From positions 124,001 to 188,000 of the forward strand of contig NZ_FQWZ01000007.1 in assembly GCF_900129825.1 (NCBI RefSeq): 64,000 nucleotides of DNA, read 5' to 3'. The DNA comes from Hydrocarboniphaga daqingensis. Its GTDB lineage: Bacteria; Pseudomonadota; Gammaproteobacteria; Nevskiales; Nevskiaceae. Shown here piece by piece: positions 1 to 64,000 of the stretch. Positions within the stretch are counted from its first letter, which is position 1, and each line of letters begins with the position of its first letter. Both the position numbers and the translations under genes were made by a program. The notes under the pieces are model-generated. The model did no database searches. It had not been told where the DNA came from and worked only from the letters and a program-made list of their open reading frames with translations.

Positions 1-1419
1 GCGCGCGACGCGCTGGTCGAGGTGTTCGAGCAGATGGAAGATCCGTATCTGCGCACCCGCCGTGACGACGTCGAGCATGTTTGCACGCGAATTCTGCGCG
101 TGCTGATGAAGACCGACCGCGCGCTGGCGATGAAGTCGGACAGCATCTCCGAGCCGACCGTGATCGTGTCCGATGACATCACGCCGGCCGACATCATCCT
201 GCTGTCGCAGCAGTCGGTGGTGGCCTTCGTCACCGAGTACGGCGGCCCCTTGAGCCACACGGCGATCCTGGCGCGCAGCTTGGGTATCCCGGCCGTCGTC
301 GGCGTGCACAACGCCCGGCGTCTGATGCGCGAAGGCGAGCAGGCGATCATCGACGGCGAGCTGGGCCATGCATTGGCCGATCCCGAGTCGCTGGCCTTGG
401 CGTTCTACCGGCGCAAGCAGCGCAGCCAGGCCCAGGCGCGCAAGAAGCTGACGCTGCTGCGTGACGAGCCAGCCGAATCACGCGATGGCGAGTTGATTCA
501 CTTGCTGGCCAACATCGAACTGCCCGAAGACGCAGCCGTCGCAGCCGCCAACGGCGCCGAGGGCGTCGGTTTGTACCGCACCGAATTCCTGTTCATGAAT
601 CGCAAGGATCAGCCGAGCGAGGAAGAGCAGTACGACGCCTACGCGCGAGTGGTATCGGCCGTGAACGGGCCGATCACGATCCGCACGCTCGATCTGGGCG
701 CCGACAAGCAGGTCGACTCCGGTCGCAGCCACGGCCCGACGCCGAACAACCCGGCGCTGGGATTGCGTGCGATCCGGCTGTGCCTGAAAGAGCCCGAGAT
801 GTTCCGTACGCAGGTGCGCGCGCTGCTGCGCGCCTCGGCGCACGGGCAGATGCAGATCATGCTGCCGATGATCAGCAACCTCGCCGAGTTCCGCCAGGCA
901 GCGGCGATCATCAACACCTCGCGCGACGAGTTGCGTGCTCAGGGCGTGCCGATGGCCGGCAAGGTGCCGATCGGCGCGATGATCGAAGTCCCCGCCGCCG
1001 CGATCGCGGCGCCGATGATCGCCCGCCATGCGCGCTTTTTCTCCATCGGCACCAACGACTTGATCCAGTACACGCTGGCCATCGACCGCGTCGACGACGA
1101 GGTCAATTATCTGTACGACCCGCTGCATCCAGCGGTACTGCAGCTGATCCGCATGACCATACAGGCGGGTGAGGCTGCGGGTATCAGTGTGGCGATGTGC
1201 GGCGAAATGGCCGGCGACCCCCGCTATACGCGCTTGCTGTTGGGGTTGGGGCTGACCGAATTCTCGATGCATCCTAGCAGCGTGCTCGAGGTCAAAAGCG
1301 TGGTCCGCGAATCGTCGGTCGGCGAGTTGCGCGGCCGCGTTGGCGGCTTGCTGGAGCGGATCATGAGCGGCGAGACCGGCGCCGACCCGCTCGAAGAGCT
1401 GCTGCGACCCGCGAGCTGA
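1..1419 (+). CDS. ptsI: Phosphoenolpyruvate-protein phosphotransferase (PTS enzyme I), 5' end missing
   Basis: The frame is open from base 1, so the gene begins upstream; 472 codons remain of a family about 575 residues long, and roughly the first 100 residues are absent. Enzyme I takes phosphate from PEP and passes it to HPr in the cytoplasm. Visible signatures are the phosphohistidine site GGPLSHTAILAR near base 240, then the PEP-binding barrel with YRTEFLFM, IRTLDLGADKQ and, near the C-terminus, the active-site cysteine in MCGEMAGDP. There is no N-terminal GAF domain in the visible part, but because the start is missing I cannot exclude the nitrogen-PTS paralogue PtsP. The next gene is a separate unit with its own promoter, so there is no link to petABC. 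Confidence 0.9.
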   Translation, partial: ARDALVEVFEQMEDPYLRTRRDDVEHVCTRILRVLMKTDRALAMKSDSISEPTVIVSDDITPADIILLSQQSVVAFVTEYGGPLSHTAILARSLGIPAVVGVHNARRLMREGEQAIIDGELGHALADPESLALAFYRRKQRSQAQARKKLTLLRDEPAESRDGELIHLLANIELPEDAAVAAANGAEGVGLYRTEFLFMNRKDQPSEEEQYDAYARVVSAVNGPITIRTLDLGADKQVDSGRSHGPTPNNPALGLRAIRLCLKEPEMFRTQVRALLRASAHGQMQIMLPMISNLAEFRQAAAIINTSRDELRAQGVPMAGKVPIGAMIEVPAAAIAAPMIARHARFFSIGTNDLIQYTLAIDRVDDEVNYLYDPLHPAVLQLIRMTIQAGEAAGISVAMCGEMAGDPRYTRLLLGLGLTEFSMHPSSVLEVKSVVRESSVGELRGRVGGLLERIMSGETGADPLEELLRPAS

Positions 1420-1459
1420 CCGCGCCGCACCACCCAACGGGCCGGGCCATACACAAACC

Positions 1460-1491
1460 TTGTGACGGCGGACGGTTCAGCACCTTATAAT
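1460..1491 (+). promoter_or_regulatory. Candidate sigma-70 promoter of petABC
   Basis: A perfect TATAAT lies at 1486-1491, about 88 bases before the petA start. The best upstream hexamer is TTGTGA at 1460-1465, which leaves a 20-bp spacer, longer than the usual 16-18. The -10 match is the main evidence. Confidence 0.6.
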
Positions 1492-1495
1492 CGCA

Positions 1496-1540
1496 GGGCT
1501 TCGGGTGTAGCCCGCTAGCTGCATGAGCCGAACCCGGCTC
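1496..1540 (+). promoter_or_regulatory. Two hairpins in the petA leader
   Basis: GGGCT at 1496-1500 pairs with AGCCC at 1509-1513, and GAGCCG at 1525-1530 pairs with CGGCTC at 1535-1540 around a four-base loop. They lie just after the predicted start of transcription. Neither has a U tract, so they are not typical terminators; they may stabilise the leader. Confidence 0.4.
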
Positions 1541-1578
1541 TGCGCCCGCCGCCACGAACATCTACCGAATCCAGATCT

Positions 1579-2220
1579 ATGCAAAATGCTGCTGCTGGCC
1601 CGAAAGGCATTGGCCCCGAGGGCGCGAGCCCGGGTTCCGAGGTTGACCAAGGCCGTCGTCGTTTCCTGACGCTCGCCACCTCCGGCGTCGGTGCCGTTGG
1701 CGCCGGCTTCGTTGTCTGGCCCTTCTTGGCGTCGCTCAAACCCAGCGAACGCGCCAAAGCGCTCGGCGCTCCGGTCAAAGCCGACATCGCCGGCCTTGAA
1801 GATGGCCAGATGCTGACGCTGGCCTGGCGTGGTAAACCGGTCTGGATCATCAAGCGGACGCCCGCGATGATCGAGAGCCTGACCAAGGTCAAGGCCGAGG
1901 TCGCCGACCCCGAGTCGTCGGTTCAGCAGCAGCCCGAGTACGCGAAGAACGAAACGCGGTCGATCAAGCCGGGCATCATGGTCATGGTCGGGTCCTGCAC
2001 CCACCTGGGCTGCTCGCCGACGTTCCGTCCCGATTACCCGGCTCCGGAAATCGCGCCGAACTGGCAGGGTGGCTTCTACTGCCCCTGCCACGGTTCCAAG
2101 TTCGACCTCGCGGGCCGCGTCTACAAGGGCGTTCCGGCACCGATCAATCTTCTGGTTCCGCCGTACCGCTTCGACGGTGACACGAATATCGTCATCGGCG
2201 AAGACCAGGTCGCGGCTTAA
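1579..2220 (+). CDS. petA: Ubiquinol-cytochrome c reductase iron-sulfur (Rieske) subunit
   Basis: The protein has 213 residues. It carries the 2Fe-2S cluster of the cytochrome bc1 complex and moves electrons from ubiquinol to cytochrome c1. An N-terminal arginine triplet (26-28) followed by a hydrophobic helix (about 34-52) is the Tat-type anchor of Rieske proteins. The cluster-binding motifs are CTHLGC (140-145) and CPCHGS (168-173): Cys140, His142, Cys168 and His171 would be ligands and Cys145/Cys170 the disulfide. It is first gene of the petABC unit, 13 bases before petB. Confidence 0.97.
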   Translation: MQNAAAGPKGIGPEGASPGSEVDQGRRRFLTLATSGVGAVGAGFVVWPFLASLKPSERAKALGAPVKADIAGLEDGQMLTLAWRGKPVWIIKRTPAMIESLTKVKAEVADPESSVQQQPEYAKNETRSIKPGIMVMVGSCTHLGCSPTFRPDYPAPEIAPNWQGGFYCPCHGSKFDLAGRVYKGVPAPINLLVPPYRFDGDTNIVIGEDQVAA

Positions 2221-2233
2221 CAGGCATCCACAC

Positions 2234-3487
2234 ATGGCCATCGTACCCAATCCCTACAAGACCACCGGTGTGCTCGGCTGGATCGACGACCGGTTCCCGC
2301 TGACCAAGCTGTACCGCGACCACCTGTCGCAGTACTACGCGCCGAAGAACTTCAACTTCTGGTACTACTTCGGCTCGCTGGCACTGCTGGTGCTGGTCAA
2401 CCAGCTGATCTCCGGCATTCTGCTGGCGATGCACTACAAGCCCAGCGCCGCCGAAGCCTTCGGCAGCGTCGAATACATCATGCGTGACGTGCCCTGGGGC
2501 AACATCATTCGCTACATGCATTCGACGGGCGCCTCGGCGTTCTTCATCGTCGTCTACCTGCACATGTATCGCGGCCTGATCTACGGCTCATACAAAAAGC
2601 CCCGCGAGTTGATCTGGGTGTTCGGTTGCCTGATCTTCCTGGTGCTGATGGCCGAAGCGTTCTGCGGCTACGTGCTGCCCTGGGGCCAGATGTCGTACTG
2701 GGGCGCGCAGGTGATCATTTCGCTGTTCGGCACGATTCCGTTCATCGGTCCGGACATCGTCACTTGGGTTCAGGGTGACTACATCCCGGCCGACGCGACG
2801 CTCAACCGCCTGTTCTCGCTGCACGTGGTCGCGCTGCCGTTCGTGCTGGTCGGCCTGGTCGTCGCGCATCTGATCGCGCTGCACGAAGTCGGCTCGAACA
2901 ACCCCGACGGCGTCGACATCAAGAAGTTCAAGGATCCGGAAACCCACATCCCGCTCGACGGCATCGGCTTCCACCCGTACTACACGGTCAAGGATCTGGT
3001 CGGCGTATCGGTGTTCCTGATCATCTTCGTCGGCGTCATCTGCTTTGCGCCCGACGGCGGTGGCTATCTGCTCGAAAAGCCGAACTTCCAGGAAGCCAAC
3101 CCGCTGGTGACGCCGCCGCACATCACGCCGGCCTGGTACTTCGGCGCGTTCTACGCGATGTTGCGCGCCACGCCGTCGATGTTCTCGTCGGCGCTGCCGG
3201 GCGTCATCGTGATGTTCGGTGCGGTGCTGATCCTGTTCACGCTGCCGTGGCTCGACCGCAACCCGGTCAAGTCGATCCGCTACAAGGGCAACCTGACCAA
3301 GGCCCTGACGCTGCTGTTCGCGATCGACTTCGTGATGCTGAACTACCTCGGCATGCAGCCGCCGAGCGAGCTGTACACGCTGCTGTCGCGTATCGGCTCG
3401 GTCTATTACTTCGGGTTCTTCGTGAGCCTGCTGTTTATTCATAACTTCGAAACAGCCAAGCCGGTTCCGGAAAGGGTGACGGAATGA
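2234..3487 (+). CDS. petB: Ubiquinol-cytochrome c reductase cytochrome b subunit
   Basis: The ATG at 2234 gives MAIVPNPYKTTG and 417 residues, the usual size for a bacterial bc1 cytochrome b; the open frame further upstream only overlaps petA. This is the integral membrane subunit that binds two b hemes and forms the Qo and Qi sites. Several hydrophobic helices are visible, with histidines in the second and fourth helices and the family segments GYVLPWGQMSYWGA and a PEWYF-like TPAWYFGAFYAMLR. Its stop overlaps the petC start (ATGA), indicating coupled translation. Confidence 0.97.
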   Translation: MAIVPNPYKTTGVLGWIDDRFPLTKLYRDHLSQYYAPKNFNFWYYFGSLALLVLVNQLISGILLAMHYKPSAAEAFGSVEYIMRDVPWGNIIRYMHSTGASAFFIVVYLHMYRGLIYGSYKKPRELIWVFGCLIFLVLMAEAFCGYVLPWGQMSYWGAQVIISLFGTIPFIGPDIVTWVQGDYIPADATLNRLFSLHVVALPFVLVGLVVAHLIALHEVGSNNPDGVDIKKFKDPETHIPLDGIGFHPYYTVKDLVGVSVFLIIFVGVICFAPDGGGYLLEKPNFQEANPLVTPPHITPAWYFGAFYAMLRATPSMFSSALPGVIVMFGAVLILFTLPWLDRNPVKSIRYKGNLTKALTLLFAIDFVMLNYLGMQPPSELYTLLSRIGSVYYFGFFVSLLFIHNFETAKPVPERVTE

Positions 3488-4227
3488 AGCGTGTATTGCT
3501 CGCGATTGCGGGACTGATGATGTCGGGCGCCGCGCTGGCGTCGTCCGAAGCCCTCCCGTACAGCTACCAGGCCGATACGTCGAACCCGGCCTCGCTGCAG
3601 CGTGGTGCGCGTAACTTCATGGCGTACTGCTCCGGCTGCCATTCGATGAAGTACCTGCGCTACAACCGCATCGGCAACGACCTGGGCATCCCGGAAGACC
3701 TGCTCAAGAGCAGCCTGATGTTCACGTCGTCCAAGCTGGGCGACACGGTGAACTCGGCGATGCCGGCCGAGCCGTCGAAGGCTTGGTTCGGCCAGACGCC
3801 GCCGGATCTGACGCTGGAAACCCGTGCCCGCGGTGCGGACTGGGTCTACAGCTATCTGCGCACGTTCTACATCGACACGACGCGTCCGTTGGGCGTGAAC
3901 AACATCGTGCTGCCTGGCGCATCGATGCCGCATGTGTTGTGGGAGCTGCAGGGCTGGCAGGTCAAGGAAGAGGCGCATGGCGATGCGGCGGCTCACGGTG
4001 GCGAAGGCGAGCACCATGGTGCGCCGCTGAAGCTGATCCAGGCCGGCACGCTGAGCCCCGACGAGTACGAGAAGTTCGTCGGCGACATCGTCAACTTCAT
4101 GAGCTACGCCGCCGAGCCGGGCAAGAGCCTGCGCATGGGCATCGGCCCCAAGGCAATCATGTACCTGCTGCTGTTGCTGGTGCTGTGCTACTTCCTGAAG
4201 AAGGAATTCTGGCGCGACGTCCACTGA
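3484..4227 (+). CDS. petC: Ubiquinol-cytochrome c reductase cytochrome c1 subunit
   Basis: The protein has 247 residues with a Sec signal peptide ending around ALA-SSEAL (residue 19). The heme c motif is CSGCH at 49-53, and the methionine in GASMPHVLW is a likely sixth ligand. A C-terminal hydrophobic helix (about 222-240) followed by KKEFWRDVH anchors the domain on the periplasmic face. A short His/Gly-rich insert (EEAHGDAAAHGGEGEHHG) lies near residue 165. It is the last gene of petABC and is followed by a strong terminator. Confidence 0.96.
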   Translation: MKRVLLAIAGLMMSGAALASSEALPYSYQADTSNPASLQRGARNFMAYCSGCHSMKYLRYNRIGNDLGIPEDLLKSSLMFTSSKLGDTVNSAMPAEPSKAWFGQTPPDLTLETRARGADWVYSYLRTFYIDTTRPLGVNNIVLPGASMPHVLWELQGWQVKEEAHGDAAAHGGEGEHHGAPLKLIQAGTLSPDEYEKFVGDIVNFMSYAAEPGKSLRMGIGPKAIMYLLLLLVLCYFLKKEFWRDVH

Positions 4228-4249
4228 CGCCGGTCATACCGCTGAACCA

Positions 4250-4276
4250 ACGCCGCCTTCGGGCGGCGTTTTTTTT
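4250..4276 (+). terminator. Rho-independent terminator of petABC
   Basis: An 8-bp GC stem (4250-4257 with 4262-4269) with a TTCG tetraloop is followed by eight T residues at 4269-4276, 22 bases after the petC stop. Confidence 0.92.
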
Positions 4277-4354
4277 GCGTTTTTCTGCTGCCGAACGCGG
4301 TCTTGAACGACGCTGGTCGACTTTTGTCCACGCAACGCCGTACAGTCAGGCGCT

Positions 4355-4996
4355 ATGTCCCTACGCGCCAAGAGCAAATACGTACAGCCGCATAAGCCCG
4401 CCCCGAATGCTGGCATGACGCTGTACTGCAGTGCCGAGGCGGTCACCTGCCTGTGGGTGCGGCTGGTGCTGGCCGAGAAGGACGTCGAAGGCGCCCGCTT
4501 CGAGATCCAGCGGCCCGGACGCATCAGCGAAGATTTGCTGCTGCTCAACCCCACGCAAACGCTGCCGACACTCGCCGATCGCGATCTGGTGATCTATCCG
4601 GCGCGCGTGATCGCCGAATACCTCGACGAGCGCTACCCGCACCCGCCGATGATGCCGGCCGAGCCGGCGCAGCGAGCCCGGCTGCGGATGGCACTGGATC
4701 GACTCGAGCTGGACTTCTTCCCGACGCTACGTCTGGTCGAAACCGCGACGCCCGCGGCTGCCAAAGCGGCGCGCAAGCGGCTGATCGACCTGATCGTCAG
4801 CAGCGCGCCGTTGTTCCCAAACCGCGGCTGGTTTCTCGGCCTGGATCATTCGCTGGTGGACAGTGCCTGGACCGCGCTGTTCTGGCGTGCAGCCGAGCTC
4901 AAGCTCGAGTTGCCGCCCTCGGCAGACCCGGTACGGCGCTACGCTCAGCGCGTGTTTATGCGTGCACCGTTCCAGCGCGTCGTGCCGCCGCGGTGA
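4355..4996 (+). CDS. sspA: Stringent starvation protein A, glutathione-S-transferase fold
   Basis: The protein has 213 residues. It has an N-terminal thioredoxin-like half (MTLYCSAEAVTCLWVRLVLAEKDV, then NPTQTLPTLADRDLVIYPARVIAEYLDERYP) and an all-helical C-terminal half, the layout of SspA. SspA binds RNA polymerase in stationary phase or under starvation; it has no transferase chemistry of its own. Placement directly after petABC and before sspB is the common gammaproteobacterial and betaproteobacterial arrangement. An N-terminal extension of about 20 residues precedes the conserved fold. Confidence 0.9.
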   Translation: MSLRAKSKYVQPHKPAPNAGMTLYCSAEAVTCLWVRLVLAEKDVEGARFEIQRPGRISEDLLLLNPTQTLPTLADRDLVIYPARVIAEYLDERYPHPPMMPAEPAQRARLRMALDRLELDFFPTLRLVETATPAAAKAARKRLIDLIVSSAPLFPNRGWFLGLDHSLVDSAWTALFWRAAELKLELPPSADPVRRYAQRVFMRAPFQRVVPPR

Positions 4997-5043
4997 CGAA
5001 GGTCTAAACTGCGGGTCCGCTTTCGCTAGGCTGCTGCGCTTCC

Positions 5044-5469
5044 ATGTCGTCTTCCCGTTCACGCCGCCCTTATCTGATCCGCGCCATCTACGACTGGGCG
5101 ACCGATAACGGCTACACGCCTCATTTGCTGGTGGCGGCCGACTACGAGGGTGTCGTGGTGCCGCGCGAGTACGTCCAGGAAGGCCGGATCACGTTGAACA
5201 TCAGTGGCATGGCAGTCCAGGCACTGGACCTCAGCGGTGACCCGATCTGGTTTTCGGCTCGGTTTTCCGGTCGTTCGTTCGATGTACAGGTGCCTAGCGG
5301 TGCCGTGCTTGCAGTGTTTGCGCGCGAAAACGGCGAAGGCATTGTGTTTGGCGAGGTGGAGCCGCCGCCCGAAGGCGACAAGCCCAAGTCCGACGGCAGC
5401 GGCGATGACGATGCGCCCAAGACGCCGCCGCGCCCCAGCGGTCGACCGAACCTGCGCGTCGTCAAATAG
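5044..5469 (+). CDS. sspB: ClpXP protease specificity-enhancing factor SspB
   Basis: The protein has 141 residues. The N-terminal 105 residues form the substrate-binding domain (RPYLIRAIYDWATDNGYTPH, then NISGMAVQALDL). A low-complexity linker rich in Pro, Gly, Asp and Lys leads to the last residues RPNLRVVK, which match the short C-terminal ClpX-binding tail of SspB. SspB tethers ssrA-tagged and other substrates to ClpXP. It lies 47 bases downstream of sspA and is probably co-transcribed. Confidence 0.93.
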   Translation: MSSSRSRRPYLIRAIYDWATDNGYTPHLLVAADYEGVVVPREYVQEGRITLNISGMAVQALDLSGDPIWFSARFSGRSFDVQVPSGAVLAVFARENGEGIVFGEVEPPPEGDKPKSDGSGDDDAPKTPPRPSGRPNLRVVK

Positions 5470-5481
5470 CCGTGCGCTGAC

Positions 5482-5826
5482 TCAGTCGCCGGCGTCGAAC
5501 GCCGCGCGAATCCAGTTGATCCGGTCGTCACCGTCGATCGCGATCACGTCGAAGCGGGTCGCCAGTCGCGCCAGAGCCGGTTGCTGCATCAGCAGCCAGC
5601 GCGCGGCCAGCACGATGCGGCCACGCTTGCGCGCGTCCACCGATTCCGCAGCGTCGCCGTAGCGGGCGCTGCTGCGCTTACGCACTTCGACCAATACCAG
5701 CAGATCACGCTCGCGCATGACCAGGTCGATTTCACCGCCGCGTGCGCGGAAGTTTCGCCGAACCAACGTCAATCCTTGGCGCTGGAGGTAGTGCAGCGCC
5801 CGGTCTTCGGCGTCGGCGCCTTTCAC
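5482..5826 (-). CDS. YraN family protein (UPF0102), predicted endonuclease-like
   Basis: The GTG at 5826 gives 114 residues, close to the family's usual 115-130; the frame stays open upstream but only overlaps the LppC-type gene. Conserved segments are AEDRALHYLQRQGLTLVRRNFRARGGEIDLVMRE (given here only as a landmark around residues 5-37; key residues E34-like, GEIDL) and LVLVEVRKRSS, the E-D-ExK layout of a restriction-endonuclease-like fold. Cellular function is unproven in the family. It begins two bases after the LppC-type stop codon, so the two are translationally linked, as is common next to rsmI. Confidence 0.85.
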   Translation of the reverse strand: MKGADAEDRALHYLQRQGLTLVRRNFRARGGEIDLVMRERDLLVLVEVRKRSSARYGDAAESVDARKRGRIVLAARWLLMQQPALARLATRFDVIAIDGDDRINWIRAAFDAGD

Positions 5827-5828
5827 GG

Positions 5829-7673
5829 TTAGTCCGAGGCTGGCAAGGCCGCGGTGGTCGCGGGTATCGCGTCCAGCGCTTGCTTGAGCGCCGAATGGGG
5901 TGCGGCACAGCTCAGGCTGCGACTGACGCGGCCGCTGCCGCCGACCGTCAGTGCGCCCGTTGCACCGTCGATGCGTGCTGCGCCCAGGCCGCGCTGCTCG
6001 CGGATCTGGTTGGCCAAGCGCCAGCCGTCGGCACCGAGCGCGACCAGTCGCGGGTAGCTGCGCATCGCGTCGGTCTGCTGTTGCACGGCGGCCGTGCGCG
6101 CGGCCACCCAAGGGCCGTTGGTGTCGAGCATCCACGGCATGTCGCAGACCTGCATCGAACCCCAATCGATCCCGTGCCCTTCGTAGATCAGCGACGTGGA
6201 ATAGATCGGCAGGTTGCCGGCGCGGAAGAAGCGCAGTTGCGGCAGGATCACGCGGCTGTCGCTCGGCTTGGCGGCCAGAAAGATGAAATCGACATCGCCG
6301 CGGCGGCGGCCGTCGAACTCGGTGTCGCGGCCGAGCACCGTGGTCAGTGCCTTGTGCCGAGCTTCGCTGGCTTCGAGCCCGAGCAGGCGCTTGATCAGCT
6401 TGGATGGATCGACGGTGCCGGACTGGAATGTGTCGGAGGCGGTTACGGCGCCGCCGAGGTCGCGCAAGCGGGTCGCGAACGCGGCGAATACGCGACGTCC
6501 CCAGTCGCTGCTCGGCACCAGCGCGATTGCGCGGCGCAGATTGCGGGCGACGGCTTGTTCGGCAGCGGCGCGCGCCTCGTCCTCCGGGGCCAGACCGAAT
6601 TGCAGGAAGTTCGCCGGTGCGACCGCGTCGTCGTCCAACGCGTTCAGTGCCACGACGGGGACCGTCGGCGTACCCAGGCGGGCGATCGCCGCCACGGCCT
6701 CGCGTTGCAACGGCCCGATGATCACAGCTGGGTTGTCCGCCAAGGCCTGCTGATAGGCAACCAGCGCTTGATCCGGCGTCGCGCCGGCGTCGTAGTGGCG
6801 CAGATCGACGCTTCCCGTGCCCGCCGCTGCCATCGCGCCGGCCAGCACGGCTTCACCCGTCCCGGCCAGCGGGCCGGTCAGCGGCACCAGCAGCGCCACG
6901 CCGCCGCCGCTACCGCGCGGACTGCTGATCGCTGGGGGCGACGACAGCGTCGTCGTCATCGTCGTAGCCGTCATCGCCGGCGTGATTCCCGCGACTGGAC
7001 TGGCGACCGATGCCGCGCTCTGGACCCGGCTCAGTGCGGCGACGCGTGGTGTCGCTGGGTGGTGCGGGTACTGTCGTGTCCACGTGTCGTAGCGTGCCGC
7101 AGCCCCGAGTTGACGTTGCAAGGCGAGATCCAGCCAGCCGCGGCTGATCGCATCCTGGACTGCAATCTTGGCCGCGTCGTCGCGCGTCAGCGGCGCGCGG
7201 ATCAGGCCTTGCCAGATTCGCTCGCGATTGTCGGCGATCGCTTCGGCATCGCCCTGCAGAAAGCGCTCGCGCTGCACCAGTGAGCGGGTTGCGGCGACGG
7301 CATCGCCGAGTTGGAACAGGGCCTCGGCGCGCAAGGCTTCGATCCGCTCGCCGTACAGCGGCACATGGTCGGACCCGGACGGCAGCGCCCGCAGCGCCGC
7401 CATCGGCATGCCCCGCTTGAGGCTGATCTCGGCGCGTAGCAACTGTGCCCGGGCCATTTGCGGCAGCGACAGCGATGACGGCGGCACCGCGCTGAGTAAG
7501 GACTCAGCCTTGCGATCCTCGCCGACATTCATCGCGGCCTCGGCCGCCGCCAGCTGCTGCTCGCCATTGCGGACCGGGTCGGCCGCATGCGCGATCGGAC
7601 CCAGCAACATCAGGCAAAACACGGCCGCCATCAGGCGGGGCGAGTACGGGGCGGAGTGGACGCGCGGCTGCAT
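5829..7673 (-). CDS. LppC/LpoA-family penicillin-binding protein activator
   Basis: The ATG at 7673 gives 614 residues; a longer reading from 7976 would run through rsmI antisense and is unlikely. The N-terminal half looks helical and TPR-like. The C-terminal half (from GGGVALLVPLTGPLAGTGEAV, near residue 265; key G-V-A-L-L-V-P-L-T-G) is a periplasmic-binding-protein-like domain. LpoA in Escherichia coli is an outer-membrane lipoprotein that stimulates PBP1A. Here the signal peptide ends in GPIAHA-ADP with no lipobox cysteine at the cleavage site, so a soluble periplasmic protein is suggested. It is divergent from rsmI. Confidence 0.85.
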   Translation of the reverse strand: MQPRVHSAPYSPRLMAAVFCLMLLGPIAHAADPVRNGEQQLAAAEAAMNVGEDRKAESLLSAVPPSSLSLPQMARAQLLRAEISLKRGMPMAALRALPSGSDHVPLYGERIEALRAEALFQLGDAVAATRSLVQRERFLQGDAEAIADNRERIWQGLIRAPLTRDDAAKIAVQDAISRGWLDLALQRQLGAAARYDTWTRQYPHHPATPRVAALSRVQSAASVASPVAGITPAMTATTMTTTLSSPPAISSPRGSGGGVALLVPLTGPLAGTGEAVLAGAMAAAGTGSVDLRHYDAGATPDQALVAYQQALADNPAVIIGPLQREAVAAIARLGTPTVPVVALNALDDDAVAPANFLQFGLAPEDEARAAAEQAVARNLRRAIALVPSSDWGRRVFAAFATRLRDLGGAVTASDTFQSGTVDPSKLIKRLLGLEASEARHKALTTVLGRDTEFDGRRRGDVDFIFLAAKPSDSRVILPQLRFFRAGNLPIYSTSLIYEGHGIDWGSMQVCDMPWMLDTNGPWVAARTAAVQQQTDAMRSYPRLVALGADGWRLANQIREQRGLGAARIDGATGALTVGGSGRVSRSLSCAAPHSALKQALDAIPATTAALPASD

Positions 7674-7736
7674 CGGTAAAGTATCGCATGGCGACCTTCC
7701 TGCTTCGTGTCGCTGCCGCCCGCCAACGAGTCCACG

Positions 7737-8645
7737 ATGAGCGATCCGCTCGACGCCGCTGCTCCTGCCACCAACCTGCTCGCCGACGTGCAAGGCGCCC
7801 AGGCCGGGCACCTGTACGTGGTCGCCACCCCGATCGGGAATCTGGGTGATCTGGCGCCGCGAGCCTTGGCGGTGCTGCGCAGCGTCGACCGCATCTGCGC
7901 CGAGGACACGCGCACCAGCGGCCAGTTGCTCGCGCATTTTGGCGTCGCCAAGCCGCTGACGGCGCTGCACGAACACAACGAGAGCGGCATCGTCGGCGGA
8001 CTCGTCGAGCAGTTGCGCGCCGGCCGCAGCCTGGCCTTAGTGTCCGACGCCGGCACGCCGCTGATCTCCGATCCGGGCTTCGTGCTGGTGCGCGCCGCTC
8101 GCGAAGCGGGGGTGCCGGTGATCGCGATCCCGGGCCCCTGCGCGGCTGTTACGGCGCTGTCGATCGCCGGCATCGCCACCGATGCGTTCCGATTTGCCGG
8201 CTTTCTGCCGTCCAAGAGCAGCGCAAGGCGCGAGCGGCTGCGCGAGTTGGGCGCCTCGCCCGACACGGTCATCGTCTATGAATCCAGCCACCGCATCGCC
8301 GATTGCCTCGACGATCTGGTCGCCGTGCTCGGCCCGGCGCGCCGTGTCTGCCTGGCGCGCGAGCTGACCAAGCGCTTCGAGCAGAGCATCACATTGCCGG
8401 CCGCCGAACTCTCAGCCTGGCTGTTGGCCGATGCCAACCGCGTGCGTGGCGAGTTCGTGCTGGTGATCGAAGGTGCGCCACCGGCCGATGCCGGCCGCGC
8501 CGAACACGAGCGACTGCTGCGCGTGTTGCTGCGAGAACTGTCGCCGAGCAAGGCGGCCAAGGTCGCCGCCGAGCTCAGCGGCGGCCGCAAGAGCGAGCTG
8601 TACGCACTGGCGATGCAGCTTGGTGGCAGCGAGGGCGTAGAATAG
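7737..8645 (+). CDS. rsmI: 16S rRNA (cytidine(1402)-2'-O)-methyltransferase
   Basis: The ATG at 7737 (MSDPLDAAAP) gives 302 residues; a GTG at 7707 would add ten. RsmI methylates the ribose of C1402 in the 30S decoding centre using SAM, acting with RsmH encoded nearby. The tetrapyrrole-methylase fold is clear: LYVVATPIGNLGDLAPRAL, then CAEDTRTSGQLL, LVSDAGTPLISDPG and AIPGPCAAVTAL. The stop codon overlaps the predicted -10 box of rnpB, which starts five bases later. Confidence 0.95.
   Translation: MSDPLDAAAPATNLLADVQGAQAGHLYVVATPIGNLGDLAPRALAVLRSVDRICAEDTRTSGQLLAHFGVAKPLTALHEHNESGIVGGLVEQLRAGRSLALVSDAGTPLISDPGFVLVRAAREAGVPVIAIPGPCAAVTALSIAGIATDAFRFAGFLPSKSSARRERLRELGASPDTVIVYESSHRIADCLDDLVAVLGPARRVCLARELTKRFEQSITLPAAELSAWLLADANRVRGEFVLVIEGAPPADAGRAEHERLLRVLLRELSPSKAAKVAAELSGGRKSELYALAMQLGGSEGVE
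8638..8643 (+). promoter_or_regulatory. Candidate -10 box of rnpB
   Basis: TAGAAT sits seven bases before the first base of the mature RNA, at the right distance for a -10 element, and overlaps the rsmI stop. No convincing -35 is visible inside the end of rsmI; TGCAGC at 8614-8619 has an 18-bp spacer but matches poorly. Confidence 0.55.
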
Positions 8646-8650
8646 GCGGT

Positions 8651-9036
<386 letters not shown>

Positions 9037-9047
9037 GTTTTAATTCA

Positions 9048-9077
9048 GGCAGCGCTGCCGATACCGGCAGCGCTGCC
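9048..9077 (+). repeat. Two tandem copies of a 12-bp palindrome after rnpB
   Basis: GGCAGCGCTGCC occurs at 9048-9059 and again at 9066-9077, six bases apart. Each copy is self-complementary and the two can pair into a 12-bp stem with a six-base loop. It begins 11 bases after the rnpB 3' end. There is no T run after it, so it may be a rnpB 3' processing or weak termination structure. Confidence 0.75.
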
Positions 9078-9236
9078 GCTTGGTCGAGCGCCCCGCTGCG
9101 GCGCCGCCACCGTGCTCCACTGCCACCCCGACAATCAGGCCGGACTTTAAGTCTGCGCCGTAAGTGGCTGTTTCTTCGTCAATATCTTGCTGAACATCAG
9201 CTGAAGCGCAAGCCATTGTTTCGGCTATGGTTTCGG

Positions 9237-9265
9237 TTGCGCGGCCCTGGGTGGTGGCATATAGT
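9237..9265 (+). promoter_or_regulatory. Promoter of the dcw cluster (Pmra)
   Basis: TTGCGC at 9237-9242 and TATAGT at 9260-9265 are separated by exactly 17 bp, which predicts a start near 9272 and a leader of about 95 bases before mraZ. MraZ boxes overlap and follow the -10. Confidence 0.75.
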
Positions 9266-9292
9266 GGTGCGGAGTGGGGCGAAGTGGGGCAA
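9263..9292 (+). promoter_or_regulatory. MraZ-box operator: three 10-bp direct repeats
   Basis: AGTGGTGCGG, AGTGGGGCGA and AGTGGGGCAA follow one another without a gap at 9263, 9273 and 9283. MraZ in Escherichia coli binds TGGGN repeats with 5-bp spacers (10-bp period) ahead of its own gene. Spacing and sequence both agree, so autoregulation of the cluster is expected. Confidence 0.85.
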
Positions 9293-9366
9293 CGAACGGA
9301 TATTGGGTTCCTGCTGGTCGTCCCGAGTCACAAGATGAGCCCGCTGGGGCTCAAAGCGAGCGCGCG

Positions 9367-9807
9367 GTGTTCTCAGGCTGGTATGCCGTTTCTCTGGACG
9401 ACAAGGGCCGCATCGCGGTCCCGGCGTCGTTTCGGCATACGTTGGCCAAAAGTGAAGGCGGCCCGCTGTACCTGACGCCGTTTTCGCACGACGACAAGCC
9501 GCATCTCGAAGTGTTCCCGGCCCCGGAATTCGCCAAGCTCGCCGCGCAGGTGCAGGCGATCGAGGACAGCGAACAGGCCGAGTTGCTCAAGCAGGAAATC
9601 TTCGGCCGTTCGGTCGCTGTCGAACTCGATGCGCAGGGCCGTATCGTGCTGCCGCAATGGCTGCGCGAAGAAGCGGGCCTGGCCAACGGCCGGGTCGTCG
9701 TCGAAGGGCAGATCAGTCGCTTCGATATCTGGGATGAGGCGCGCTATCAGTCGCGCCGTGCCGAGCCTGAGCGCCTGAAGCAGGCGCTCAAGCTGATCAA
9801 GCGGTGA
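9367..9807 (+). CDS. mraZ: Transcriptional regulator MraZ
   Basis: The GTG at 9367 gives 146 residues starting MFSGWYAVSLDDKGRIAVP, which aligns with the normal MraZ start; a reading from 9274 would add 31 non-conserved residues and would begin inside the operator. The two AbrB-like repeats are visible: SLDDKGRIAVPASFR near residue 10 and ELDAQGRIVLPQWLREEAG near residue 85. MraZ forms ring-shaped multimers that bind repeats upstream of the dcw cluster, and such repeats are present here. It is the first gene of the cluster, six bases before the region of rsmH starts. Confidence 0.93.
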   Translation: MFSGWYAVSLDDKGRIAVPASFRHTLAKSEGGPLYLTPFSHDDKPHLEVFPAPEFAKLAAQVQAIEDSEQAELLKQEIFGRSVAVELDAQGRIVLPQWLREEAGLANGRVVVEGQISRFDIWDEARYQSRRAEPERLKQALKLIKR

Positions 9808-9825
9808 TCGTCCTTGCGCCCTCCG

Positions 9826-10791
9826 ATGCCCCATGCCGCGCTGCCCAGCGGCGCCGCCGATTCGTTACGCACTGACGACGCCGTGATCGACTCGCACCGC
9901 CCGGTGATGCTCGATGAATCCCTGGCCGGCCTGGCGGTGCGACCCGATTCCGACGCGATCTACGTTGACGGCACGTTCGGCCGCGGCGGACACAGCGCGG
10001 CAATCCTCGACGCGCTCGGCGGCACCGGCGTGCTGCATGCATTCGACCAGGATCCACAGGCTTGCGCGGTCGCGCAGCAGCGGTTCGGCGACTGCCCGAA
10101 CTTCCGCATCCACCACCGCAATTTCGGCGAGCTGGCGGCGCTGGCGGTCGAGCAGGGCATCGCCGGCCGCATCAACGGCATCCTGCTCGATCTGGGCGTG
10201 TCGTCGCCGCAGTTCGACGATGCCGAGCGCGGCTTCTCGTTCATGCGTGACGGCCCGCTCGATATGCGGATGAATCCGTCGGCCGGCGAGCCGGCGTCGG
10301 CGTGGATCAACCGCGCCAAAGACGACGAGATCGCCGACGTGCTGTACCAGTACGGCGAAGAGCGCGCCAGCCGCCGCATCGCGCGCCGCATCGTCGCCGC
10401 GCGCGACGAGACGCCGATCACGCGCACCACGCAGCTGGCCGAGATCATCGCCCGCGCGATGCCGGGCCCGCGCCAGAAGATTCACCCGGCGACGCGCAGC
10501 TTTCAGGCGATCCGCATCTTCATCAACCGCGAGCTCGACGTGTTGCCGCAAGTGCTGGCCACGGCGGCCGACGTGCTCGCGCCCGGTGGCCGGCTCGCCG
10601 TGATCAGCTTCCATTCGTTGGAAGATCGCATCGTCAAGCGCTTCATCCGCGATGCACGCGGTGCCGAGCCGGGCCAGCCGGCGCGGCCTGAGCTGCGCCG
10701 CGTGTCGCGCGCGTTTCCGTCCGACGCCGAATGCGCCGAAAACCCGCGTGCGCGCAGCGCCGTGTTGCGTGTTGCCGAGCGCGTCGCATGA
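9826..10791 (+). CDS. rsmH: 16S rRNA (cytosine(1402)-N(4))-methyltransferase
   Basis: The ATG at 9826 gives 321 residues. Upstream TTG (9814) and downstream GTG (9883, VIDSHRPVML) are alternatives, and the last fits the usual N-terminus best. RsmH adds the N4 methyl group to C1402 of 16S rRNA; RsmI, encoded just upstream, adds the 2'-O-methyl. SAM-binding motif VDGTFGRGGHSAAIL, then LLDLGVSSPQFDDAERGFSF and RMNPSAGEPASAW are diagnostic. Its stop overlaps ftsL (ATGA). Confidence 0.95.
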   Translation: MPHAALPSGAADSLRTDDAVIDSHRPVMLDESLAGLAVRPDSDAIYVDGTFGRGGHSAAILDALGGTGVLHAFDQDPQACAVAQQRFGDCPNFRIHHRNFGELAALAVEQGIAGRINGILLDLGVSSPQFDDAERGFSFMRDGPLDMRMNPSAGEPASAWINRAKDDEIADVLYQYGEERASRRIARRIVAARDETPITRTTQLAEIIARAMPGPRQKIHPATRSFQAIRIFINRELDVLPQVLATAADVLAPGGRLAVISFHSLEDRIVKRFIRDARGAEPGQPARPELRRVSRAFPSDAECAENPRARSAVLRVAERVA

Positions 10792-11129
10792 GCGCGCCCG
10801 TAGCCAAGCCGACGATGCCGTCGCCGATGTCGAGCCAGAGCCTGACGTTGCCGCTATTCATGGCGGTGCTGACGATGCTAATGGCGCTGGGCGTGGTCTA
10901 CGTCAAACATCAGAACCGGCTGCTCAACACCGAGATCGAGCGCTTGCGCACCGAGCGCGACCGCTTGCAGATGGAATGGTCGCAGCTGCAGCTGGAAGAA
11001 GCCGCGCTGGCGCATCACGCGCGGATCGAGACGTTGGCGCGCAGTCAGCTGGGCATGTCCGAGCCGCGCGACTACATCGTCGTCGAGCAACCGCAGAAGT
11101 CGGTTCAGCCGCCGCTGGAGCCGCGTTGA
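10788..11129 (+). CDS. ftsL: Cell division protein FtsL
   Basis: The protein has 113 residues. A short cytoplasmic tail is followed by one transmembrane helix (about 22-40, LTLPLFMAVLTMLMALGVVY) and a periplasmic heptad segment (QNRLLNTEIERLRTERDRLQ) that would coil with FtsB. FtsL, FtsB and FtsQ form the divisome subcomplex that activates FtsW-FtsI. The ATG overlaps the rsmH stop, and its own TGA overlaps the ftsI ATG, so translation is coupled on both sides. Confidence 0.9.
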   Translation: MSAPVAKPTMPSPMSSQSLTLPLFMAVLTMLMALGVVYVKHQNRLLNTEIERLRTERDRLQMEWSQLQLEEAALAHHARIETLARSQLGMSEPRDYIVVEQPQKSVQPPLEPR

Positions 11130-12979
11130 TGGCCGCGTTGCCGCGCGCTCATGCCCATCGTCTCGCTGCGCCGCCGAAAGTGCAGCCGGTGCCGGCGTGG
11201 CGCCGCTGGGTCGTGCTCGGCCTACTCGGCGTCGGCGCAACCGCGGTATTCGGCCGCGCATTTCATCTGCAGATCGTCGAAAACGACTTCCTGGCGCGCG
11301 AGGGCAGCAAGCGCCATGTGCGCACGGTGACGCTCGAAGGCCATCGCGGCGCGATCCGCGATCGCCGCGGCGAGCCGCTGGCACTGTCGGCGCCGGTGGA
11401 CTCAGTCTGGACCGTGCCCAACGAACTACTGGCGGCGCCCGACTACGTGCCCGCGATCGCGCAGGTGCTCGGCTTGCGGGCGGCCGACCTGACACGCTTC
11501 CTCAAAGAGCGCAGCAGCAAACAGTTCGTCTACCTGCAGCGCCAGATGAACCCGGACGACGCCAAGCGCGTGCTGGCGATCAAGGCGCCGGGCGTGTTCG
11601 CACAGCGCGAGTACCGCCGCTATTACCCGGCTGGTGAAGTCGCGGGCCAGTTGGTCGGTTTCACCAATCTGGACGGGCGCGGTCAGGAGGGCATGGAAGC
11701 CGCGCGCGACGTGTTGTTGACCGGCAAGGCGGGCGCGCGTCGCGTGATCCGCGATGCGCGCGGCCGCGTCGTCGAAGACACCGAAGATGCCAAGCCTGCG
11801 CAGCCCGGCCAGGATCTGAGCCTGACGATCGACTTGCGCCTGCAGTATCTGGCCTATCGCGAGCTGAAGAACGCCGTCGGCAAGTTCAAGGCCAAGGGTG
11901 GGCTGGTCGTCGTCGCCGATGCGCAGAGTGGCGAAATCCTGGCGATGGCCAGCCAGCCGGGCTTCAACCCGAACAATCCCGAAGAGCGCAAACCCGGCGC
12001 AGTACGCAACCGCGCGATCATCGACACTTTCGAGCCAGGCTCGACGGTCAAGCCGCTGCTGATCGCGCAAGCGCTGGAGATGGGCGCGGTCAATGCCAGC
12101 TCGCATTACGACACCGGCCCCGGCTGGTGGAAAGTCGGTGCGCTGACCGTGCGCGACGTGCATCCGCATGGCGACATGGATCTGGGCATGATCCTGACCA
12201 AATCGTCCAACGTCGGTGCAGCCAAGATCGGCTTGCAGATCGGCGCCGAAGCGGTGTGGAGCGGCTACCAGAAGTTTGGTTTCGGCGAGCCGGTACACAG
12301 CGGCTTCCCGGGTGAAGCAAGCCCGCTGCTGCGCAACTGGAATCAATGGGGCCAGATTGCGACCGCGACCGCGTCTTATGGTTACGGCCTTTCGCTGACA
12401 GCGCTGAATCTGGTGCGCGCCTACGCCGGCTTGGCCAACGACGGTCTGATGCCGCAGTTGCATTTGATCGCCGATGCGCCGGTGACGCCGCCGCAGCGTG
12501 CGATCAGTGCGGCGACCGCGCGTGAAGTGCGGCGGCTGATGCAGGGCGTGGTGTCGCGCGAGGGCACGGCGATTCGCGCTGCGATTCCGGGCTACCGCAT
12601 CGCCGGCAAGACGGGCACTGCACACAAGGTCGCCGATAGCGGCGGCTACGCTGCCGACAAGTACCAGTCACTGTTCATCGGCATGGTGCCGGCCGAGCAT
12701 CCGCGCTTGGTGGGCCTGGTGTTGATCGACGAGCCGCATGCGGTCGAAGGTTATTACGGCGGCGTCGTGGCAGCACCGGTGTTTTCGACCGTGCTGCAGG
12801 GCGCGCTGCGCTTGCTGCAAATCGCACCGGACGACCCCGGCGCCCAGCTGCCGTCGATGCCGCTGTCACCGACGCCGTCACTGCCCGACAACGAGCCCTT
12901 GCCGCCGCAGACTGTGGCCAGCGGTGACGGCGGCAGCGGCAACGGCAAGGTGCTGGCCCGTGTCGGAGGTGCGCCGTGA
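11129..12979 (+). CDS. ftsI: Peptidoglycan D,D-transpeptidase FtsI (PBP3)
   Basis: The ATG at 11129 (TGATG overlap with ftsL) gives 616 residues. A cytoplasmic tail and one membrane helix (about 28-46, WVVLGLLGVGATAVFG) lead to the pedestal domain, containing RGAIRDRRGEPLA, and then the transpeptidase domain. The three penicillin-binding motifs are STVKP (the SxxK site, near residue 300), SSN in TKSSNVGA and KTGT in AGKTGTAHK. FtsI cross-links septal peptidoglycan together with the SEDS polymerase FtsW, encoded downstream. The C-terminal tail is rich in Pro and Ser. Confidence 0.96.
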   Translation: MAALPRAHAHRLAAPPKVQPVPAWRRWVVLGLLGVGATAVFGRAFHLQIVENDFLAREGSKRHVRTVTLEGHRGAIRDRRGEPLALSAPVDSVWTVPNELLAAPDYVPAIAQVLGLRAADLTRFLKERSSKQFVYLQRQMNPDDAKRVLAIKAPGVFAQREYRRYYPAGEVAGQLVGFTNLDGRGQEGMEAARDVLLTGKAGARRVIRDARGRVVEDTEDAKPAQPGQDLSLTIDLRLQYLAYRELKNAVGKFKAKGGLVVVADAQSGEILAMASQPGFNPNNPEERKPGAVRNRAIIDTFEPGSTVKPLLIAQALEMGAVNASSHYDTGPGWWKVGALTVRDVHPHGDMDLGMILTKSSNVGAAKIGLQIGAEAVWSGYQKFGFGEPVHSGFPGEASPLLRNWNQWGQIATATASYGYGLSLTALNLVRAYAGLANDGLMPQLHLIADAPVTPPQRAISAATAREVRRLMQGVVSREGTAIRAAIPGYRIAGKTGTAHKVADSGGYAADKYQSLFIGMVPAEHPRLVGLVLIDEPHAVEGYYGGVVAAPVFSTVLQGALRLLQIAPDDPGAQLPSMPLSPTPSLPDNEPLPPQTVASGDGGSGNGKVLARVGGAP

Positions 12980-14478
12980 GCGTGCGGCATCCTGTCTTGT
13001 TGACCGAGCTACTCGCAGGCTTGGGCGCAGCCGCGCCGGCCGCATCCGTCACCGGTCTTGCGCTCGATTCTCGTCGAGTGGCGGTCGGCGACCTGTTCCT
13101 GGCGGCGCAGGGCTCGGCCGCGCACGGCCTGAGCCATGTCGAACAAGCGATCGAGCGCGGTGCCGCTGCCATTGCCTGGGAGCCGGCGCCCGGCATTGCG
13201 GCGCCGACCTGCGCGGTACCTGAGTTCGCGGTGCCGCTGCTGTCGCAGAAAATCGGCGTGATCGCATCGCGCTTCTACGGCGAGCCGTCTCAGCGCGCTT
13301 TCGTGTTCGGCGTCACCGGCACCGATGGCAAGACGTCGACCGCGCACTTGGTGGCGCAGGCTTTCGAGCACTTGCAGCGTCCTTGCGCGTACTTGGGCAC
13401 GATCGGCTACGGCCGCATCCAGGCGCTGGCCGACGCCAGCCACACAACCCCTGATCCGGTATCGCTGCAGGCGTATCTGGCGCGCAGCGTCGACCACGAT
13501 CGCTGCGTGGCGATATCGATGGAAGTGTCCTCGCATGCACTCGATCAGCATCGCGTTGCCGGCGTTGCGTTCGACGCGGTCGCGCTGACCAATCTGCAAC
13601 GCGACCATCTCGACTATCACGGCACGCAGGAGCGTTATGCGGCAGCCAAGCGGCGGCTGTTCGAAGCCGACGACGCGCGCGTGCTGATTCTGAATCGTGA
13701 CGACGTCTACGGTCTGCAATGGATCGCCGAACTCAGTGCCAGCCCGGCGCGCGATCGCGTCGTTGTATACGGTCTTGATGGTGAGCCCGCCAACACGCCG
13801 CGCTGGGTCATTGGCCGCCAGCTGCAACTGCATGGCGCCGGCTTGTCGCTGCTGCTCGATACGCATCAGGGTCAAGCGCAACTCGATGCGCGGTTGCTCG
13901 GTCGCTTCAACGCTTACAACTTGATAGCGGCAGCCGCCGCGCTGCTGTGCGCCGACATCCCGCTCGACGCGGTCGTCGCGGCGCTGGAGGCGGCGCACAC
14001 GGTGCCGGGCCGTATCGAAGGGTTCCGCGGGCCTGCAGCCGATGCGCTGGTCGTCGTCGACTACGCGCACACGCCGCAAGCGCTGGAGCAGATTCTGACC
14101 GCGGTTCGTGCGCACACGCGCGGCCGGCTGTGGTGCGTGTTCGGCTGCGGTGGTGACCGTGATCGGGGCAAGCGCCCCTTGATGGGCGCTGCCGCTGCGG
14201 CCCATGCCGATGCGCTGATCGTCACCGACGACAACCCGCGCACCGAGGCACCGGAAGCCATCGTCGCGCAGATCGTGCAGGGGATTCCCGCCGGCGCCAC
14301 ATTCCGCGTGATCCATGACCGGCAAGCCGCGATCCATGCCGCGATCGACGCGGCACAACCCGGTGACGTCGTCGTCGTCGCCGGCAAGGGGCATGAGGAT
14401 TATCAGATCGTCGGCAGCGAACGCCGCGCGTTCTCGGACCGCGTTGTCGTCGCCCGCCGGCTCGAGGGGCTGACATGA
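12976..14478 (+). CDS. murE: UDP-MurNAc-L-alanyl-D-glutamate--2,6-diaminopimelate ligase
   Basis: The protein has 500 residues from a GTG that overlaps the ftsI stop (GTGA). It adds the third residue of the stem peptide. The Mur-ligase ATP site is GVTGTDGKTSTAHL (near residue 113), and the DNPR motif in TDDNPRTE marks specificity for meso-diaminopimelate over lysine, as expected in a Gram-negative. GKGHEDYQ near the C-terminus is also typical. The stop overlaps murF (ATGA). Confidence 0.95.
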   Translation: MSVRHPVLLTELLAGLGAAAPAASVTGLALDSRRVAVGDLFLAAQGSAAHGLSHVEQAIERGAAAIAWEPAPGIAAPTCAVPEFAVPLLSQKIGVIASRFYGEPSQRAFVFGVTGTDGKTSTAHLVAQAFEHLQRPCAYLGTIGYGRIQALADASHTTPDPVSLQAYLARSVDHDRCVAISMEVSSHALDQHRVAGVAFDAVALTNLQRDHLDYHGTQERYAAAKRRLFEADDARVLILNRDDVYGLQWIAELSASPARDRVVVYGLDGEPANTPRWVIGRQLQLHGAGLSLLLDTHQGQAQLDARLLGRFNAYNLIAAAAALLCADIPLDAVVAALEAAHTVPGRIEGFRGPAADALVVVDYAHTPQALEQILTAVRAHTRGRLWCVFGCGGDRDRGKRPLMGAAAAAHADALIVTDDNPRTEAPEAIVAQIVQGIPAGATFRVIHDRQAAIHAAIDAAQPGDVVVVAGKGHEDYQIVGSERRAFSDRVVVARRLEGLT

Positions 14479-15893
14479 GCGGATTGAACACCGACATCAT
14501 CATGGAAACGCTGTCGCAAGCAGCCAGGCGCATCGACGCGCAGCTCGTCGGTGCCGACGCCGGCTTCGCACGCGTGATCACCGACACCCGCCAGTTGCAG
14601 CGTGGCGATCTGTTCGTCGCCCTGGTCGGCCCGCGCTTCGACGGCCATGAGTTTCTGGCGCGTGCGCTGGAGCTGGGCGCTGCGGGTGCCATCGTGTCGC
14701 GGCGGGTTGACGTCGCGCTGCCGCAGTTGCAAGTGCCGGATACCTTGCGTGCGCTGCAGGACTACGCGCGCAGCTGGCGCAGCGACTTCCGTCAGCCGGT
14801 GGTCGGCGTCACCGGCAGCAACGGCAAGACCACGACCAAGCAACTGCTGGCGGCGCTGTTTGCCGCGCGTGGCCCCGTACTGTGGACCTTTGGCAATCTG
14901 AACAACCACATCGGGGTGCCGCTGACGCTGGCGCGTTTGCGCAGCGAACACCGCACCGCGGTGATCGAGATGGGCGCCAACCATCCGCATGAGATCGCGC
15001 TGCTGTCGTCGATCGCACAGCCGGATATCGGCGTCATCACGCAGGCCGGCGACGCCCATCTTGAAGGTTTCGGCTCGCGCGAAGGCGTGGCCAAGAGCAA
15101 GGGTGAGCTGTTCCAGTCACTGGGCCGTCGCGGCACGGCGGTTATCAATGCCGACGACGCCTACGCAGGTTTGTGGCACTCGCTGTCCGGCTCTGCGCGT
15201 CAACTGACTTTCGGCTTTGCCGACCATGCCGATGTGCGGGCGCTCGCGCCGCAGATGATGACGATGGCCGATGGTCGCGATGGTTCGCGATTCACGCTGG
15301 TCACGCCCAGCGGCCGCGCCGACGTGCTGCTGCCGCTGCCAGGGCGTCACAACATCGCCAACGCGCTGGCCGCTGCCGGCTGCGCCGTTGCGCTGGACAT
15401 GGACGCCGACACCATCGCCGCCGGACTGGCCCGCGTGCAGCCTGCCGAAGGCCGCGTCGGCCTCAAGCTCGGCCGCCACGGCGTGCAGATCATCGACGAC
15501 AGCTACAACGCCAATCCGACTTCGTTGCAGGCCGGGCTGGAACTGCTGGCGGCGCGCCGCAACCGGCGGTGGGCCGTGCTCGGCGACATGGGCGAACTCG
15601 GCGCCGACGCCGCTGCGATCCACGAATCCGCAGGCCGCACGGCGCGCGCGCTCGGCATCGATCGGCTTTATGCGCAAGGCGCCTTCGCGTCGCGCTATGC
15701 CAGCGGTTTTGGCAGCGGCGCGGCGGTGTTTGCCGATCACTCATCGTTGATCGCCGCACTCGACGCCGATCTTCAACAACAGGGGGCCGACAGCGTGACG
15801 TTGTTGGTCAAGGGATCGCGCTCGGCGCGCATGGATGTCGTCGTCAAGGCGCTGACCGGCGACGACGCACCGAATCAATCGGAGATGCACTAA
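14475..15893 (+). CDS. murF: UDP-MurNAc-tripeptide--D-alanyl-D-alanine ligase
   Basis: The protein has 472 residues. It adds the D-Ala-D-Ala dipeptide made by Ddl, completing the pentapeptide precursor. The ATP site is [14 protein letters not shown] (near residue 112), followed by [20 protein letters not shown] and [10 protein letters not shown], all typical of MurF. It begins with an ATGA overlap with murE, and its TAA overlaps the mraY start (TAATG). Confidence 0.95.
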
Positions 15894-16978
15894 TGCTTTA
15901 TCACTTGGCCGAGTATCTGAAGCCGCATGTCAGCGGCTTCAACGTGTTCGGCTACCTGACGGTGCGCGCCATCTTGGGCGTGCTGACCGCACTGATCTTC
16001 TCGTTCGTGTTCGGGCCGCTGATGATCCGCAAGCTGCACGACTTCAAGTTCGGGCAGGTGATCCGCGAACTCGGGCCCAAGTCGCATCAGGCCAAGACCG
16101 GCACGCCGACGATGGGCGGTGTGTTGATTCTGGCTGCGATCGCGATCGCGACGCTGCTGTGGGCCGATCTGACCAATCGCTTCGTCTGGTTCGCGTTACT
16201 GGTGACGATGGCCTTTGGTGCAGTCGGCTTCGCCGACGACTACATCAAGATCAAGCATCGCCGCAATCTGGGGCTGACCGCGCGTCAGAAGTACTTCTGG
16301 CTGTCGCTGGCCGGCTTCGGCACATCGCTGTCGATTTTCCTGCTGGCCAAGACGCCGGCTGAAACCACGCTGATCTTTCCGCTGCTGAAAGACGTGACGA
16401 TTCCGCTGGGCGGCTTCTTCGTGATCTGGGGTTATCTGGTGATCGTCGGCACCAGCAACGCGGTCAACCTGACCGATGGTCTCGACGGCTTGGCGATCAT
16501 GCCCTGCGTGCTGGTGGCCTCGGCGCTGGCGGTGTTCGCGTACTCGACCGGCAACGTGAAGTTCGCCAACTACCTTGGCATCCCGTACGTGGCCGGCGTT
16601 GGCGAGTTGGCGGTGTTCTGCACGGCGATCGGCGGTGCAGGTTTGGGCTTTCTGTGGTTCAACGCATATCCGGCGCAGGTGTTCATGGGCGACGTCGGCG
16701 CGCTGGCGCTGGGCGCGGCCCTGGGCGTGGTAGCCTTGTTGGTCCGGCAGGAACTGGTGCTGGTCATCATGGGCGGTGTGTTCGTCGCTGAGACGCTGTC
16801 GGTGATGCTGCAGGTCGGCTACTTCAAGTATTCGGGCGGCAAGCGGATCTTCCGCATGGCGCCGCTGCATCACCACTACGAACTCAAGGGCTGGCCCGAG
16901 CCCAAGATTATCGTCCGCTTCTGGATCATCACGCTGATTCTGGTGTTGATCGGCCTGTCCACGTTGAAGATCCGCTGA
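15893..16978 (+). CDS. mraY: Phospho-N-acetylmuramoyl-pentapeptide-transferase
   Basis: The ATG at 15893 gives 361 residues, the standard MraY length. It moves phospho-MurNAc-pentapeptide onto undecaprenyl phosphate to make lipid I at the inner membrane. About ten hydrophobic helices are visible. The catalytic and family motifs are [26 protein letters not shown] and [14 protein letters not shown]. It sits between murF and murD as in the classic cluster. Confidence 0.97.
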
Positions 16979-16983
16979 TCCGC

Positions 16984-18324
16984 ATGTCCTCGACTCTATC
17001 CGCCATTGCCGAGCGCTACCGCGACCAGCGATTGCTGATCGTCGGCCTCGGCGCATCCGGTACGTCGGCGCTGCGCTATTTGGCCGCGGCCGGCGCGCAT
17101 CTGGTGGTCTGTGACTCGCGCTTGGCGCCCGCCGGCATCGATGCGCTGCGCAGTGCGTATCCAAACGTGGAATTCCGTCTTGGCAGCTTTGATGCACTGC
17201 CGCCCTTGGAGCAGTTCGCCGAGGCGATCGTATCGCCGGGCGTATCGCTGGACGAGCCGCTGGTACGTGCATTGACCGCTGCCGGCGTGCCGGTGATCGG
17301 TGACATCGAGTTGTTTGCGCGCGCCGCCAACGCACCGGTGATTGGCATCACCGGCTCCAACGGCAAGAGCACGGTGACGACCTTGGTCGGCCACATGGCC
17401 AGCGCCGGCGGACTGCGTGTGCGCGTCGGTGGCAATCTGGGCACGCCGGCACTCGACCTGCTGACCGACGATGCCGAGCTTTACGTGCTGGAGCTGTCGA
17501 GCTTCCAGCTGGAAACGACCTACAACTTGGCCTTGGTCGCGGCAGCCAATCTGAATCTGTCGCAAGACCACTTGGACCGCCACGGCACGATGGATCACTA
17601 CGCCGCGGTCAAGGCACGCATCTTTGCGCATTGCCAACATGCAGTGGTCAATCGCAATGACCCGCTGGTGATGCGCCATGCGCCGCGCCATGCGATCAGC
17701 TTCGGCGTCGATTCGTCGGGCGACTACGGCATCAACGCCGAGCAGCAACTGGTTCATCGCGGCGTCGCTGTGATGCCGGTGAGTGAATTGAAGATTCAGG
17801 GCTTGCATAACGCGGTCAACGCACTGGCGGCGCTGGCACTGGCCGACGCGGCCGGTATCGCGCGCAGTGGCAGCTTGCAGGCTTTGATCGAGTTCCGCGG
17901 TCTGCCGCATCGCTGTGCGCTGGTCGCCGAAATCGCCGGCGTGAGCTACTTGGATGATTCCAAGGGCACCAATGTCGGCGCGACGCTGGCTGCGCTGCAG
18001 GGCCTGGACGGTCCGATCGTCTGGATCGGTGGCGGGCAAGGCAAGGGACAAGACTTTGCGCCACTGGCGCCGCTGCTGGCCGACAAAGGCCGCGCGGCGA
18101 TCGTGTTCGGTGCCGACGCCGATGCGATCGAACGTGCGCTGACCGGGGCGCTACCGGTGCATCGCGTCGGCGATCTGCACGCAGCGGTCACGCTGGCGCA
18201 TCGCCTGGCAATGGCCGGTGACCGCGTGCTGTTGTCGCCGGCTTGCGCCAGCCTCGACCAGTTCCGCAGTTATGTGGAGCGCGGTCAGCGCTTTGCTCAA
18301 TACGTCGGGGGCCTGACGGCATGA
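16984..18324 (+). CDS. murD: UDP-MurNAc-L-alanine--D-glutamate ligase
   Basis: The protein has 446 residues. It adds D-glutamate to UDP-MurNAc-L-Ala in the cytoplasm. The N-terminal UDP-binding fold (LLIVGLGASGTSALRYL) is followed by the ATP site GITGSNGKSTVTTLVG (near residue 119), then ELSSFQLETT and the C-terminal LDDSKGTNVGATLAAL. It starts five bases after mraY and its stop overlaps ftsW (ATGA). Confidence 0.96.
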   Translation: MSSTLSAIAERYRDQRLLIVGLGASGTSALRYLAAAGAHLVVCDSRLAPAGIDALRSAYPNVEFRLGSFDALPPLEQFAEAIVSPGVSLDEPLVRALTAAGVPVIGDIELFARAANAPVIGITGSNGKSTVTTLVGHMASAGGLRVRVGGNLGTPALDLLTDDAELYVLELSSFQLETTYNLALVAAANLNLSQDHLDRHGTMDHYAAVKARIFAHCQHAVVNRNDPLVMRHAPRHAISFGVDSSGDYGINAEQQLVHRGVAVMPVSELKIQGLHNAVNALAALALADAAGIARSGSLQALIEFRGLPHRCALVAEIAGVSYLDDSKGTNVGATLAALQGLDGPIVWIGGGQGKGQDFAPLAPLLADKGRAAIVFGADADAIERALTGALPVHRVGDLHAAVTLAHRLAMAGDRVLLSPACASLDQFRSYVERGQRFAQYVGGLTA

Positions 18325-19538
18325 ACCTCGCCGCATTGACATCGCAGTCGCTGCCACGCGCGCGTGTCGGGCTCGACGGGCCGATGTGCGCTGGCATCGC
18401 GCTGCTGCTGTGCTGGGGCCTGGTCATGGTGGCGTCGGCATCGGTGGCGCAGGCCGAGAAGATGACCGGCGCGCCGTTCTATTACTTCTGGCGCCAGCTG
18501 ATCTTCGTCGGCATCGGCGGCGTGATGGCGTTCGGCGCCTATCTGGTGCCGATGCATGTCTGGGAGCGCAAGAGCGCGACGATCATGTTCGTTGCGCTGC
18601 TGCTGCTGATTCTGGTGCTGATCCCGGGGATCGGTATCAAGGTCAACGCCGCACGTCGCTGGATCGACATCAAGGTGATCCGCATCCAGCCGTCTGAACT
18701 GGCGCGTCTGGCGCTGATCGTCTACCTGGCCAGCTACATCGTGCGCCGTCAGGCGCGCCTGCAAAACCAGTGGCGCGGCTTGTTGCTGCCGTTCCTGCCG
18801 CTGCTGATTGCGGGTGCACTGCTGATTCTCGAGCCCGATTTCGGCGCCACGGTGATCCTGCTGACGGTGGCGTTCGTAATGCTGTTTCTCGGCGGCGCCA
18901 AGCTCTGGCATCTGCTGGTGCTGATGGTGACCGGCGGCGGTCTGCTGACGATCATCGCCTTCGCCGAGGCGTATCGCGTACGCCGCATGATGAGCTTCAC
19001 CGACCCCTTCGCCGACATCAATCGCAGCGGCTGGCAGTTGGCCAACTCGTTGATCGCCGTCGGTCGCGGCGAGTGGACCGGCGTCGGCTTGGGCAACAGC
19101 ATCCAGAAGCTGCTGTATCTGCCCGAAATGCACACCGACTTCATCTTCGCGATCCTCGCCGAAGAATTCGGCCTGCTCGGCGTGCTGATCTTGTTGTCGC
19201 TGTTTGCGCTGGTGGTCTGGCGCGGCTTCGTCATTGGTGGCGCCGCCGAGCGTGCCAACGAACGCTTCAAGGCCTACGTCTGCTATGGCCTGTCGACCTG
19301 GCTGGGCTTGCAGGCGCTGATCAACATGGCGGTCAACATGGGTGCGCTGCCAACCAAGGGGCTGACGCTGCCGTTGATCAGCTATGGCGGTGCATCGCTG
19401 GTCTGCGTACTGGTGATGCTGGCGCTGATCCTGCGCGTCGACTACGAGAACCGTCTGAATGCCAGCGGCGGCGCAACGCGCTCGCGCGATTTCCCGGTGA
19501 CCTCGCCATCGATGCTGCGCAGCGGAGGCCGGGCATGA
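18321..19538 (+). CDS. ftsW: SEDS peptidoglycan polymerase FtsW
   Basis: The ATG at 18321 gives 405 residues with about ten transmembrane helices. FtsW is the septal glycosyltransferase that polymerises lipid II and works with FtsI, encoded upstream. SEDS signatures include ARRWIDIKVIRIQPSELARLA, ILEPDFGATVIL, TDFIFAILAEEFGLLG and TKGLTLPLISYGGASL. The stop overlaps murG (ATGA). Confidence 0.95.
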   Translation: MNLAALTSQSLPRARVGLDGPMCAGIALLLCWGLVMVASASVAQAEKMTGAPFYYFWRQLIFVGIGGVMAFGAYLVPMHVWERKSATIMFVALLLLILVLIPGIGIKVNAARRWIDIKVIRIQPSELARLALIVYLASYIVRRQARLQNQWRGLLLPFLPLLIAGALLILEPDFGATVILLTVAFVMLFLGGAKLWHLLVLMVTGGGLLTIIAFAEAYRVRRMMSFTDPFADINRSGWQLANSLIAVGRGEWTGVGLGNSIQKLLYLPEMHTDFIFAILAEEFGLLGVLILLSLFALVVWRGFVIGGAAERANERFKAYVCYGLSTWLGLQALINMAVNMGALPTKGLTLPLISYGGASLVCVLVMLALILRVDYENRLNASGGATRSRDFPVTSPSMLRSGGRA

Positions 19539-20614
19539 GGATTGTCGTCATGGCGGGTGGCACCGGTGGGCATGTGTTTCCTGCATTGGCGGTGGCCGAC
19601 GAACTGCGCGCGCGCGGTCACGACGTGACGTGGATCGGTGCGCCGGATTCGTTCGAGCAGCGCACTGTGGTGCCGCATGGCTTTGAGATCGACACGATTC
19701 CGGTTCGCGGTCTGCGCGGCAAGGGACTGCGCGCACTGCTGAGCGCGCCGCTGCTGCTGTGGCGCTCGGTACGCGAGGCGCGCGGCATCTTGCAGCGTCG
19801 CCGTCCGCATGTGGTGCTCGGCATGGGCGGATTCGCCGCAGGCCCTGGCGGATTGGCCGCGCGGCTGATGCGGATTCCGTTGGTCGTGCACGAGCAGAAC
19901 GCGGCGCCGGGTTTGACCAACCGCGCGTTGTCCTTGCTGGCGAGCAAGGTGCTTGAAGCGTTTCCAAAGACCTTCCGCCATGCGACGACCGTGGGCAATC
20001 CGGTGCGTTCGGCGATCGCGGAATTGCCGGCACCGGCCGAGCGTGCGGCAGCCCGCGCCGCCGATAGTCGCGACCCGGTGCGCTTGCTGATTCTCGGCGG
20101 CAGCCAAGGCGCGCGCGCGCTCAACGAACTGGTGCCGGCCGCGCTGGCGCTGCTGCCCGAAACCGCGCGTCCGCTGATCCGCCATCAGGCTGGTCGCACT
20201 TACGATCTGGCTCGCGCTGCCTACGCCAATGCTGGCGTGATGGCGCGCATCGAAAGTTTCATCGACGACATGCCGTCGGCCTACGGCTGGGCCGATCTGG
20301 TCGTGTGCCGTGCCGGCGCCTCGACGATTGCCGAACTGTGCGCCGCAGGCTGCGCATCGGTGTTGGTGCCGTTCCCATTCGCCGTCGACGACCACCAGAC
20401 CGCGAACGCGCGGCATCTGGCCGACGACGGCGCGGCCGTGTTGATGCAGGAACGTGATCTGGACCCCGAGCGGCTCGCGGCGCTATTGCGCGACTTGCTG
20501 GCCGATCGCGCCAAGTTGCTGCGGATGGCGCAGATCGCACGGACCAAGGCCTGGCCGCGCGCGACGCGCGAAATCGCAGCCGAAGTGCTGACCGCCGGAG
20601 GGCAATCATGGTGA
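19535..20614 (+). CDS. murG: UDP-GlcNAc--undecaprenyl-PP-MurNAc-pentapeptide N-acetylglucosaminyltransferase
   Basis: The ATG at 19535 gives 359 residues. MurG converts lipid I to lipid II on the cytoplasmic face of the membrane. The glycine-rich loops [14 protein letters not shown] (residues 8-21) and [17 protein letters not shown], together with [16 protein letters not shown], are the typical GT28 motifs. The 3' end overlaps murC by seven bases. Confidence 0.96.
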
Positions 20615-22074
20615 ACGGCATCGTCGGTAACGCAACCGCCGAATCGCATCCCGCAACGCCGGCGCGGATGCGCCGCGTACGCCGCGTGCACATGCTCGGC
20701 ATCGGCGGCAGCGGCATGGCCGGTATCGCCGAAGTGCTGATCAATCTCGGCTACACGGTGTCGGGTACCGACCTCAAGCACAGCGCGGCCACGCAGCGTC
20801 TCGCCGATCTCGGTGCGCAGATTTTTCTCGGCCACGATGCGGCCAATACGGTCGGTGCCGACGTCGTCGTGTGCTCGACGGCGGTCAAGGCCGGCAATCC
20901 CGAAATCGAGTACGCGCACGCGCACCGGATTCCGGTGGTGCGCCGTGCCGAGATGCTGGCCGAGCTGATGCGCTTCCGCTACGGCATCGCGATCGCCGGC
21001 ACGCATGGCAAGACGACGACGACCAGCTTGGTCGCCGCGGTGCTCGCCGAAGGCGGGCTCGACCCGACGTTCGTGATCGGTGGCAAGGTCAAGAGTGCAG
21101 GCACCAATGCGCGGCTCGGCGCCGGGCACTACCTGGTCGCCGAAGCCGACGAGAGCGACGCGTCGTTCCTGCATCTGTCGCCGGTGATCGCGGCCGTCAC
21201 CAACATCGACGCCGATCATCTGGAAACCTACGGCGGCGACTTCAACCGCTTGAAGGCGACGTTCATCGAGTTCCTGCACCGGCTGCCGTTCTACGGACTG
21301 ACGGTGCTGTGCGTCGATGATCCGGTGATCCGCGAGTTGATTGCCGATATCGGCCGGCCGGCGCGCACCTATGGCCTGCATGCCGACGCCGACGTGCGCG
21401 CCGAGAACGTCCGTCCGGTCGGCAGCGGCAGCGACTTCACGCTGGTGACGCAGGACGCATCCGGCGTCGACATCCGGGCCGAGCTGCATCTGAACCTGCC
21501 GGGCTTGCACAACGTGCAGAACGCACTGGCAGCGGTCGCGATCGGCCTCGAACTGGGCGTCGATGTCGACTCGATCCGCAAGGCATTTCTGGAATTCCAG
21601 GGCATCGGCCGGCGCTGCGAGCCGCATGGCGCGATCGCATTGCCGCGCGGCGGGCGCGCCTGGCTGGTCGACGATTACGGCCATCATCCGCGCGAGATCG
21701 CTGCGACGTTCCAGGCGATGCGCGCCGCGCATCCGGACAAGCGGCTTGTGGTCGCCTTCCAGCCGCATCGCTACACGCGTACGCGCGATTTGTTTGACGA
21801 CTTCTGCCGGATCTTGTCCGACGCCGATGCGCTGCTGCTGACCGAGGTCTACGCCGCAGGCGAAGAGCCGATCGCCAATGCCGACAGCCGCAGCTTGGCG
21901 CGCTGCATCCGCTCGCGCGGCAAGGTCGAGCCGGTGTTCGTCAAGACCGTGGCAGAGCTGCCCGAGGCGCTGTCGAGCATGCTGCAGGACGGTGACTTGC
22001 TACTGGGCCTGGGCGCTGGCGACATCGGCGGCCTGCCGGCGACCTTGCTCAAGGCCTTTGGAGCCGCGTCATGA
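20608..22074 (+). CDS. murC: UDP-N-acetylmuramate--L-alanine ligase
   Basis: The protein has 488 residues. It adds the first amino acid to UDP-MurNAc. The UDP-binding loop [17 protein letters not shown] begins near residue 30; the ATP site is [18 protein letters not shown], and [12 protein letters not shown] and [13 protein letters not shown] follow. The start is seven bases inside murG. About 20 non-conserved residues precede the fold, so a later in-frame ATG ([10 protein letters not shown]) is an alternative start. Confidence 0.95.
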
Positions 22075-22973
22075 GCGCCGCGCATCGCCGCAGCACCGTG
22101 CGCGGCTTGCTCAAGTACGACGAGCCAATGGCTGCGCACACCAGCTGGCGTGTCGGTGGCCCGGCCGATCGTTACTTCGAGCCGGCCGACCGCGACGATC
22201 TGCTGGCCTTCATCGCCGGCTTGCCGGCGCGTGAGCCGCTGACCTGGGTCGGCTTGGGCAGCAATCTGCTGGTGCGTGACGGTGGTGTGCGCGGCACCGT
22301 GATCGGCCTGCACGGCGCACTTGACGGCCTGGCGGCGGCCGGTGAACACGAGATCTATGCCGAAGCCGGCGTGCACTGCGCGCGCTTGGCCAAGTATGCG
22401 CAGACGCAGCGCCGTGCCGGACTGGGCTTCATGGCCGGCATTCCGGGCACGGTCGGCGGCGCGCTGGCGATGAATGCCGGCGCTTGGGGCGGCGAAACCT
22501 GGGCTCAGGTGGTGGCGGTCGAAGTCGTCGGCCGCGACGGCCATGCGCAATGGCGCGACCCGGCTGATTTTCACGCGCGCTATCGGCACGTCGAGTTGCC
22601 GGCGGGCGTGATTGGATTTTTAGGCGCGCGCTTCCGCGTGGGCGCCGACGAACACGGCGAGCACGAACGCGTCACCCGCGAGTGGCTGGCGCGTCGCAAG
22701 GCCACGCAGCCGGTCGGCAAGCCGACGGCAGGCAGCACGTTCCGCAATCCGCCGGGCGATCACGCTGCCCGGCTGATCGAGGCTTGCGGCTTGAAGGGGC
22801 TGCGCATCGGTGGTGCCGAAGTCTCGACGATGCACGCCAACTTCATCGTCACGGACGACGCAGCGCGCGCCGCCGATGTCGAAGCGCTGATCGAGCAGGT
22901 GCGTGACCGCGTCCACGCCCAGACCGGTGTCGAGTTGCAGCCGGAAGTGAAAATCATCGGAGTACCCGCATGA
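22071..22973 (+). CDS. murB: UDP-N-acetylenolpyruvoylglucosamine reductase
   Basis: The protein has 300 residues. It reduces UDP-GlcNAc-enolpyruvate to UDP-MurNAc using NADPH and FAD. The FAD-binding segments [28 protein letters not shown] and [19 protein letters not shown] are clear. [20 protein letters not shown] contains the catalytic serine, and QPEVKIIG near the C-terminus contains the glutamate. The length fits the compact form found inside dcw clusters. It overlaps murC and ddlB by four bases each. Confidence 0.95.
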
Positions 22974-23959
22974 GCCGCGTCGACGACCCGCGCGCGTTTG
23001 GAAAAGTGGCCGTGCTGATGGGCGGCTGGTCGGCTGAGCGCCAAGTGGCGCTGTGGAGTGGCGACGCTGTGCATCGCGCGCTGTGCGCGCGCGGCGTCGA
23101 CGCTCACGCCGTCGACCTGACGCCGGATCGACTGTTCCAGCTCAAGGCCGAAGGCTTCGACCGCGCGTTCAACGTGCTGCACGGCACCGGCGGCGAAGAC
23201 GGACGTGTGCAGGCGGTGCTGGAGCTGCTCGACGTGCCGGTGACCGGCAGCGGCGTGCTCGCGTCGGCACTGGCGATGGACAAGCTGCGCACCAAGCGGA
23301 TCTGGCAGGTCGAAGGGCTGCCGACGCCCGGTTGGCGCGTGCTGCGCAGCGAGGCTGACGCCTTGGCGGCAGCCGACGCACTGGGCTTGCCGCTGATCGT
23401 CAAGCCGTCGGAAGAGGGCAGCAGCGTCGGCATCAGCAAGGTCAAGCAGCGCGATCAACTCGCAGCGGCGTATCAGCTGGCGCGTGGCGAGCGGGGTCGG
23501 GTGGTGATGGCCGAGCAGTTCATCGGCGGCGGTCGTTATGGCCAGGAATTCACCTGCGCGATTCTCGACGGTAGCGCGCTGCCGACGATCCGCATCGTGC
23601 CGCCCGGCGAGTTCTACGACTACGACGCCAAGTACCTGTCCGACGACACGCGTTACCACTGCCCCAGCGGCCTGCCGGCCGATCTGGAAGCCGAGATCCA
23701 GGCGCTGTGCCTGCGCGCGTTCGAAGCCCTGGGTGCCAGCGGTTGGGGTCGCGTGGATTTTCTGCTCGACGGCGACGACCGCCCCTGGCTGCTCGAAGCC
23801 AATCTGGTCCCCGGCATGACCTCCCATTCGCTGGTGCCGATGGCGGCCGCCGCCGTCGGCTTGAGCTTCGAGGATCTGTGCTGGCGGATTCTCGAAACCA
23901 CGGTTCTTGTTCATTCGTCTGCTACTTCGGAGGTCGACCATGCCGGTCACCACGTTTGA
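22970..23959 (+). CDS. ddlB: D-alanine--D-alanine ligase
   Basis: The protein has 329 residues. This ATP-grasp enzyme makes the dipeptide used by MurF. GKVAVLMGGWSAERQVAL is the N-terminal substrate-binding loop; LPLIVKPSEEGSSVGISKV and PWLLEANLVPGMTSHSLVP are the ATP-grasp and active-site segments. The last 20 bases overlap ftsQ, whose ribosome binding site lies inside this gene. Confidence 0.95.
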   Translation: MSRVDDPRAFGKVAVLMGGWSAERQVALWSGDAVHRALCARGVDAHAVDLTPDRLFQLKAEGFDRAFNVLHGTGGEDGRVQAVLELLDVPVTGSGVLASALAMDKLRTKRIWQVEGLPTPGWRVLRSEADALAAADALGLPLIVKPSEEGSSVGISKVKQRDQLAAAYQLARGERGRVVMAEQFIGGGRYGQEFTCAILDGSALPTIRIVPPGEFYDYDAKYLSDDTRYHCPSGLPADLEAEIQALCLRAFEALGASGWGRVDFLLDGDDRPWLLEANLVPGMTSHSLVPMAAAAVGLSFEDLCWRILETTVLVHSSATSEVDHAGHHV

Positions 23960-24785
23960 TCGCGCGCCGCGTGCGCTGCCGGCGATGCCGCTGGCGGCCC
24001 CGCTGAGCCTGCGCCTGTCGCCGCACCTGTTCCGCGTGGGACTGGGGCTGCTGTTGCTGGTGCTGCTGGTGGCTGCACTGCGCTGGCAGCAGCCGATGCT
24101 CAACCAGCTGCAGGTCGAGGGTCGCTTCCAGCGGGTCACGCCCGAGTCGGTGCGCCGGGTTTCGGCGATGCGGCTGGCCCAGGGTTTTTTCAGCGTTGAT
24201 CTGGCGCAGATCCGGCAAGATGTCGCCGAGCTGCCTTGGGTGCAGCGTGCCCGCGTCGAGCGCGTCTGGCCGGCCGGCGTGCTGATCCGCGTCTGGGAGC
24301 GCGAGCCGTTTGCACGCTGGAACGATGCGGCACTGCTCGATACGCAGTCGGCGTCGTTCACGCCCGAGGCTGATGACCTGCAGGACCCGAAGCTGGCCAC
24401 GCTGCCGCGCTTGGGCGGCACGCCCGGCAACGAGAAGCTGGTCAGCGACACCTATCGGCAGATGGCCGACGCGCTGGCGGGTTCGCCGCTGGCGCTGGCC
24501 GGCTTGCAGCTCGATGCCCGTGGTGAATGGACGGCCCAGACCCGTCGCGGCATCGAGCTGCGGCTTGGGCCGGGCAACGCGGCCGACAAGCTGCCGGTGC
24601 TGCGCGGCGCGCTGCCGGCAGCGCTCGGCGAACGGCTGGGCGAAGTCGCCTACGTCGACCTTCGCTACACCAATGGTTTTGCGATCGGCTGGGCGGCGCG
24701 CAACCGCACCGACGCGGCAGGATCGGCCGCATCGTCACCGGGGCGTGCATCGGCACGTTCCGCGACTGACAACGGAGGACTTTAG
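23940..24785 (+). CDS. ftsQ: Cell division protein FtsQ
   Basis: The ATG at 23940 is chosen because a GGAGG at 23929-23933 stands six bases before it; it gives 281 residues. One transmembrane helix (about 36-55, LGLLLLVLLVAALRW) is followed by a POTRA domain (LQVEGRFQRVTPESVRR) and the FtsQ domain (DLAQIRQDVAELPWVQRARVERVWP; key PWV-x-A-x-V-x-R-x-WP). It is the central scaffold of the FtsQLB complex. The last 20 residues are a Ser/Ala/Arg-rich tail. Confidence 0.93.
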   Translation: MPVTTFDRAPRALPAMPLAAPLSLRLSPHLFRVGLGLLLLVLLVAALRWQQPMLNQLQVEGRFQRVTPESVRRVSAMRLAQGFFSVDLAQIRQDVAELPWVQRARVERVWPAGVLIRVWEREPFARWNDAALLDTQSASFTPEADDLQDPKLATLPRLGGTPGNEKLVSDTYRQMADALAGSPLALAGLQLDARGEWTAQTRRGIELRLGPGNAADKLPVLRGALPAALGERLGEVAYVDLRYTNGFAIGWAARNRTDAAGSAASSPGRASARSATDNGGL

Positions 24786-24786
24786 G

Positions 24787-26016
24787 ATGGTCAAGCGCGA
24801 AGCGCGCAATCTGCTCGTCGGTCTGGACATCGGCACGTCCAAGATCGTCTGCGTCGTCGGCGAGGTGATGCCCGAGGGCCATATCGAGATCGTCGGGCTG
24901 GGTACGCACCCGTCGCGCGGTCTCAAGCGCGGTGTCGTCGTCAACATCGACGCCACCACGCAGTCGATCCGCCGCGCCGTGGAAGAGGCCGAACTGATGG
25001 CCGGCTGCCGCGCGCAGTCGGTCTACGTCGGCATCTCCGGCACGCACATCAAGAGCCATAACTCGGTCGGCGTCGTGCCGGTACGCAATCGCGAGGTCAG
25101 CGAGAAGGACGTCGAGTCGGTCATCGAAGGCGGCCGTGCGATGGCCATTCCAGCCGACCAGAAAGTGCTGCACGTCGTGCCGCAGGAATTCGTCGTCGAC
25201 GGACAGGAAGGCATCCAGGAGCCGGTCGGCATGTTCGGCGTACGGCTCGAAGCCCGCGTCCACATCGTCACCGGCTCGGTGTCGGCAGCCCAGAACCTGC
25301 AGAAATGCGTTGAGAGCTGCGGCTTGCACGTCGACAAGCTGTGCCTGAACCACCTCGCCAGCGCCTACGCGGTGCTGCAGCAGGACGAGCGCGAGCTGGG
25401 CATCGCGATGATCGACATCGGCGGCGGCACCAGCGACATCGCCGTGTTCAAGGGCGGCTCGGTGCGGCACACCGCCGTGTTGCCGGTGGCCGGCGAACAG
25501 GTCACCAACGACATCAGCGTGGCCTTCCGCACCCCGACCCAGGCCGCTGAGGACATCAAGCTCAAGTACGGCTGCGCGCTGCCGCAGCTGATTGCGTTCG
25601 ACGAGGAGATCGAAGTCCCCAGCGTCGGCGAGAACCCGCCGCGGCGGCTGTCGCGGCTGACGCTGTCGGAAGTGATCCGCCCGCGCTACGAGGAGCTGTT
25701 CCGGCTGCTGCGCAAGGAGCTGCACCGCAGCGACTGGTACGACCAGATCGCCGGCGGCGTCGTGCTCACTGGCGGCGGTTGCTACCTGCCGGGCGTGCAG
25801 GAACTGGCCGAAGAGGTGTTCGAGCTGCCGGTGCGTCTGGGCCTGCCGCAGAACATCAGCGGCGTGCGCGACGTGACCCGTAACCCCGCCTACGCCAGTG
25901 CGGTCGGCCTGCTGGCCTATGGCCGCCAGTTCCAGCCGCCGCGCGAGTCACGTAGCGAAGGCGGTGCGGGTTACTGGATTGAACGTGTAAGTCAGTGGTT
26001 TAAGGGCAATTTTTAG
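24787..26016 (+). CDS. ftsA: Cell division protein FtsA
   Basis: The ATG at 24787, with GGAGG at 24774-24778, gives 409 residues; it begins one base after the ftsQ stop. FtsA is the actin-like protein that ties FtsZ filaments to the membrane. The phosphate loops are VGLDIGTSKIVCVVG (residues 10-24) and MIDIGGGTSDIAVF, and the adenosine motif is VVLTGGGCYLPGVQELAE. The final YWIERVSQWFKGNF is the amphipathic membrane-targeting helix. Confidence 0.96.
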   Translation: MVKREARNLLVGLDIGTSKIVCVVGEVMPEGHIEIVGLGTHPSRGLKRGVVVNIDATTQSIRRAVEEAELMAGCRAQSVYVGISGTHIKSHNSVGVVPVRNREVSEKDVESVIEGGRAMAIPADQKVLHVVPQEFVVDGQEGIQEPVGMFGVRLEARVHIVTGSVSAAQNLQKCVESCGLHVDKLCLNHLASAYAVLQQDERELGIAMIDIGGGTSDIAVFKGGSVRHTAVLPVAGEQVTNDISVAFRTPTQAAEDIKLKYGCALPQLIAFDEEIEVPSVGENPPRRLSRLTLSEVIRPRYEELFRLLRKELHRSDWYDQIAGGVVLTGGGCYLPGVQELAEEVFELPVRLGLPQNISGVRDVTRNPAYASAVGLLAYGRQFQPPRESRSEGGAGYWIERVSQWFKGNF

Positions 26017-26212
26017 CCCGATCAATAGAAAACTCTAGGTAAAACAGGAAGGTTGGGACGGTTCCGGCGAAGTCGCGCGAAGTGTTATTAAGTGTTGCAT
26101 TCGGTGCTGCTTCTGGGCAGACTAAATAACAGCAAACACTGCATATTTGTCGATTTATCGTCACAACCTGCATTGGTTTTTTTGGATTGTTGCAAAGCGA
26201 TGGAGGTTCACC
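26017..26212 (+). promoter_or_regulatory. ftsZ leader region
   Basis: This 196-base gap is the largest inside the cluster and is distinctly richer in A and T than its surroundings. It should hold one or more ftsZ promoters. TTGCAT at 26095-26100 and AT-rich blocks at 26122-26130 and 26141-26158 are candidates, but I find no hexamer pair with good spacing. A run of seven T at 26177-26183 lies 30 bases before the start. Confidence 0.4.
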
Positions 26213-27436
26213 ATGGCAGGAAGAATGAACGAGCTGTACGAGATTGTTGACGGCCAGCCGATGGATGCCGTGATCCGCGTCATCGGGGTCGGCGGCGGTG
26301 GTTGCAACTCCGTCAACGAAATGGTCGCGGCCAAGATCGACGGCATCGAGCTGTTTGCCGCCAACACCGATCGCAAGCACCTGGAAAAGTGCAAGACGAC
26401 CAATATCGTCCAGCTCGGCGCCAGCCTGACGCGTGGACTTGGCGCCGGCTCCAATCCTGAGAAGGGCCGTGCCGCTGCACTCGAAAGCAAGGACCTGATC
26501 CGCGAGCTGCTCGAAGGCACCGACCTGCTGTTCCTGACCGCCGGCATGGGCGGCGGCACCGGCACCGGCGCCGCTCCGGTGATCGCCGAGATCGCCAAGG
26601 AAATGGGCATCCTGACCGTCGCCGTCGTGACCAAGCCCTACAGCTTTGAGTCCGGCAAGCGGATGGAAGTCGCCCGGCGCGGCATCGAAGAGCTGCAGAA
26701 GCATGTCGACTCGCTGATCGTCATCCCCAACGAAAAGCTCCAGCTGGTGCTGCCGGAAGACATGACCGTCACCGAGTGCCACAAGAAGGCCGACGAAGTG
26801 CTGATGAACGCGGTCCAGGGCATCAGCGGCCTGATCACCAACCCGGGTGAAATCAACGTCGACTTCGCCGACGTGCAGACCGTGATGAGCAATCGCGGTA
26901 TGGCAATGATGGGTCTGGGCACCGCCAGCGGCGAAGGCCGTGCCGAGCGTGCGGTCGAAGCGGCGCTGTCCTGCCCGCTGCTCGACGACATCGAGCTCAA
27001 CGGTGCCCGCGGCATCCTGGTCACGCTGACCCACGGCGGCTCGCTGACGCGCAAGGAACTGCAGTTGGTCAACGAGCGCGTCTCGACGATCGGCAGTGAC
27101 GATGCCGACATGAAGTTCGGCGTGTCGATCGACCCGGCGATGGGCGACGAGCTGCGCGTCACCGTCGTCGCCACCGGCTTGACGATGCGTCCGGCCGCCG
27201 CGCTGCAGCCGGCGGTCCATGCGTCGCCGAAGGTCGCGCCGTTCGTGCGTCCCGACACCAGCAGCGTGCCGACGCTGACCGGCGTGCCGCAGCGCAGCCG
27301 CGCCGAGCCGACGATGGGCGGTATCGGTGGTAGCGCCGCCGCTGCCGCTAAGCCGATGCCGTCGTACCTGCAGTCGCTGGACTACAACGAAGACCTGCTC
27401 GACATCCCGACGTTCCTGCGCCAGCAGGCCGACTGA
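26213..27436 (+). CDS. ftsZ: Cell division protein FtsZ
   Basis: The ATG at 26213, six bases after GGAGG at 26202-26206, gives 407 residues; an ATG at 26225 (MNELYEIV) is possible. The GTP-binding loop [13 protein letters not shown], the tubulin signature [15 protein letters not shown] and the synergy loop [12 protein letters not shown] are intact. A linker of about 80 residues rich in Pro, Ser and Ala leads to the conserved tail [11 protein letters not shown], which binds FtsA and ZipA. Compared with Escherichia coli as I recall it, several positions differ, for example NTDRKHL for NTDAQAL and a shortened, altered strand after GILVTLT. Confidence 0.96.
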
Positions 27437-27449
27437 CGACGCACTCGTG

Positions 27450-27497
27450 AGGTTGGGCGTGCGGCATCGGCGCCCAACCTACGCCGCGGTACGGCGT
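27450..27497 (+). terminator. Two hairpins after ftsZ, weak terminator or attenuator
   Basis: AGGTTGGGCG at 27450-27459 pairs perfectly with CGCCCAACCT at 27471-27480; ACGCCG at 27481-27486 pairs with CGGCGT at 27492-27497. The first stem is 13 bases after the ftsZ stop. No T run follows, so lpxC may still be reached by read-through. Confidence 0.45.
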
Positions 27498-27599
27498 GCC
27501 GGGGCCGCGTGATAAGCTGCCGGCTACTACAGTTTCTGATGCGGTCGTGCCCGTTCGCTTTGCTCGAGTGCCTCCGCCTGGTCGGGAAGCATGAACAGA

Positions 27600-28517
27600 A
27601 TGGTCAAGCAACGTACCCTGCAGAAAGCCGTGCGCGCCACCGGCATCGGTCTGCACTCCGGGCAGAAAGTCTTTATGTCGATGCTGCCGGCCGCTCCCGA
27701 TACCGGCATCGTATTCCGCCGCATCGATCTGTCGCCTCCCGTCGAGGTCCGCGCCCAAGCCGACCTGATCCGCGAAACCACGCTGTCGAGCACGCTGGTT
27801 CAAGGTGAGACGCGTGTCGCCACGGTCGAGCATCTGATGTCGGCGCTGGCCGGCATGGGCATCGACAACTGCTATATCGAGCTGTCGTCGCCCGAAATTC
27901 CGATCATGGACGGCAGTTCCAGCCCGTTCGTGTACCTGATCCAGTCGGCCGGCATCCACGAGCAGGACGCGGCCAAGCGCTTCATCCGGATCAAGCAGCC
28001 GGTCCAAGTTCAGGACGGCGACAAGTTCGCCCGCTTCGAGCCGTTCGACGGCTTCCGCCTGAGCTTCTCGATCGAGTTCAAGCACCCGGTGTTCAAGACG
28101 GCCCGGCAGAGCGCGGTGGTCGATTTTTCGACGACGTCGTATGTGCGCGAAGTGTCGCGAGCGCGCACGTTCGGGTTCATGCGCGAACTTGACCAGCTTC
28201 GCGCGCACAACCTCGGCTTGGGCGCGAGCCTGGACAACGTCGTCGCCCTCGACGAATACCGCGTCATGAATCAGGAAGGCCTGCGCTTCGAGGACGAGTT
28301 CGTCCGTCACAAGATTCTCGACGCGGTCGGCGATCTGTATCTGTGCGGCCACAGCCTGATCGGCGCGTATACCGCATACAAGTCGGGCCATGCGCTGAAC
28401 AACAAGCTGCTTCGCGCCTTGCTCGCCGACGAGTCGGCCTGGGAATTCGTCAGCTTCGACAGCGACCGCGCCGAGCCGCCGATCGCCTACGTCCGCGGCG
28501 CGCTCGCGCACGCTTGA
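27600..28517 (+). CDS. lpxC: UDP-3-O-acyl-N-acetylglucosamine deacetylase
   Basis: The ATG at 27600 (MVKQRTLQK) gives 305 residues, the Escherichia coli length, with a GGGAAG about ten bases upstream; an ATG at 27591 would add three residues but sits too close to that site. LpxC is the zinc deacetylase and committed step of lipid A synthesis. The zinc-binding histidine in [11 protein letters not shown] (residue 78), the [10 protein letters not shown] region and the C-terminal [13 protein letters not shown] are conserved. Position after ftsZ is typical of Gammaproteobacteria. Confidence 0.96.
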
Positions 28518-28565
28518 TGCGATAAAAGCCTTATTTAAACTTCTTTATTGAAGCAATCGTCACAA

Positions 28566-28589
28566 GGCACCGGGTTTTTCCCGGTTGCC
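28566..28589. terminator. Hairpin between convergent lpxC and the DUF721 gene
   Basis: GGCACCGGG at 28566-28574 pairs with CCCGGTTGCC at 28580-28589 with one bulge, around a T5 loop. It lies 48 bases after lpxC and 38 bases after the end of the minus-strand gene. No T run follows on either strand, so bidirectional termination is plausible but not certain. Confidence 0.45.
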
Positions 28590-28627
28590 TAGCGTTGTTC
28601 CCCCTGCGTATATTCGGGCTGAAGGCT

Positions 28628-28942
28628 TCAGCGGCCAGTCAGTTTCGGCCGCACCTTCGTCTCCAGCTTCGTGCACGGAAGTCGAAGCTGTTCGCGCATG
28701 TAGTCCAAAAGCGCTTGCTGTCGATATCGCAGTGGGACCAGAGCCGCCGCATTCGTGGCGAACAGCACCGCCGTGTCGCCCCGGATGTTGGCGAGCCGGA
28801 TCGACTGGAACCAAGGCTCTGACGTCCACCGCCTTAAAGCGACATCCAGAGCGGCGATCCGCTCGGCGTGACCAATCAGGTCGCGCAAGGGACTGGCTTG
28901 CGCTCGCAACTGCGTCAGCAGGGGCCGGGCGTCGTCTTGCAT
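28628..28942 (-). CDS. DUF721 (DciA-like) family protein
   Basis: The protein has 104 residues. The segment SIRLANIRGDTAVLFATNAAALVPLRYRQQALLDYMRE (about residues 47-84; key L-R-x-x-x-x-L-L) is the DUF721 core. DciA proteins load the replicative helicase in bacteria that lack DnaC. In Pseudomonas and relatives the dciA gene lies between lpxC and secA on the opposite strand, exactly as here, but this protein is short and I cannot confirm the helicase-loading function. It is head-to-head with the M23 gene. Confidence 0.75.
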   Translation of the reverse strand: MQDDARPLLTQLRAQASPLRDLIGHAERIAALDVALRRWTSEPWFQSIRLANIRGDTAVLFATNAAALVPLRYRQQALLDYMREQLRLPCTKLETKVRPKLTGR

Positions 28943-28947
28943 GAGGG

Positions 28948-28959
28948 TTGAAGCTTCAA
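28948..28959. repeat. 12-bp perfect palindrome between divergent start codons
   Basis: TTGAAGCTTCAA lies between the ATG of the DUF721 gene (28942-28940) and the ATG of the M23 gene (28959-28961). It could be an operator or simply chance in a short spacer. Confidence 0.5.
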
Positions 28960-29894
28960 TGGATATTATTGTGGTCAGCTACAAACGGGGACGAACCTGG
29001 CGCCTGAAGCTGGCGCCAGAGAATATCCTCGCATGGTTGCCCGTCGTATTGGTCGTGGCCGCGGTCTGCTCGGTGTCGTTTCTGGCCGGCTACGCCAGCC
29101 GCGACGAGGGCTCGGTGATGCCGGCCAGCCTGGTCAAGACGTGGTCGCGCGAGGTTCAAGCCCAGAAGGCCGAGCTGGCCCAAGCTCGCACCACGGTTCA
29201 GGAAAACGCCCAGGCTTTTTCGCGCCGCATCGCGCGGCTGCAGTCCCACATCATCCGTCTCGATGCGGCCGGGCAGCGGCTCACCGAAATCGCGGGCCTT
29301 GAGGCCGGCGAATTCGACTTCAGCTCGGCACCGCCGATGGGTGGCCCGGAAATCCCGCTGGCCGCGCAAGCGTTTTCTGGCGACCCGGTGATGCAATCCC
29401 TCGACCTGTTCGAGCGTCGTCTCGCAGCGCGCGAGCGCCAAATGCAGGTTCTTGAAGATCTGCTGCTCGCCAGTCGGCTGCAGAAGCAGGTGCGGCCATC
29501 CGGCTGGCCGATCGAAAACGGTTACATCTCGTCGGTGTTCGGCGCACGTAGCGACCCGTTCGACGGTCGCGTCGCGATGCATCAGGGCATCGACTTTGCC
29601 GGGCCGGTCGGCGCCGAAGTCGTGGCCGTCGCAGCGGGCATCGTCACCGATGCCGGCGATCGTGAGCATGAGGGCTACGGCAAGCTGGTCGAGATCAATC
29701 ACGGCAACGGTTACGTGACCCGCTACGGCCACAATTCGAGCATCGCGGTCAAAGTGGGCGACCGGGTGATCAAGGGGCAGCCGATCGCCAAGATCGGGAG
29801 CACCGGCCGGTCCACTGGCCCACACGTGCATTTCGAAGTGCTGCTGAACGGCCAGGTGGTCAATCCGTCGCGCTACATCGAAGCAGCGCGCTGA
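28959..29894 (+). CDS. M23 family metallopeptidase, membrane-anchored
   Basis: The ATG at 28959 gives 311 residues; an ATG at 28941 would add six and overlap the divergent gene. One membrane helix (about 24-45) is followed by a coiled-coil region (58-175) and a LytM/M23 domain. The zinc ligands are visible: His208 and Asp212 in HQGIDFAG, and His289-Val-His291 in HVHFE, so the domain looks catalytically intact, unlike EnvC-type activators. It is likely a cell-wall endopeptidase or hydrolase regulator. Position before secA is common in Gammaproteobacteria. Confidence 0.88.
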   Translation: MDIIVVSYKRGRTWRLKLAPENILAWLPVVLVVAAVCSVSFLAGYASRDEGSVMPASLVKTWSREVQAQKAELAQARTTVQENAQAFSRRIARLQSHIIRLDAAGQRLTEIAGLEAGEFDFSSAPPMGGPEIPLAAQAFSGDPVMQSLDLFERRLAARERQMQVLEDLLLASRLQKQVRPSGWPIENGYISSVFGARSDPFDGRVAMHQGIDFAGPVGAEVVAVAAGIVTDAGDREHEGYGKLVEINHGNGYVTRYGHNSSIAVKVGDRVIKGQPIAKIGSTGRSTGPHVHFEVLLNGQVVNPSRYIEAAR

Positions 29895-29953
29895 CACCCG
29901 CGCGCCCGGCATCGGCCCTTGAACGGCCGCACGAACGGCCCCATTGCCAGTGC

Positions 29954-29959
29954 ATAATA
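29954..29959 (+). promoter_or_regulatory. Candidate -10 box ahead of secA
   Basis: CATAAT preceded directly by GTG lies 95 bases before the secA start, in a 159-base gap after the M23 gene. No -35 with good spacing is visible. I see nothing else firm in this gap apart from a seven-codon reading frame that overlaps the secA start. Confidence 0.35.
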
Positions 29960-30036
29960 GGGAGCTAGGGCAGCTGGATCGCTGTTTTGACGCCCGTTTG
30001 CTGCCCCTGCCTTCTCGCTGCCGCGTCCGCAGCCAC

Positions 30037-30053
30037 ATGGATCAAGAAACCCT

Positions 30054-30060
<7 letters not shown>
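30037..30060 (+). other. Seven-codon reading frame overlapping the secA start
   Basis: ATG at 30037 reads MDQETLC and stops with TGA at 30058-30060, overlapping the secA ATG at 30054 in another frame. It might couple or damp secA initiation. Its short length makes chance likely, and it does not resemble SecM. Confidence 0.2.
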
Positions 30061-32816
<2,756 letters not shown>

Positions 32817-32869
32817 TGAGCCGGCGCTGCTGCTGACGCAGGCCGGCGCCGCTCGACGCATCGATCGCC

Positions 32870-33664
32870 ATGCAGCTGACCTCGCTGCTGATCTATCCGG
32901 TCAAATCCTGCGCACCGCTGTATCCGCAGCAGGCTGATGTCGAGCGGCGCGGGCTGGCTCATGACCGGCGCTGGCTGATCGTCGATGCCGGCGCCCGCTT
33001 CATCACCGGACGCGAACAACCGCGCTTGGTGCTGATCCGCGCCGAGCCGACGCCGCAAGGCCTGCTGCTGCGCGCGCCCGGCATGCCCGACCTGTTCGTG
33101 ATGCCGCCGCAGGGCGGCGAACGACTGACCGTCGACATCTGGCGCAGCCGCGTCAGCGCCGCACTGGCGCCCGATGACGCGCATCGCTGGGTGTCGCGCT
33201 TCCTGCGCTCCGATTGCCGCCTGGTCTACATGGACGCCGCGGCCGCGCGCGCCGTCGACCCGGACCACGCCCAGCCCGGCGACGAAGTCAGCTTTGCCGA
33301 CGCCTACCCGCTGCTGCTGATCGGCCAGGCGTCGCTCGACGCGCTCAATGCCCGGCTGGTGATGCCGGTGCCGATGCTGCGCTTCCGTCCGAACCTGGTC
33401 ATCGACGGCGCCCCGCCGCATGCCGAGGACGGCTGGCGGCGGCTGCGCATCGGCGCCGTCGAGTTCGAACTGGTCAAGCCCTGCGTCCGCTGCGGTTTTA
33501 CGACCGTCGTGCCCGAAACCGGCGCCTTCGACCCCAGCGGTGAACCCCTGCGCACGCTGGCGGGCTATCGCCGAAGCACGCGCGGCGTCACCTTTGGCAT
33601 GAACGTGATCGCGCGCAGCGCCGGCCGCTTGCGCATCGGCGACCCGGTCGAGTTGCTGCGCTGA
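32870..33664 (+). CDS. MOSC domain-containing protein (YcbX/mARC-like)
   Basis: The protein has 264 residues. The N-terminal MOSC beta-barrel (LLIYPVKSCAPL and GLAHDRRWLIVD) is followed by the MOSC domain (RFRPNLVIDG, then KPCVRCGFTTVVPETG). The KPCxRC cysteines are where mARC and YcbX proteins bind molybdenum cofactor; these enzymes reduce N-hydroxylated compounds. There is no C-terminal 2Fe-2S domain, so an electron partner would be separate. It follows secA by 53 bases with no obvious terminator between them. Confidence 0.85.
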   Translation: MQLTSLLIYPVKSCAPLYPQQADVERRGLAHDRRWLIVDAGARFITGREQPRLVLIRAEPTPQGLLLRAPGMPDLFVMPPQGGERLTVDIWRSRVSAALAPDDAHRWVSRFLRSDCRLVYMDAAAARAVDPDHAQPGDEVSFADAYPLLLIGQASLDALNARLVMPVPMLRFRPNLVIDGAPPHAEDGWRRLRIGAVEFELVKPCVRCGFTTVVPETGAFDPSGEPLRTLAGYRRSTRGVTFGMNVIARSAGRLRIGDPVELLR

Positions 33665-33801
33665 GGTACACGGCCTCGACGGCGCCCTCCGTCGCCAGTG
33701 ACTGCGCCTTCAGTCGTCGATTCAAGTTATGCAGCGTCCAAGCCGACAAGCTGTTCGTAATCACTGAAGTCCTAAGTGAACGACGCAACACGGAGTCGAC
33801 C

Positions 33802-34179
33802 ATGAACACGCTGCTGCATGCCCCGCTCAACGAACTGAATCTCGAAACCCGTACCGACAGCGGCTCGCCCTACACGGTCAAGCTGGCGATCGCCGAACAG
33901 CCGGTCAAGCCGTCGCGCAAGGCGCTGCATCGCGTCAGCGTCGAGCTGCTGCGCGACGGCCGCCCGGTCGACGACGCCGATGTCGCCGTCGGCTTCCATC
34001 CGCTGCACGCACAAGCGGCGCAGCCGGTGTATTCGCTGAGCGAGCTGGTGCTGGCGCCGCACCACCGCGCCGACCTGCGCGGCCATTTCGACACCGCCGT
34101 GGCGCTGCAGGCTGGCGACTATCGCGTCGACGTGACGATCAACCACGAAAGCCACGCAGGCTTTGTGATCCACATGTAG
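33802..34179 (+). CDS. Small protein of unknown function
   Basis: The protein has 125 residues and no signal peptide or membrane segment. Alternating polar and hydrophobic stretches (YTVKLAIAEQ, HRVSVELLRDG, VAVGFHPLHA, YRVDVTINHESHAGFVIHM) suggest a beta-sandwich, and HPLH plus HHRADLRGHF give it many histidines. I do not recognise a family. A 137-base gap precedes it, so it probably has its own promoter. GC content and codon use match its neighbours, which supports it as a real gene. Confidence 0.6.
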   Translation: MNTLLHAPLNELNLETRTDSGSPYTVKLAIAEQPVKPSRKALHRVSVELLRDGRPVDDADVAVGFHPLHAQAAQPVYSLSELVLAPHHRADLRGHFDTAVALQAGDYRVDVTINHESHAGFVIHM

Positions 34180-34187
34180 CCGAGCGA

Positions 34188-34207
34188 TCCGCTGCTGACG
34201 CAGCGGA
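34188..34207. terminator. Hairpin between convergent genes
   Basis: TCCGCTG at 34188-34194 pairs with CAGCGGA at 34201-34207 in the 39-base gap between the unknown gene and the YqaE-like gene. No T run is present; bidirectional termination is a guess. Confidence 0.3.
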
Positions 34208-34218
34208 CCGTGTTGCGG

Positions 34219-34380
34219 CTATTCCCGCGACAGGATGATGTACACCGCGTGGATGATGCCGGGGATGTAGCCCAGCAGCGTCAGCAGAATGTTGATCCAG
34301 AACTGCAGGCCGATGCCGACCTGCAGAAACACGCCCAGCGGGGGCAGCAGAATCGCCAGCAGGATGCGGATGACGTCCAT
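34219..34380 (-). CDS. YqaE/Pmp3 family small membrane protein
   Basis: A 53-residue protein read from the ATG at 34380: it begins MDVIRILLAILLPPLGVFL and ends IPGIIHAVYIILSRE. Two transmembrane helices joined by a short polar turn and the LPPLGVF motif identify the UPF0057 (YqaE/Pmp3) family of small inner-membrane proteins linked to stress and membrane potential. The GYIPGIIHA segment after the second helix is also typical. It stands alone between a convergent unknown gene and the large transglutaminase gene. Confidence 0.88.
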   Translation of the reverse strand: MDVIRILLAILLPPLGVFLQVGIGLQFWINILLTLLGYIPGIIHAVYIILSRE

Positions 34381-34530
34381 GGTCGTTCACGTTCTCGGCT
34401 TGTGGTCAGGCTGACAAGGTAACGCGAAACCGCGTGCTGGACGATCGATCCGGCTGCCTTTCGATCGCTCAGCTCGCCGGCTTGCGCGGCTCGACTTTCG
34501 CCGCCCGCGCACCGCATGAAGCTGCCGCCG

Positions 34531-37500
34531 CTACCGCCCCATCGGCGGACGGCGCAGGTCCAGTGTGTACGGGTAGTCCGGGTTCGGGGCTTCGTCTTGC
34601 GGCCAGTACGTTTGCGGGGTGTGGCCGTAAGGGGCGAAGCGCGACAGGCGGCGGGCTTCGGCTTCGTAGCTGTTGACCGGGAAGGTTTCGTAGCTGCGGC
34701 CGGCGGGGTGCATCACGTGGTAGGTGCAGCCGGCCAGCGCGCGCTTGTTCCAGTCGTCGTACAGGTCGAACACCAGCGGCGTGTGCACGCCGATCGTCGG
34801 GTGCAGGCAAGACGCGGGCTGCCAGGCGCGGTAGCGCAGGCCGGCGACGAATTCGTCGCGGACGCCGGTTTCGCGCAGCGGCAGCTTGCGGCCGCCGACG
34901 GTCACGAAGTGGCGGCCCGGGGTCAGGCCGCGTGCCTTGATCTGCATCCGCTCGAGTGACGAGTCGACGTAGCGCGACGTGCCGCCGATAGCGGCTTCTT
35001 CGCCGAGCACCGGCCACGGCTCCAGCGCGTGGCGCAGTTCCAGCTCGATGCCTTCGTGCAGCAGCACGCCGTGCAGCGGGAAGCGGAATTCAAAGTGCGG
35101 CAGGAACCATTCGTCCTTGAACGCAAAGCCGGCACCGCGCAGATCGCCGAGCACTTCCTTCAGGTCCTGCCAGCAGTAATGCGGCAGCATGAACTGGTCA
35201 TGCAGGCGTGTGCCCCAGCGCGTCAGCGGGCGCGTGTACGGCTTGTTCCAGAACCAGGCGATCAGCGCGCGCAGCATCAGCTGCTGCGTGAGGCTCATCC
35301 GCGGATGCGGCGGCATTTCGAACGCGCGGAATTCGACCAGGCCGAGGCGGCCGGTCGGGCCGTCGGGCGAGTACAGCTTGTCGATCGAGATTTCGGTGCG
35401 GTGCGTGTTGCCGGTCACGTCGACCAGCAGGTTGCGCATGATGCGGTCGATCAGCCACAGCGGTACTTGCTGGCCCGGCGGCGGCAGCTGCGACAGCGCG
35501 ATCTCCAGCTCGTACAGGATGTTGTCCTGCGCTTCGTCGACGCGCGGATGCTGCGACGTGCTGCCGATGAACAAGCCGCTGAAGAAGTAGCTCAGCGCCG
35601 GGTGGTTCTGCCAGTAGCGCACCAGCGAGCCGAGCAGGTCGGGACGGCGCAGGAACGGCGAGTCGGCCGGCGTGGCGCCGCCGACGACAAAGTGATTGCC
35701 GCCGCCGCTGCCGACTGCGCGGCCGTCGATCAGGTATTTCTCGGTGGCCAACCGCGCCAGTCGCGCTTCTTCGTAGACCGTCAGCGTGATCTCGCGCAGC
35801 TCCTGCCAGCTGTGCGCTGGATGGATGTTGACCTCGATCACGCCGGGGTCGGGCGTGACCTTGAGCACGTTGATGCGGCTGTCGGCCGGCGGTGAGTAGC
35901 CTTCGATACGCACCGGCGCATCGAGTTCGGCGGCCACGTCTTCGACGGCGGTGATGATCTCCAGATAGTCCTCGACGCCGGACGTCGGCGGCATGAACAC
36001 GCACAGGAAGCCGTCACGCGGCTCCACCGTCAGCGCGGTACGCACGTTGCCGCCTTGCAGATAGGCGCCGCGCCGCGCGGGCTCGGGCTGGTCGCGCTCG
36101 GCGATCAGCTTTTGCTGGCGTTCGCGGCGACGCTTTTCCTGCTCGGTGATCGGCGCTTGCAGGAACGGCTGACGGCGGATGTCGACGTCGTCGAGCGGGT
36201 CGACCTGACGCATCGGGTCGTACGGAATCACGTGCGGATACTGCGAGGCCGGGATCCAGGGCAGTGAATCGAGCGGCAAGCGGAAGCCGACCGGCGAATC
36301 GCCGGGGATCAGGTACATGCGGCCGCCGCGAAAACTCCAGCGCTCGCTGATCCAGGCGCGGCTTTGCCAGCGCTGCACCGGCAGCACGTAGCCCTTGGGC
36401 TGGTCGAGCCCGCGCGAGAACGTGCGCGCGATGCGGGCGCGCTCTTCCGGGTCTTTGAGCTTGTTGTCGTCGGCGCTGACGTTGTCGGGCAGCCGGCCTT
36501 CGCGGTGCAGGTAGTAGAACGCGTCCTCGTAGGCGGGCAGCGCGTTGTCCGGGTCGACTTCGAGCCGCTGCGCCAGCCCGCGGATCAGCTCCCGCGCCAG
36601 CAGCGGCGTGGCCTTGGCCGAGCCCTCGGACAGGTCGGTGCGGACGATCGGCTTGCCGTCGCCGCGCCAGTACAGCGCATACGCCCAGCGCGGCAGCTGC
36701 TCGCCGGGGTACCACTTGCCCTGGCCGTAGGTCAGCAGGCCGTTGGGCGCAAAGCGGTCACGCAGACGCCGGATCAGTGTATTGGCCAAGCCCTGCTTCA
36801 TCGGCCCGACCGCAGCGGTGTTCCATTCGGCGCCCTGGCGATCGTCGATCGAGATGAACGTCGGCTCGCCGCCCATCGTCAGACGCACGTCGCCGCTGAC
36901 CAGCGTCTGATCGACGGCCTGGCCCAGCGTGTCGATCGCGGCCCACTGGTCTTCGGTGTACGGCTTGGTGACGCGCGCGGTCTCAACCAGCCGGGTCACT
37001 TTCATCTCGTGGCCGAACTCGGTGTCGAGCTCGTCGTCTTCGTCCTTTTTCAGGAAGCTCATCGAGCCCGAGATCGGCGCTGCGCTGCTCGGTTCGGGCG
37101 TGGCGCACAGCGGAATGTGGCCTTCGCCGGTCAGCAGGCCGGACGTCGGGTCCAGGCCGATCCAGCCGGCGCCCGGCAGATACACCTCGCACCAGGCGTG
37201 CAGGTCGGTGAAGTCGACTTCGGTGCCGCTGGGGCCGTCCAGCGATTTGACGTCGGGCGTCAGCTGCACCAAATAGCCCGAGCAGAAGCGCGCGGCCAGG
37301 CCCAGGTGGCGCATCGTCTGCACCAGCAGCCAAGCCGAGTCGCGACACGATCCCGACCCCAGGTCCAGCGTTTCTTCGGGCGTCTGCACGCCCGGCTCCA
37401 TCCGGATCAGGTACTTCACGGTCTGCTGGATGCGCGTGTTCAGGCCGACGATGAAGTCGACCGTGCGCAGCGGCGACAGATCGATCGACTCGACAAACGC

Positions 37501-37884
37501 CTTGAAGCGCGGCGTCAGCTCGTCTTTGCGCAAGTACGGCTTGAGTTCGTCCTTCAGCGTGTCGGAATACGCGAATGGAAACTCTTCGGCCTCGGGCTCG
37601 ACGAAGAAGTCGAACGGGTTGTAGACGGCCATGTCGGCCACCAGGTCAACCGTAACCTTGAACTGGTCGACCGTGTCCGGAAACACCACGCGCGCCAGCC
37701 AGTTCGAGAACGCGTCCTGCTGCCAGTTCAGGAAGTGCGGCTCGGGCTCGATCTTCAGCGAGTAGCTCATGACGCGGGTGCGCGAATGCGGCGCCGGGCG
37801 CAGACGGATGATCTGCGGGGACAACGTGACCTGACGGTCGTAGCGATAGAACGTCTGGTGAAACAGCGCAGCGTGGAGGGTCAT
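34531..37884 (-). CDS. Transglutaminase-like protein with C-terminal DUF2126
   Basis: The ATG at 37884 (MTLHAALFHQTFYRYDR) gives 1117 residues; a frame open from 37965 adds 27 unconserved residues. The first 100 residues are the bacterial transglutaminase N-terminal domain (DRQVTLSPQIIRLRP). The transglutaminase core has the catalytic triad Cys in GSGSCRDSAW (near 180), His in DLHAWCEVYLP (near 227) and Asp in GLDPTSG (near 243). The remaining 700 or so residues are the DUF2126 region. It is probably a cytoplasmic peptidase or amide-bond enzyme. The partner genes often found beside it (alpha-E and ATP-grasp proteins) are not here. Confidence 0.88.
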   Translation of the reverse strand: MTLHAALFHQTFYRYDRQVTLSPQIIRLRPAPHSRTRVMSYSLKIEPEPHFLNWQQDAFSNWLARVVFPDTVDQFKVTVDLVADMAVYNPFDFFVEPEAEEFPFAYSDTLKDELKPYLRKDELTPRFKAFVESIDLSPLRTVDFIVGLNTRIQQTVKYLIRMEPGVQTPEETLDLGSGSCRDSAWLLVQTMRHLGLAARFCSGYLVQLTPDVKSLDGPSGTEVDFTDLHAWCEVYLPGAGWIGLDPTSGLLTGEGHIPLCATPEPSSAAPISGSMSFLKKDEDDELDTEFGHEMKVTRLVETARVTKPYTEDQWAAIDTLGQAVDQTLVSGDVRLTMGGEPTFISIDDRQGAEWNTAAVGPMKQGLANTLIRRLRDRFAPNGLLTYGQGKWYPGEQLPRWAYALYWRGDGKPIVRTDLSEGSAKATPLLARELIRGLAQRLEVDPDNALPAYEDAFYYLHREGRLPDNVSADDNKLKDPEERARIARTFSRGLDQPKGYVLPVQRWQSRAWISERWSFRGGRMYLIPGDSPVGFRLPLDSLPWIPASQYPHVIPYDPMRQVDPLDDVDIRRQPFLQAPITEQEKRRRERQQKLIAERDQPEPARRGAYLQGGNVRTALTVEPRDGFLCVFMPPTSGVEDYLEIITAVEDVAAELDAPVRIEGYSPPADSRINVLKVTPDPGVIEVNIHPAHSWQELREITLTVYEEARLARLATEKYLIDGRAVGSGGGNHFVVGGATPADSPFLRRPDLLGSLVRYWQNHPALSYFFSGLFIGSTSQHPRVDEAQDNILYELEIALSQLPPPGQQVPLWLIDRIMRNLLVDVTGNTHRTEISIDKLYSPDGPTGRLGLVEFRAFEMPPHPRMSLTQQLMLRALIAWFWNKPYTRPLTRWGTRLHDQFMLPHYCWQDLKEVLGDLRGAGFAFKDEWFLPHFEFRFPLHGVLLHEGIELELRHALEPWPVLGEEAAIGGTSRYVDSSLERMQIKARGLTPGRHFVTVGGRKLPLRETGVRDEFVAGLRYRAWQPASCLHPTIGVHTPLVFDLYDDWNKRALAGCTYHVMHPAGRSYETFPVNSYEAEARRLSRFAPYGHTPQTYWPQDEAPNPDYPYTLDLRRPPMGR

Positions 37885-38079
37885 AGGGTCGCGGTCGGCC
37901 TTGAGGCAGGCGGCGGGGACGTGCCCTGCCGCGGGGTTCGCTGATGTGCGCAGAAGCGTAAGCAAGAATTGTCGCAGATCGAAGGCGCCCCGACCGGATA
38001 TCCCTCAGGGAGCGGCGCCGGCCGGTGGCTAGACTAGCGGCCACCCGGCGCCGTCATCGGCGCGCCCAGCGAGCCCGCC

Positions 38080-39132
<1,053 letters not shown>

Positions 39133-39135
39133 GCG

Positions 39136-40026
39136 CTACTGCGACAGCGTCACCGACTCCGAATCCTGCTCGGACAGCTGCACGCTTGCGGTCGCCAAGA
39201 AGCTGATCGCATCGCTGACGGTCGGATTGTCGCCGTCGGCGTTGCAGGTCAGCGCCAGCGTATAGCGCCCCGCCTTCAGCGCAGCGAACTGATACGAGAA
39301 CGACGCGGCGTCGTCGTTGACGACGATATCGGCCGACGCCACCGGGCTGCCGCCGGTGTCCTGCAAGTAATCGCGTGGGGATACGTTGGCGCCGCTGTAG
39401 GCGTATACCGCTGCGCCTTCGCCCAGTGCGCGGCCTTGGCGGCAGTTGCTGCTGCGCATCAGCTCGGCGTCGACGCTGCCGGTGATGCTGCCGCTGCGCT
39501 GCGTGTCGACCACCCGCATGACAGGTTGCAGGCTGTAATGGCCGTTCACCGTGGTCGACGGATACAGCGAGAAGCGCGTTTCGAGGATCACTTGCTGCTC
39601 GGCGCTGTCGTCTTCGCCCAGTTCGATGTCGATGTCGGCAAAGCTGGCGTTGCCGATCACGTCGATCGGGTAGCTCGCGCCGCTGGCGGTGACCAGCGTC
39701 GAGCCGCTGTCGGCAAAGCGCAGTCGCAGCCCGGTATAGCGTCCCTGCGCCAGACGGGCCTCGTCGACCAGCCGTACCGAATCGCCGTCGATGTAGTCGA
39801 GCACGTCGACGGTATCGTCATCGCCGTCGCGATCCAACTCATGATTGCTGCCGTCCTCGTCGAGCAGATCCACGCCGTCGATCGCCAGATTCACTTCGTC
39901 GGTGCTGCCGTGGCCCGACGCGGCCAGATCGACGCTGACGCGCGCCTCGCAGCCAGTCAGCAGTGCCAGCAGCGCGGCGGCCAGGGCGCTGTCTCGCAAA
40001 CGCTCAATCGCGGTTGGCATACGCAT
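39136..40026 (-). CDS. DUF4382 lipoprotein
   Basis: The protein has 296 residues. A lipobox LTGC (Cys26) ends the signal peptide. The mature part begins with a DUF4382-like domain (VNLAIDGVDLLDEDGS, followed by LDYIDGDSVRLVDEARLAQGRY; key G-x-Y-x-x-L-R-L-x-F), then a second beta domain of the carboxypeptidase-regulatory type (ALKAGRYTLALTCNADGDNP). The acidic run ELDRDGDDDTVD may bind calcium. It overlaps the upstream Ig-like gene by 23 bases and is the last of three lipoprotein genes. Molecular role unknown. Confidence 0.78.
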   Translation of the reverse strand: MRMPTAIERLRDSALAAALLALLTGCEARVSVDLAASGHGSTDEVNLAIDGVDLLDEDGSNHELDRDGDDDTVDVLDYIDGDSVRLVDEARLAQGRYTGLRLRFADSGSTLVTASGASYPIDVIGNASFADIDIELGEDDSAEQQVILETRFSLYPSTTVNGHYSLQPVMRVVDTQRSGSITGSVDAELMRSSNCRQGRALGEGAAVYAYSGANVSPRDYLQDTGGSPVASADIVVNDDAASFSYQFAALKAGRYTLALTCNADGDNPTVSDAISFLATASVQLSEQDSESVTLSQ

Positions 40027-41254
40027 GCACCATGACCGTTTCGTCCAGGGTTTCGTCGTCGATGACGATCGACGCGGTGACTTCGAAATCGCCGTCGATA
40101 TCGAACGTCGTCACTTCACCGGCATCGTCGCTGCCGCCATTGACGGTGCCCAGGCTGCTGTCGCTGCTGCTCCAGCTGACGTGGCGGGTCACCGGCATCT
40201 CCAGGCCGTCTTCGAATCGTCCGAGCACCTGCAGCTGACCGGTATCGGGATAGGTGATCGACAGGTCGTCGGGCGTCAGCGTGATCGCGCGCAGCGGCGT
40301 GTTACGCACCTGCCATTGCTTGCTGTCGAGCTTCCGGTCGAGCGCGTCGATCGACAGCCGCAGCGCACCGCTGCCAGCGCGGTCTTGAGCGGTGACGTAC
40401 CACGCATCCTCGCCGAGTGTTGCGCTCAGGTAGTCGTCGTCGATCGCATCGAGCGAGGTCTGCGTGGTGATGTTCTGCCGCGGCGCGCTGGTATCGGCAA
40501 ATCCAGCCGTCACCTGAAACGCTTCGGAGAAACCATAGGGCAGTTCCGTAGCGTCACCGCGCTCGACGTAGTCCATCTGCAGCGTCGTGACCGGCGAGAT
40601 ACGAAACTGGGTCGAGACTTCGCGATCGCATTCCGGCAGCCGCGTGACCAAGCGCAGCGCCGCGCCGTCGGTGCTCGAATTGGCGTGCACCAGGCCGCTG
40701 GCGTCGTCGACGTAAGCCTGGGCCGTTGCCGGGTCGAATCGCCAGACGCCGCTGCTGCTGATGTCCTGCTCCGGCTGGCCTTGGCGGATCACGGCTTTCA
40801 GCGCGAAGGCTTGGTCCAGCCCGGCGCCGATATCGGTCAGCGGGTTGTCGATACGCAAGTCGTACAAGGGCTCGACATCGACGGTGATCGACGCCTGGAA
40901 GTCCAGATACGCCGCTGAAATCGTCGCCGCGCCGGGGCGTAGCGCGATCAGCGTGCCGGCGCTGTACTGATGGCCATCGGGGCTGGGCGTGACGCCGTCG
41001 CTGACCACGACGATCGACGGGTTCTGCGACGTCCATTGCACGCGGTCGTTGTAGGTGCCGGTGTTGGTACCACTGTCGGAGGTGAACACGACGTAGGCGT
41101 TGAGCTGCACCGTCGTGCACTCCGACATGTTGGCCGACGCCTGCTCGCCATCGAGGCCGAGATACAGCTGCGTCGGCCGGCTGCCTTCACCGACATTGAC
41201 CGAGCAGGCGCACAGCAGCGCCGTACTGCCCGATAGCAAACGGGAAAACCTCAT
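40004..41254 (-). CDS. Putative lipoprotein with bacterial Ig-like repeats
   Basis: The ATG at 41254 gives 416 residues with a short signal ending ALLCAC; the likely lipid-bearing Cys17 has an unusual Cys at -2, so the lipobox is not perfect. Two Ig-like (Big_2-type) segments can be seen near the start (LNAYVVFTSDSG, QWTSQNPSIVVVSDG, ALRPGAATISAAYLDFQAS) and near the end (ITLTPDDLSITYPDTGQLQV, VSWSSSDSSLGTVNGG). Such folds are common in surface or cell-envelope proteins. It is the middle gene of the three-lipoprotein set. Confidence 0.75.
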   Translation of the reverse strand: MRFSRLLSGSTALLCACSVNVGEGSRPTQLYLGLDGEQASANMSECTTVQLNAYVVFTSDSGTNTGTYNDRVQWTSQNPSIVVVSDGVTPSPDGHQYSAGTLIALRPGAATISAAYLDFQASITVDVEPLYDLRIDNPLTDIGAGLDQAFALKAVIRQGQPEQDISSSGVWRFDPATAQAYVDDASGLVHANSSTDGAALRLVTRLPECDREVSTQFRISPVTTLQMDYVERGDATELPYGFSEAFQVTAGFADTSAPRQNITTQTSLDAIDDDYLSATLGEDAWYVTAQDRAGSGALRLSIDALDRKLDSKQWQVRNTPLRAITLTPDDLSITYPDTGQLQVLGRFEDGLEMPVTRHVSWSSSDSSLGTVNGGSDDAGEVTTFDIDGDFEVTASIVIDDETLDETVMVHAYANRD

Positions 41255-41313
41255 GAATAAAAAGCCCGGTTTGATCGTGGGGTGGGTGACGACGGCAAGA
41301 CGAGCGTCGGTGA

Positions 41314-42510
41314 TCAATCCGGGAAAAACAGCACGCGGTGATTGCTGCGATCGGTGACGTAAAGCACGCCGTTGAAATAGGTCGCGCCGGTCGGCGAGCT
41401 GAGCGTGCGCGACGACGGCTCGTCGTCGCTGGCGCCGTCCTGATCGTCGTCGTTGGGCGTGCGTGCGCTGTAGCTGTCCTGGCCATAGGTGTCGACGGCC
41501 GAGGCGCCGTTGGCGATCGGGAACGAGTCGAACTTGATCACGCGGTTGTTTTCGGCGTCGGCGATGTAGATGCGGGTGCCGTCCGAGGTCACGCCGTACG
41601 GCGTCCGCAGCGCGGCTTGTCCGACGCCGGCTGCTGTGCGCGAAAAGTCGGTCTGGCCGATCACGTAGGTCGCGTCGCTACCGCTGCTGCGTGGAATCGA
41701 CGACCAATACATCACGCGGTTGTTGCCGCTGTCGGACACCAGCAGCCGCAGCCCGTCGGTCCACAAGCTGGCGGGATTGGTCAGACCGTCTTCTTCGTCG
41801 GCCGCGGTCGCCGTCGTGAAATCCGGTTGTCCGAGTACGACGCTGGCGTCGCTGCCCGATGCGTCGGGCACGCTGTTCCAGATCAGCACGCGATTGTTGT
41901 ACTGGTCGACGACGAACAGCTTGTTGTTGGCGATCGTCGCGGCGATCGGAAAGTTCAGCGCGCCGCTGCCGGTGCCCGGATCGTTGCCGCTGAAATCGCT
42001 CTGGCCGACGACGACGTCGGCCGGCGTATTGGCGGTCGGCAGGTTGTTCCAGATCAGCACGCGATTGTTGCCGGCGTCGGCCACGACCAGGCGGCTGTCG
42101 GTGATCGACACGCTGGCCGGCAGCGCCAACTTGGACGACGAGGTGCCCGAGCTATTGCTGGTGAAATCGCTCTGGCCGATCACGAAGTCGGGCGCCACCG
42201 CGCTACTACTCGGAATGCTGTTCCAGCCCAGGATGCGGTGATTGCTGTAGTCGGCCAAGTAGAACAGGCTGCCATTGGTGGCGACGCCGCCCAGTGGTTG
42301 CGCCAAGCCCAGCGCGTTGACGCTGTTGCCGCGGTTGGATTGCGACCCGGTGAAGCTGTCTTGACCCAGCAGCGCAAACGCTTCGGGCATGTCGACATCG
42401 TCGTCGTCGCTGCTGTTGCCGCCGCAGGCGCTCAAGCCCCACAACATCAGCGTCGACAGGCACAGGATGGAAGTGGCGCGGCGCAGCGGCGTCGAGGGGA
42501 ACACGGGCAT
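41314..42510 (-). CDS. NHL-repeat lipoprotein, six-bladed propeller
   Basis: The protein has 398 residues. A lipobox LSAC (Cys29) and an Asp-rich spacer lead to six very regular repeats. Each contains a GQ(S/D)F motif (near 49, 112, 169, 227, 285, 343) and an NNRVLIWN-type strand (88, 146, 203, 261, 319, 388), a period of 57-58 residues. This is the NHL propeller layout. A DDDQDGASDDE loop in the last blade looks like a calcium site. It is first gene of a minus-strand set with the Ig-like and DUF4382 lipoproteins. Function unknown. Confidence 0.85.
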   Translation of the reverse strand: MPVFPSTPLRRATSILCLSTLMLWGLSACGGNSSDDDDVDMPEAFALLGQDSFTGSQSNRGNSVNALGLAQPLGGVATNGSLFYLADYSNHRILGWNSIPSSSAVAPDFVIGQSDFTSNSSGTSSSKLALPASVSITDSRLVVADAGNNRVLIWNNLPTANTPADVVVGQSDFSGNDPGTGSGALNFPIAATIANNKLFVVDQYNNRVLIWNSVPDASGSDASVVLGQPDFTTATAADEEDGLTNPASLWTDGLRLLVSDSGNNRVMYWSSIPRSSGSDATYVIGQTDFSRTAAGVGQAALRTPYGVTSDGTRIYIADAENNRVIKFDSFPIANGASAVDTYGQDSYSARTPNDDDQDGASDDEPSSRTLSSPTGATYFNGVLYVTDRSNHRVLFFPD

Positions 42511-42678
42511 GAAGATCTCTCGTAACGGGTCGAAAAATCAGCGCCGTTGCGGCGGCGCTGTCGAGCCGAGACGATAGGGGCCCATCGTGTTGACCAGCTT
42601 TGCGGTATTGCAACCGCCGGTAACGCCGTAGCGGTTTGATGTAACGCGCTGGAACGCGCTGTGTTGGTTGCGCCTGCG

Positions 42679-43851
42679 TCAGCGCGTCTGGCGCGGCACC
42701 GTGATCTGCACGTCCAAGCCGCCGTCGGGATGGTTGCGCAGCAGCAGATGCCCGCCCATCGACTCGACCAAGTCCTTGGTGATCGCCAGCCCCAGGCCCG
42801 TTCCGCCGCTGTCGCGGTTGCGCGACGACTCGACGCGGAAGAACGGCTCGGTGACGCGTGGCAGCAGCGATTCGGGGATGCCGGGGCCGCGGTCGCGGAT
42901 GCGGATCGTCAGCGCGTCGCTGCGGTCGCGGATCGTCAGCACGGCGCTACCGCCGTAGCGCACCGCATTTTCGAGCACATTGGCGATCGCGCGCTCCAGT
43001 TGCCCTGGGCGGCAGGCCAGCGTGCGCGCGCTGCCGCGCAACTCGATGTCGGCACCGGTGTCCTGCAAGCGCTCGACGATGATCGCGACCAGCGCGTTGA
43101 CGTCGACGTCCTGCATCGGCTCGCCGCCATGAACGCCGCGCATGAACGTCAGCGCTTCTTCGACGCGCTTCTGCAGCGTGCCGATGTCGTCGGCGATCGG
43201 CGCCTGCAGCGCTTCGGGCAGCAGCGCCAAGCGCAGCTGCAACCGCGTGATCGGCGTTTTCAGGTCGTGCGACATCGCCAGCAGCGCATCGCTGCGTCCG
43301 CGCAGAAAGCGCAGCAGCCGGTCCTGCATGCGGTTGAACGCCGCTGCGGCGCGGCGCACTTCGGGCGGCCCGCGCTCGGCCAGCGGCTCGCTACCGACGT
43401 CGCGGCCCAAGGCTTCGGCGGCGCGCGACAGTCGTTGCAACGGCCGCATGACCCACCAGGCCGCGAACCAGACGATCAGCGTCGTGATCAGGAAGATTCC
43501 GCCCAAGCTCTGCCATGGGGGAATGAAGTTGCGCCGGGCGAACGTGAGCTTCTTGCCGCTGCTGTCGATCGGCGGCGGATTGTCCCAGGGGACTGGCGGA
43601 CCCCGATCGTAATCCCGCATCGGCAGCCGGAAGCCGGGCTCGGGCATGAAACGCGGCGGCGGTCGCGGCATGCCGAAGTCGCTGCTGGCCTGCAACACCG
43701 ACACTGGCTGCATCTCCCACAGCAGCCGCATCGTCAGATACTGGCCGACGACGATCACCGGCGAGATCAGCAGCGCCACGCGCAGCGACAGCGGAATGCG
43801 GCCGTAGGTGTGATGGAGCACGGCGCGCAGGCGCGCCATCAAGGTCGTCAT
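42679..43851 (-). CDS. Sensor histidine kinase, EnvZ-type
   Basis: The protein has 390 residues. One membrane helix lies at about 23-43 and another at 117-135, enclosing a short Pro-rich periplasmic region (RPPPRFMPEP, GPPVPWDNPPPID). A HAMP segment (MRPLQRLSRAAEALG) is followed by the phospho-acceptor His195 in LAMSHDLKTPITR, then the ATPase boxes ENAVRYGG, DRGPGIPES and GGTGLGLAI. It follows the OmpR-type regulator by 28 bases and is its probable partner. The signal sensed is not apparent. Confidence 0.92.
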   Translation of the reverse strand: MTTLMARLRAVLHHTYGRIPLSLRVALLISPVIVVGQYLTMRLLWEMQPVSVLQASSDFGMPRPPPRFMPEPGFRLPMRDYDRGPPVPWDNPPPIDSSGKKLTFARRNFIPPWQSLGGIFLITTLIVWFAAWWVMRPLQRLSRAAEALGRDVGSEPLAERGPPEVRRAAAAFNRMQDRLLRFLRGRSDALLAMSHDLKTPITRLQLRLALLPEALQAPIADDIGTLQKRVEEALTFMRGVHGGEPMQDVDVNALVAIIVERLQDTGADIELRGSARTLACRPGQLERAIANVLENAVRYGGSAVLTIRDRSDALTIRIRDRGPGIPESLLPRVTEPFFRVESSRNRDSGGTGLGLAITKDLVESMGGHLLLRNHPDGGLDVQITVPRQTR

Positions 43852-43879
43852 CAGCGCCGGCGCCCGGTCGGTGGAGGAC

Positions 43880-44602
43880 TCAGCTGCTGCCGATGTCGGC
43901 GGTCAGCACGTAGCCGCGATTGCGCACGGTCTTGATCAGCCGGGGCTCGCGGCCGTCGTCGCGCAGCCGCGCACGCAGTCGCGAGATCGCGATGTCGATG
44001 CGGCGCTCGAACGGATCGGCCGGCCGTCCGGCCGTGGCTTCCATGATGCGGTCGCGCGTCAGCACTTGATTGGCGTTTTGCAGCAGCAGTTCCAGCAGCC
44101 GGAATTCCAGGCTCGACAGCGCGACGATCGCGCCGTCGGGATCGCGCAGTTCGCGGCGCACGGCGTCGAAGGTCCAGCCGTCGAAGGTCCAGCCGCGCAA
44201 GCGCGTCGGCGTGGCGCCCGGCATCGCGCTGGCACGCCGGAGCACAGTGCGGATGCGCGCGATCAGCTCGCGCGGGTCGAACGGCTTGGCGACGTAGTCG
44301 TCGGCGCCGACTTCAAGGCCGACGATGCGGTCGATCGATTCGCCGCGCGCGGTCAGCATGATCACCGGTGTGTTCGAGCGAGTGCGTAGATCGCGGCAGA
44401 TCGCCAGCCCATCCTCGCCGGGCAGCATCAGGTCGAGCACGATCAGGTCGGCAGGTTGCTCGGCCAACGCGCGGCGCAGCGCAGCGCCGTCGGCGACGGC
44501 GCGTGTCGCAAAGCCATATTGGTCGAGGACCTGGCTGAGCAGTTCGCGGATCTGCTGGTCGTCGTCGACGACGACGATATGCGGGCGTGGCGTGGCGGTC
44601 AT
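43880..44602 (-). CDS. OmpR-family response regulator
   Basis: The ATG at 44602 gives 240 residues; a frame open to 44650 adds 16 unconserved residues. The receiver domain has HIVVVDDDQQIRELL, the phospho-acceptor Asp57 in LIVLDLMLPG, and the lysine in YVAKPFDPREL. The C-terminal winged helix (SSLEFRLLELLLQNANQVLTRD, then ERRIDIAISRLRARL and VRNRGYVLT) binds DNA. The linker contains an exact duplication, GWTFDGWTFD, from a 15-base tandem repeat. It lies between the GspE-type ATPase gene and the kinase gene. Confidence 0.93.
   Translation of the reverse strand: MTATPRPHIVVVDDDQQIRELLSQVLDQYGFATRAVADGAALRRALAEQPADLIVLDLMLPGEDGLAICRDLRTRSNTPVIMLTARGESIDRIVGLEVGADDYVAKPFDPRELIARIRTVLRRASAMPGATPTRLRGWTFDGWTFDAVRRELRDPDGAIVALSSLEFRLLELLLQNANQVLTRDRIMEATAGRPADPFERRIDIAISRLRARLRDDGREPRLIKTVRNRGYVLTADIGSS
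44165..44194. repeat. 15-bp tandem repeat inside the response regulator gene
   Basis: GTCGAAGGTCCAGCC occurs at 44165-44179 and again at 44180-44194. It keeps the frame and doubles five residues in the interdomain linker. Confidence 0.9.
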
Positions 44603-44650
44603 GAGGCGAGGGGCGGGCCGGGAGTCAGCGTCTGACAACGCTGACGCCAA

Positions 44651-46477
44651 TCAGTTGCGCGCCTCGGTGCCGGCGGGTGGGGGCGCGTCCGGTGAGCAGC
44701 GCAGCACTTCGTCGATCGTCGTCAGGCCCTCGGCGATCTTGCTGGCGCCGGCAATCCGCAGCGGCCGCATGCCGTCGGCGACGGCCAGCGTGCGCAGCTC
44801 GGCCGGGTCGGCGCTGGCGTGGATGCCGGCGCGCAGCGCGGGCGTCATTCGCAGAATCTCGTAGACGCCGGCGCGGCCCAAGTAGCCGGTTTCGCGGCAT
44901 TCCAGGCAGCCGCTGGCCTGCTGCGCCGTCGTCGGCAGCGCGAGCGGCCATGGCGCGACCATCTCCTGCCAGCGCTTCGCATCGACGGCAGCCGGCTGCT
45001 TGCAGTGCGGGCACAGCGTGCGCACCAGTCGCTGCGCGACGACGCCGACGACGGTGGCCTTGATCAGATACGGCGGCACGCCCAGGTCGAGCAGCCGGGT
45101 GATCGCGCTGGGCGCGTCGTTGGTATGCAGCGTGCTCAGCACCAGGTGGCCGGTCAGCGCGGCCTGGATCGCATTCTCAGCGGTTTCCAGGTCGCGGATT
45201 TCGCCGACCATGATGATGTCCGGGTCCTGGCGCAGCAGCGCGCGCACGCCGCTGGCAAAGCTCAGGTCGATGTTGGCCTGCACCTGCATCTGGTTGAACG
45301 CGGGTTCGACGAGCTCGATCGGGTCTTCAATCGTGCAGACGTTGACGTCGGGCGTGGCCAGATGGCGCAGCGTCGAATACAGCGTCGTGGTCTTGCCCGA
45401 GCCGGTTGGGCCGGTGACCAGAATGATGCCGTTGGGCGCGCCGATCATCTGTCGCCACAGCGCGGCCTCGTCGGCGGTCAGGCCCAGTTCGTTGAAGTCC
45501 TTTAGCAGCACGGCGGGGTCGAAGATCCGCAGCACCAGCTTTTCGCCGAACGCCGTCGGCAGGCTGGACACGCGCAGCTCGACTTCCTTGCCCGACGGCG
45601 AGCGCGTCTTGATGCGGCCGTCTTGGGGTTTGCGCTTTTCGGCCAGGTCCATCCGCGCCAGGATCTTGATCCGGCTGGTCACCGACGGCATCACCGTCGC
45701 CGGGATCTGATAGACCTCGTGCAGCACGCCATCGATCCGGAAGCGCACATTGCCGCGTTCACGGCGCGGCTCGATGTGGATGTCGCTGGCGCGCTGTTCG
45801 AAGGCGTAGCTGAGCAGCCAGTCGACGATCGCGATCACGTGCTGGTCGTCGGCGGTCAGCTTGCCGCTGCGGCCGAGTTCGGTCAGCTGCTCCAGATTCT
45901 GGATGCCACTCTGCACGCCACCGCCGGGCTGACGTCCGCGCTGCTCGCTCGACGCCTTGACCGAGCGCGCCAGCGCATAGAACTCGACGATGTAGCGGTC
46001 CAGATCGGCCGGGCTGGCCAAGACGCGGTGCACGTCGCGCTTCAGCGCCGGTGCCAGGTCGCGTTCCCAGTCGCGCAACCACGGCTCGGCGGTGGCGATC
46101 ACGATTTCGGTCGGCGTGACCTTGACCGGCAGGATGCGCGCCCGCGCCGCGTAGGCATACGGGATCAGCTGCGTGATCCGCGCCACGTCCAGCCCCAGCG
46201 GGTCGATCCGGTGATAGGGCAGACCGGCCTGCTGCGCCTGCCACTGCACCAGGGTGTCCAGCGTCAGCCGCTGGCCCGGCGTCCGGGCGTCGTCCCATTC
46301 GCAGTCGGCGATCACGACCAGCGGATGACGCGGATCACCCGCGCTGCGGCCGAGCAGCAGCTGCGCTTGTTCCCGCGTGATCCGCTGGTCGCGGATCAGC
46401 GCGTCGAGCGCCTCGGTCAGCGTCAGCCGCTGATCGCGGATGACGCCGGCGGCGGTGGGGCTCGGGGACTTGTTCAT
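44651..46477 (-). CDS. GspE/PulE/PilB-type secretion ATPase
   Basis: The protein has 608 residues. An N-terminal GspE/MshE-like domain is followed by the ATPase core: Asp box DIHIEPRRERGNVRFRIDG, Walker A GPTGSGKTTT (356-365), Walker B IIMVGEIRDLETAE (421-434), His box LTGHLVLSTLHTND. Paired cysteines CPHC (489-492) and CLEC (524-527) form the zinc site of GspE and PilB. It powers type II secretion or type IV pili; no other gsp or pil genes lie in this window. The two-component pair follows in the same direction 48 bases on. Confidence 0.88.
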   Translation of the reverse strand: MNKSPSPTAAGVIRDQRLTLTEALDALIRDQRITREQAQLLLGRSAGDPRHPLVVIADCEWDDARTPGQRLTLDTLVQWQAQQAGLPYHRIDPLGLDVARITQLIPYAYAARARILPVKVTPTEIVIATAEPWLRDWERDLAPALKRDVHRVLASPADLDRYIVEFYALARSVKASSEQRGRQPGGGVQSGIQNLEQLTELGRSGKLTADDQHVIAIVDWLLSYAFEQRASDIHIEPRRERGNVRFRIDGVLHEVYQIPATVMPSVTSRIKILARMDLAEKRKPQDGRIKTRSPSGKEVELRVSSLPTAFGEKLVLRIFDPAVLLKDFNELGLTADEAALWRQMIGAPNGIILVTGPTGSGKTTTLYSTLRHLATPDVNVCTIEDPIELVEPAFNQMQVQANIDLSFASGVRALLRQDPDIIMVGEIRDLETAENAIQAALTGHLVLSTLHTNDAPSAITRLLDLGVPPYLIKATVVGVVAQRLVRTLCPHCKQPAAVDAKRWQEMVAPWPLALPTTAQQASGCLECRETGYLGRAGVYEILRMTPALRAGIHASADPAELRTLAVADGMRPLRIAGASKIAEGLTTIDEVLRCSPDAPPPAGTEARN

Positions 46478-46522
46478 CGCGTTACGTTAGCATCGGCGAC
46501 GAATTTCGATGCCTGCCTCGAC

Positions 46523-47059
46523 ATGATCCTACGAAATACCGGCCTGCCGATCGTGCTGGCCGCCGCGTTGCTCGGCTCTGCTTGCGCGTCGTCCAAGAGC
46601 TGGGTTCCCCAGGTTTCGGCGCCCGACGTGTCCAGCTGGTTCACGCGCGAAAACGCCGTTGCCGTCGTCGAAGTCGGTAACGACAGCCAGTGCAATGCGC
46701 CCGACGGCGAAACGCGCCTGCAGTTGCTGGCCAGCGCCGATGCGGTCATGCAGTGGCAGTCCAGCCGCGGCGTTGCGCTGATATCGCAGGCCGCGCTGAC
46801 GCCAGCGCGCTACGTCGTGGTCGATCTGGGCCAGCGCAGCACCGCCGGCCACGGCCTGGCCGTCAGCCGCCAGGGCGGCTTGCGCGACGGCGTGCTGCTG
46901 CTGAAGGCGACCACGTTTGCGCCGCGCCCCGATGCGATGAGCGCCCAGGTCATCACCAGCCCCTGCGCGCTGGTGCGTCTGCCGGCGGTGGAGTTCAAGT
47001 CGCTGCGCTTGGTCGACCAGACCGGCAAGGTCCGCGCCAGCACCGGCGTTACCCCGTGA
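46523..47059 (+). CDS. Putative lipoprotein, PrcB-like
   Basis: The ATG at 46523 gives 178 residues. The signal MILRNTGLPIVLAAALLG ends at GSAC (Cys21); Gly at -3 makes this a weak lipobox. The C-terminal part (ARYVVVDLGQRSTAGHGLAVSR, LLLKATTFAPRPDAMSAQVI, SPCALVRLP; key pattern GYxxxV...P.P....Q..T.P) resembles the PrcB C-terminal domain found in some protease complexes. This is inference from pattern only. It is divergent from the GspE-type gene across 45 bases and its stop overlaps the next gene (GTGA). Confidence 0.65.
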   Translation: MILRNTGLPIVLAAALLGSACASSKSWVPQVSAPDVSSWFTRENAVAVVEVGNDSQCNAPDGETRLQLLASADAVMQWQSSRGVALISQAALTPARYVVVDLGQRSTAGHGLAVSRQGGLRDGVLLLKATTFAPRPDAMSAQVITSPCALVRLPAVEFKSLRLVDQTGKVRASTGVTP

Positions 47060-47511
47060 GCCGCCTGCTGCGCGGACTGGCGGCCGTGATGCTGGCGCTG
47101 GGCGTGGCCATGCCGGCCGCCGCCGAAGCGCCGAGCACGCCGTCGGACACCGTCGAAGCCTTTCACAAGGCACTGAAGGTCGGTGATGGCCGTGCGGCGC
47201 TGGCGTTTCTGCTGCCGGACGTCACGATCTACGAGCAGGGCTTCACCGACAACAGCCGCGACGACTGGGGCAGCCGCCAACTGGCGGACGCCAACCAGTT
47301 CGCCCGGCAGACCGAGCGCCGCGTGCTGCGCCGCGAGGCCAGCCAGGACACCAACACCGCGTGGGTGATCTCGACGACGGTCACCGAAGGCCAGTTCGAC
47401 GGCCGCAAGCTGGTGCTCGATGGCACCGAGACGATGCTGCTGCGCCGCGGTGTCGATGGCTGGCGCATCGCACACATTCATTGGTCGGCGCATTCGCCGC
47501 AGGACGAGTAA
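47056..47511 (+). CDS. Periplasmic NTF2/SnoaL-like (DUF4440-type) protein
   Basis: The protein has 151 residues from a GTG overlapping the previous stop. A Sec signal MSRLLRGLAAVMLALGVAMP ends at AAA-EAP. The mature part has the NTF2-like layout: a helix (SDTVEAFHKALKVGDGRAA), LAFLLPDVTIYEQG, and the sheet TAWVISTTVTEG, LDGTETMLLRRGVDGWRIAHIHWS. Members of this superfamily bind small ligands or act as enzymes; no specific role is evident. The four-base overlap suggests it works with the upstream lipoprotein. Confidence 0.78.
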   Translation: MSRLLRGLAAVMLALGVAMPAAAEAPSTPSDTVEAFHKALKVGDGRAALAFLLPDVTIYEQGFTDNSRDDWGSRQLADANQFARQTERRVLRREASQDTNTAWVISTTVTEGQFDGRKLVLDGTETMLLRRGVDGWRIAHIHWSAHSPQDE

Positions 47512-47576
47512 AACCCGTCCCTTCATTGCGAGCGGCCGTAGAGCCGTCGCTGTCAACGACTCGATAGGAAACCCGC

Positions 47577-48524
47577 ATGTTCAAAACGCTGTCGCGCTTC
47601 TTGCTCGGCTCGGCGATGTCGCTGTTGCTGGTGGTCAACACCTGCTTCTGGGCTGTGCCGCTCTACGTGATGATCTTCCTCAAGCTGCTCACGCCGGTCG
47701 GCTCGCGAGCCCGAGACCTGCTGTCGCGCGCCGCGTCGGCGCTCGCGCAGAACTGGGCCGTCTGCAACACCTGGTTCGTCGACCACTTTCTGCCGACGCG
47801 CTGGCAGATCCGCGTCGACGCCAGCGTCGATCCCAAAGGGCAGTACCTGGTCTGCGCCAACCACCAGAGCTGGAACGACATCGTCGTGTTGATGAAGGCC
47901 TTCGGCAAAAAGGCGCCGTTCTTCAAGTTCTTCCTGAAACAGGAGCTGATCTGGGTGCCGGTGCTGGGCCTGGCGTGGTGGGGCCTCGATTACCCGTTCA
48001 TGAAGCGCTATTCGACCAGCGAGCTGAAGAAGAACCCGGCGCTGCGCGGCAAGGATCTGGAAACCACGCGGCGTGCTTGCGAGCGCTTCCGCAATCAGCC
48101 GGGGCTGGTGCTGAACTTCCTCGAAGGCACGCGCTTCACCGTGGCCAAGCGCGACCAGCAGAGCTCGCCCTACCAGCATCTGCTGCGGCCCAAGGCCGGT
48201 GGTTTTGCGTTTGCGTTGTCGGCGCTCGGCGAGCGGCTGAACTCGCTGCTCGACATCACCATCGTGTATCCCGAAGGGCCGCTTGGCCTGTGGGGCCTGC
48301 TGTCCGGCCAGGTGCGGACGGTGATCGTTGAAGTGCGGCAGCTGACCGTGCCGCACGAATTCTTCGTCGGCAGCTACGAGAGCGATCCGGAGTTCCGCAA
48401 GCGCTTCCAGTTGTGGCTGGGCCAGCTGTGGACCGAGAAGGACGCGCGCATCAACCAGATCCTGGCGTCCTTCCCGGGCGAAACGCTCAGCGCTTCGCGG
48501 GCTTGGGCGAAACCCACATCCTGA
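47577..48524 (+). CDS. PlsC-type acyltransferase (YihG-like)
   Basis: The protein has 315 residues. An N-terminal membrane helix (about 9-38) is followed by the acyltransferase signature HX4D in NHQSWND (His96, Asp101) and the substrate motif EGTRF (183-187). The size and context match the YihG/YnbC-type lysophospholipid or 1-acylglycerol-phosphate acyltransferases that shape inner-membrane phospholipids. The last 38 bases overlap, tail to tail, the end of the hotdog-fold gene on the other strand. Confidence 0.88.
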   Translation: MFKTLSRFLLGSAMSLLLVVNTCFWAVPLYVMIFLKLLTPVGSRARDLLSRAASALAQNWAVCNTWFVDHFLPTRWQIRVDASVDPKGQYLVCANHQSWNDIVVLMKAFGKKAPFFKFFLKQELIWVPVLGLAWWGLDYPFMKRYSTSELKKNPALRGKDLETTRRACERFRNQPGLVLNFLEGTRFTVAKRDQQSSPYQHLLRPKAGGFAFALSALGERLNSLLDITIVYPEGPLGLWGLLSGQVRTVIVEVRQLTVPHEFFVGSYESDPEFRKRFQLWLGQLWTEKDARINQILASFPGETLSASRAWAKPTS

Positions 48525-48972
48525 TTTCGGCCTCGAACACGGCCTCACCGGCCGTGTCGTAGATCGTCACTGCGGTCGGCAGCTCGAAGCCTTCGTCGCC
48601 GAACACTGGCGGCGTCGGGAAATGCGCCACGGCGCGCACGTCGGTGCCGGCCTTCTTCAAGTACGACACCGTCATTCCCTTCGGAATCCAGCGGTGCGTG
48701 TCGGGCGGCACGCTGGCTTCGGTCATGATGCCGCCGGCCACTTCGGCCAGGTTGCACATCGCGATCGCGTGCACGGTGCCCAAGTGGTTGGTCACGGCGC
48801 GATGCTTCTTGACGCTGGCCACGCAGTGGCCGAACGCCAGCTCGGTGATCAGCGGGCTGATGCTGCCGAAGTACGGGGCCTTCATGCAGATCATCCGCGT
48901 GAACAGCCGCGGACCCAGCGGCAGCTTGGACAGGCGTTGCCAGGCGCTCAGCACCATCGGGGTTTTGCTCAT
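48487..48972 (-). CDS. DUF4442 hotdog-fold (thioesterase-like) protein
   Basis: The ATG at 48972, with GGAG nine bases upstream, gives 161 residues. The hotdog helix and strands are visible in TNHLGTVHAIAMCNLAEVAGGIMTEA (key HLGTVHA...NLAE, near residues 62-82) and GMTVSYLKKAGTDVRAVAHF. The family includes acyl-CoA thioesterases. It overlaps the acpH stop by four bases (ATGA), so the two form an operon that may edit acyl groups. The 3' end runs into the convergent acyltransferase gene. Confidence 0.8.
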   Translation of the reverse strand: MSKTPMVLSAWQRLSKLPLGPRLFTRMICMKAPYFGSISPLITELAFGHCVASVKKHRAVTNHLGTVHAIAMCNLAEVAGGIMTEASVPPDTHRWIPKGMTVSYLKKAGTDVRAVAHFPTPPVFGDEGFELPTAVTIYDTAGEAVFEAEIRMWVSPKPAKR

Positions 48973-49601
48973 CGTTGTGACTCCGTAAGGGACAAGGGAA
49001 AGGAATTCGGGGACGCGGCTGGCGGTGCGCCAAAGTCGCGCGCCGCGGCCTCGAGGTCGCGGATCAGCTCGGGTAGGTCGCCGCGCAGCGCCGGCAGATG
49101 CACCTGCCAGCCGTTGATCGCGTCGAGCATCGGTGCAGGCTGTTTGAGCCGACCCGCGACGCGGCGCAGTGCCAACTCGATGCCGGTCTCGGTGGCATAG
49201 CTCAGCAGCAGCGCGTTCATGCCGCTGCGACTCGGCCGGCGCGGCCCATCGAACAGCGCGGCTTGGGCTGCGATCGCCTGGGCGCTGCGCCGGCAGAATG
49301 CGCCCAGGCGCTCGCCAGCGGCGTAGTGCGACCAGTCGGTCGCCAGCGCGTGGTCCCACAGCACGTCGAGGATGATCGGGGCGTAGCGGCGCGGCGTGCC
49401 GGCCGCAAACCGCGCCGTCGCGGCCAGCACGCGCGGATGTTGGTCGGTGATCGTGTCCAAGCGCCGATGCAGGCGGATCGAGTGCGCCAGCGCTGGCGTG
49501 AAGCGCGTCAGGTCCGGCCCCCGGACGAAGTCGCCGAGCACCGCGCCGGCCAGATCGGCGCCGACGCGGTCGGCCAGCAGCAGATGGGCCAGGAAGTTCA
49601 T
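48969..49601 (-). CDS. acpH: ACP phosphodiesterase (acyl carrier protein hydrolase)
   Basis: The protein has 210 residues and starts MNFLAHLLLA, the AcpH signature. AcpH removes the 4'-phosphopantetheine arm from acyl carrier protein. Metal-binding HD-like residues are seen in LGDFVRGPDL, SIRLHRRLDTITDQHP and ILDVLWDHALATDW. It is first gene of the pair with the DUF4442 gene. The C-terminal 20 residues are a Ser/Pro-rich tail of no known role. Confidence 0.87.
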   Translation of the reverse strand: MNFLAHLLLADRVGADLAGAVLGDFVRGPDLTRFTPALAHSIRLHRRLDTITDQHPRVLAATARFAAGTPRRYAPIILDVLWDHALATDWSHYAAGERLGAFCRRSAQAIAAQAALFDGPRRPSRSGMNALLLSYATETGIELALRRVAGRLKQPAPMLDAINGWQVHLPALRGDLPELIRDLEAAARDFGAPPAASPNSFPLSLTESQR

Positions 49602-49830
49602 GCCGCTATCGTAGCGACCGCCATCCGCCGGCGTATGGCGTCAGCGCCAGCCAGCAGCCGTCGGGGCGGTGCGACGCGTTGCGGCTCAAATCCCCCGCAC
49701 CATCACCGACTCGATGCCGAAACGGCACTGAGGGGAAGCAGGCAGACGCTAGCCGGGGAATCTCTCAGGACCGTTTGTCAGCGGTTTCCTACACTCCAGG
49801 CTTCCTCGTCTTGCCATTTCACTCGAGCCT

Positions 49831-52440
49831 ATGAGCGTCTCGCGTTTCGTCGTGCGTCATTCGTTGATGTCGGTCTGGTTGGTGCTGCTGGCGGCTTGCG
49901 GCAGCGGCAGCAGCGCTGGAGGCACCGGTACGCCAGCGCCCGGTGGCGGGACGCCGCCGACGACGCCCGAAGTGCCGCAACCGGAGCCGCCGGCGCCGAC
50001 CGCGTCGATCGGCAGCTGCGAGGCCACCGGCGCCGCACGCACGGCCGAGCGTCTGGCACGGATGCGGCCCGGTACGCTGGGCCAGTTCGTCGTCAGCTTC
50101 GACGGCAAAGCCGGCGTGACGCCGGCGCAAAAGGCGCTGTTGCAAACGCTGCCGGTGCGTGGCGCTTACACACTCAACCGCCTGCCGATCGCCGGCATCG
50201 TCGCCACCCGTGAAGCGGCACAGAAGCTGATGGCCACGCCCGGCGTGCGCTCGCTGCGCTTCAACGACCCGGTCACGCTCGACGACGAAGCCGCCAACGT
50301 GCTGACGTCGGTCACGCGCGCCCAGGCGCAGACCGCGCTGGTCAATGCTGACGGCCAGCCGTACACCGGCAAGGGCATCAGCATTCTGGTCAACGACTCG
50401 GGCATCGACGGCACGCATCGGGACCTGCAGTTCGGCGGCAAGCTGCTGCAGAACGCGCTCGGCCATCTGAACGGCCTGGGCGACGTGGTCGGCATCAACC
50501 CGAATCTGCCGATCGAGAACGTGCCCAACACCGACGTGCTCGGCTCGCACGGCAGCCATGTGGCCGGCATTGCCGCCGGCGACGGCACCGCCTCGGCCGG
50601 CCTGTTCACCGGCTCGGCCAAGGGTGCCAGCCTGATCGGTTACGGCTCGGGCGCGGCGCTGTTCGTGCTCGACACGCTCGGCGGCTTCGACTACGCGATG
50701 CAGATCCTCGACACGCACCCGGAATACAACCTGCGGATCGTCACCAACTCGTTCGGCAACACCGGCGACGTTGGCACCTGCTTCGACCCGGCCGACCCGA
50801 CCAACATCGCCACCAAGGCGCTGTCCGACCGCGGCGTGATCGTCGTGTTCTCGGCCGGCAACTCCGGCAGCGGCCCCGACACGATCACCGGCAACTTCAA
50901 GAAGGCGCCATGGGTGCTGGCGGCGGCCAACGCCGAGAAGTCGGGCCTGCTGGCGCCGAGTTCGTCGCGTGGCTCGCTGGCGCGCGGCAGCTACTTCACC
51001 GACGTCGACGGCGAACGTCTGATCGTCAACGACCGGCCGACCGTGGTCACGCCGGGCACCAACTACATCTCGGCGCGCGCGGTCGCGGCCGACCCGTTCA
51101 CGCCGCTGGATACCGAGGCCGACATCAGCAGTGGCGCGATCCCGCTGGAGCTGATTCCGTTCTACACGCAGAAGACCGGCACCAGCATGGCCGCACCGCA
51201 CTTGGCTGGCCTGGTCGCGCTGCTGCTCGAAGCCAACCCGGCGCTGACTTGGCGCGAGATCAAGCCGATCTTCGAGAAAACGGCGACCAACATGCCCGGC
51301 TACGAGCCTTGGGAAGTCGGCGCCGGCATGGCCAACGTCGAGGCCGCGCTGGCAATGGCGCTGTCGCTGCGCCGCGACTACGGCGTGCCCAATCACACTC
51401 AGCGTGGCTTCTTCGCGTCGATTGCACTCGGCGAGTCGACCGTGACCCCGGTCAGCGTCGCATTTGCACCCGCCGGCGCGGTTGAGCCGGTCAGCTTCGA
51501 AGTCGGTGCCGACGACAGCCTGGTGCTGGCGCAGTGGACCCAGCCCGAGGGCAATGCCTGCACCTGCGCAATCGTGCTGACCGACCCGGATGGCAACCGC
51601 TACGGCTCATCGATTGCGCTGCCGGTGCTCGGCGCCACGGTCGCGACCTCGGCGCCGGCCAGGGCCGGCATCTGGCAGTTCAGCGTCAGCGGCATCGGCT
51701 CGCTGTCGGGTGTGTCGCTCGACCCACTTGGCGTCACCAACGGCATTGCCGGCCCGGGCACCGTCGATGCGACGCTGACCGTGTTCAAGACCGGCACGAC
51801 CCAGGGTCTGGCCGACATTCGCGGCCGCAGCGACCAGACGACGATCGAATTCGCCGTCGCCAAGCGCCTGGTGGATGGCCTGCCGGCCGGCTTCACGCCC
51901 GACGCGCTGCTGACGCGCCGTCAGCTGGCCGAATACCTGATGGCCTTCGGCGTCCGCCAGACGCGCGAGCCGTCGCAGGCCAAGCGCTACACCGACACCA
52001 CCGGTTTCGCCGCCGCCGTTGCCGATGCGGTGACGGCACCGGGCCAGCTGCTGATGGACCTGTCGCCGGAGGCGCTGCCGCCGCTGGCGCCTGCCAGCAA
52101 CGGCAAGTTCAACCCGGCTGGCACGGTCAGCCGCCAGCAGGCCGCGTTTGCGCTGGTGCAGGCGATCGGCCGTCAGGCCCTGACGGCGCAGTACGAGGGC
52201 ATGGATCTGTTTGCGTTCGACGCTGAAGGCAACACGGTGCCGGTGGCGGATGCCGCCGACGTCGATCCGGCGCTGCGTAACCACGTGCAGGACGCCATCG
52301 CGCTGGGCATTCTCGACGTGCAGCTGTCGCAGCAGGGCGGCGCCACCGTGGCCCGGATCAACCCCAAGGGCACCGTCAGCCGCGCGGCCTACGCGGGGCT
52401 GGCAACGCGCGCCTACAACAGCATTCCGTTCCCGGAATAA
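49831..52440 (+). CDS. Subtilisin-family (S8) serine protease lipoprotein with SLH-like repeats
   Basis: The protein has 869 residues. The lipobox LAAC (Cys23) is followed by a Gly/Pro-rich tether and a propeptide-like region (85-145). The catalytic triad is Asp189 in VNDSGIDGTHRDL, His243 in GSHGSHVAGIAAG and Ser452 in GTSMAAPHLAG, with oxyanion Asn344 in SAGN. A beta domain (530-655) follows. The last 210 residues hold three S-layer-homology-like repeats, each ending in a (T/S)R-x-x-(A/L) block: TRRQLAEYL (695), SRQQAAFAL (767), SRAAYAGLA (850). It should be an envelope-anchored protease. No partner gene is adjacent in the same direction. Confidence 0.88.
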   Translation: MSVSRFVVRHSLMSVWLVLLAACGSGSSAGGTGTPAPGGGTPPTTPEVPQPEPPAPTASIGSCEATGAARTAERLARMRPGTLGQFVVSFDGKAGVTPAQKALLQTLPVRGAYTLNRLPIAGIVATREAAQKLMATPGVRSLRFNDPVTLDDEAANVLTSVTRAQAQTALVNADGQPYTGKGISILVNDSGIDGTHRDLQFGGKLLQNALGHLNGLGDVVGINPNLPIENVPNTDVLGSHGSHVAGIAAGDGTASAGLFTGSAKGASLIGYGSGAALFVLDTLGGFDYAMQILDTHPEYNLRIVTNSFGNTGDVGTCFDPADPTNIATKALSDRGVIVVFSAGNSGSGPDTITGNFKKAPWVLAAANAEKSGLLAPSSSRGSLARGSYFTDVDGERLIVNDRPTVVTPGTNYISARAVAADPFTPLDTEADISSGAIPLELIPFYTQKTGTSMAAPHLAGLVALLLEANPALTWREIKPIFEKTATNMPGYEPWEVGAGMANVEAALAMALSLRRDYGVPNHTQRGFFASIALGESTVTPVSVAFAPAGAVEPVSFEVGADDSLVLAQWTQPEGNACTCAIVLTDPDGNRYGSSIALPVLGATVATSAPARAGIWQFSVSGIGSLSGVSLDPLGVTNGIAGPGTVDATLTVFKTGTTQGLADIRGRSDQTTIEFAVAKRLVDGLPAGFTPDALLTRRQLAEYLMAFGVRQTREPSQAKRYTDTTGFAAAVADAVTAPGQLLMDLSPEALPPLAPASNGKFNPAGTVSRQQAAFALVQAIGRQALTAQYEGMDLFAFDAEGNTVPVADAADVDPALRNHVQDAIALGILDVQLSQQGGATVARINPKGTVSRAAYAGLATRAYNSIPFPE

Positions 52441-52454
52441 CGGGAGGTGTCGCG

Positions 52455-52483
52455 GGCAGCATGGCCGATTTCGGCGTGCTGCC
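52455..52483. terminator. Hairpin between the S8 protease and AmpG-like genes
   Basis: GGCAGCA at 52455-52461 pairs with TGCTGCC at 52477-52483, with an inner GCCGA/TCGGC stem. It lies 14 bases after the protease stop and 12 before the end of the convergent gene. No T run; probable bidirectional terminator. Confidence 0.55.
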
Positions 52484-52495
52484 TGCGCTGCGGGT

Positions 52496-53740
52496 CTAGC
52501 GGCGCCAGTGCGTGCGCAGCGCCGCCGGACCGGCGCCGCGGTCGAGGCGGGCCACCAGCAGCAAGCAGCCGACGCCCGACGCCAGCGTCGCCACGACAAA
52601 GCTGGTGACGTAGCCCGATGCATCGCCGACGGCGCCACCGACGAAGGCCGCTGCACCCTGCGTCAGCACGATCGCGCAGGCGTACAGGCTGTAATCGGTG
52701 CCGGCATGATCGGGGTCGCTGGCGTCCATCATCAGCGTAAACAGCGCCACCGTGGCCATGCCGCCCAAGGCGTGTTCGGCGATGCACGCGGCCCACACCA
52801 TGCCCACGCCGCCGAGCTTGAGTCCGGCCAGCGCGTACAGCGCGATGCTCGCGGTCTGCGCCAGCCCGAACACCAGCAGCGCCGGACGCCGGCCAAAGCG
52901 CCACGCTGCCCAGCCGCCGATTGCGGCGCCGGCCAGACCGGCGCTGGAGCCGACCGTGCCCTTGATCAGCGCGATCGCCTCCTTCTGCAGACCCCAGTCG
53001 CGCATGAACGGGCCGATCAGCGAGGCGGCCATCGTGTCGCCGAACTTGTAGGCGGCGATCAGGCCGATGAAGCCGAGCACGCCGGGCTGACGCAAGCGCG
53101 TCCACCAGCCGGCGACCAGCGCGCGGCCTGTGATGCGCAGCGGTTCGGCGCGTGCGGCCGGCACGCGTAGCCAGAACGCCGGCAGCGAGCACAGCAGCAG
53201 CAACATCGACATCGACAGGAACATCGGCCGCCAGCCGAAGCGTGCGTAGACGTACAGCAGCAGCCCGCCGCCGAGCACCATGCCGATCCGGTAGGCGCCA
53301 ACCTGAACGCCGTTGGCCAAGCCGCGCTGGCGCTCGTCCAGCAGCCGCACGGCCAGCGCATCGGTGACCACGTCCTGTACCGAAGCAAACAGGTTGAACA
53401 GGAAGAACGCGGCGAACAGCGCGGCAAAGCCCTGCTGCAGATCGACCTGGGTCAGCAACGCAGCGCCGGCGGCGCTGCCCAGTTGCAGCGGCAGCAGCCA
53501 GCGCCGTGGCGCGCCGACGCGATCGACGAACGGCCCCCAGACGAACTTCAGCGTCCACGGCACGAACAGCAGCGACGTCAGGCTGATCGCCTTCAGCGAC
53601 AGCCCGGCGTCGCGCAGCAGCACCGGCAGCGCCTGGGTGAAAAACCCGTAGGGAATGCCCTGGGCGATATACAGCCCGGTCAGCAGCATCAGCGTGTACG
53701 GCGCTGCGACACGGACGGGCGACAGCGCGGCTTGCGTCAT
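52496..53740 (-). CDS. MFS transporter, AmpG-like
   Basis: The protein has 414 residues with about 12 transmembrane helices. The start GLYIAQGIPYGFFTQALPVLLRDAG, then KFVWGPFVDRVGAPRRWLL and SVQDVVTDALAVRLL are typical of the AmpG/PAT branch of the major facilitator superfamily. AmpG imports anhydro-muropeptides for cell-wall recycling; related transporters carry acetyl-CoA or other cargo, so the substrate is not certain. It begins 13 bases after the DUF502 stop and ends the minus-strand group. Confidence 0.82.
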   Translation of the reverse strand: MTQAALSPVRVAAPYTLMLLTGLYIAQGIPYGFFTQALPVLLRDAGLSLKAISLTSLLFVPWTLKFVWGPFVDRVGAPRRWLLPLQLGSAAGAALLTQVDLQQGFAALFAAFFLFNLFASVQDVVTDALAVRLLDERQRGLANGVQVGAYRIGMVLGGGLLLYVYARFGWRPMFLSMSMLLLLCSLPAFWLRVPAARAEPLRITGRALVAGWWTRLRQPGVLGFIGLIAAYKFGDTMAASLIGPFMRDWGLQKEAIALIKGTVGSSAGLAGAAIGGWAAWRFGRRPALLVFGLAQTASIALYALAGLKLGGVGMVWAACIAEHALGGMATVALFTLMMDASDPDHAGTDYSLYACAIVLTQGAAAFVGGAVGDASGYVTSFVVATLASGVGCLLLVARLDRGAGPAALRTHWRR

Positions 53741-53753
53741 GCCGGCGCGCGCC

Positions 53754-54461
53754 TCAGCCCGGTGGCGTGACGCCGGGCGGCATCACGACGGCGGCGCCCG
53801 GCGCCGCATCGGCGCCACGCGACATGCCGGCCGTGATCAAAAAGCGCATTGCATCTTCAAAGCTCATGTCGACTTCGACCAGATGCTGGCGCGCGATCAG
53901 CACCGTGTAGCCGCCGATCTGGTAGCTCATCGGCAGGTAGACCGCGACCGTGTCGTGGTCCTGGGCCAGCCCGAATGCGGTCAGGTCTTCGACGGTGATG
54001 AAGCCGAGCAGCCGGAACGGCAGATTCGGCATGGCCACCATCACCACGCGGCCGAAGCGCGAATCGTCCTTCTTCGAGAAAAACCCCGTCAGATCGCGGA
54101 CGGCGCTGTAGACGGTCTTGATCAGCGGCACGCGTTCGAGCTGTTCTTCGGTCCATTTGATGAACTCGCGGAAGAACACCGCCTGCATCAGCAGGCCGAC
54201 GACGAAGATCACCAGCAGCGACATCAGTAAGCCCATGCCCGGCAGCGACGCAGTGCCCGGTGCAAACCAGCGCACGAAGCTGCCGAAGAACGTGTCCGCC
54301 ACGCCGATCAGCCACATCACGACCGCCAGCGTGACCATGATCGGCAGCACCGCCAGCAGGCCGGTGAAGAACGTGCGCGACAGCTTGCGCCCGCTGAGCC
54401 GCAGCGAGCCGCGACGTGCGCCGGCCGCGCGCCAGTCGATACGACTCCAGTCGAATTTCAT
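53754..54461 (-). CDS. DUF502 family membrane protein
   Basis: The protein has 235 residues. Two transmembrane helices (about 31-53 and 74-95) are followed by the conserved DUF502 stretch: VPLIKTVYSAVRDLTGFF, VMVAMPNLPFRLLGFIT, TVAVYLPMSYQIGGYTVLI. The basic N-terminus is likely cytoplasmic. The function is unknown; homologues in plants (LCV/COV) affect vascular patterning. Its ATG overlaps the stop of the upstream hydrolase gene by one base (TGATG on the minus strand). Confidence 0.88.
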   Translation of the reverse strand: MKFDWSRIDWRAAGARRGSLRLSGRKLSRTFFTGLLAVLPIMVTLAVVMWLIGVADTFFGSFVRWFAPGTASLPGMGLLMSLLVIFVVGLLMQAVFFREFIKWTEEQLERVPLIKTVYSAVRDLTGFFSKKDDSRFGRVVMVAMPNLPFRLLGFITVEDLTAFGLAQDHDTVAVYLPMSYQIGGYTVLIARQHLVEVDMSFEDAMRFLITAGMSRGADAAPGAAVVMPPGVTPPG

Positions 54462-55078
54462 CAGGCGAACGTCCAGCGGAAGCGGCCGATGCCGGCGCTG
54501 GCCAGCTCGATCGTGTCGCCCGGTTCGACCGGCCCGACGCCTTCCGGCGTGCCGGTGTAGATCACGTCGCCCGGCTCCAGGGTCCAGGTATGGCTCAGGA
54601 TGTGGATCTGTCGCGCCACGCTGTAGAGCATGTCGGCGGTGTTGCCGCGCTGTCGCAGCTGGCCATTGACGTGGCAGGTGAACTCGATCGCCTGCAGGTC
54701 CTGTTCGAGATAGGGCTTGAAGTCGCCCAGTGGCGCGGCGCCGTCGAAGGCCTTGGCCAGTTCCCAGGGCGCGCCCTTGTTCTTTAGCTGCGTCTGCAAG
54801 TCGCGCGCGGTCAGGTCCAAGCCCAGCGTGATGCCGGCGATGCAGTCCAGCGCCTCGTCGACGGCGATATCGCGGCCGCCGCCGGTCAGCAGCACGACCA
54901 GCTCGGCTTCGTGGTGAATCGCGCCGATGCCGCGCGGCAGTACCACCGGCTCGCCTTCATCGACGATGCAGCTCGGCGGCTTCATGAACACCACGCAGTC
55001 GCCGTCGGACGTGTTGCCCAGCTCCGCGACGTGCTTGGCGTAGTTGCGGCCGATGCAGAAGATGCGCTTGACGTTCAT
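54461..55078 (-). CDS. Fumarylacetoacetate hydrolase family protein
   Basis: The protein has 205 residues, the short YcgM/FAHD1-like form. FCIGRNYAKHVAELG begins the fold. The metal-binding acidic residues are in HHEAELVVLL and GLDLTARDLQ, and GDVIYTGTPEGVGPVEPGDTIE closes the active site. Members decarboxylate oxaloacetate or cleave acylpyruvates; the exact substrate is not clear from sequence. It precedes DUF502 and AmpG-like genes in one minus-strand run. Confidence 0.88.
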   Translation of the reverse strand: MNVKRIFCIGRNYAKHVAELGNTSDGDCVVFMKPPSCIVDEGEPVVLPRGIGAIHHEAELVVLLTGGGRDIAVDEALDCIAGITLGLDLTARDLQTQLKNKGAPWELAKAFDGAAPLGDFKPYLEQDLQAIEFTCHVNGQLRQRGNTADMLYSVARQIHILSHTWTLEPGDVIYTGTPEGVGPVEPGDTIELASAGIGRFRWTFA

Positions 55079-55142
55079 GGCCTATGGCGATGCAGGTGGG
55101 CCCCAGATGGTAGACGCAATCGGACGCCGCTGGCGTGAACGC

Positions 55143-57611
55143 TCAGCCGCCCAGCGGCGGACCCGGTGGCAGTCGCAGCTCGATGCCGGCAGGCGCAGCG
55201 TCGCGCTGAGCGTCGGCGGCGCGCGCGATCCGCTCGGCGATCAGCCGCGCTTGGGCGGCCTCAGCCATGCCGGTGCCGGCCGCCGGTTTGCGCGCGGCCA
55301 GCTGGTCCAGCTTGAGCAAGGCCAGTCCGCGCACGCTGCCATCGGACGCGCTGCGCGCCAGCGCGACCAGCTTGTCGACGACGATCAGCTGCTGCGCATG
55401 CAGGATCAAGCGCTGCGTGTCGTCCTTGCTGCGCTGGGCATCGAACGTGGCGGCGATCAAGCGGTCGATCACCGTGTCCAGGCCCGGCATGCGGCGGTTG
55501 CGCGCTTGCTGTTGCACCAGCCGCGCGCCGCGGTCCGGCTGCAGCAGCGCGGCGATCGTGATCGCCGATGCCGCGCGCGCGGGCGCAACCGCGTCAAAGC
55601 TCACACCGGTGGTGCGCGTGAACAGCTCGCGCGTCGCCGGCCAGCCGGGCGGACGCGGCGGGATCGCATCGAGCAGGGTGTCGGGCAGGGCCAGCGCGGA
55701 TGGCGCCAGCGTGTCGATCAGCGCATCGAGCGCATTGGCTTGCTCAGCGGCCGGCACCGCGCTGAGCGGTTGCTGCCCGTCGCCGCGCAGCGCATACACA
55801 TAGCGCTGGCCGCCGAGCGTCTTGGCGACCGCATCGACTTGGTAGCGGTGGTGCAGGTAAAGCGGCACCAGCGCTTCTTCGATCGTCGCCATCGGCATCT
55901 GGCCCTTGATCGCACGCTCGCCAAAACGCGCCAACGCCGCGCGCCGCAAGGCCATCATCCGTCGCAGTTCGGCAGCGCTGTCGCGGCCGTTGTCCCACAG
56001 CGCGACATCCGGGTGCGCGGCACCGGCAGGTCGCGCGTCTTCGTCGGTCAGAAAGCCGATGCCGGCGCGCTGCGCCCGCGTCAGGATTTCGCGCAGTGCG
56101 GCGGTCTCGTCGGTGCCGGGTGCGAACTGCCGGTAGCCGTAATCGATCGCCACTTGATCCCAGGCGCCGATCTGCTGCGTATACGGCGCGCTGATGTCGA
56201 TACTGCCGTCGTCGCGCAGCGTGACCAGCGGCTGCGGATAGTCCATCACCGAGCTGCGTCCGTCGTGGCTGGCGACGTAGTTGTGCAGCAAGCCGAGCGT
56301 GTGGCCGATCTCGTGCGCGGCCAGCTGGCTCAGCCGCGCCATCACCAGCGCTCGGATCGCATCGGATGCGGCATCGCCGGCTGCATCGTCGTACGGCGAT
56401 AGCAGACCTTCGGCCAATAGATAGTCGTAGCGTGCGCGCAGCGAGCCCAGCGACACATTGCCCTTGATGATCTCGCCGGTGCGCGGATCGATCACGGCAT
56501 TGCCGTAGCTCCAGCCGCGCGTCGCGCGGTGCACCCATTGCACGACGTTGTAGCGGACATCGAGCGGGTCGGCGCCTTCGGGCATCAGTTCGACACGGAA
56601 TGCATCGCGATAACCGGCCGCCTCGAACGCCTGATTCCACCAGCGCGCACCGGCGATCAAGGCGTCGCGGATCGGCTGCGGTGCGCCGCGATCGACGTAG
56701 TAGACGATCGGCGCGACAGCATCGCTGACGGCGGCACCGGGGTCTTTTTTCTGCAGGCGGTGACGCAGGATGTAGTGCTGCATCAGCGGGTGATCGATCG
56801 GCGTGGCGTAGTCGGCAAACGTGGTTTCGATATAGCCCGATCCGGGGTGCGAACGGCGCGGCTGATAGCCGGGCTCCGGCAGTGCGATCAGCGAGCTGCG
56901 CTCGCGCAGTGTGATGGCCTCGGGTGTGGGCGTGACGTCCTTGACATAGGCGCCGGGCGTCTCACCCTTGAACGTCAGCGTCGCTTCGATCTCGGTGTTG
57001 CGCGGAAACGCCTTGGTGCCAGGCAAATAGACCGCGCTGCGCTCGACGTCGAGCTGATAGCTGCCTTGCTCGGCACGCTTGATCGCGCCGATCGCATCAT
57101 GGACGTCGCGCAGCGCAAAGCCGGTGGCGTCGACCAGGCTGCGCTCGCCGTTTTCGGCAACGACCGGAAAACCGAACAGAACGGATTCAGCGAATGACTG
57201 CTCGACGGCGCGCTGCTCGTCACGATCGTCGCTGCCGGCACGAAACGCGAGGTTGGGCTGCACCATCAGCACCTTGCGGCCAACGCGGCGAAAGCGCACG
57301 TAGCGCGAGTCGCCGATCTGTCCGCGGTCGAGCCCGATGTCGTTCGAGCCCAAGCCCTGCGTCAGCGTGGTGACGTACAGCGCGCCGATGTCGGCTTGCG
57401 GCAGTTCCAGATACAGCCGGCCCTCGCTGTCGTCCCGGTACAGCGGCATGAAGCCGTCAAACCGTGTCCAGCCGCGCGTCTTGTCGGCGATCGACGGCAG
57501 CGCCGTGCTGCGCGCTGCGTCCGCAGCCGGCGCCGCGTGCGCGCAGGGTATCGCAGCGCCGGCTGCGCCGAGCAGAGAAAGGCAGCAGATCAGATGCGCA
57601 AGGCGATGCAT
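55143..57611 (-). CDS. Secreted zinc-dependent metalloprotease (DUF5117/DUF4953 type)
   Basis: The ATG at 57611, six bases after GGAG, gives 822 residues; an earlier ATG at 57653 adds 14. The signal peptide ends near PCAHA-APA (about residue 27). A large beta domain (DUF5118/5117 type: GWTRFDGFMPLYRDDSEGRLYLEL; key GxxP.Y......L.LE) covers the first 300 residues. The zinc site HEIGHTLGLLHN is near residue 430 with a downstream Met-turn-like SSVMDYP. It should be a periplasmic or secreted gluzincin/metzincin-type enzyme. It ends 64 bases before the FAH-type gene starts. Confidence 0.88.
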   Translation of the reverse strand: MHRLAHLICCLSLLGAAGAAIPCAHAAPAADAARSTALPSIADKTRGWTRFDGFMPLYRDDSEGRLYLELPQADIGALYVTTLTQGLGSNDIGLDRGQIGDSRYVRFRRVGRKVLMVQPNLAFRAGSDDRDEQRAVEQSFAESVLFGFPVVAENGERSLVDATGFALRDVHDAIGAIKRAEQGSYQLDVERSAVYLPGTKAFPRNTEIEATLTFKGETPGAYVKDVTPTPEAITLRERSSLIALPEPGYQPRRSHPGSGYIETTFADYATPIDHPLMQHYILRHRLQKKDPGAAVSDAVAPIVYYVDRGAPQPIRDALIAGARWWNQAFEAAGYRDAFRVELMPEGADPLDVRYNVVQWVHRATRGWSYGNAVIDPRTGEIIKGNVSLGSLRARYDYLLAEGLLSPYDDAAGDAASDAIRALVMARLSQLAAHEIGHTLGLLHNYVASHDGRSSVMDYPQPLVTLRDDGSIDISAPYTQQIGAWDQVAIDYGYRQFAPGTDETAALREILTRAQRAGIGFLTDEDARPAGAAHPDVALWDNGRDSAAELRRMMALRRAALARFGERAIKGQMPMATIEEALVPLYLHHRYQVDAVAKTLGGQRYVYALRGDGQQPLSAVPAAEQANALDALIDTLAPSALALPDTLLDAIPPRPPGWPATRELFTRTTGVSFDAVAPARAASAITIAALLQPDRGARLVQQQARNRRMPGLDTVIDRLIAATFDAQRSKDDTQRLILHAQQLIVVDKLVALARSASDGSVRGLALLKLDQLAARKPAAGTGMAEAAQARLIAERIARAADAQRDAAPAGIELRLPPGPPLGG

Positions 57612-57719
57612 GGCAGCTCCGGTACGGGTTTGAACAAGGGCATCAATACGCATCGCAGCGGCCGCGTCGCGGCGCGAAGGCTGCCGGCTGCAAGCCTAGC
57701 CCGCGCCGCGCGCGGCCAC

Positions 57720-57767
57720 AAAAAAGCCGCGTGCGGCGCTGCCCCGAAGGCAACACCGCACGCGGCT
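57720..57767 (-). terminator. Rho-independent terminator of the M36 protease gene
   Basis: On the minus strand, an 11-bp perfect GC stem (57767-57757 with 57737-57727) is followed by seven T residues (57726-57720). It begins 29 bases after the protease stop. Confidence 0.9.
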
Positions 57768-57795
57768 CGATACCGCGCGCGAGGCCGCGACGTGC

Positions 57796-60700
57796 TCAGC
57801 GAGCCTCTGCGGCGCGACGGCGCCGCAGCAAGCCGGCCAGCATCAGCGACAGCAGCGTGACGCCACCGACGGCGCCGCCGCCACCACCACCACCGGTGCT
57901 GGCGCTGCCATCGCTGCCACCACCGCCACCACTGGCCGGCGGCGTGCCGGTCGCGCTCGGCGCAGCGCTGAACACTTGCAGGTCGGTCAGGCGCACGACG
58001 CTGCCCGGTGCCGGCGGCGGCGTGATCAGCTGCGTCGGGTCGGTCGGATCGGTCAGCGCCGCCGCCGTTGCGCAGTCGGTGTCGTTCAGCGGGTCGGCGT
58101 CCTGTTCGCCGGCAAACAACGGGTTGCCGGTGCACTGGCTGCTGACGACTTTCAGCATCAAATGCGTCGCGTCGACGGGCGCGAAGCTGAAGCTCTTGAT
58201 GAACAGATCGTTCTGCACCGGACGGATCAAGAAGCTCGGGAACGCATCGGCCGGGCTGGTGTAGATCACCTTGGTAAATGCATCCGGCGTGTCGCAGCTG
58301 CCGCTGCAGGCCAGCAACTCGAACGCGCGCAGCGCGGTAAAGCGGCCCGGGTTGTTCGGGCCTGCCGCCGTGCTGACGTTGACGCTGCTGATGCGGTGGC
58401 TGCCGCCAGCCAACTTGACGATCGCATAGGCGCCGGCGACCAAACCGTTGTCGCCGATGCGCGCACCGGTTTCTTCGGAGTCGTCGATCACCGTGTCCTT
58501 CAGCGCGATGTTGGCTTCGTCGGTGGCCGTGGTGACGACGCTGGCGGTCTTGCTCAGCGAAGCCCAGTTGGTCGGCAAGGTCACCGTAAAGTCGAAGGTG
58601 CCGGCGGAGAGCACGCGCGAGAAGCGGTGGATACCGTAGCCCGGCGCCACGACGATGAAATCGTAGGTGCCCGGCACCAGCGTCGCCGTGTCGCCGAGAT
58701 TCTGCGTGGCAAGCCGCGTGATGTCCGACGTGGTGTCGATGACCGTGGCCGGGTCGGTGTCAGCGATCGGCCGGCTGCGCATGCTGAACTGGCCGACGTA
58801 CAGCTTGGCATTGGTGATCGCCGCATTGGACTCATCACCGGCGCGCGTTGCAAAGCGCAGCGTGGTCTGTGCGCTCTCCAGCGGCGAGCCGAAGTGCGCG
58901 ATCGGCGCGGTGTCTTCGCCGTCGACCGAGTACGCGTCCTCGCCCATGCCGCGCTGCGCAAACACCTTCCACATCAGCTTCTGGTTGGCGCCGCCGAAGC
59001 GCGCCATGTCGGCGGCGAGCATCGCGTCACGCGCATCGAGCATGCTCGGTGCCGCGGGCATCAGCAGGAACGAGTCGTACACCAGCTGGATCCAGCGCCG
59101 ATTACCGGGGCAGGCATCGGCCAGGAACTTGCCGTCGGCGCAGTCCTTCTGACGCGCGGCATCGCCGACCGGGAAGCGGCCGTTGTACTCGTCGATGAAC
59201 GCCTTGCGCAGCTGCCACTGCACCGCGTTCCAGATCTCGCCGTCGGAATGCACCTCCGGGCCGGGCGTATCGAAGCCGACATTGCTGTAGTTGAGCGGGT
59301 TGTCCTCAAGCGAAAAGTCGCGGATACCGCGCTGCTTGTTGCCGGTGGCGTAAGAGCCGAGCGCCGTGTCGTCAGTGCCGGCCTGCGGCAGGAAGCCGTA
59401 TTCGAGCTGGTATTCGGTGGCCGCGAGATCGCTCCAGCTTTCGCCCATCGCGCCGCCCTGATGGCCACCGATGCTTTGGTCAGGACCACCGATCATGCGA
59501 TTGCTCGTCGCATGCGTGTACTCGTGGCCGACGATGCCCATGTCCAGATCGCCGTCGGCGCAAGGCGCATAGATCACGCCGCCGATCGGCTGGAACAGAT
59601 ACTGGTTGGTGATGCCGGGCACGCCGTCCTGCAGCGCGATCTGGTTGGCATTGTCACGGCCGGTGAGCAGCGCGAACGTCGGCGTGCCGGGTGCGCCGGT
59701 GATCGCACCGGCTTGCGCGTTGCCGATCTCGGGGTCGTTGGCGACGGTCGGATCGGTCAGGCCGAAGTTGTCGAGCTGCATGTTGTAGTTGCGCTCGGTC
59801 CAGCCCAGGAAGTAGCTCCAGTCGTGCATGCGGTTGTGCGTGGCGAACAGATGCGCGACCACCGCGTCGATGTCGTTGCCGCCGGGCACCAGATTGGTCG
59901 GGCTGCACTGCGAGTTGTGCCAGACATTGGTGAACGGGTAGACGTACTCGCGCGTGGTGCTGACCGGCCGAATATTTTCGGCTGGCGTCAGCGGCGACAG
60001 CCAGGCTTGCGCGGTGACGGCGGCGTTGCCGATCGTCGTGAAGCTCGGCAGCCCCAGCGCCGGGATGATGTCCCAGGGCGCGCGCGCCGCGATGTTGTTC
60101 AGTTCCAGGCCGCAGCCGGCAACCGGGCTGCCGTTGACGGTGTTCTGCCAGCAGCCGAGCACGCGGTTGTCGGTGTCGCTGTAGTCCTGCGTCGGCGTAC
60201 CGGCGAACCACGACCACTTCGGCGGATACGGCAGCAGCGAGCCGGTGCCGGGCGCCGCCGTCGTGCTGGCCGTGAACAAGCCGGCGTAGTTCGTCGGCGG
60301 CAGCGGTGCCGCGCCGTCGAAGCTGCAGATTTCGACCTGATAGGTGCCAGCCGCGACGCCGCCCGGCGGCGCGTAGTTCAGCGCTTCGGGCGAGGTCAGC
60401 AGGTCGGTCGTCGCCACCAGCTTGCCGCCGGTATAAAGGTTGATGTTGATGTCATTGCCGACATTGATGGCCGAGGCGACGACGCTGATTGATGCATTGC
60501 CGGCCGCGACATCGAAGTCGGCGCGCTCGGCGCAGCTGCCGTCGTCCGGCAGCGAGCCGGTGAAAGGCGTGGGCGTGGCCCCGGCGCTCTGGTTGTACAA
60601 GCGGTTTTCACGGCGCAGCACCGCGCCACTGCGCGCGTCGATGAAGTGCACATAGGCCATCGGCACGCCGGCGATGCTGTCGAGCACGATGGTCTCGTAG

Positions 60701-61413
60701 GCCGGCACGACGCCGCCCAGCGGCATCGGCATTGCCACCAGGCGCGCACGCTGCACGTCGGCAAAGCCGGCGACGCGCAACAGATTCCAGCCCTTGCCCT
60801 GCACCGTGTCGGTGATCGAGCGGATCGCACTCGGCGATACGCGCCGGTTGATGTCGTCCGCGGCGGCCAGCCAAGCCTGACCGGCCGTCAGGCGCGGCGC
60901 TGCCGGCAGCGGCTGATCGCCGGCCGACGATGAGGACACGTAGTACACCTTGCCGCCGGCGATGCCGACCGTGATCAGGCCGTCGTGGCTGACGCGCATC
61001 CCGCCGAAGCGTTGGCGGAACAGCACCGCATGGCCGGCGCTGCCCGGCGTGATGCCGTCGTTGACCAACTCCAGTTGATCAACTGCGGCCGCCGACAGCT
61101 TGAACAAATCGCGGTGGGTCTTGATGAACGTACGCGCGGCTTCGACCGGCGTGCCGGCGAGCCCGGTCGCGAGATAGCCACCGTGACGCACCAGCGAGTG
61201 CACGGTGCCGAAGCGATTCCACGTGGCGTGGCCGCCCAGCGCCGATACGGCCGCCAGTTGCGCAGCCGCCGGCTGCAGCACGCCGGGGCGCAGATCGACA
61301 CTGGCCGGCGCCGGCTTGTCGGTGGCCAGGAAGACGGCCTGGGCGGGCAGCGTGACGGACAGCAGCAGCGCGAGGCTGGCGGCCGCCGGGAGCAGACGCG
61401 GAAGTGAAGTCAT
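57796..61413 (-). CDS. M36 (fungalysin-type) metalloprotease with GlyGly-CTERM tail
   Basis: The ATG at 61413 gives 1205 residues; upstream codons in the frame carry no signal. The signal peptide MTSLPRLLPAAASLALLLSV ends at LPAQA. An N-terminal FTP-like propeptide is followed by a beta insert (about 320-430) and the protease core with HEYTH in MGIVGHEYTHATSNR (near 628) and GESWSD. Beta-rich domains follow. The C-terminus has a Gly run, a hydrophobic helix (GGVTLLSLMLAGLL) and RRRR, the GlyGly-CTERM signal cut by rhombosortase in type II-secreting bacteria. It is divergent from the TonB receptor gene. Confidence 0.92.
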   Translation of the reverse strand: MTSLPRLLPAAASLALLLSVTLPAQAVFLATDKPAPASVDLRPGVLQPAAAQLAAVSALGGHATWNRFGTVHSLVRHGGYLATGLAGTPVEAARTFIKTHRDLFKLSAAAVDQLELVNDGITPGSAGHAVLFRQRFGGMRVSHDGLITVGIAGGKVYYVSSSSAGDQPLPAAPRLTAGQAWLAAADDINRRVSPSAIRSITDTVQGKGWNLLRVAGFADVQRARLVAMPMPLGGVVPAYETIVLDSIAGVPMAYVHFIDARSGAVLRRENRLYNQSAGATPTPFTGSLPDDGSCAERADFDVAAGNASISVVASAINVGNDININLYTGGKLVATTDLLTSPEALNYAPPGGVAAGTYQVEICSFDGAAPLPPTNYAGLFTASTTAAPGTGSLLPYPPKWSWFAGTPTQDYSDTDNRVLGCWQNTVNGSPVAGCGLELNNIAARAPWDIIPALGLPSFTTIGNAAVTAQAWLSPLTPAENIRPVSTTREYVYPFTNVWHNSQCSPTNLVPGGNDIDAVVAHLFATHNRMHDWSYFLGWTERNYNMQLDNFGLTDPTVANDPEIGNAQAGAITGAPGTPTFALLTGRDNANQIALQDGVPGITNQYLFQPIGGVIYAPCADGDLDMGIVGHEYTHATSNRMIGGPDQSIGGHQGGAMGESWSDLAATEYQLEYGFLPQAGTDDTALGSYATGNKQRGIRDFSLEDNPLNYSNVGFDTPGPEVHSDGEIWNAVQWQLRKAFIDEYNGRFPVGDAARQKDCADGKFLADACPGNRRWIQLVYDSFLLMPAAPSMLDARDAMLAADMARFGGANQKLMWKVFAQRGMGEDAYSVDGEDTAPIAHFGSPLESAQTTLRFATRAGDESNAAITNAKLYVGQFSMRSRPIADTDPATVIDTTSDITRLATQNLGDTATLVPGTYDFIVVAPGYGIHRFSRVLSAGTFDFTVTLPTNWASLSKTASVVTTATDEANIALKDTVIDDSEETGARIGDNGLVAGAYAIVKLAGGSHRISSVNVSTAAGPNNPGRFTALRAFELLACSGSCDTPDAFTKVIYTSPADAFPSFLIRPVQNDLFIKSFSFAPVDATHLMLKVVSSQCTGNPLFAGEQDADPLNDTDCATAAALTDPTDPTQLITPPPAPGSVVRLTDLQVFSAAPSATGTPPASGGGGGSDGSASTGGGGGGGAVGGVTLLSLMLAGLLRRRRAAEAR

Positions 61414-61776
61414 CGAGTGGTGGCAATCCAGCGATACGCCATCGCCCGTCCATTGGCGATCGAGGCGTGGAAAAAGTCGTCTGCACACCCCTGTGCGGAC
61501 GGATCGAGCATCCCCCTGAAACGTGCGCGGTCGAGGCATCGATAGCGACCCGACTCGACGTTCACTTCGATGATGACGATTCGATGACCGCATCGCCTGA
61601 GGGGATTTCCGGTCGTGGTCCGAGGGGTTGGCGATGCACCAGCAAATGCAGCCTAATTGCACCGACATGGCGTGATTCACGCGAGCAGGCGCGCGGACGT
61701 CGCTGCGGATTTCGTTAGCATGCGGGCGCGACGGCGCCGCTTTGCACGGTCCGCTACCACTCGGGGAAGACACAGG
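61414..61776. other. Divergent intergenic region with no gene seen
   Basis: This 363-base gap separates the starts of the M36 protease and the TonB-dependent receptor. It should hold both promoters. I find no good -35/-10 pair; TAGCAT at 61716-61721 is the best -10 on the plus strand. A GGGGAAGA at 61763-61770 is the likely ribosome binding site of the receptor. No tRNA, riboswitch or small gene is apparent. Confidence 0.5.

Positions 61777-64000
<2,224 letters not shown>

Follow-up and report, generated by a model that had tools for sequence, protein, structure and literature searches.

A probably co-regulated NHL, Ig-like and DUF4382 lipoprotein module of the Nevskiales

Three neighboring lipoprotein genes of Hydrocarboniphaga daqingensis, encoding an NHL-repeat, an Ig-like and a DUF4382 protein, very likely form a co-inherited unit, and we consider it probable that they constitute a co-regulated, privately regulated envelope lipoprotein module that, as far as searched, extends across the Nevskiales, bacteria of water and soil. 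They lie at 39136-42510 of the window, the 64,000-nucleotide stretch of contig NZ_FQWZ01000007.1 that was analyzed as a whole. Open reading frames and their translations confirmed all three genes on the minus strand (Table 1) and bore out the layout given in an earlier sequence-only reading, including the coordinates, the 59 bases between 41314 and the Ig start at 41254, and the 23-base overlap between the Ig end (40004) and the DUF4382 start (40026), which shrinks to 17 bases should translation begin at the second ATG (40020). That reading recognized the three lipoprotein genes but missed the dedicated regulators beside them.

Table 1. Features of the module and its linked regulators in the window
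Feature	Position	Strand	Details
DUF4382 lipoprotein	39136..40026	-	296 aa; DUF4382 domain 28-168 and C-terminal beta domain at about 176-296
Ig-like lipoprotein	40004..41254	-	416 aa; four tandem Ig-like domains read from model; Pfam Big_2
NHL-repeat lipoprotein	41314..42510	-	398 aa; six blades; DxDxDG-type acidic loop near C-terminus; Pfam NHL
Terminator-like hairpin in NHL leader	42539..42560	-	end of RR-HK transcript or attenuator
Putative response-regulator site	42600..42624	-	10-bp-spaced repeats GTTACC-N4-GTTGCA-N4-CGNAA
Sensor histidine kinase (HK), EnvZ/CpxA-like	42679..43851	-	directly upstream of NHL; Pfam, NCBIfam, conserved position
OmpR-family response regulator (RR)	43880..44602 (start may be 44650)	-	Pfam, NCBIfam

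Each protein matches its Pfam family above the gathering cut-off, with 82 bits against 20 for the NHL protein (PF01436), 34.7 against 22.8 for the Ig protein (PF02368) and 39.6 against 25 for the DUF4382 protein (PF14321). Pfam gave no enzyme family for any of the three, in agreement with the reported absence of enzymatic motifs, and the proposed six-bladed propeller is matched by six N(N/H)R(V/I) blade motifs. The claim that these are exported lipoproteins with a cysteine is also supported, with a lipobox in all three window proteins and in nearly all homologues. By regular expression, the lipobox cysteine was found in 24 of 26 NHL, 21 of 21 Ig and 18 of 18 DUF4382-type proteins, the two NHL misses being a start called too late (L035) and an LNAC sequence outside the expression (L046). 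Aspartate follows this cysteine in 3 of 21 Ig proteins and in 1 of 18 DUF4382-type proteins, where the residue is mostly E or Q. As for the acidic loops singled out earlier, the NHL loop DDDQDG is kept as D-x-[DN]-x-[DN]-[GA] in 24 of 26 homologues, but an alignment of 18 sequences shows no conservation of DRDGDDD in the DUF4382 protein. The AlphaFold2 model of the Ig protein (mean pLDDT 90.7) consists of Ig-like domains and resembles LigA, SbsC and Big_2 domains in fold searches; in that of the DUF4382 protein (mean pLDDT 89.5), the listed fold matches mostly span residues 79-296. The C-terminal domain of the latter resembles residues 178-334 of a rhamnogalacturonan lyase (Z 10.1, 83 residues, rmsd 2.3), and the fold similarities of both proteins are of the common beta-sandwich type with low Foldseek query TM-scores.

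Named genomes were scanned with an NHL family alignment, using GNNRVLIW and a variant of it as patterns, and the top-ranking 80 of 443 loci were retained. Of these, the 27 closest, scoring 445.9-658 bits over a single stretch, all had an adjacent Ig gene (27/27), and the window's Ig sequence alone recovers the Ig gene at every one of these 27 named loci. The remaining 53 of the best 80 (at most 401.8 bits) have no adjacent Ig gene; 42 of them have at least 1300 bases after the NHL ORF, and the other 11, having fewer than 1300, cannot be judged. It is the best single-stretch NHL score and not the summed score that separates loci with and without Ig. A 446-bit cut on the summed score was rejected since it admits nine Ig-less loci with long multi-repeat ORFs of 725-4232 aa (L115, L119, L120, L123, L131, L134, L138, L139 and L142). 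Starting from the Ig side, the 30 best Ig loci from 100 relatives all carry an NHL homologue immediately upstream of Ig, in one case only a fragment. A single-sequence scan of genome contigs with the Ig protein found no relative, and it was the NHL family alignment scan that succeeded. A second Ig protein that is frequent elsewhere in the genomes was considered as a module part and rejected, being a separate paralogue downstream of aspS in the loci inspected (gene names read from sequence).

The DUF4382-type gene is present in 22 of the 27 named loci and missing in 5 (among the best 80 of 443), and located at most 7 kb away in 26 of 32 genomes. By these conservation counts, the adjacency of the NHL, Ig and DUF4382 genes is far above chance. 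The flanks beyond the module largely vary by genus and the NHL-Ig pair remains intact, which upholds the earlier claim that the three families belong together; scattered homologues, the outcome set in advance as refuting it, were looked for and were not seen for the NHL-Ig pair. The three proteins have correlated distance matrices, with r of 0.88, 0.76 and 0.90 across 10 loci and 0 of 2000 Mantel shuffles as high, a result that common descent alone would also produce. We found the module in seven named genera, and as far as searched it is confined to Nevskiales and one metagenome-assembled genome (MAG) labelled only Gammaproteobacteria (L095), aside from broadly or oddly labelled MAGs; outside Nevskiales the search used the NHL profile on named genomes and the best 80 of 443 loci. 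The co-occurrence is Nevskiales-wide within this search and not Gammaproteobacteria-wide. A single three-gene transcript is not general, with the DUF4382-type gene divergent from the RR-HK-NHL-Ig array in Solimonas, Sinimarinibacterium and Fontimonas and absent in the 5 loci above.

Next to the module are regulators of two types, and the module is probably under dedicated regulation. An OmpR/EnvZ-like two-component system lies upstream on the same strand in 16 of 27 named loci, a divergent two-component system is present in one, 6 of 27 instead have downstream homologues of an ECF sigma factor, a 156-aa protein and a Metal_resist protein, and 4 of 27 have neither regulator nearby. Both types were found together at 0 of 27 named loci, two of which have only 1.1 kb (L079) and 2.0 kb (L078) of upstream sequence. 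In the window, the kinase scores over the Pfam cut-offs for HAMP and HATPase_c and below that for HisKA (22.5 bits against 26.9). The pair finds its best named models in EnvZ, CpxA and OmpR and in this resembles EnvZ/OmpR (NF007004, NF007005) and CpxA/CpxR; unlike EnvZ/OmpR, it stays below the equivalog cut-offs, at 160.5 of 415 bits for EnvZ and 240.4 of 331 bits for OmpR, and a single exact match to its proposed site occurs in the genome. The response regulator is the best own-genome match of the L048 regulator and its orthology is clear; that of the kinase is marginal (E 2.1e-23 vs 4.2e-22 for the next match). Of the ECF cassettes, the one at L037 has a sigma factor that passes the NF004113 cut-off (219.4 bits against 208) and, two genes on, a Metal_resist protein (PF13801) with 82.4 bits against a gathering cut-off of 29.2. 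An LTXXQ protein accompanies the module in L095. Two related Oceanococcus genomes carry the sigma gene (50% and 49% identity) away from the module.

Candidate cis elements correspond to both regulator types. Of 15 chosen genomes, 7 contain a single ECF-type promoter GACGGAWT-N13-CGTTGAA, in every case upstream of NHL, and the reversed motif gave 0 matches in 15 of 15; the motif was read from the loci of five of the seven positive genomes, G047 and G053 not being among the sources. Genome G043 has the ECF cassette and no exact promoter site. An Oceanococcus variant of the motif, searched with up to two mismatches allowed, matched at just two places in each of the two genomes, upstream of NHL and 27 bases ahead of the sigma ORF (reversed control: 2 matches in G064 and 0 in G070). 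For the two-component type, all four Hydrocarboniphaga species have the 10-bp-spaced repeat between HK and NHL, with 0, 0, 0 and 1 mismatches and no further sites of at most three mismatches in those four loci, and the window's site is the only mismatch-free match in its own genome. The relaxed pattern is not enriched genome-wide, with 23 matches of at most two mismatches vs 28 for the reversed control. For an OmpR-like repeat in the Solimonas group, a weight matrix was derived from half-sites picked out visually in eight DUF4382-RR intergenic regions. Applied to 12 held-out gaps upstream of NHL, it reached a shuffle p <0.05 in only 4 (L046, L047, L053 and L066). In L066 the repeat overlies a probable start codon, and a different spacing gave the higher score in L047; after this weak test we do not claim a shared site for the group. 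Scanning 39000-44800 with the sigma-70 consensus gave no promoter, and the two terminator-like sites there overlap and are fewer than the shuffle mean of 2.8.

In the mechanism that we propose, an envelope or surface cue would activate the dedicated regulator, here the OmpR-like regulator with the EnvZ-like kinase just upstream and in other genera the ECF sigma factor together with the Metal_resist protein and a putative anti-sigma factor in the membrane. As the promoter motifs suggest, the regulator would then turn on the NHL-Ig operon and the linked or divergent DUF4382-type gene. The lipobox motifs predict that the three proteins are exported and lipidated, probably with sorting to the outer membrane. 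Judging from their folds, the NHL propeller could serve as a ligand-binding platform, the four-Ig rod as a spacer or adhesive arm and the DUF4382 protein as an optional adaptor, the trio jointly binding a polysaccharide, a surface or a partner protein outside the membrane. A binding or adhesion scaffold is a possible role suggested by the folds, one that we hold at somewhat less than even confidence. Equally tentative is the fuller picture of an undescribed, order-specific surface machine of propeller, Ig rod and beta-sandwich adaptor that has one or two promoters as its private regulon and in which the ECF or two-component regulator was swapped and the cargo stayed fixed.

The lipoproteins could instead be sensor accessories that form the regulator's own arm in the periplasm or at the surface, informing the kinase or anti-sigma factor of a ligand or of damage to the envelope. 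Regulators accompany the module in 22 of 27 named loci despite the exchange of type, and Metal_resist (L037) and LTXXQ (L095) proteins, whose families are tied to envelope stress, stand alongside it in some genomes; at L099 and L101, which are more distant loci, NHL lipoproteins likewise have two-component genes as neighbors (sequences read by eye). However, the 4 loci without either regulator speak against this reading, as does the lack of relationship between kinase and ECF cassette, given which a direct lipoprotein contact would need rebuilding; we regard the reading as unlikely. It is likewise improbable that three unrelated lipoproteins serve one condition independently, without a complex. 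This would suit a DUF4382-type gene that can be divergent, unlinked or absent and the existence of NHL relatives without Ig, but the NHL-Ig pair is unsplit in all 27 closest named loci (best 80 of 443), and the distance matrices correlate, though common descent would give the same. Chance proximity in one genome, which could appeal to how common NHL and Big_2 proteins and lipoprotein genes are, is refuted by conservation in seven named genera with largely changing flanks. Read as a co-regulated module, the locus gives the DUF4382 and NHL lipoprotein families fixed partners and candidate regulators, making their role testable. A single cargo under two unrelated regulators, with one or two copies of the promoter in a genome, offers a natural example of regulator replacement and a convenient reporter of what the kinase and sigma factor sense.

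A literature search at the level of titles and abstract openings found no description of an NHL-Ig-DUF4382 module, in line with the sequence-only reading, which knew of no described system with this trio. The literature search also found no papers joining the NHL repeat with Solimonas, joining ECF, anti-sigma factor and Metal_resist, or treating scytonemin NHL genes with a two-component system. ScyF and ScyD/ScyE-type proteins (NF035926, NF033206) are NHL-repeat proteins like that of the window, and ScyF is its best named NCBIfam match; however, the ScyF model name marks a PEP-CTERM protein, whereas the window's protein is a lipoprotein far below the equivalog cut-off (36.8 bits against 350). 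Scytonemin genes, too, may lie near a two-component system, and we know of no Ig or DUF4382 partner of these NHL proteins. Tandem Ig-like domains, as in the window's Ig protein, occur in Leptospira LigA/LigB, intimin and the S-layer protein SbsC. The model aligns with a LigA segment at Z 11.7 over 179 residues with an rmsd of 15.0, indicating a differing domain arrangement, with SbsC domains at Z up to 9.9 and with intimin at Z 8.1; unlike these, it is a short four-domain lipoprotein encoded with an NHL propeller, and the likeness is one of fold only. As for CnrYXH, the L037 sigma factor matches CnrH in PDB (E 3.5e-13), with SigE and SigW scoring higher. CnrX is itself a Metal_resist protein and the target of the Cnr system is a cation pump, whereas the cargo at ECF-cassette loci is the lipoprotein set. 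Identification of the L037 Metal_resist protein as CnrX was unsupported by a PDB sequence search, in which only Spy matched, weakly (E 0.11).

Compared with DUF4382 (PF14321) proteins, a family named in a paper on glycoproteomics of archaea (PMC8241124), the window's protein carries an added C-terminal domain, which the short DUF4382-type proteins of Nevskia-like loci (about 170-200 aa) do not have. Among four homologues tested with PF14321, L045 (28.3 bits) and L039 (27.4) score above the cut-off of 25, L037, from a Nevskia-like locus (19.6), scores below it and L048 of the Solimonas group gave no match; DUF4382-type assignments below the cut-off rest on profile A3 or BLAST similarity. Members of the family are found outside the module as well, one example lying at G000:C13:102212-103090, and a stand-alone copy in L063 scores 37.9 bits.

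All three families assigned in the sequence-only reading (NHL repeat, Ig-like and DUF4382; 398, 416 and 296 aa) scored above their curated Pfam cut-offs, and the gene spacing reported there matches the ORFs found in the window, which lies within contig C13 of the 3.79 Mb genome. Neither that reading nor our Pfam search, which gave no enzyme family above cut-off for any of the three proteins, points to an enzyme; the DUF4382 protein has a sub-threshold match to the galactose-binding-type domain PF23623 (20 bits versus 27). The signals with a cysteine proved to be general, with a lipobox cysteine present in 24 of 26 NHL, 21 of 21 Ig and 18 of 18 DUF4382-type aligned members. The description of acidic, calcium-like loops held for the NHL protein, in which six N(N/H)R(V/I) blade motifs are followed up, near the C-terminus, by a D-x-[DN]-x-[DN]-[GA] loop kept in 24 of 26 homologues (a pattern we take to be that of DxDxDG calcium loops), but not for the DUF4382 protein; the acidic stretch of the latter is not conserved among the aligned homologues.

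The high-confidence model of the Ig protein (pLDDT 90.7), which we read as a string of four Ig-like domains, has its nearest matches in LigA, Big_2-CBM56 and S-layer SbsC domains. The DUF4382 model (pLDDT 89.5), read as two beta domains, matches rhamnogalacturonan lyase in its C-terminal part (three entries, Z 9.8-10.1 over 82-83 residues), the other listed matches being of a common type with Z below 8. Both predicted folds would fit binding or spacing roles and indicate no function. Of the roles considered, the likeliest is a surface-facing scaffold for binding or adhesion, with the propeller as head and the Ig protein as arm; the proteins would be exported to the outer surface, form a complex and bind a ligand there.

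Coordinates of the module, neighboring features and related genes (window positions unless a genome or locus is named)
Feature	Position	Strand	Remark
NHL, Ig-like and DUF4382 genes, in that order	42510 down to 39136	minus	ORFs
ELFV-type dehydrogenase gene	38080-39132		convergent with DUF4382 gene; 3 bases between ends (39132-39136)
DUF2126 amidoligase/transglutaminase gene	34531-37965		
Terminator-like hairpin	42539-42560		between proposed regulator site and NHL start
Type II/IV secretion ATPase gene, MshEN domain	44651-46477		stop abuts response regulator ORF
Stand-alone second DUF4382 lipoprotein gene (L063)	G000:C13:102212-103090		own genome, outside window; 32% identity to module copy
Paralogous Ig-like lipoprotein gene (L057)	G000:C6:270328-271377		own genome, outside window; directly after aspS
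NHL-Ig fusion (L014/L065)	L065 (G047): ~9052-10626		

Comparison across relatives indicates that the module is a co-inherited set of envelope lipoproteins. When the Ig protein was used as query, 61 of 100 relatives gave a match, partly to a paralogue downstream of aspS, and at all 30 of the best Ig loci the gene immediately upstream of Ig encodes an NHL homologue. Of the 443 relatives that a profile of 26 NHL proteins found in the named collection, the best 80 were kept; among these, an Ig gene (profile A2) adjoins NHL in all 27 loci whose best single NHL stretch scores 445.9-658 bits and in none of the remaining 53 (at most 401.8 bits), of which 42 have at least 1300 bases after the NHL ORF. 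Nine of these 53 have a summed NHL score above 446, from long multi-repeat ORFs, and at one of the 53 (L099) an Ig gene is located 5 kb upstream. Profile A2 includes proteins from several of the same genomes as the 27 loci; the window's Ig protein as sole query recovered the Ig gene in all 27. They belong to Hydrocarboniphaga, Stagnimonas, Nevskia, Solimonas, Sinimarinibacterium, Fontimonas, Oceanococcus and MAGs with broader labels. At one of the 30 best Ig loci (in G047) the NHL signal and first blades are fused in frame to the mature Ig protein, leaving only an NHL fragment, through either a natural deletion or a MAG artefact. Genes flanking the module differ largely from genus to genus; an exception is the DUF2126 gene, near it in both Hydrocarboniphaga and Oceanococcus (L042, L070). 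Protein distances of the three members correlate over 10 loci (r 0.88, 0.76 and 0.90), which common descent would account for as well as interaction. An alternative to the scaffold may be three proteins that act independently but share their regulation.

Of the 27 named loci, 22 contain a DUF4382-type gene (profile A3); in the relatives set, 26 of 32 genomes have one no more than 7 kb away. Its place is after Ig in Hydrocarboniphaga, the Nevskia-like loci and one Stagnimonas, and the Solimonas group has it divergently oriented on the upstream side of the two-component genes; none is present at L081 (Oceanococcus), L083 and L086 (Stagnimonas), L084 or L095. The Nevskia-like proteins are shorter (about 170-200 aa), with one copy (L037) below the Pfam cut-off, and the divergent L048 protein, lacking a Pfam DUF4382 match, was assigned from A3 and from its resemblance to the DUF4382 protein of the window (E 3.1e-25).

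The response regulator and histidine kinase genes preceding NHL in the window resemble OmpR and EnvZ, both below the respective equivalog cut-offs. By homology search, 16 of the 27 named loci have a same-strand two-component system upstream of NHL, six have an ECF sigma factor, a 156-aa protein (a putative membrane anti-sigma) and a Metal_resist homologue downstream, and four have neither near the module; at L095 a two-component system is encoded divergently, along with an LTXXQ gene. At L085 the kinase match is a different gene, the kinase directly upstream being called in the same genome (L045). Both systems were seen together at no locus, though the upstream sequence is only 1.1 kb long at L079 and 2.0 kb at L078. 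Since the best match of the L048 regulator in the window genome is the window regulator (43%, E 1.5e-51; next 7.4e-35), its association with the module is likely old; the corresponding kinase orthology comparison was marginal. Such an association would also suit lipoproteins that serve as an accessory sensor for the regulator, an alternative to the scaffold. Among the loci compared, a relative of the secretion ATPase is near the module only at L034.

Promoter motifs, on which these regulators would act, suggest that the module is privately regulated. ECF-type loci have GACGGA(A/T)T-N13-CGTTGAA just upstream of NHL; across 15 chosen whole genomes the exact motif occurs once in each of seven, always upstream of NHL, and not in the other eight, while its reversed control has no match in any. 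It was derived from five of the seven positive genomes, G047 and G053 being outside that set; G043 has the ECF cassette and no exact site. Oceanococcus offers an independent test: near its NHL-Ig pair there is no sigma gene, and the orthologous one is at another place in the genome (50% and 49% identity), with a Metal_resist-like gene (36% identity) after it. The Oceanococcus variant of the motif, allowing up to two mismatches, is present twice in each of two closely related genomes: once upstream of NHL and once, with one mismatch, 27 bases before the sigma ORF. The reversed control gave two matches in one genome and none in the other, so the evidence lies in where the sites are, the site count alone being weak. 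In Hydrocarboniphaga, the kinase-NHL gap of all four species contains a 10-bp-spaced direct repeat, GTTACC-N4-GTTGCA-N4-CGNAA (0, 0, 0 and 1 mismatches), with no further site within three mismatches elsewhere in those loci. The gap site is the sole exact match in the own genome, where up to two mismatches give no enrichment (23 matches versus 28 for the reversed control). Because the pattern was derived from these gaps, its exact match there is by construction, and the evidence for it is the agreement among the four species. An analogous Solimonas-group test was weak (4 of 12 NHL upstream gaps at shuffle p <0.05). The hairpin may be the end of the regulator-kinase transcript or an attenuator.

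Family membership, lipobox, conservation, regulator association and promoter motifs are each shown by this analysis. Each of the three domain families, like both types of regulator, is already known; in the literature searched, which covered few subscription journals, we found no mention of the combination, of its being confined, as far as searched, to one order, or of the regulator exchange. The aspS-linked Ig paralogue also occurs in other Nevskiales genomes, in several of which nadA, glyA, nrdR and rib genes follow (names read from sequence). Distant NHL lipoproteins at L099 and L101 are likewise beside two-component genes as read from sequence, with a DUF4394 lipoprotein between at L099, and another distant NHL lipoprotein lineage is directly upstream of genes read as clpS-clpA (L098, L103, L107, L114, L118 and L124).
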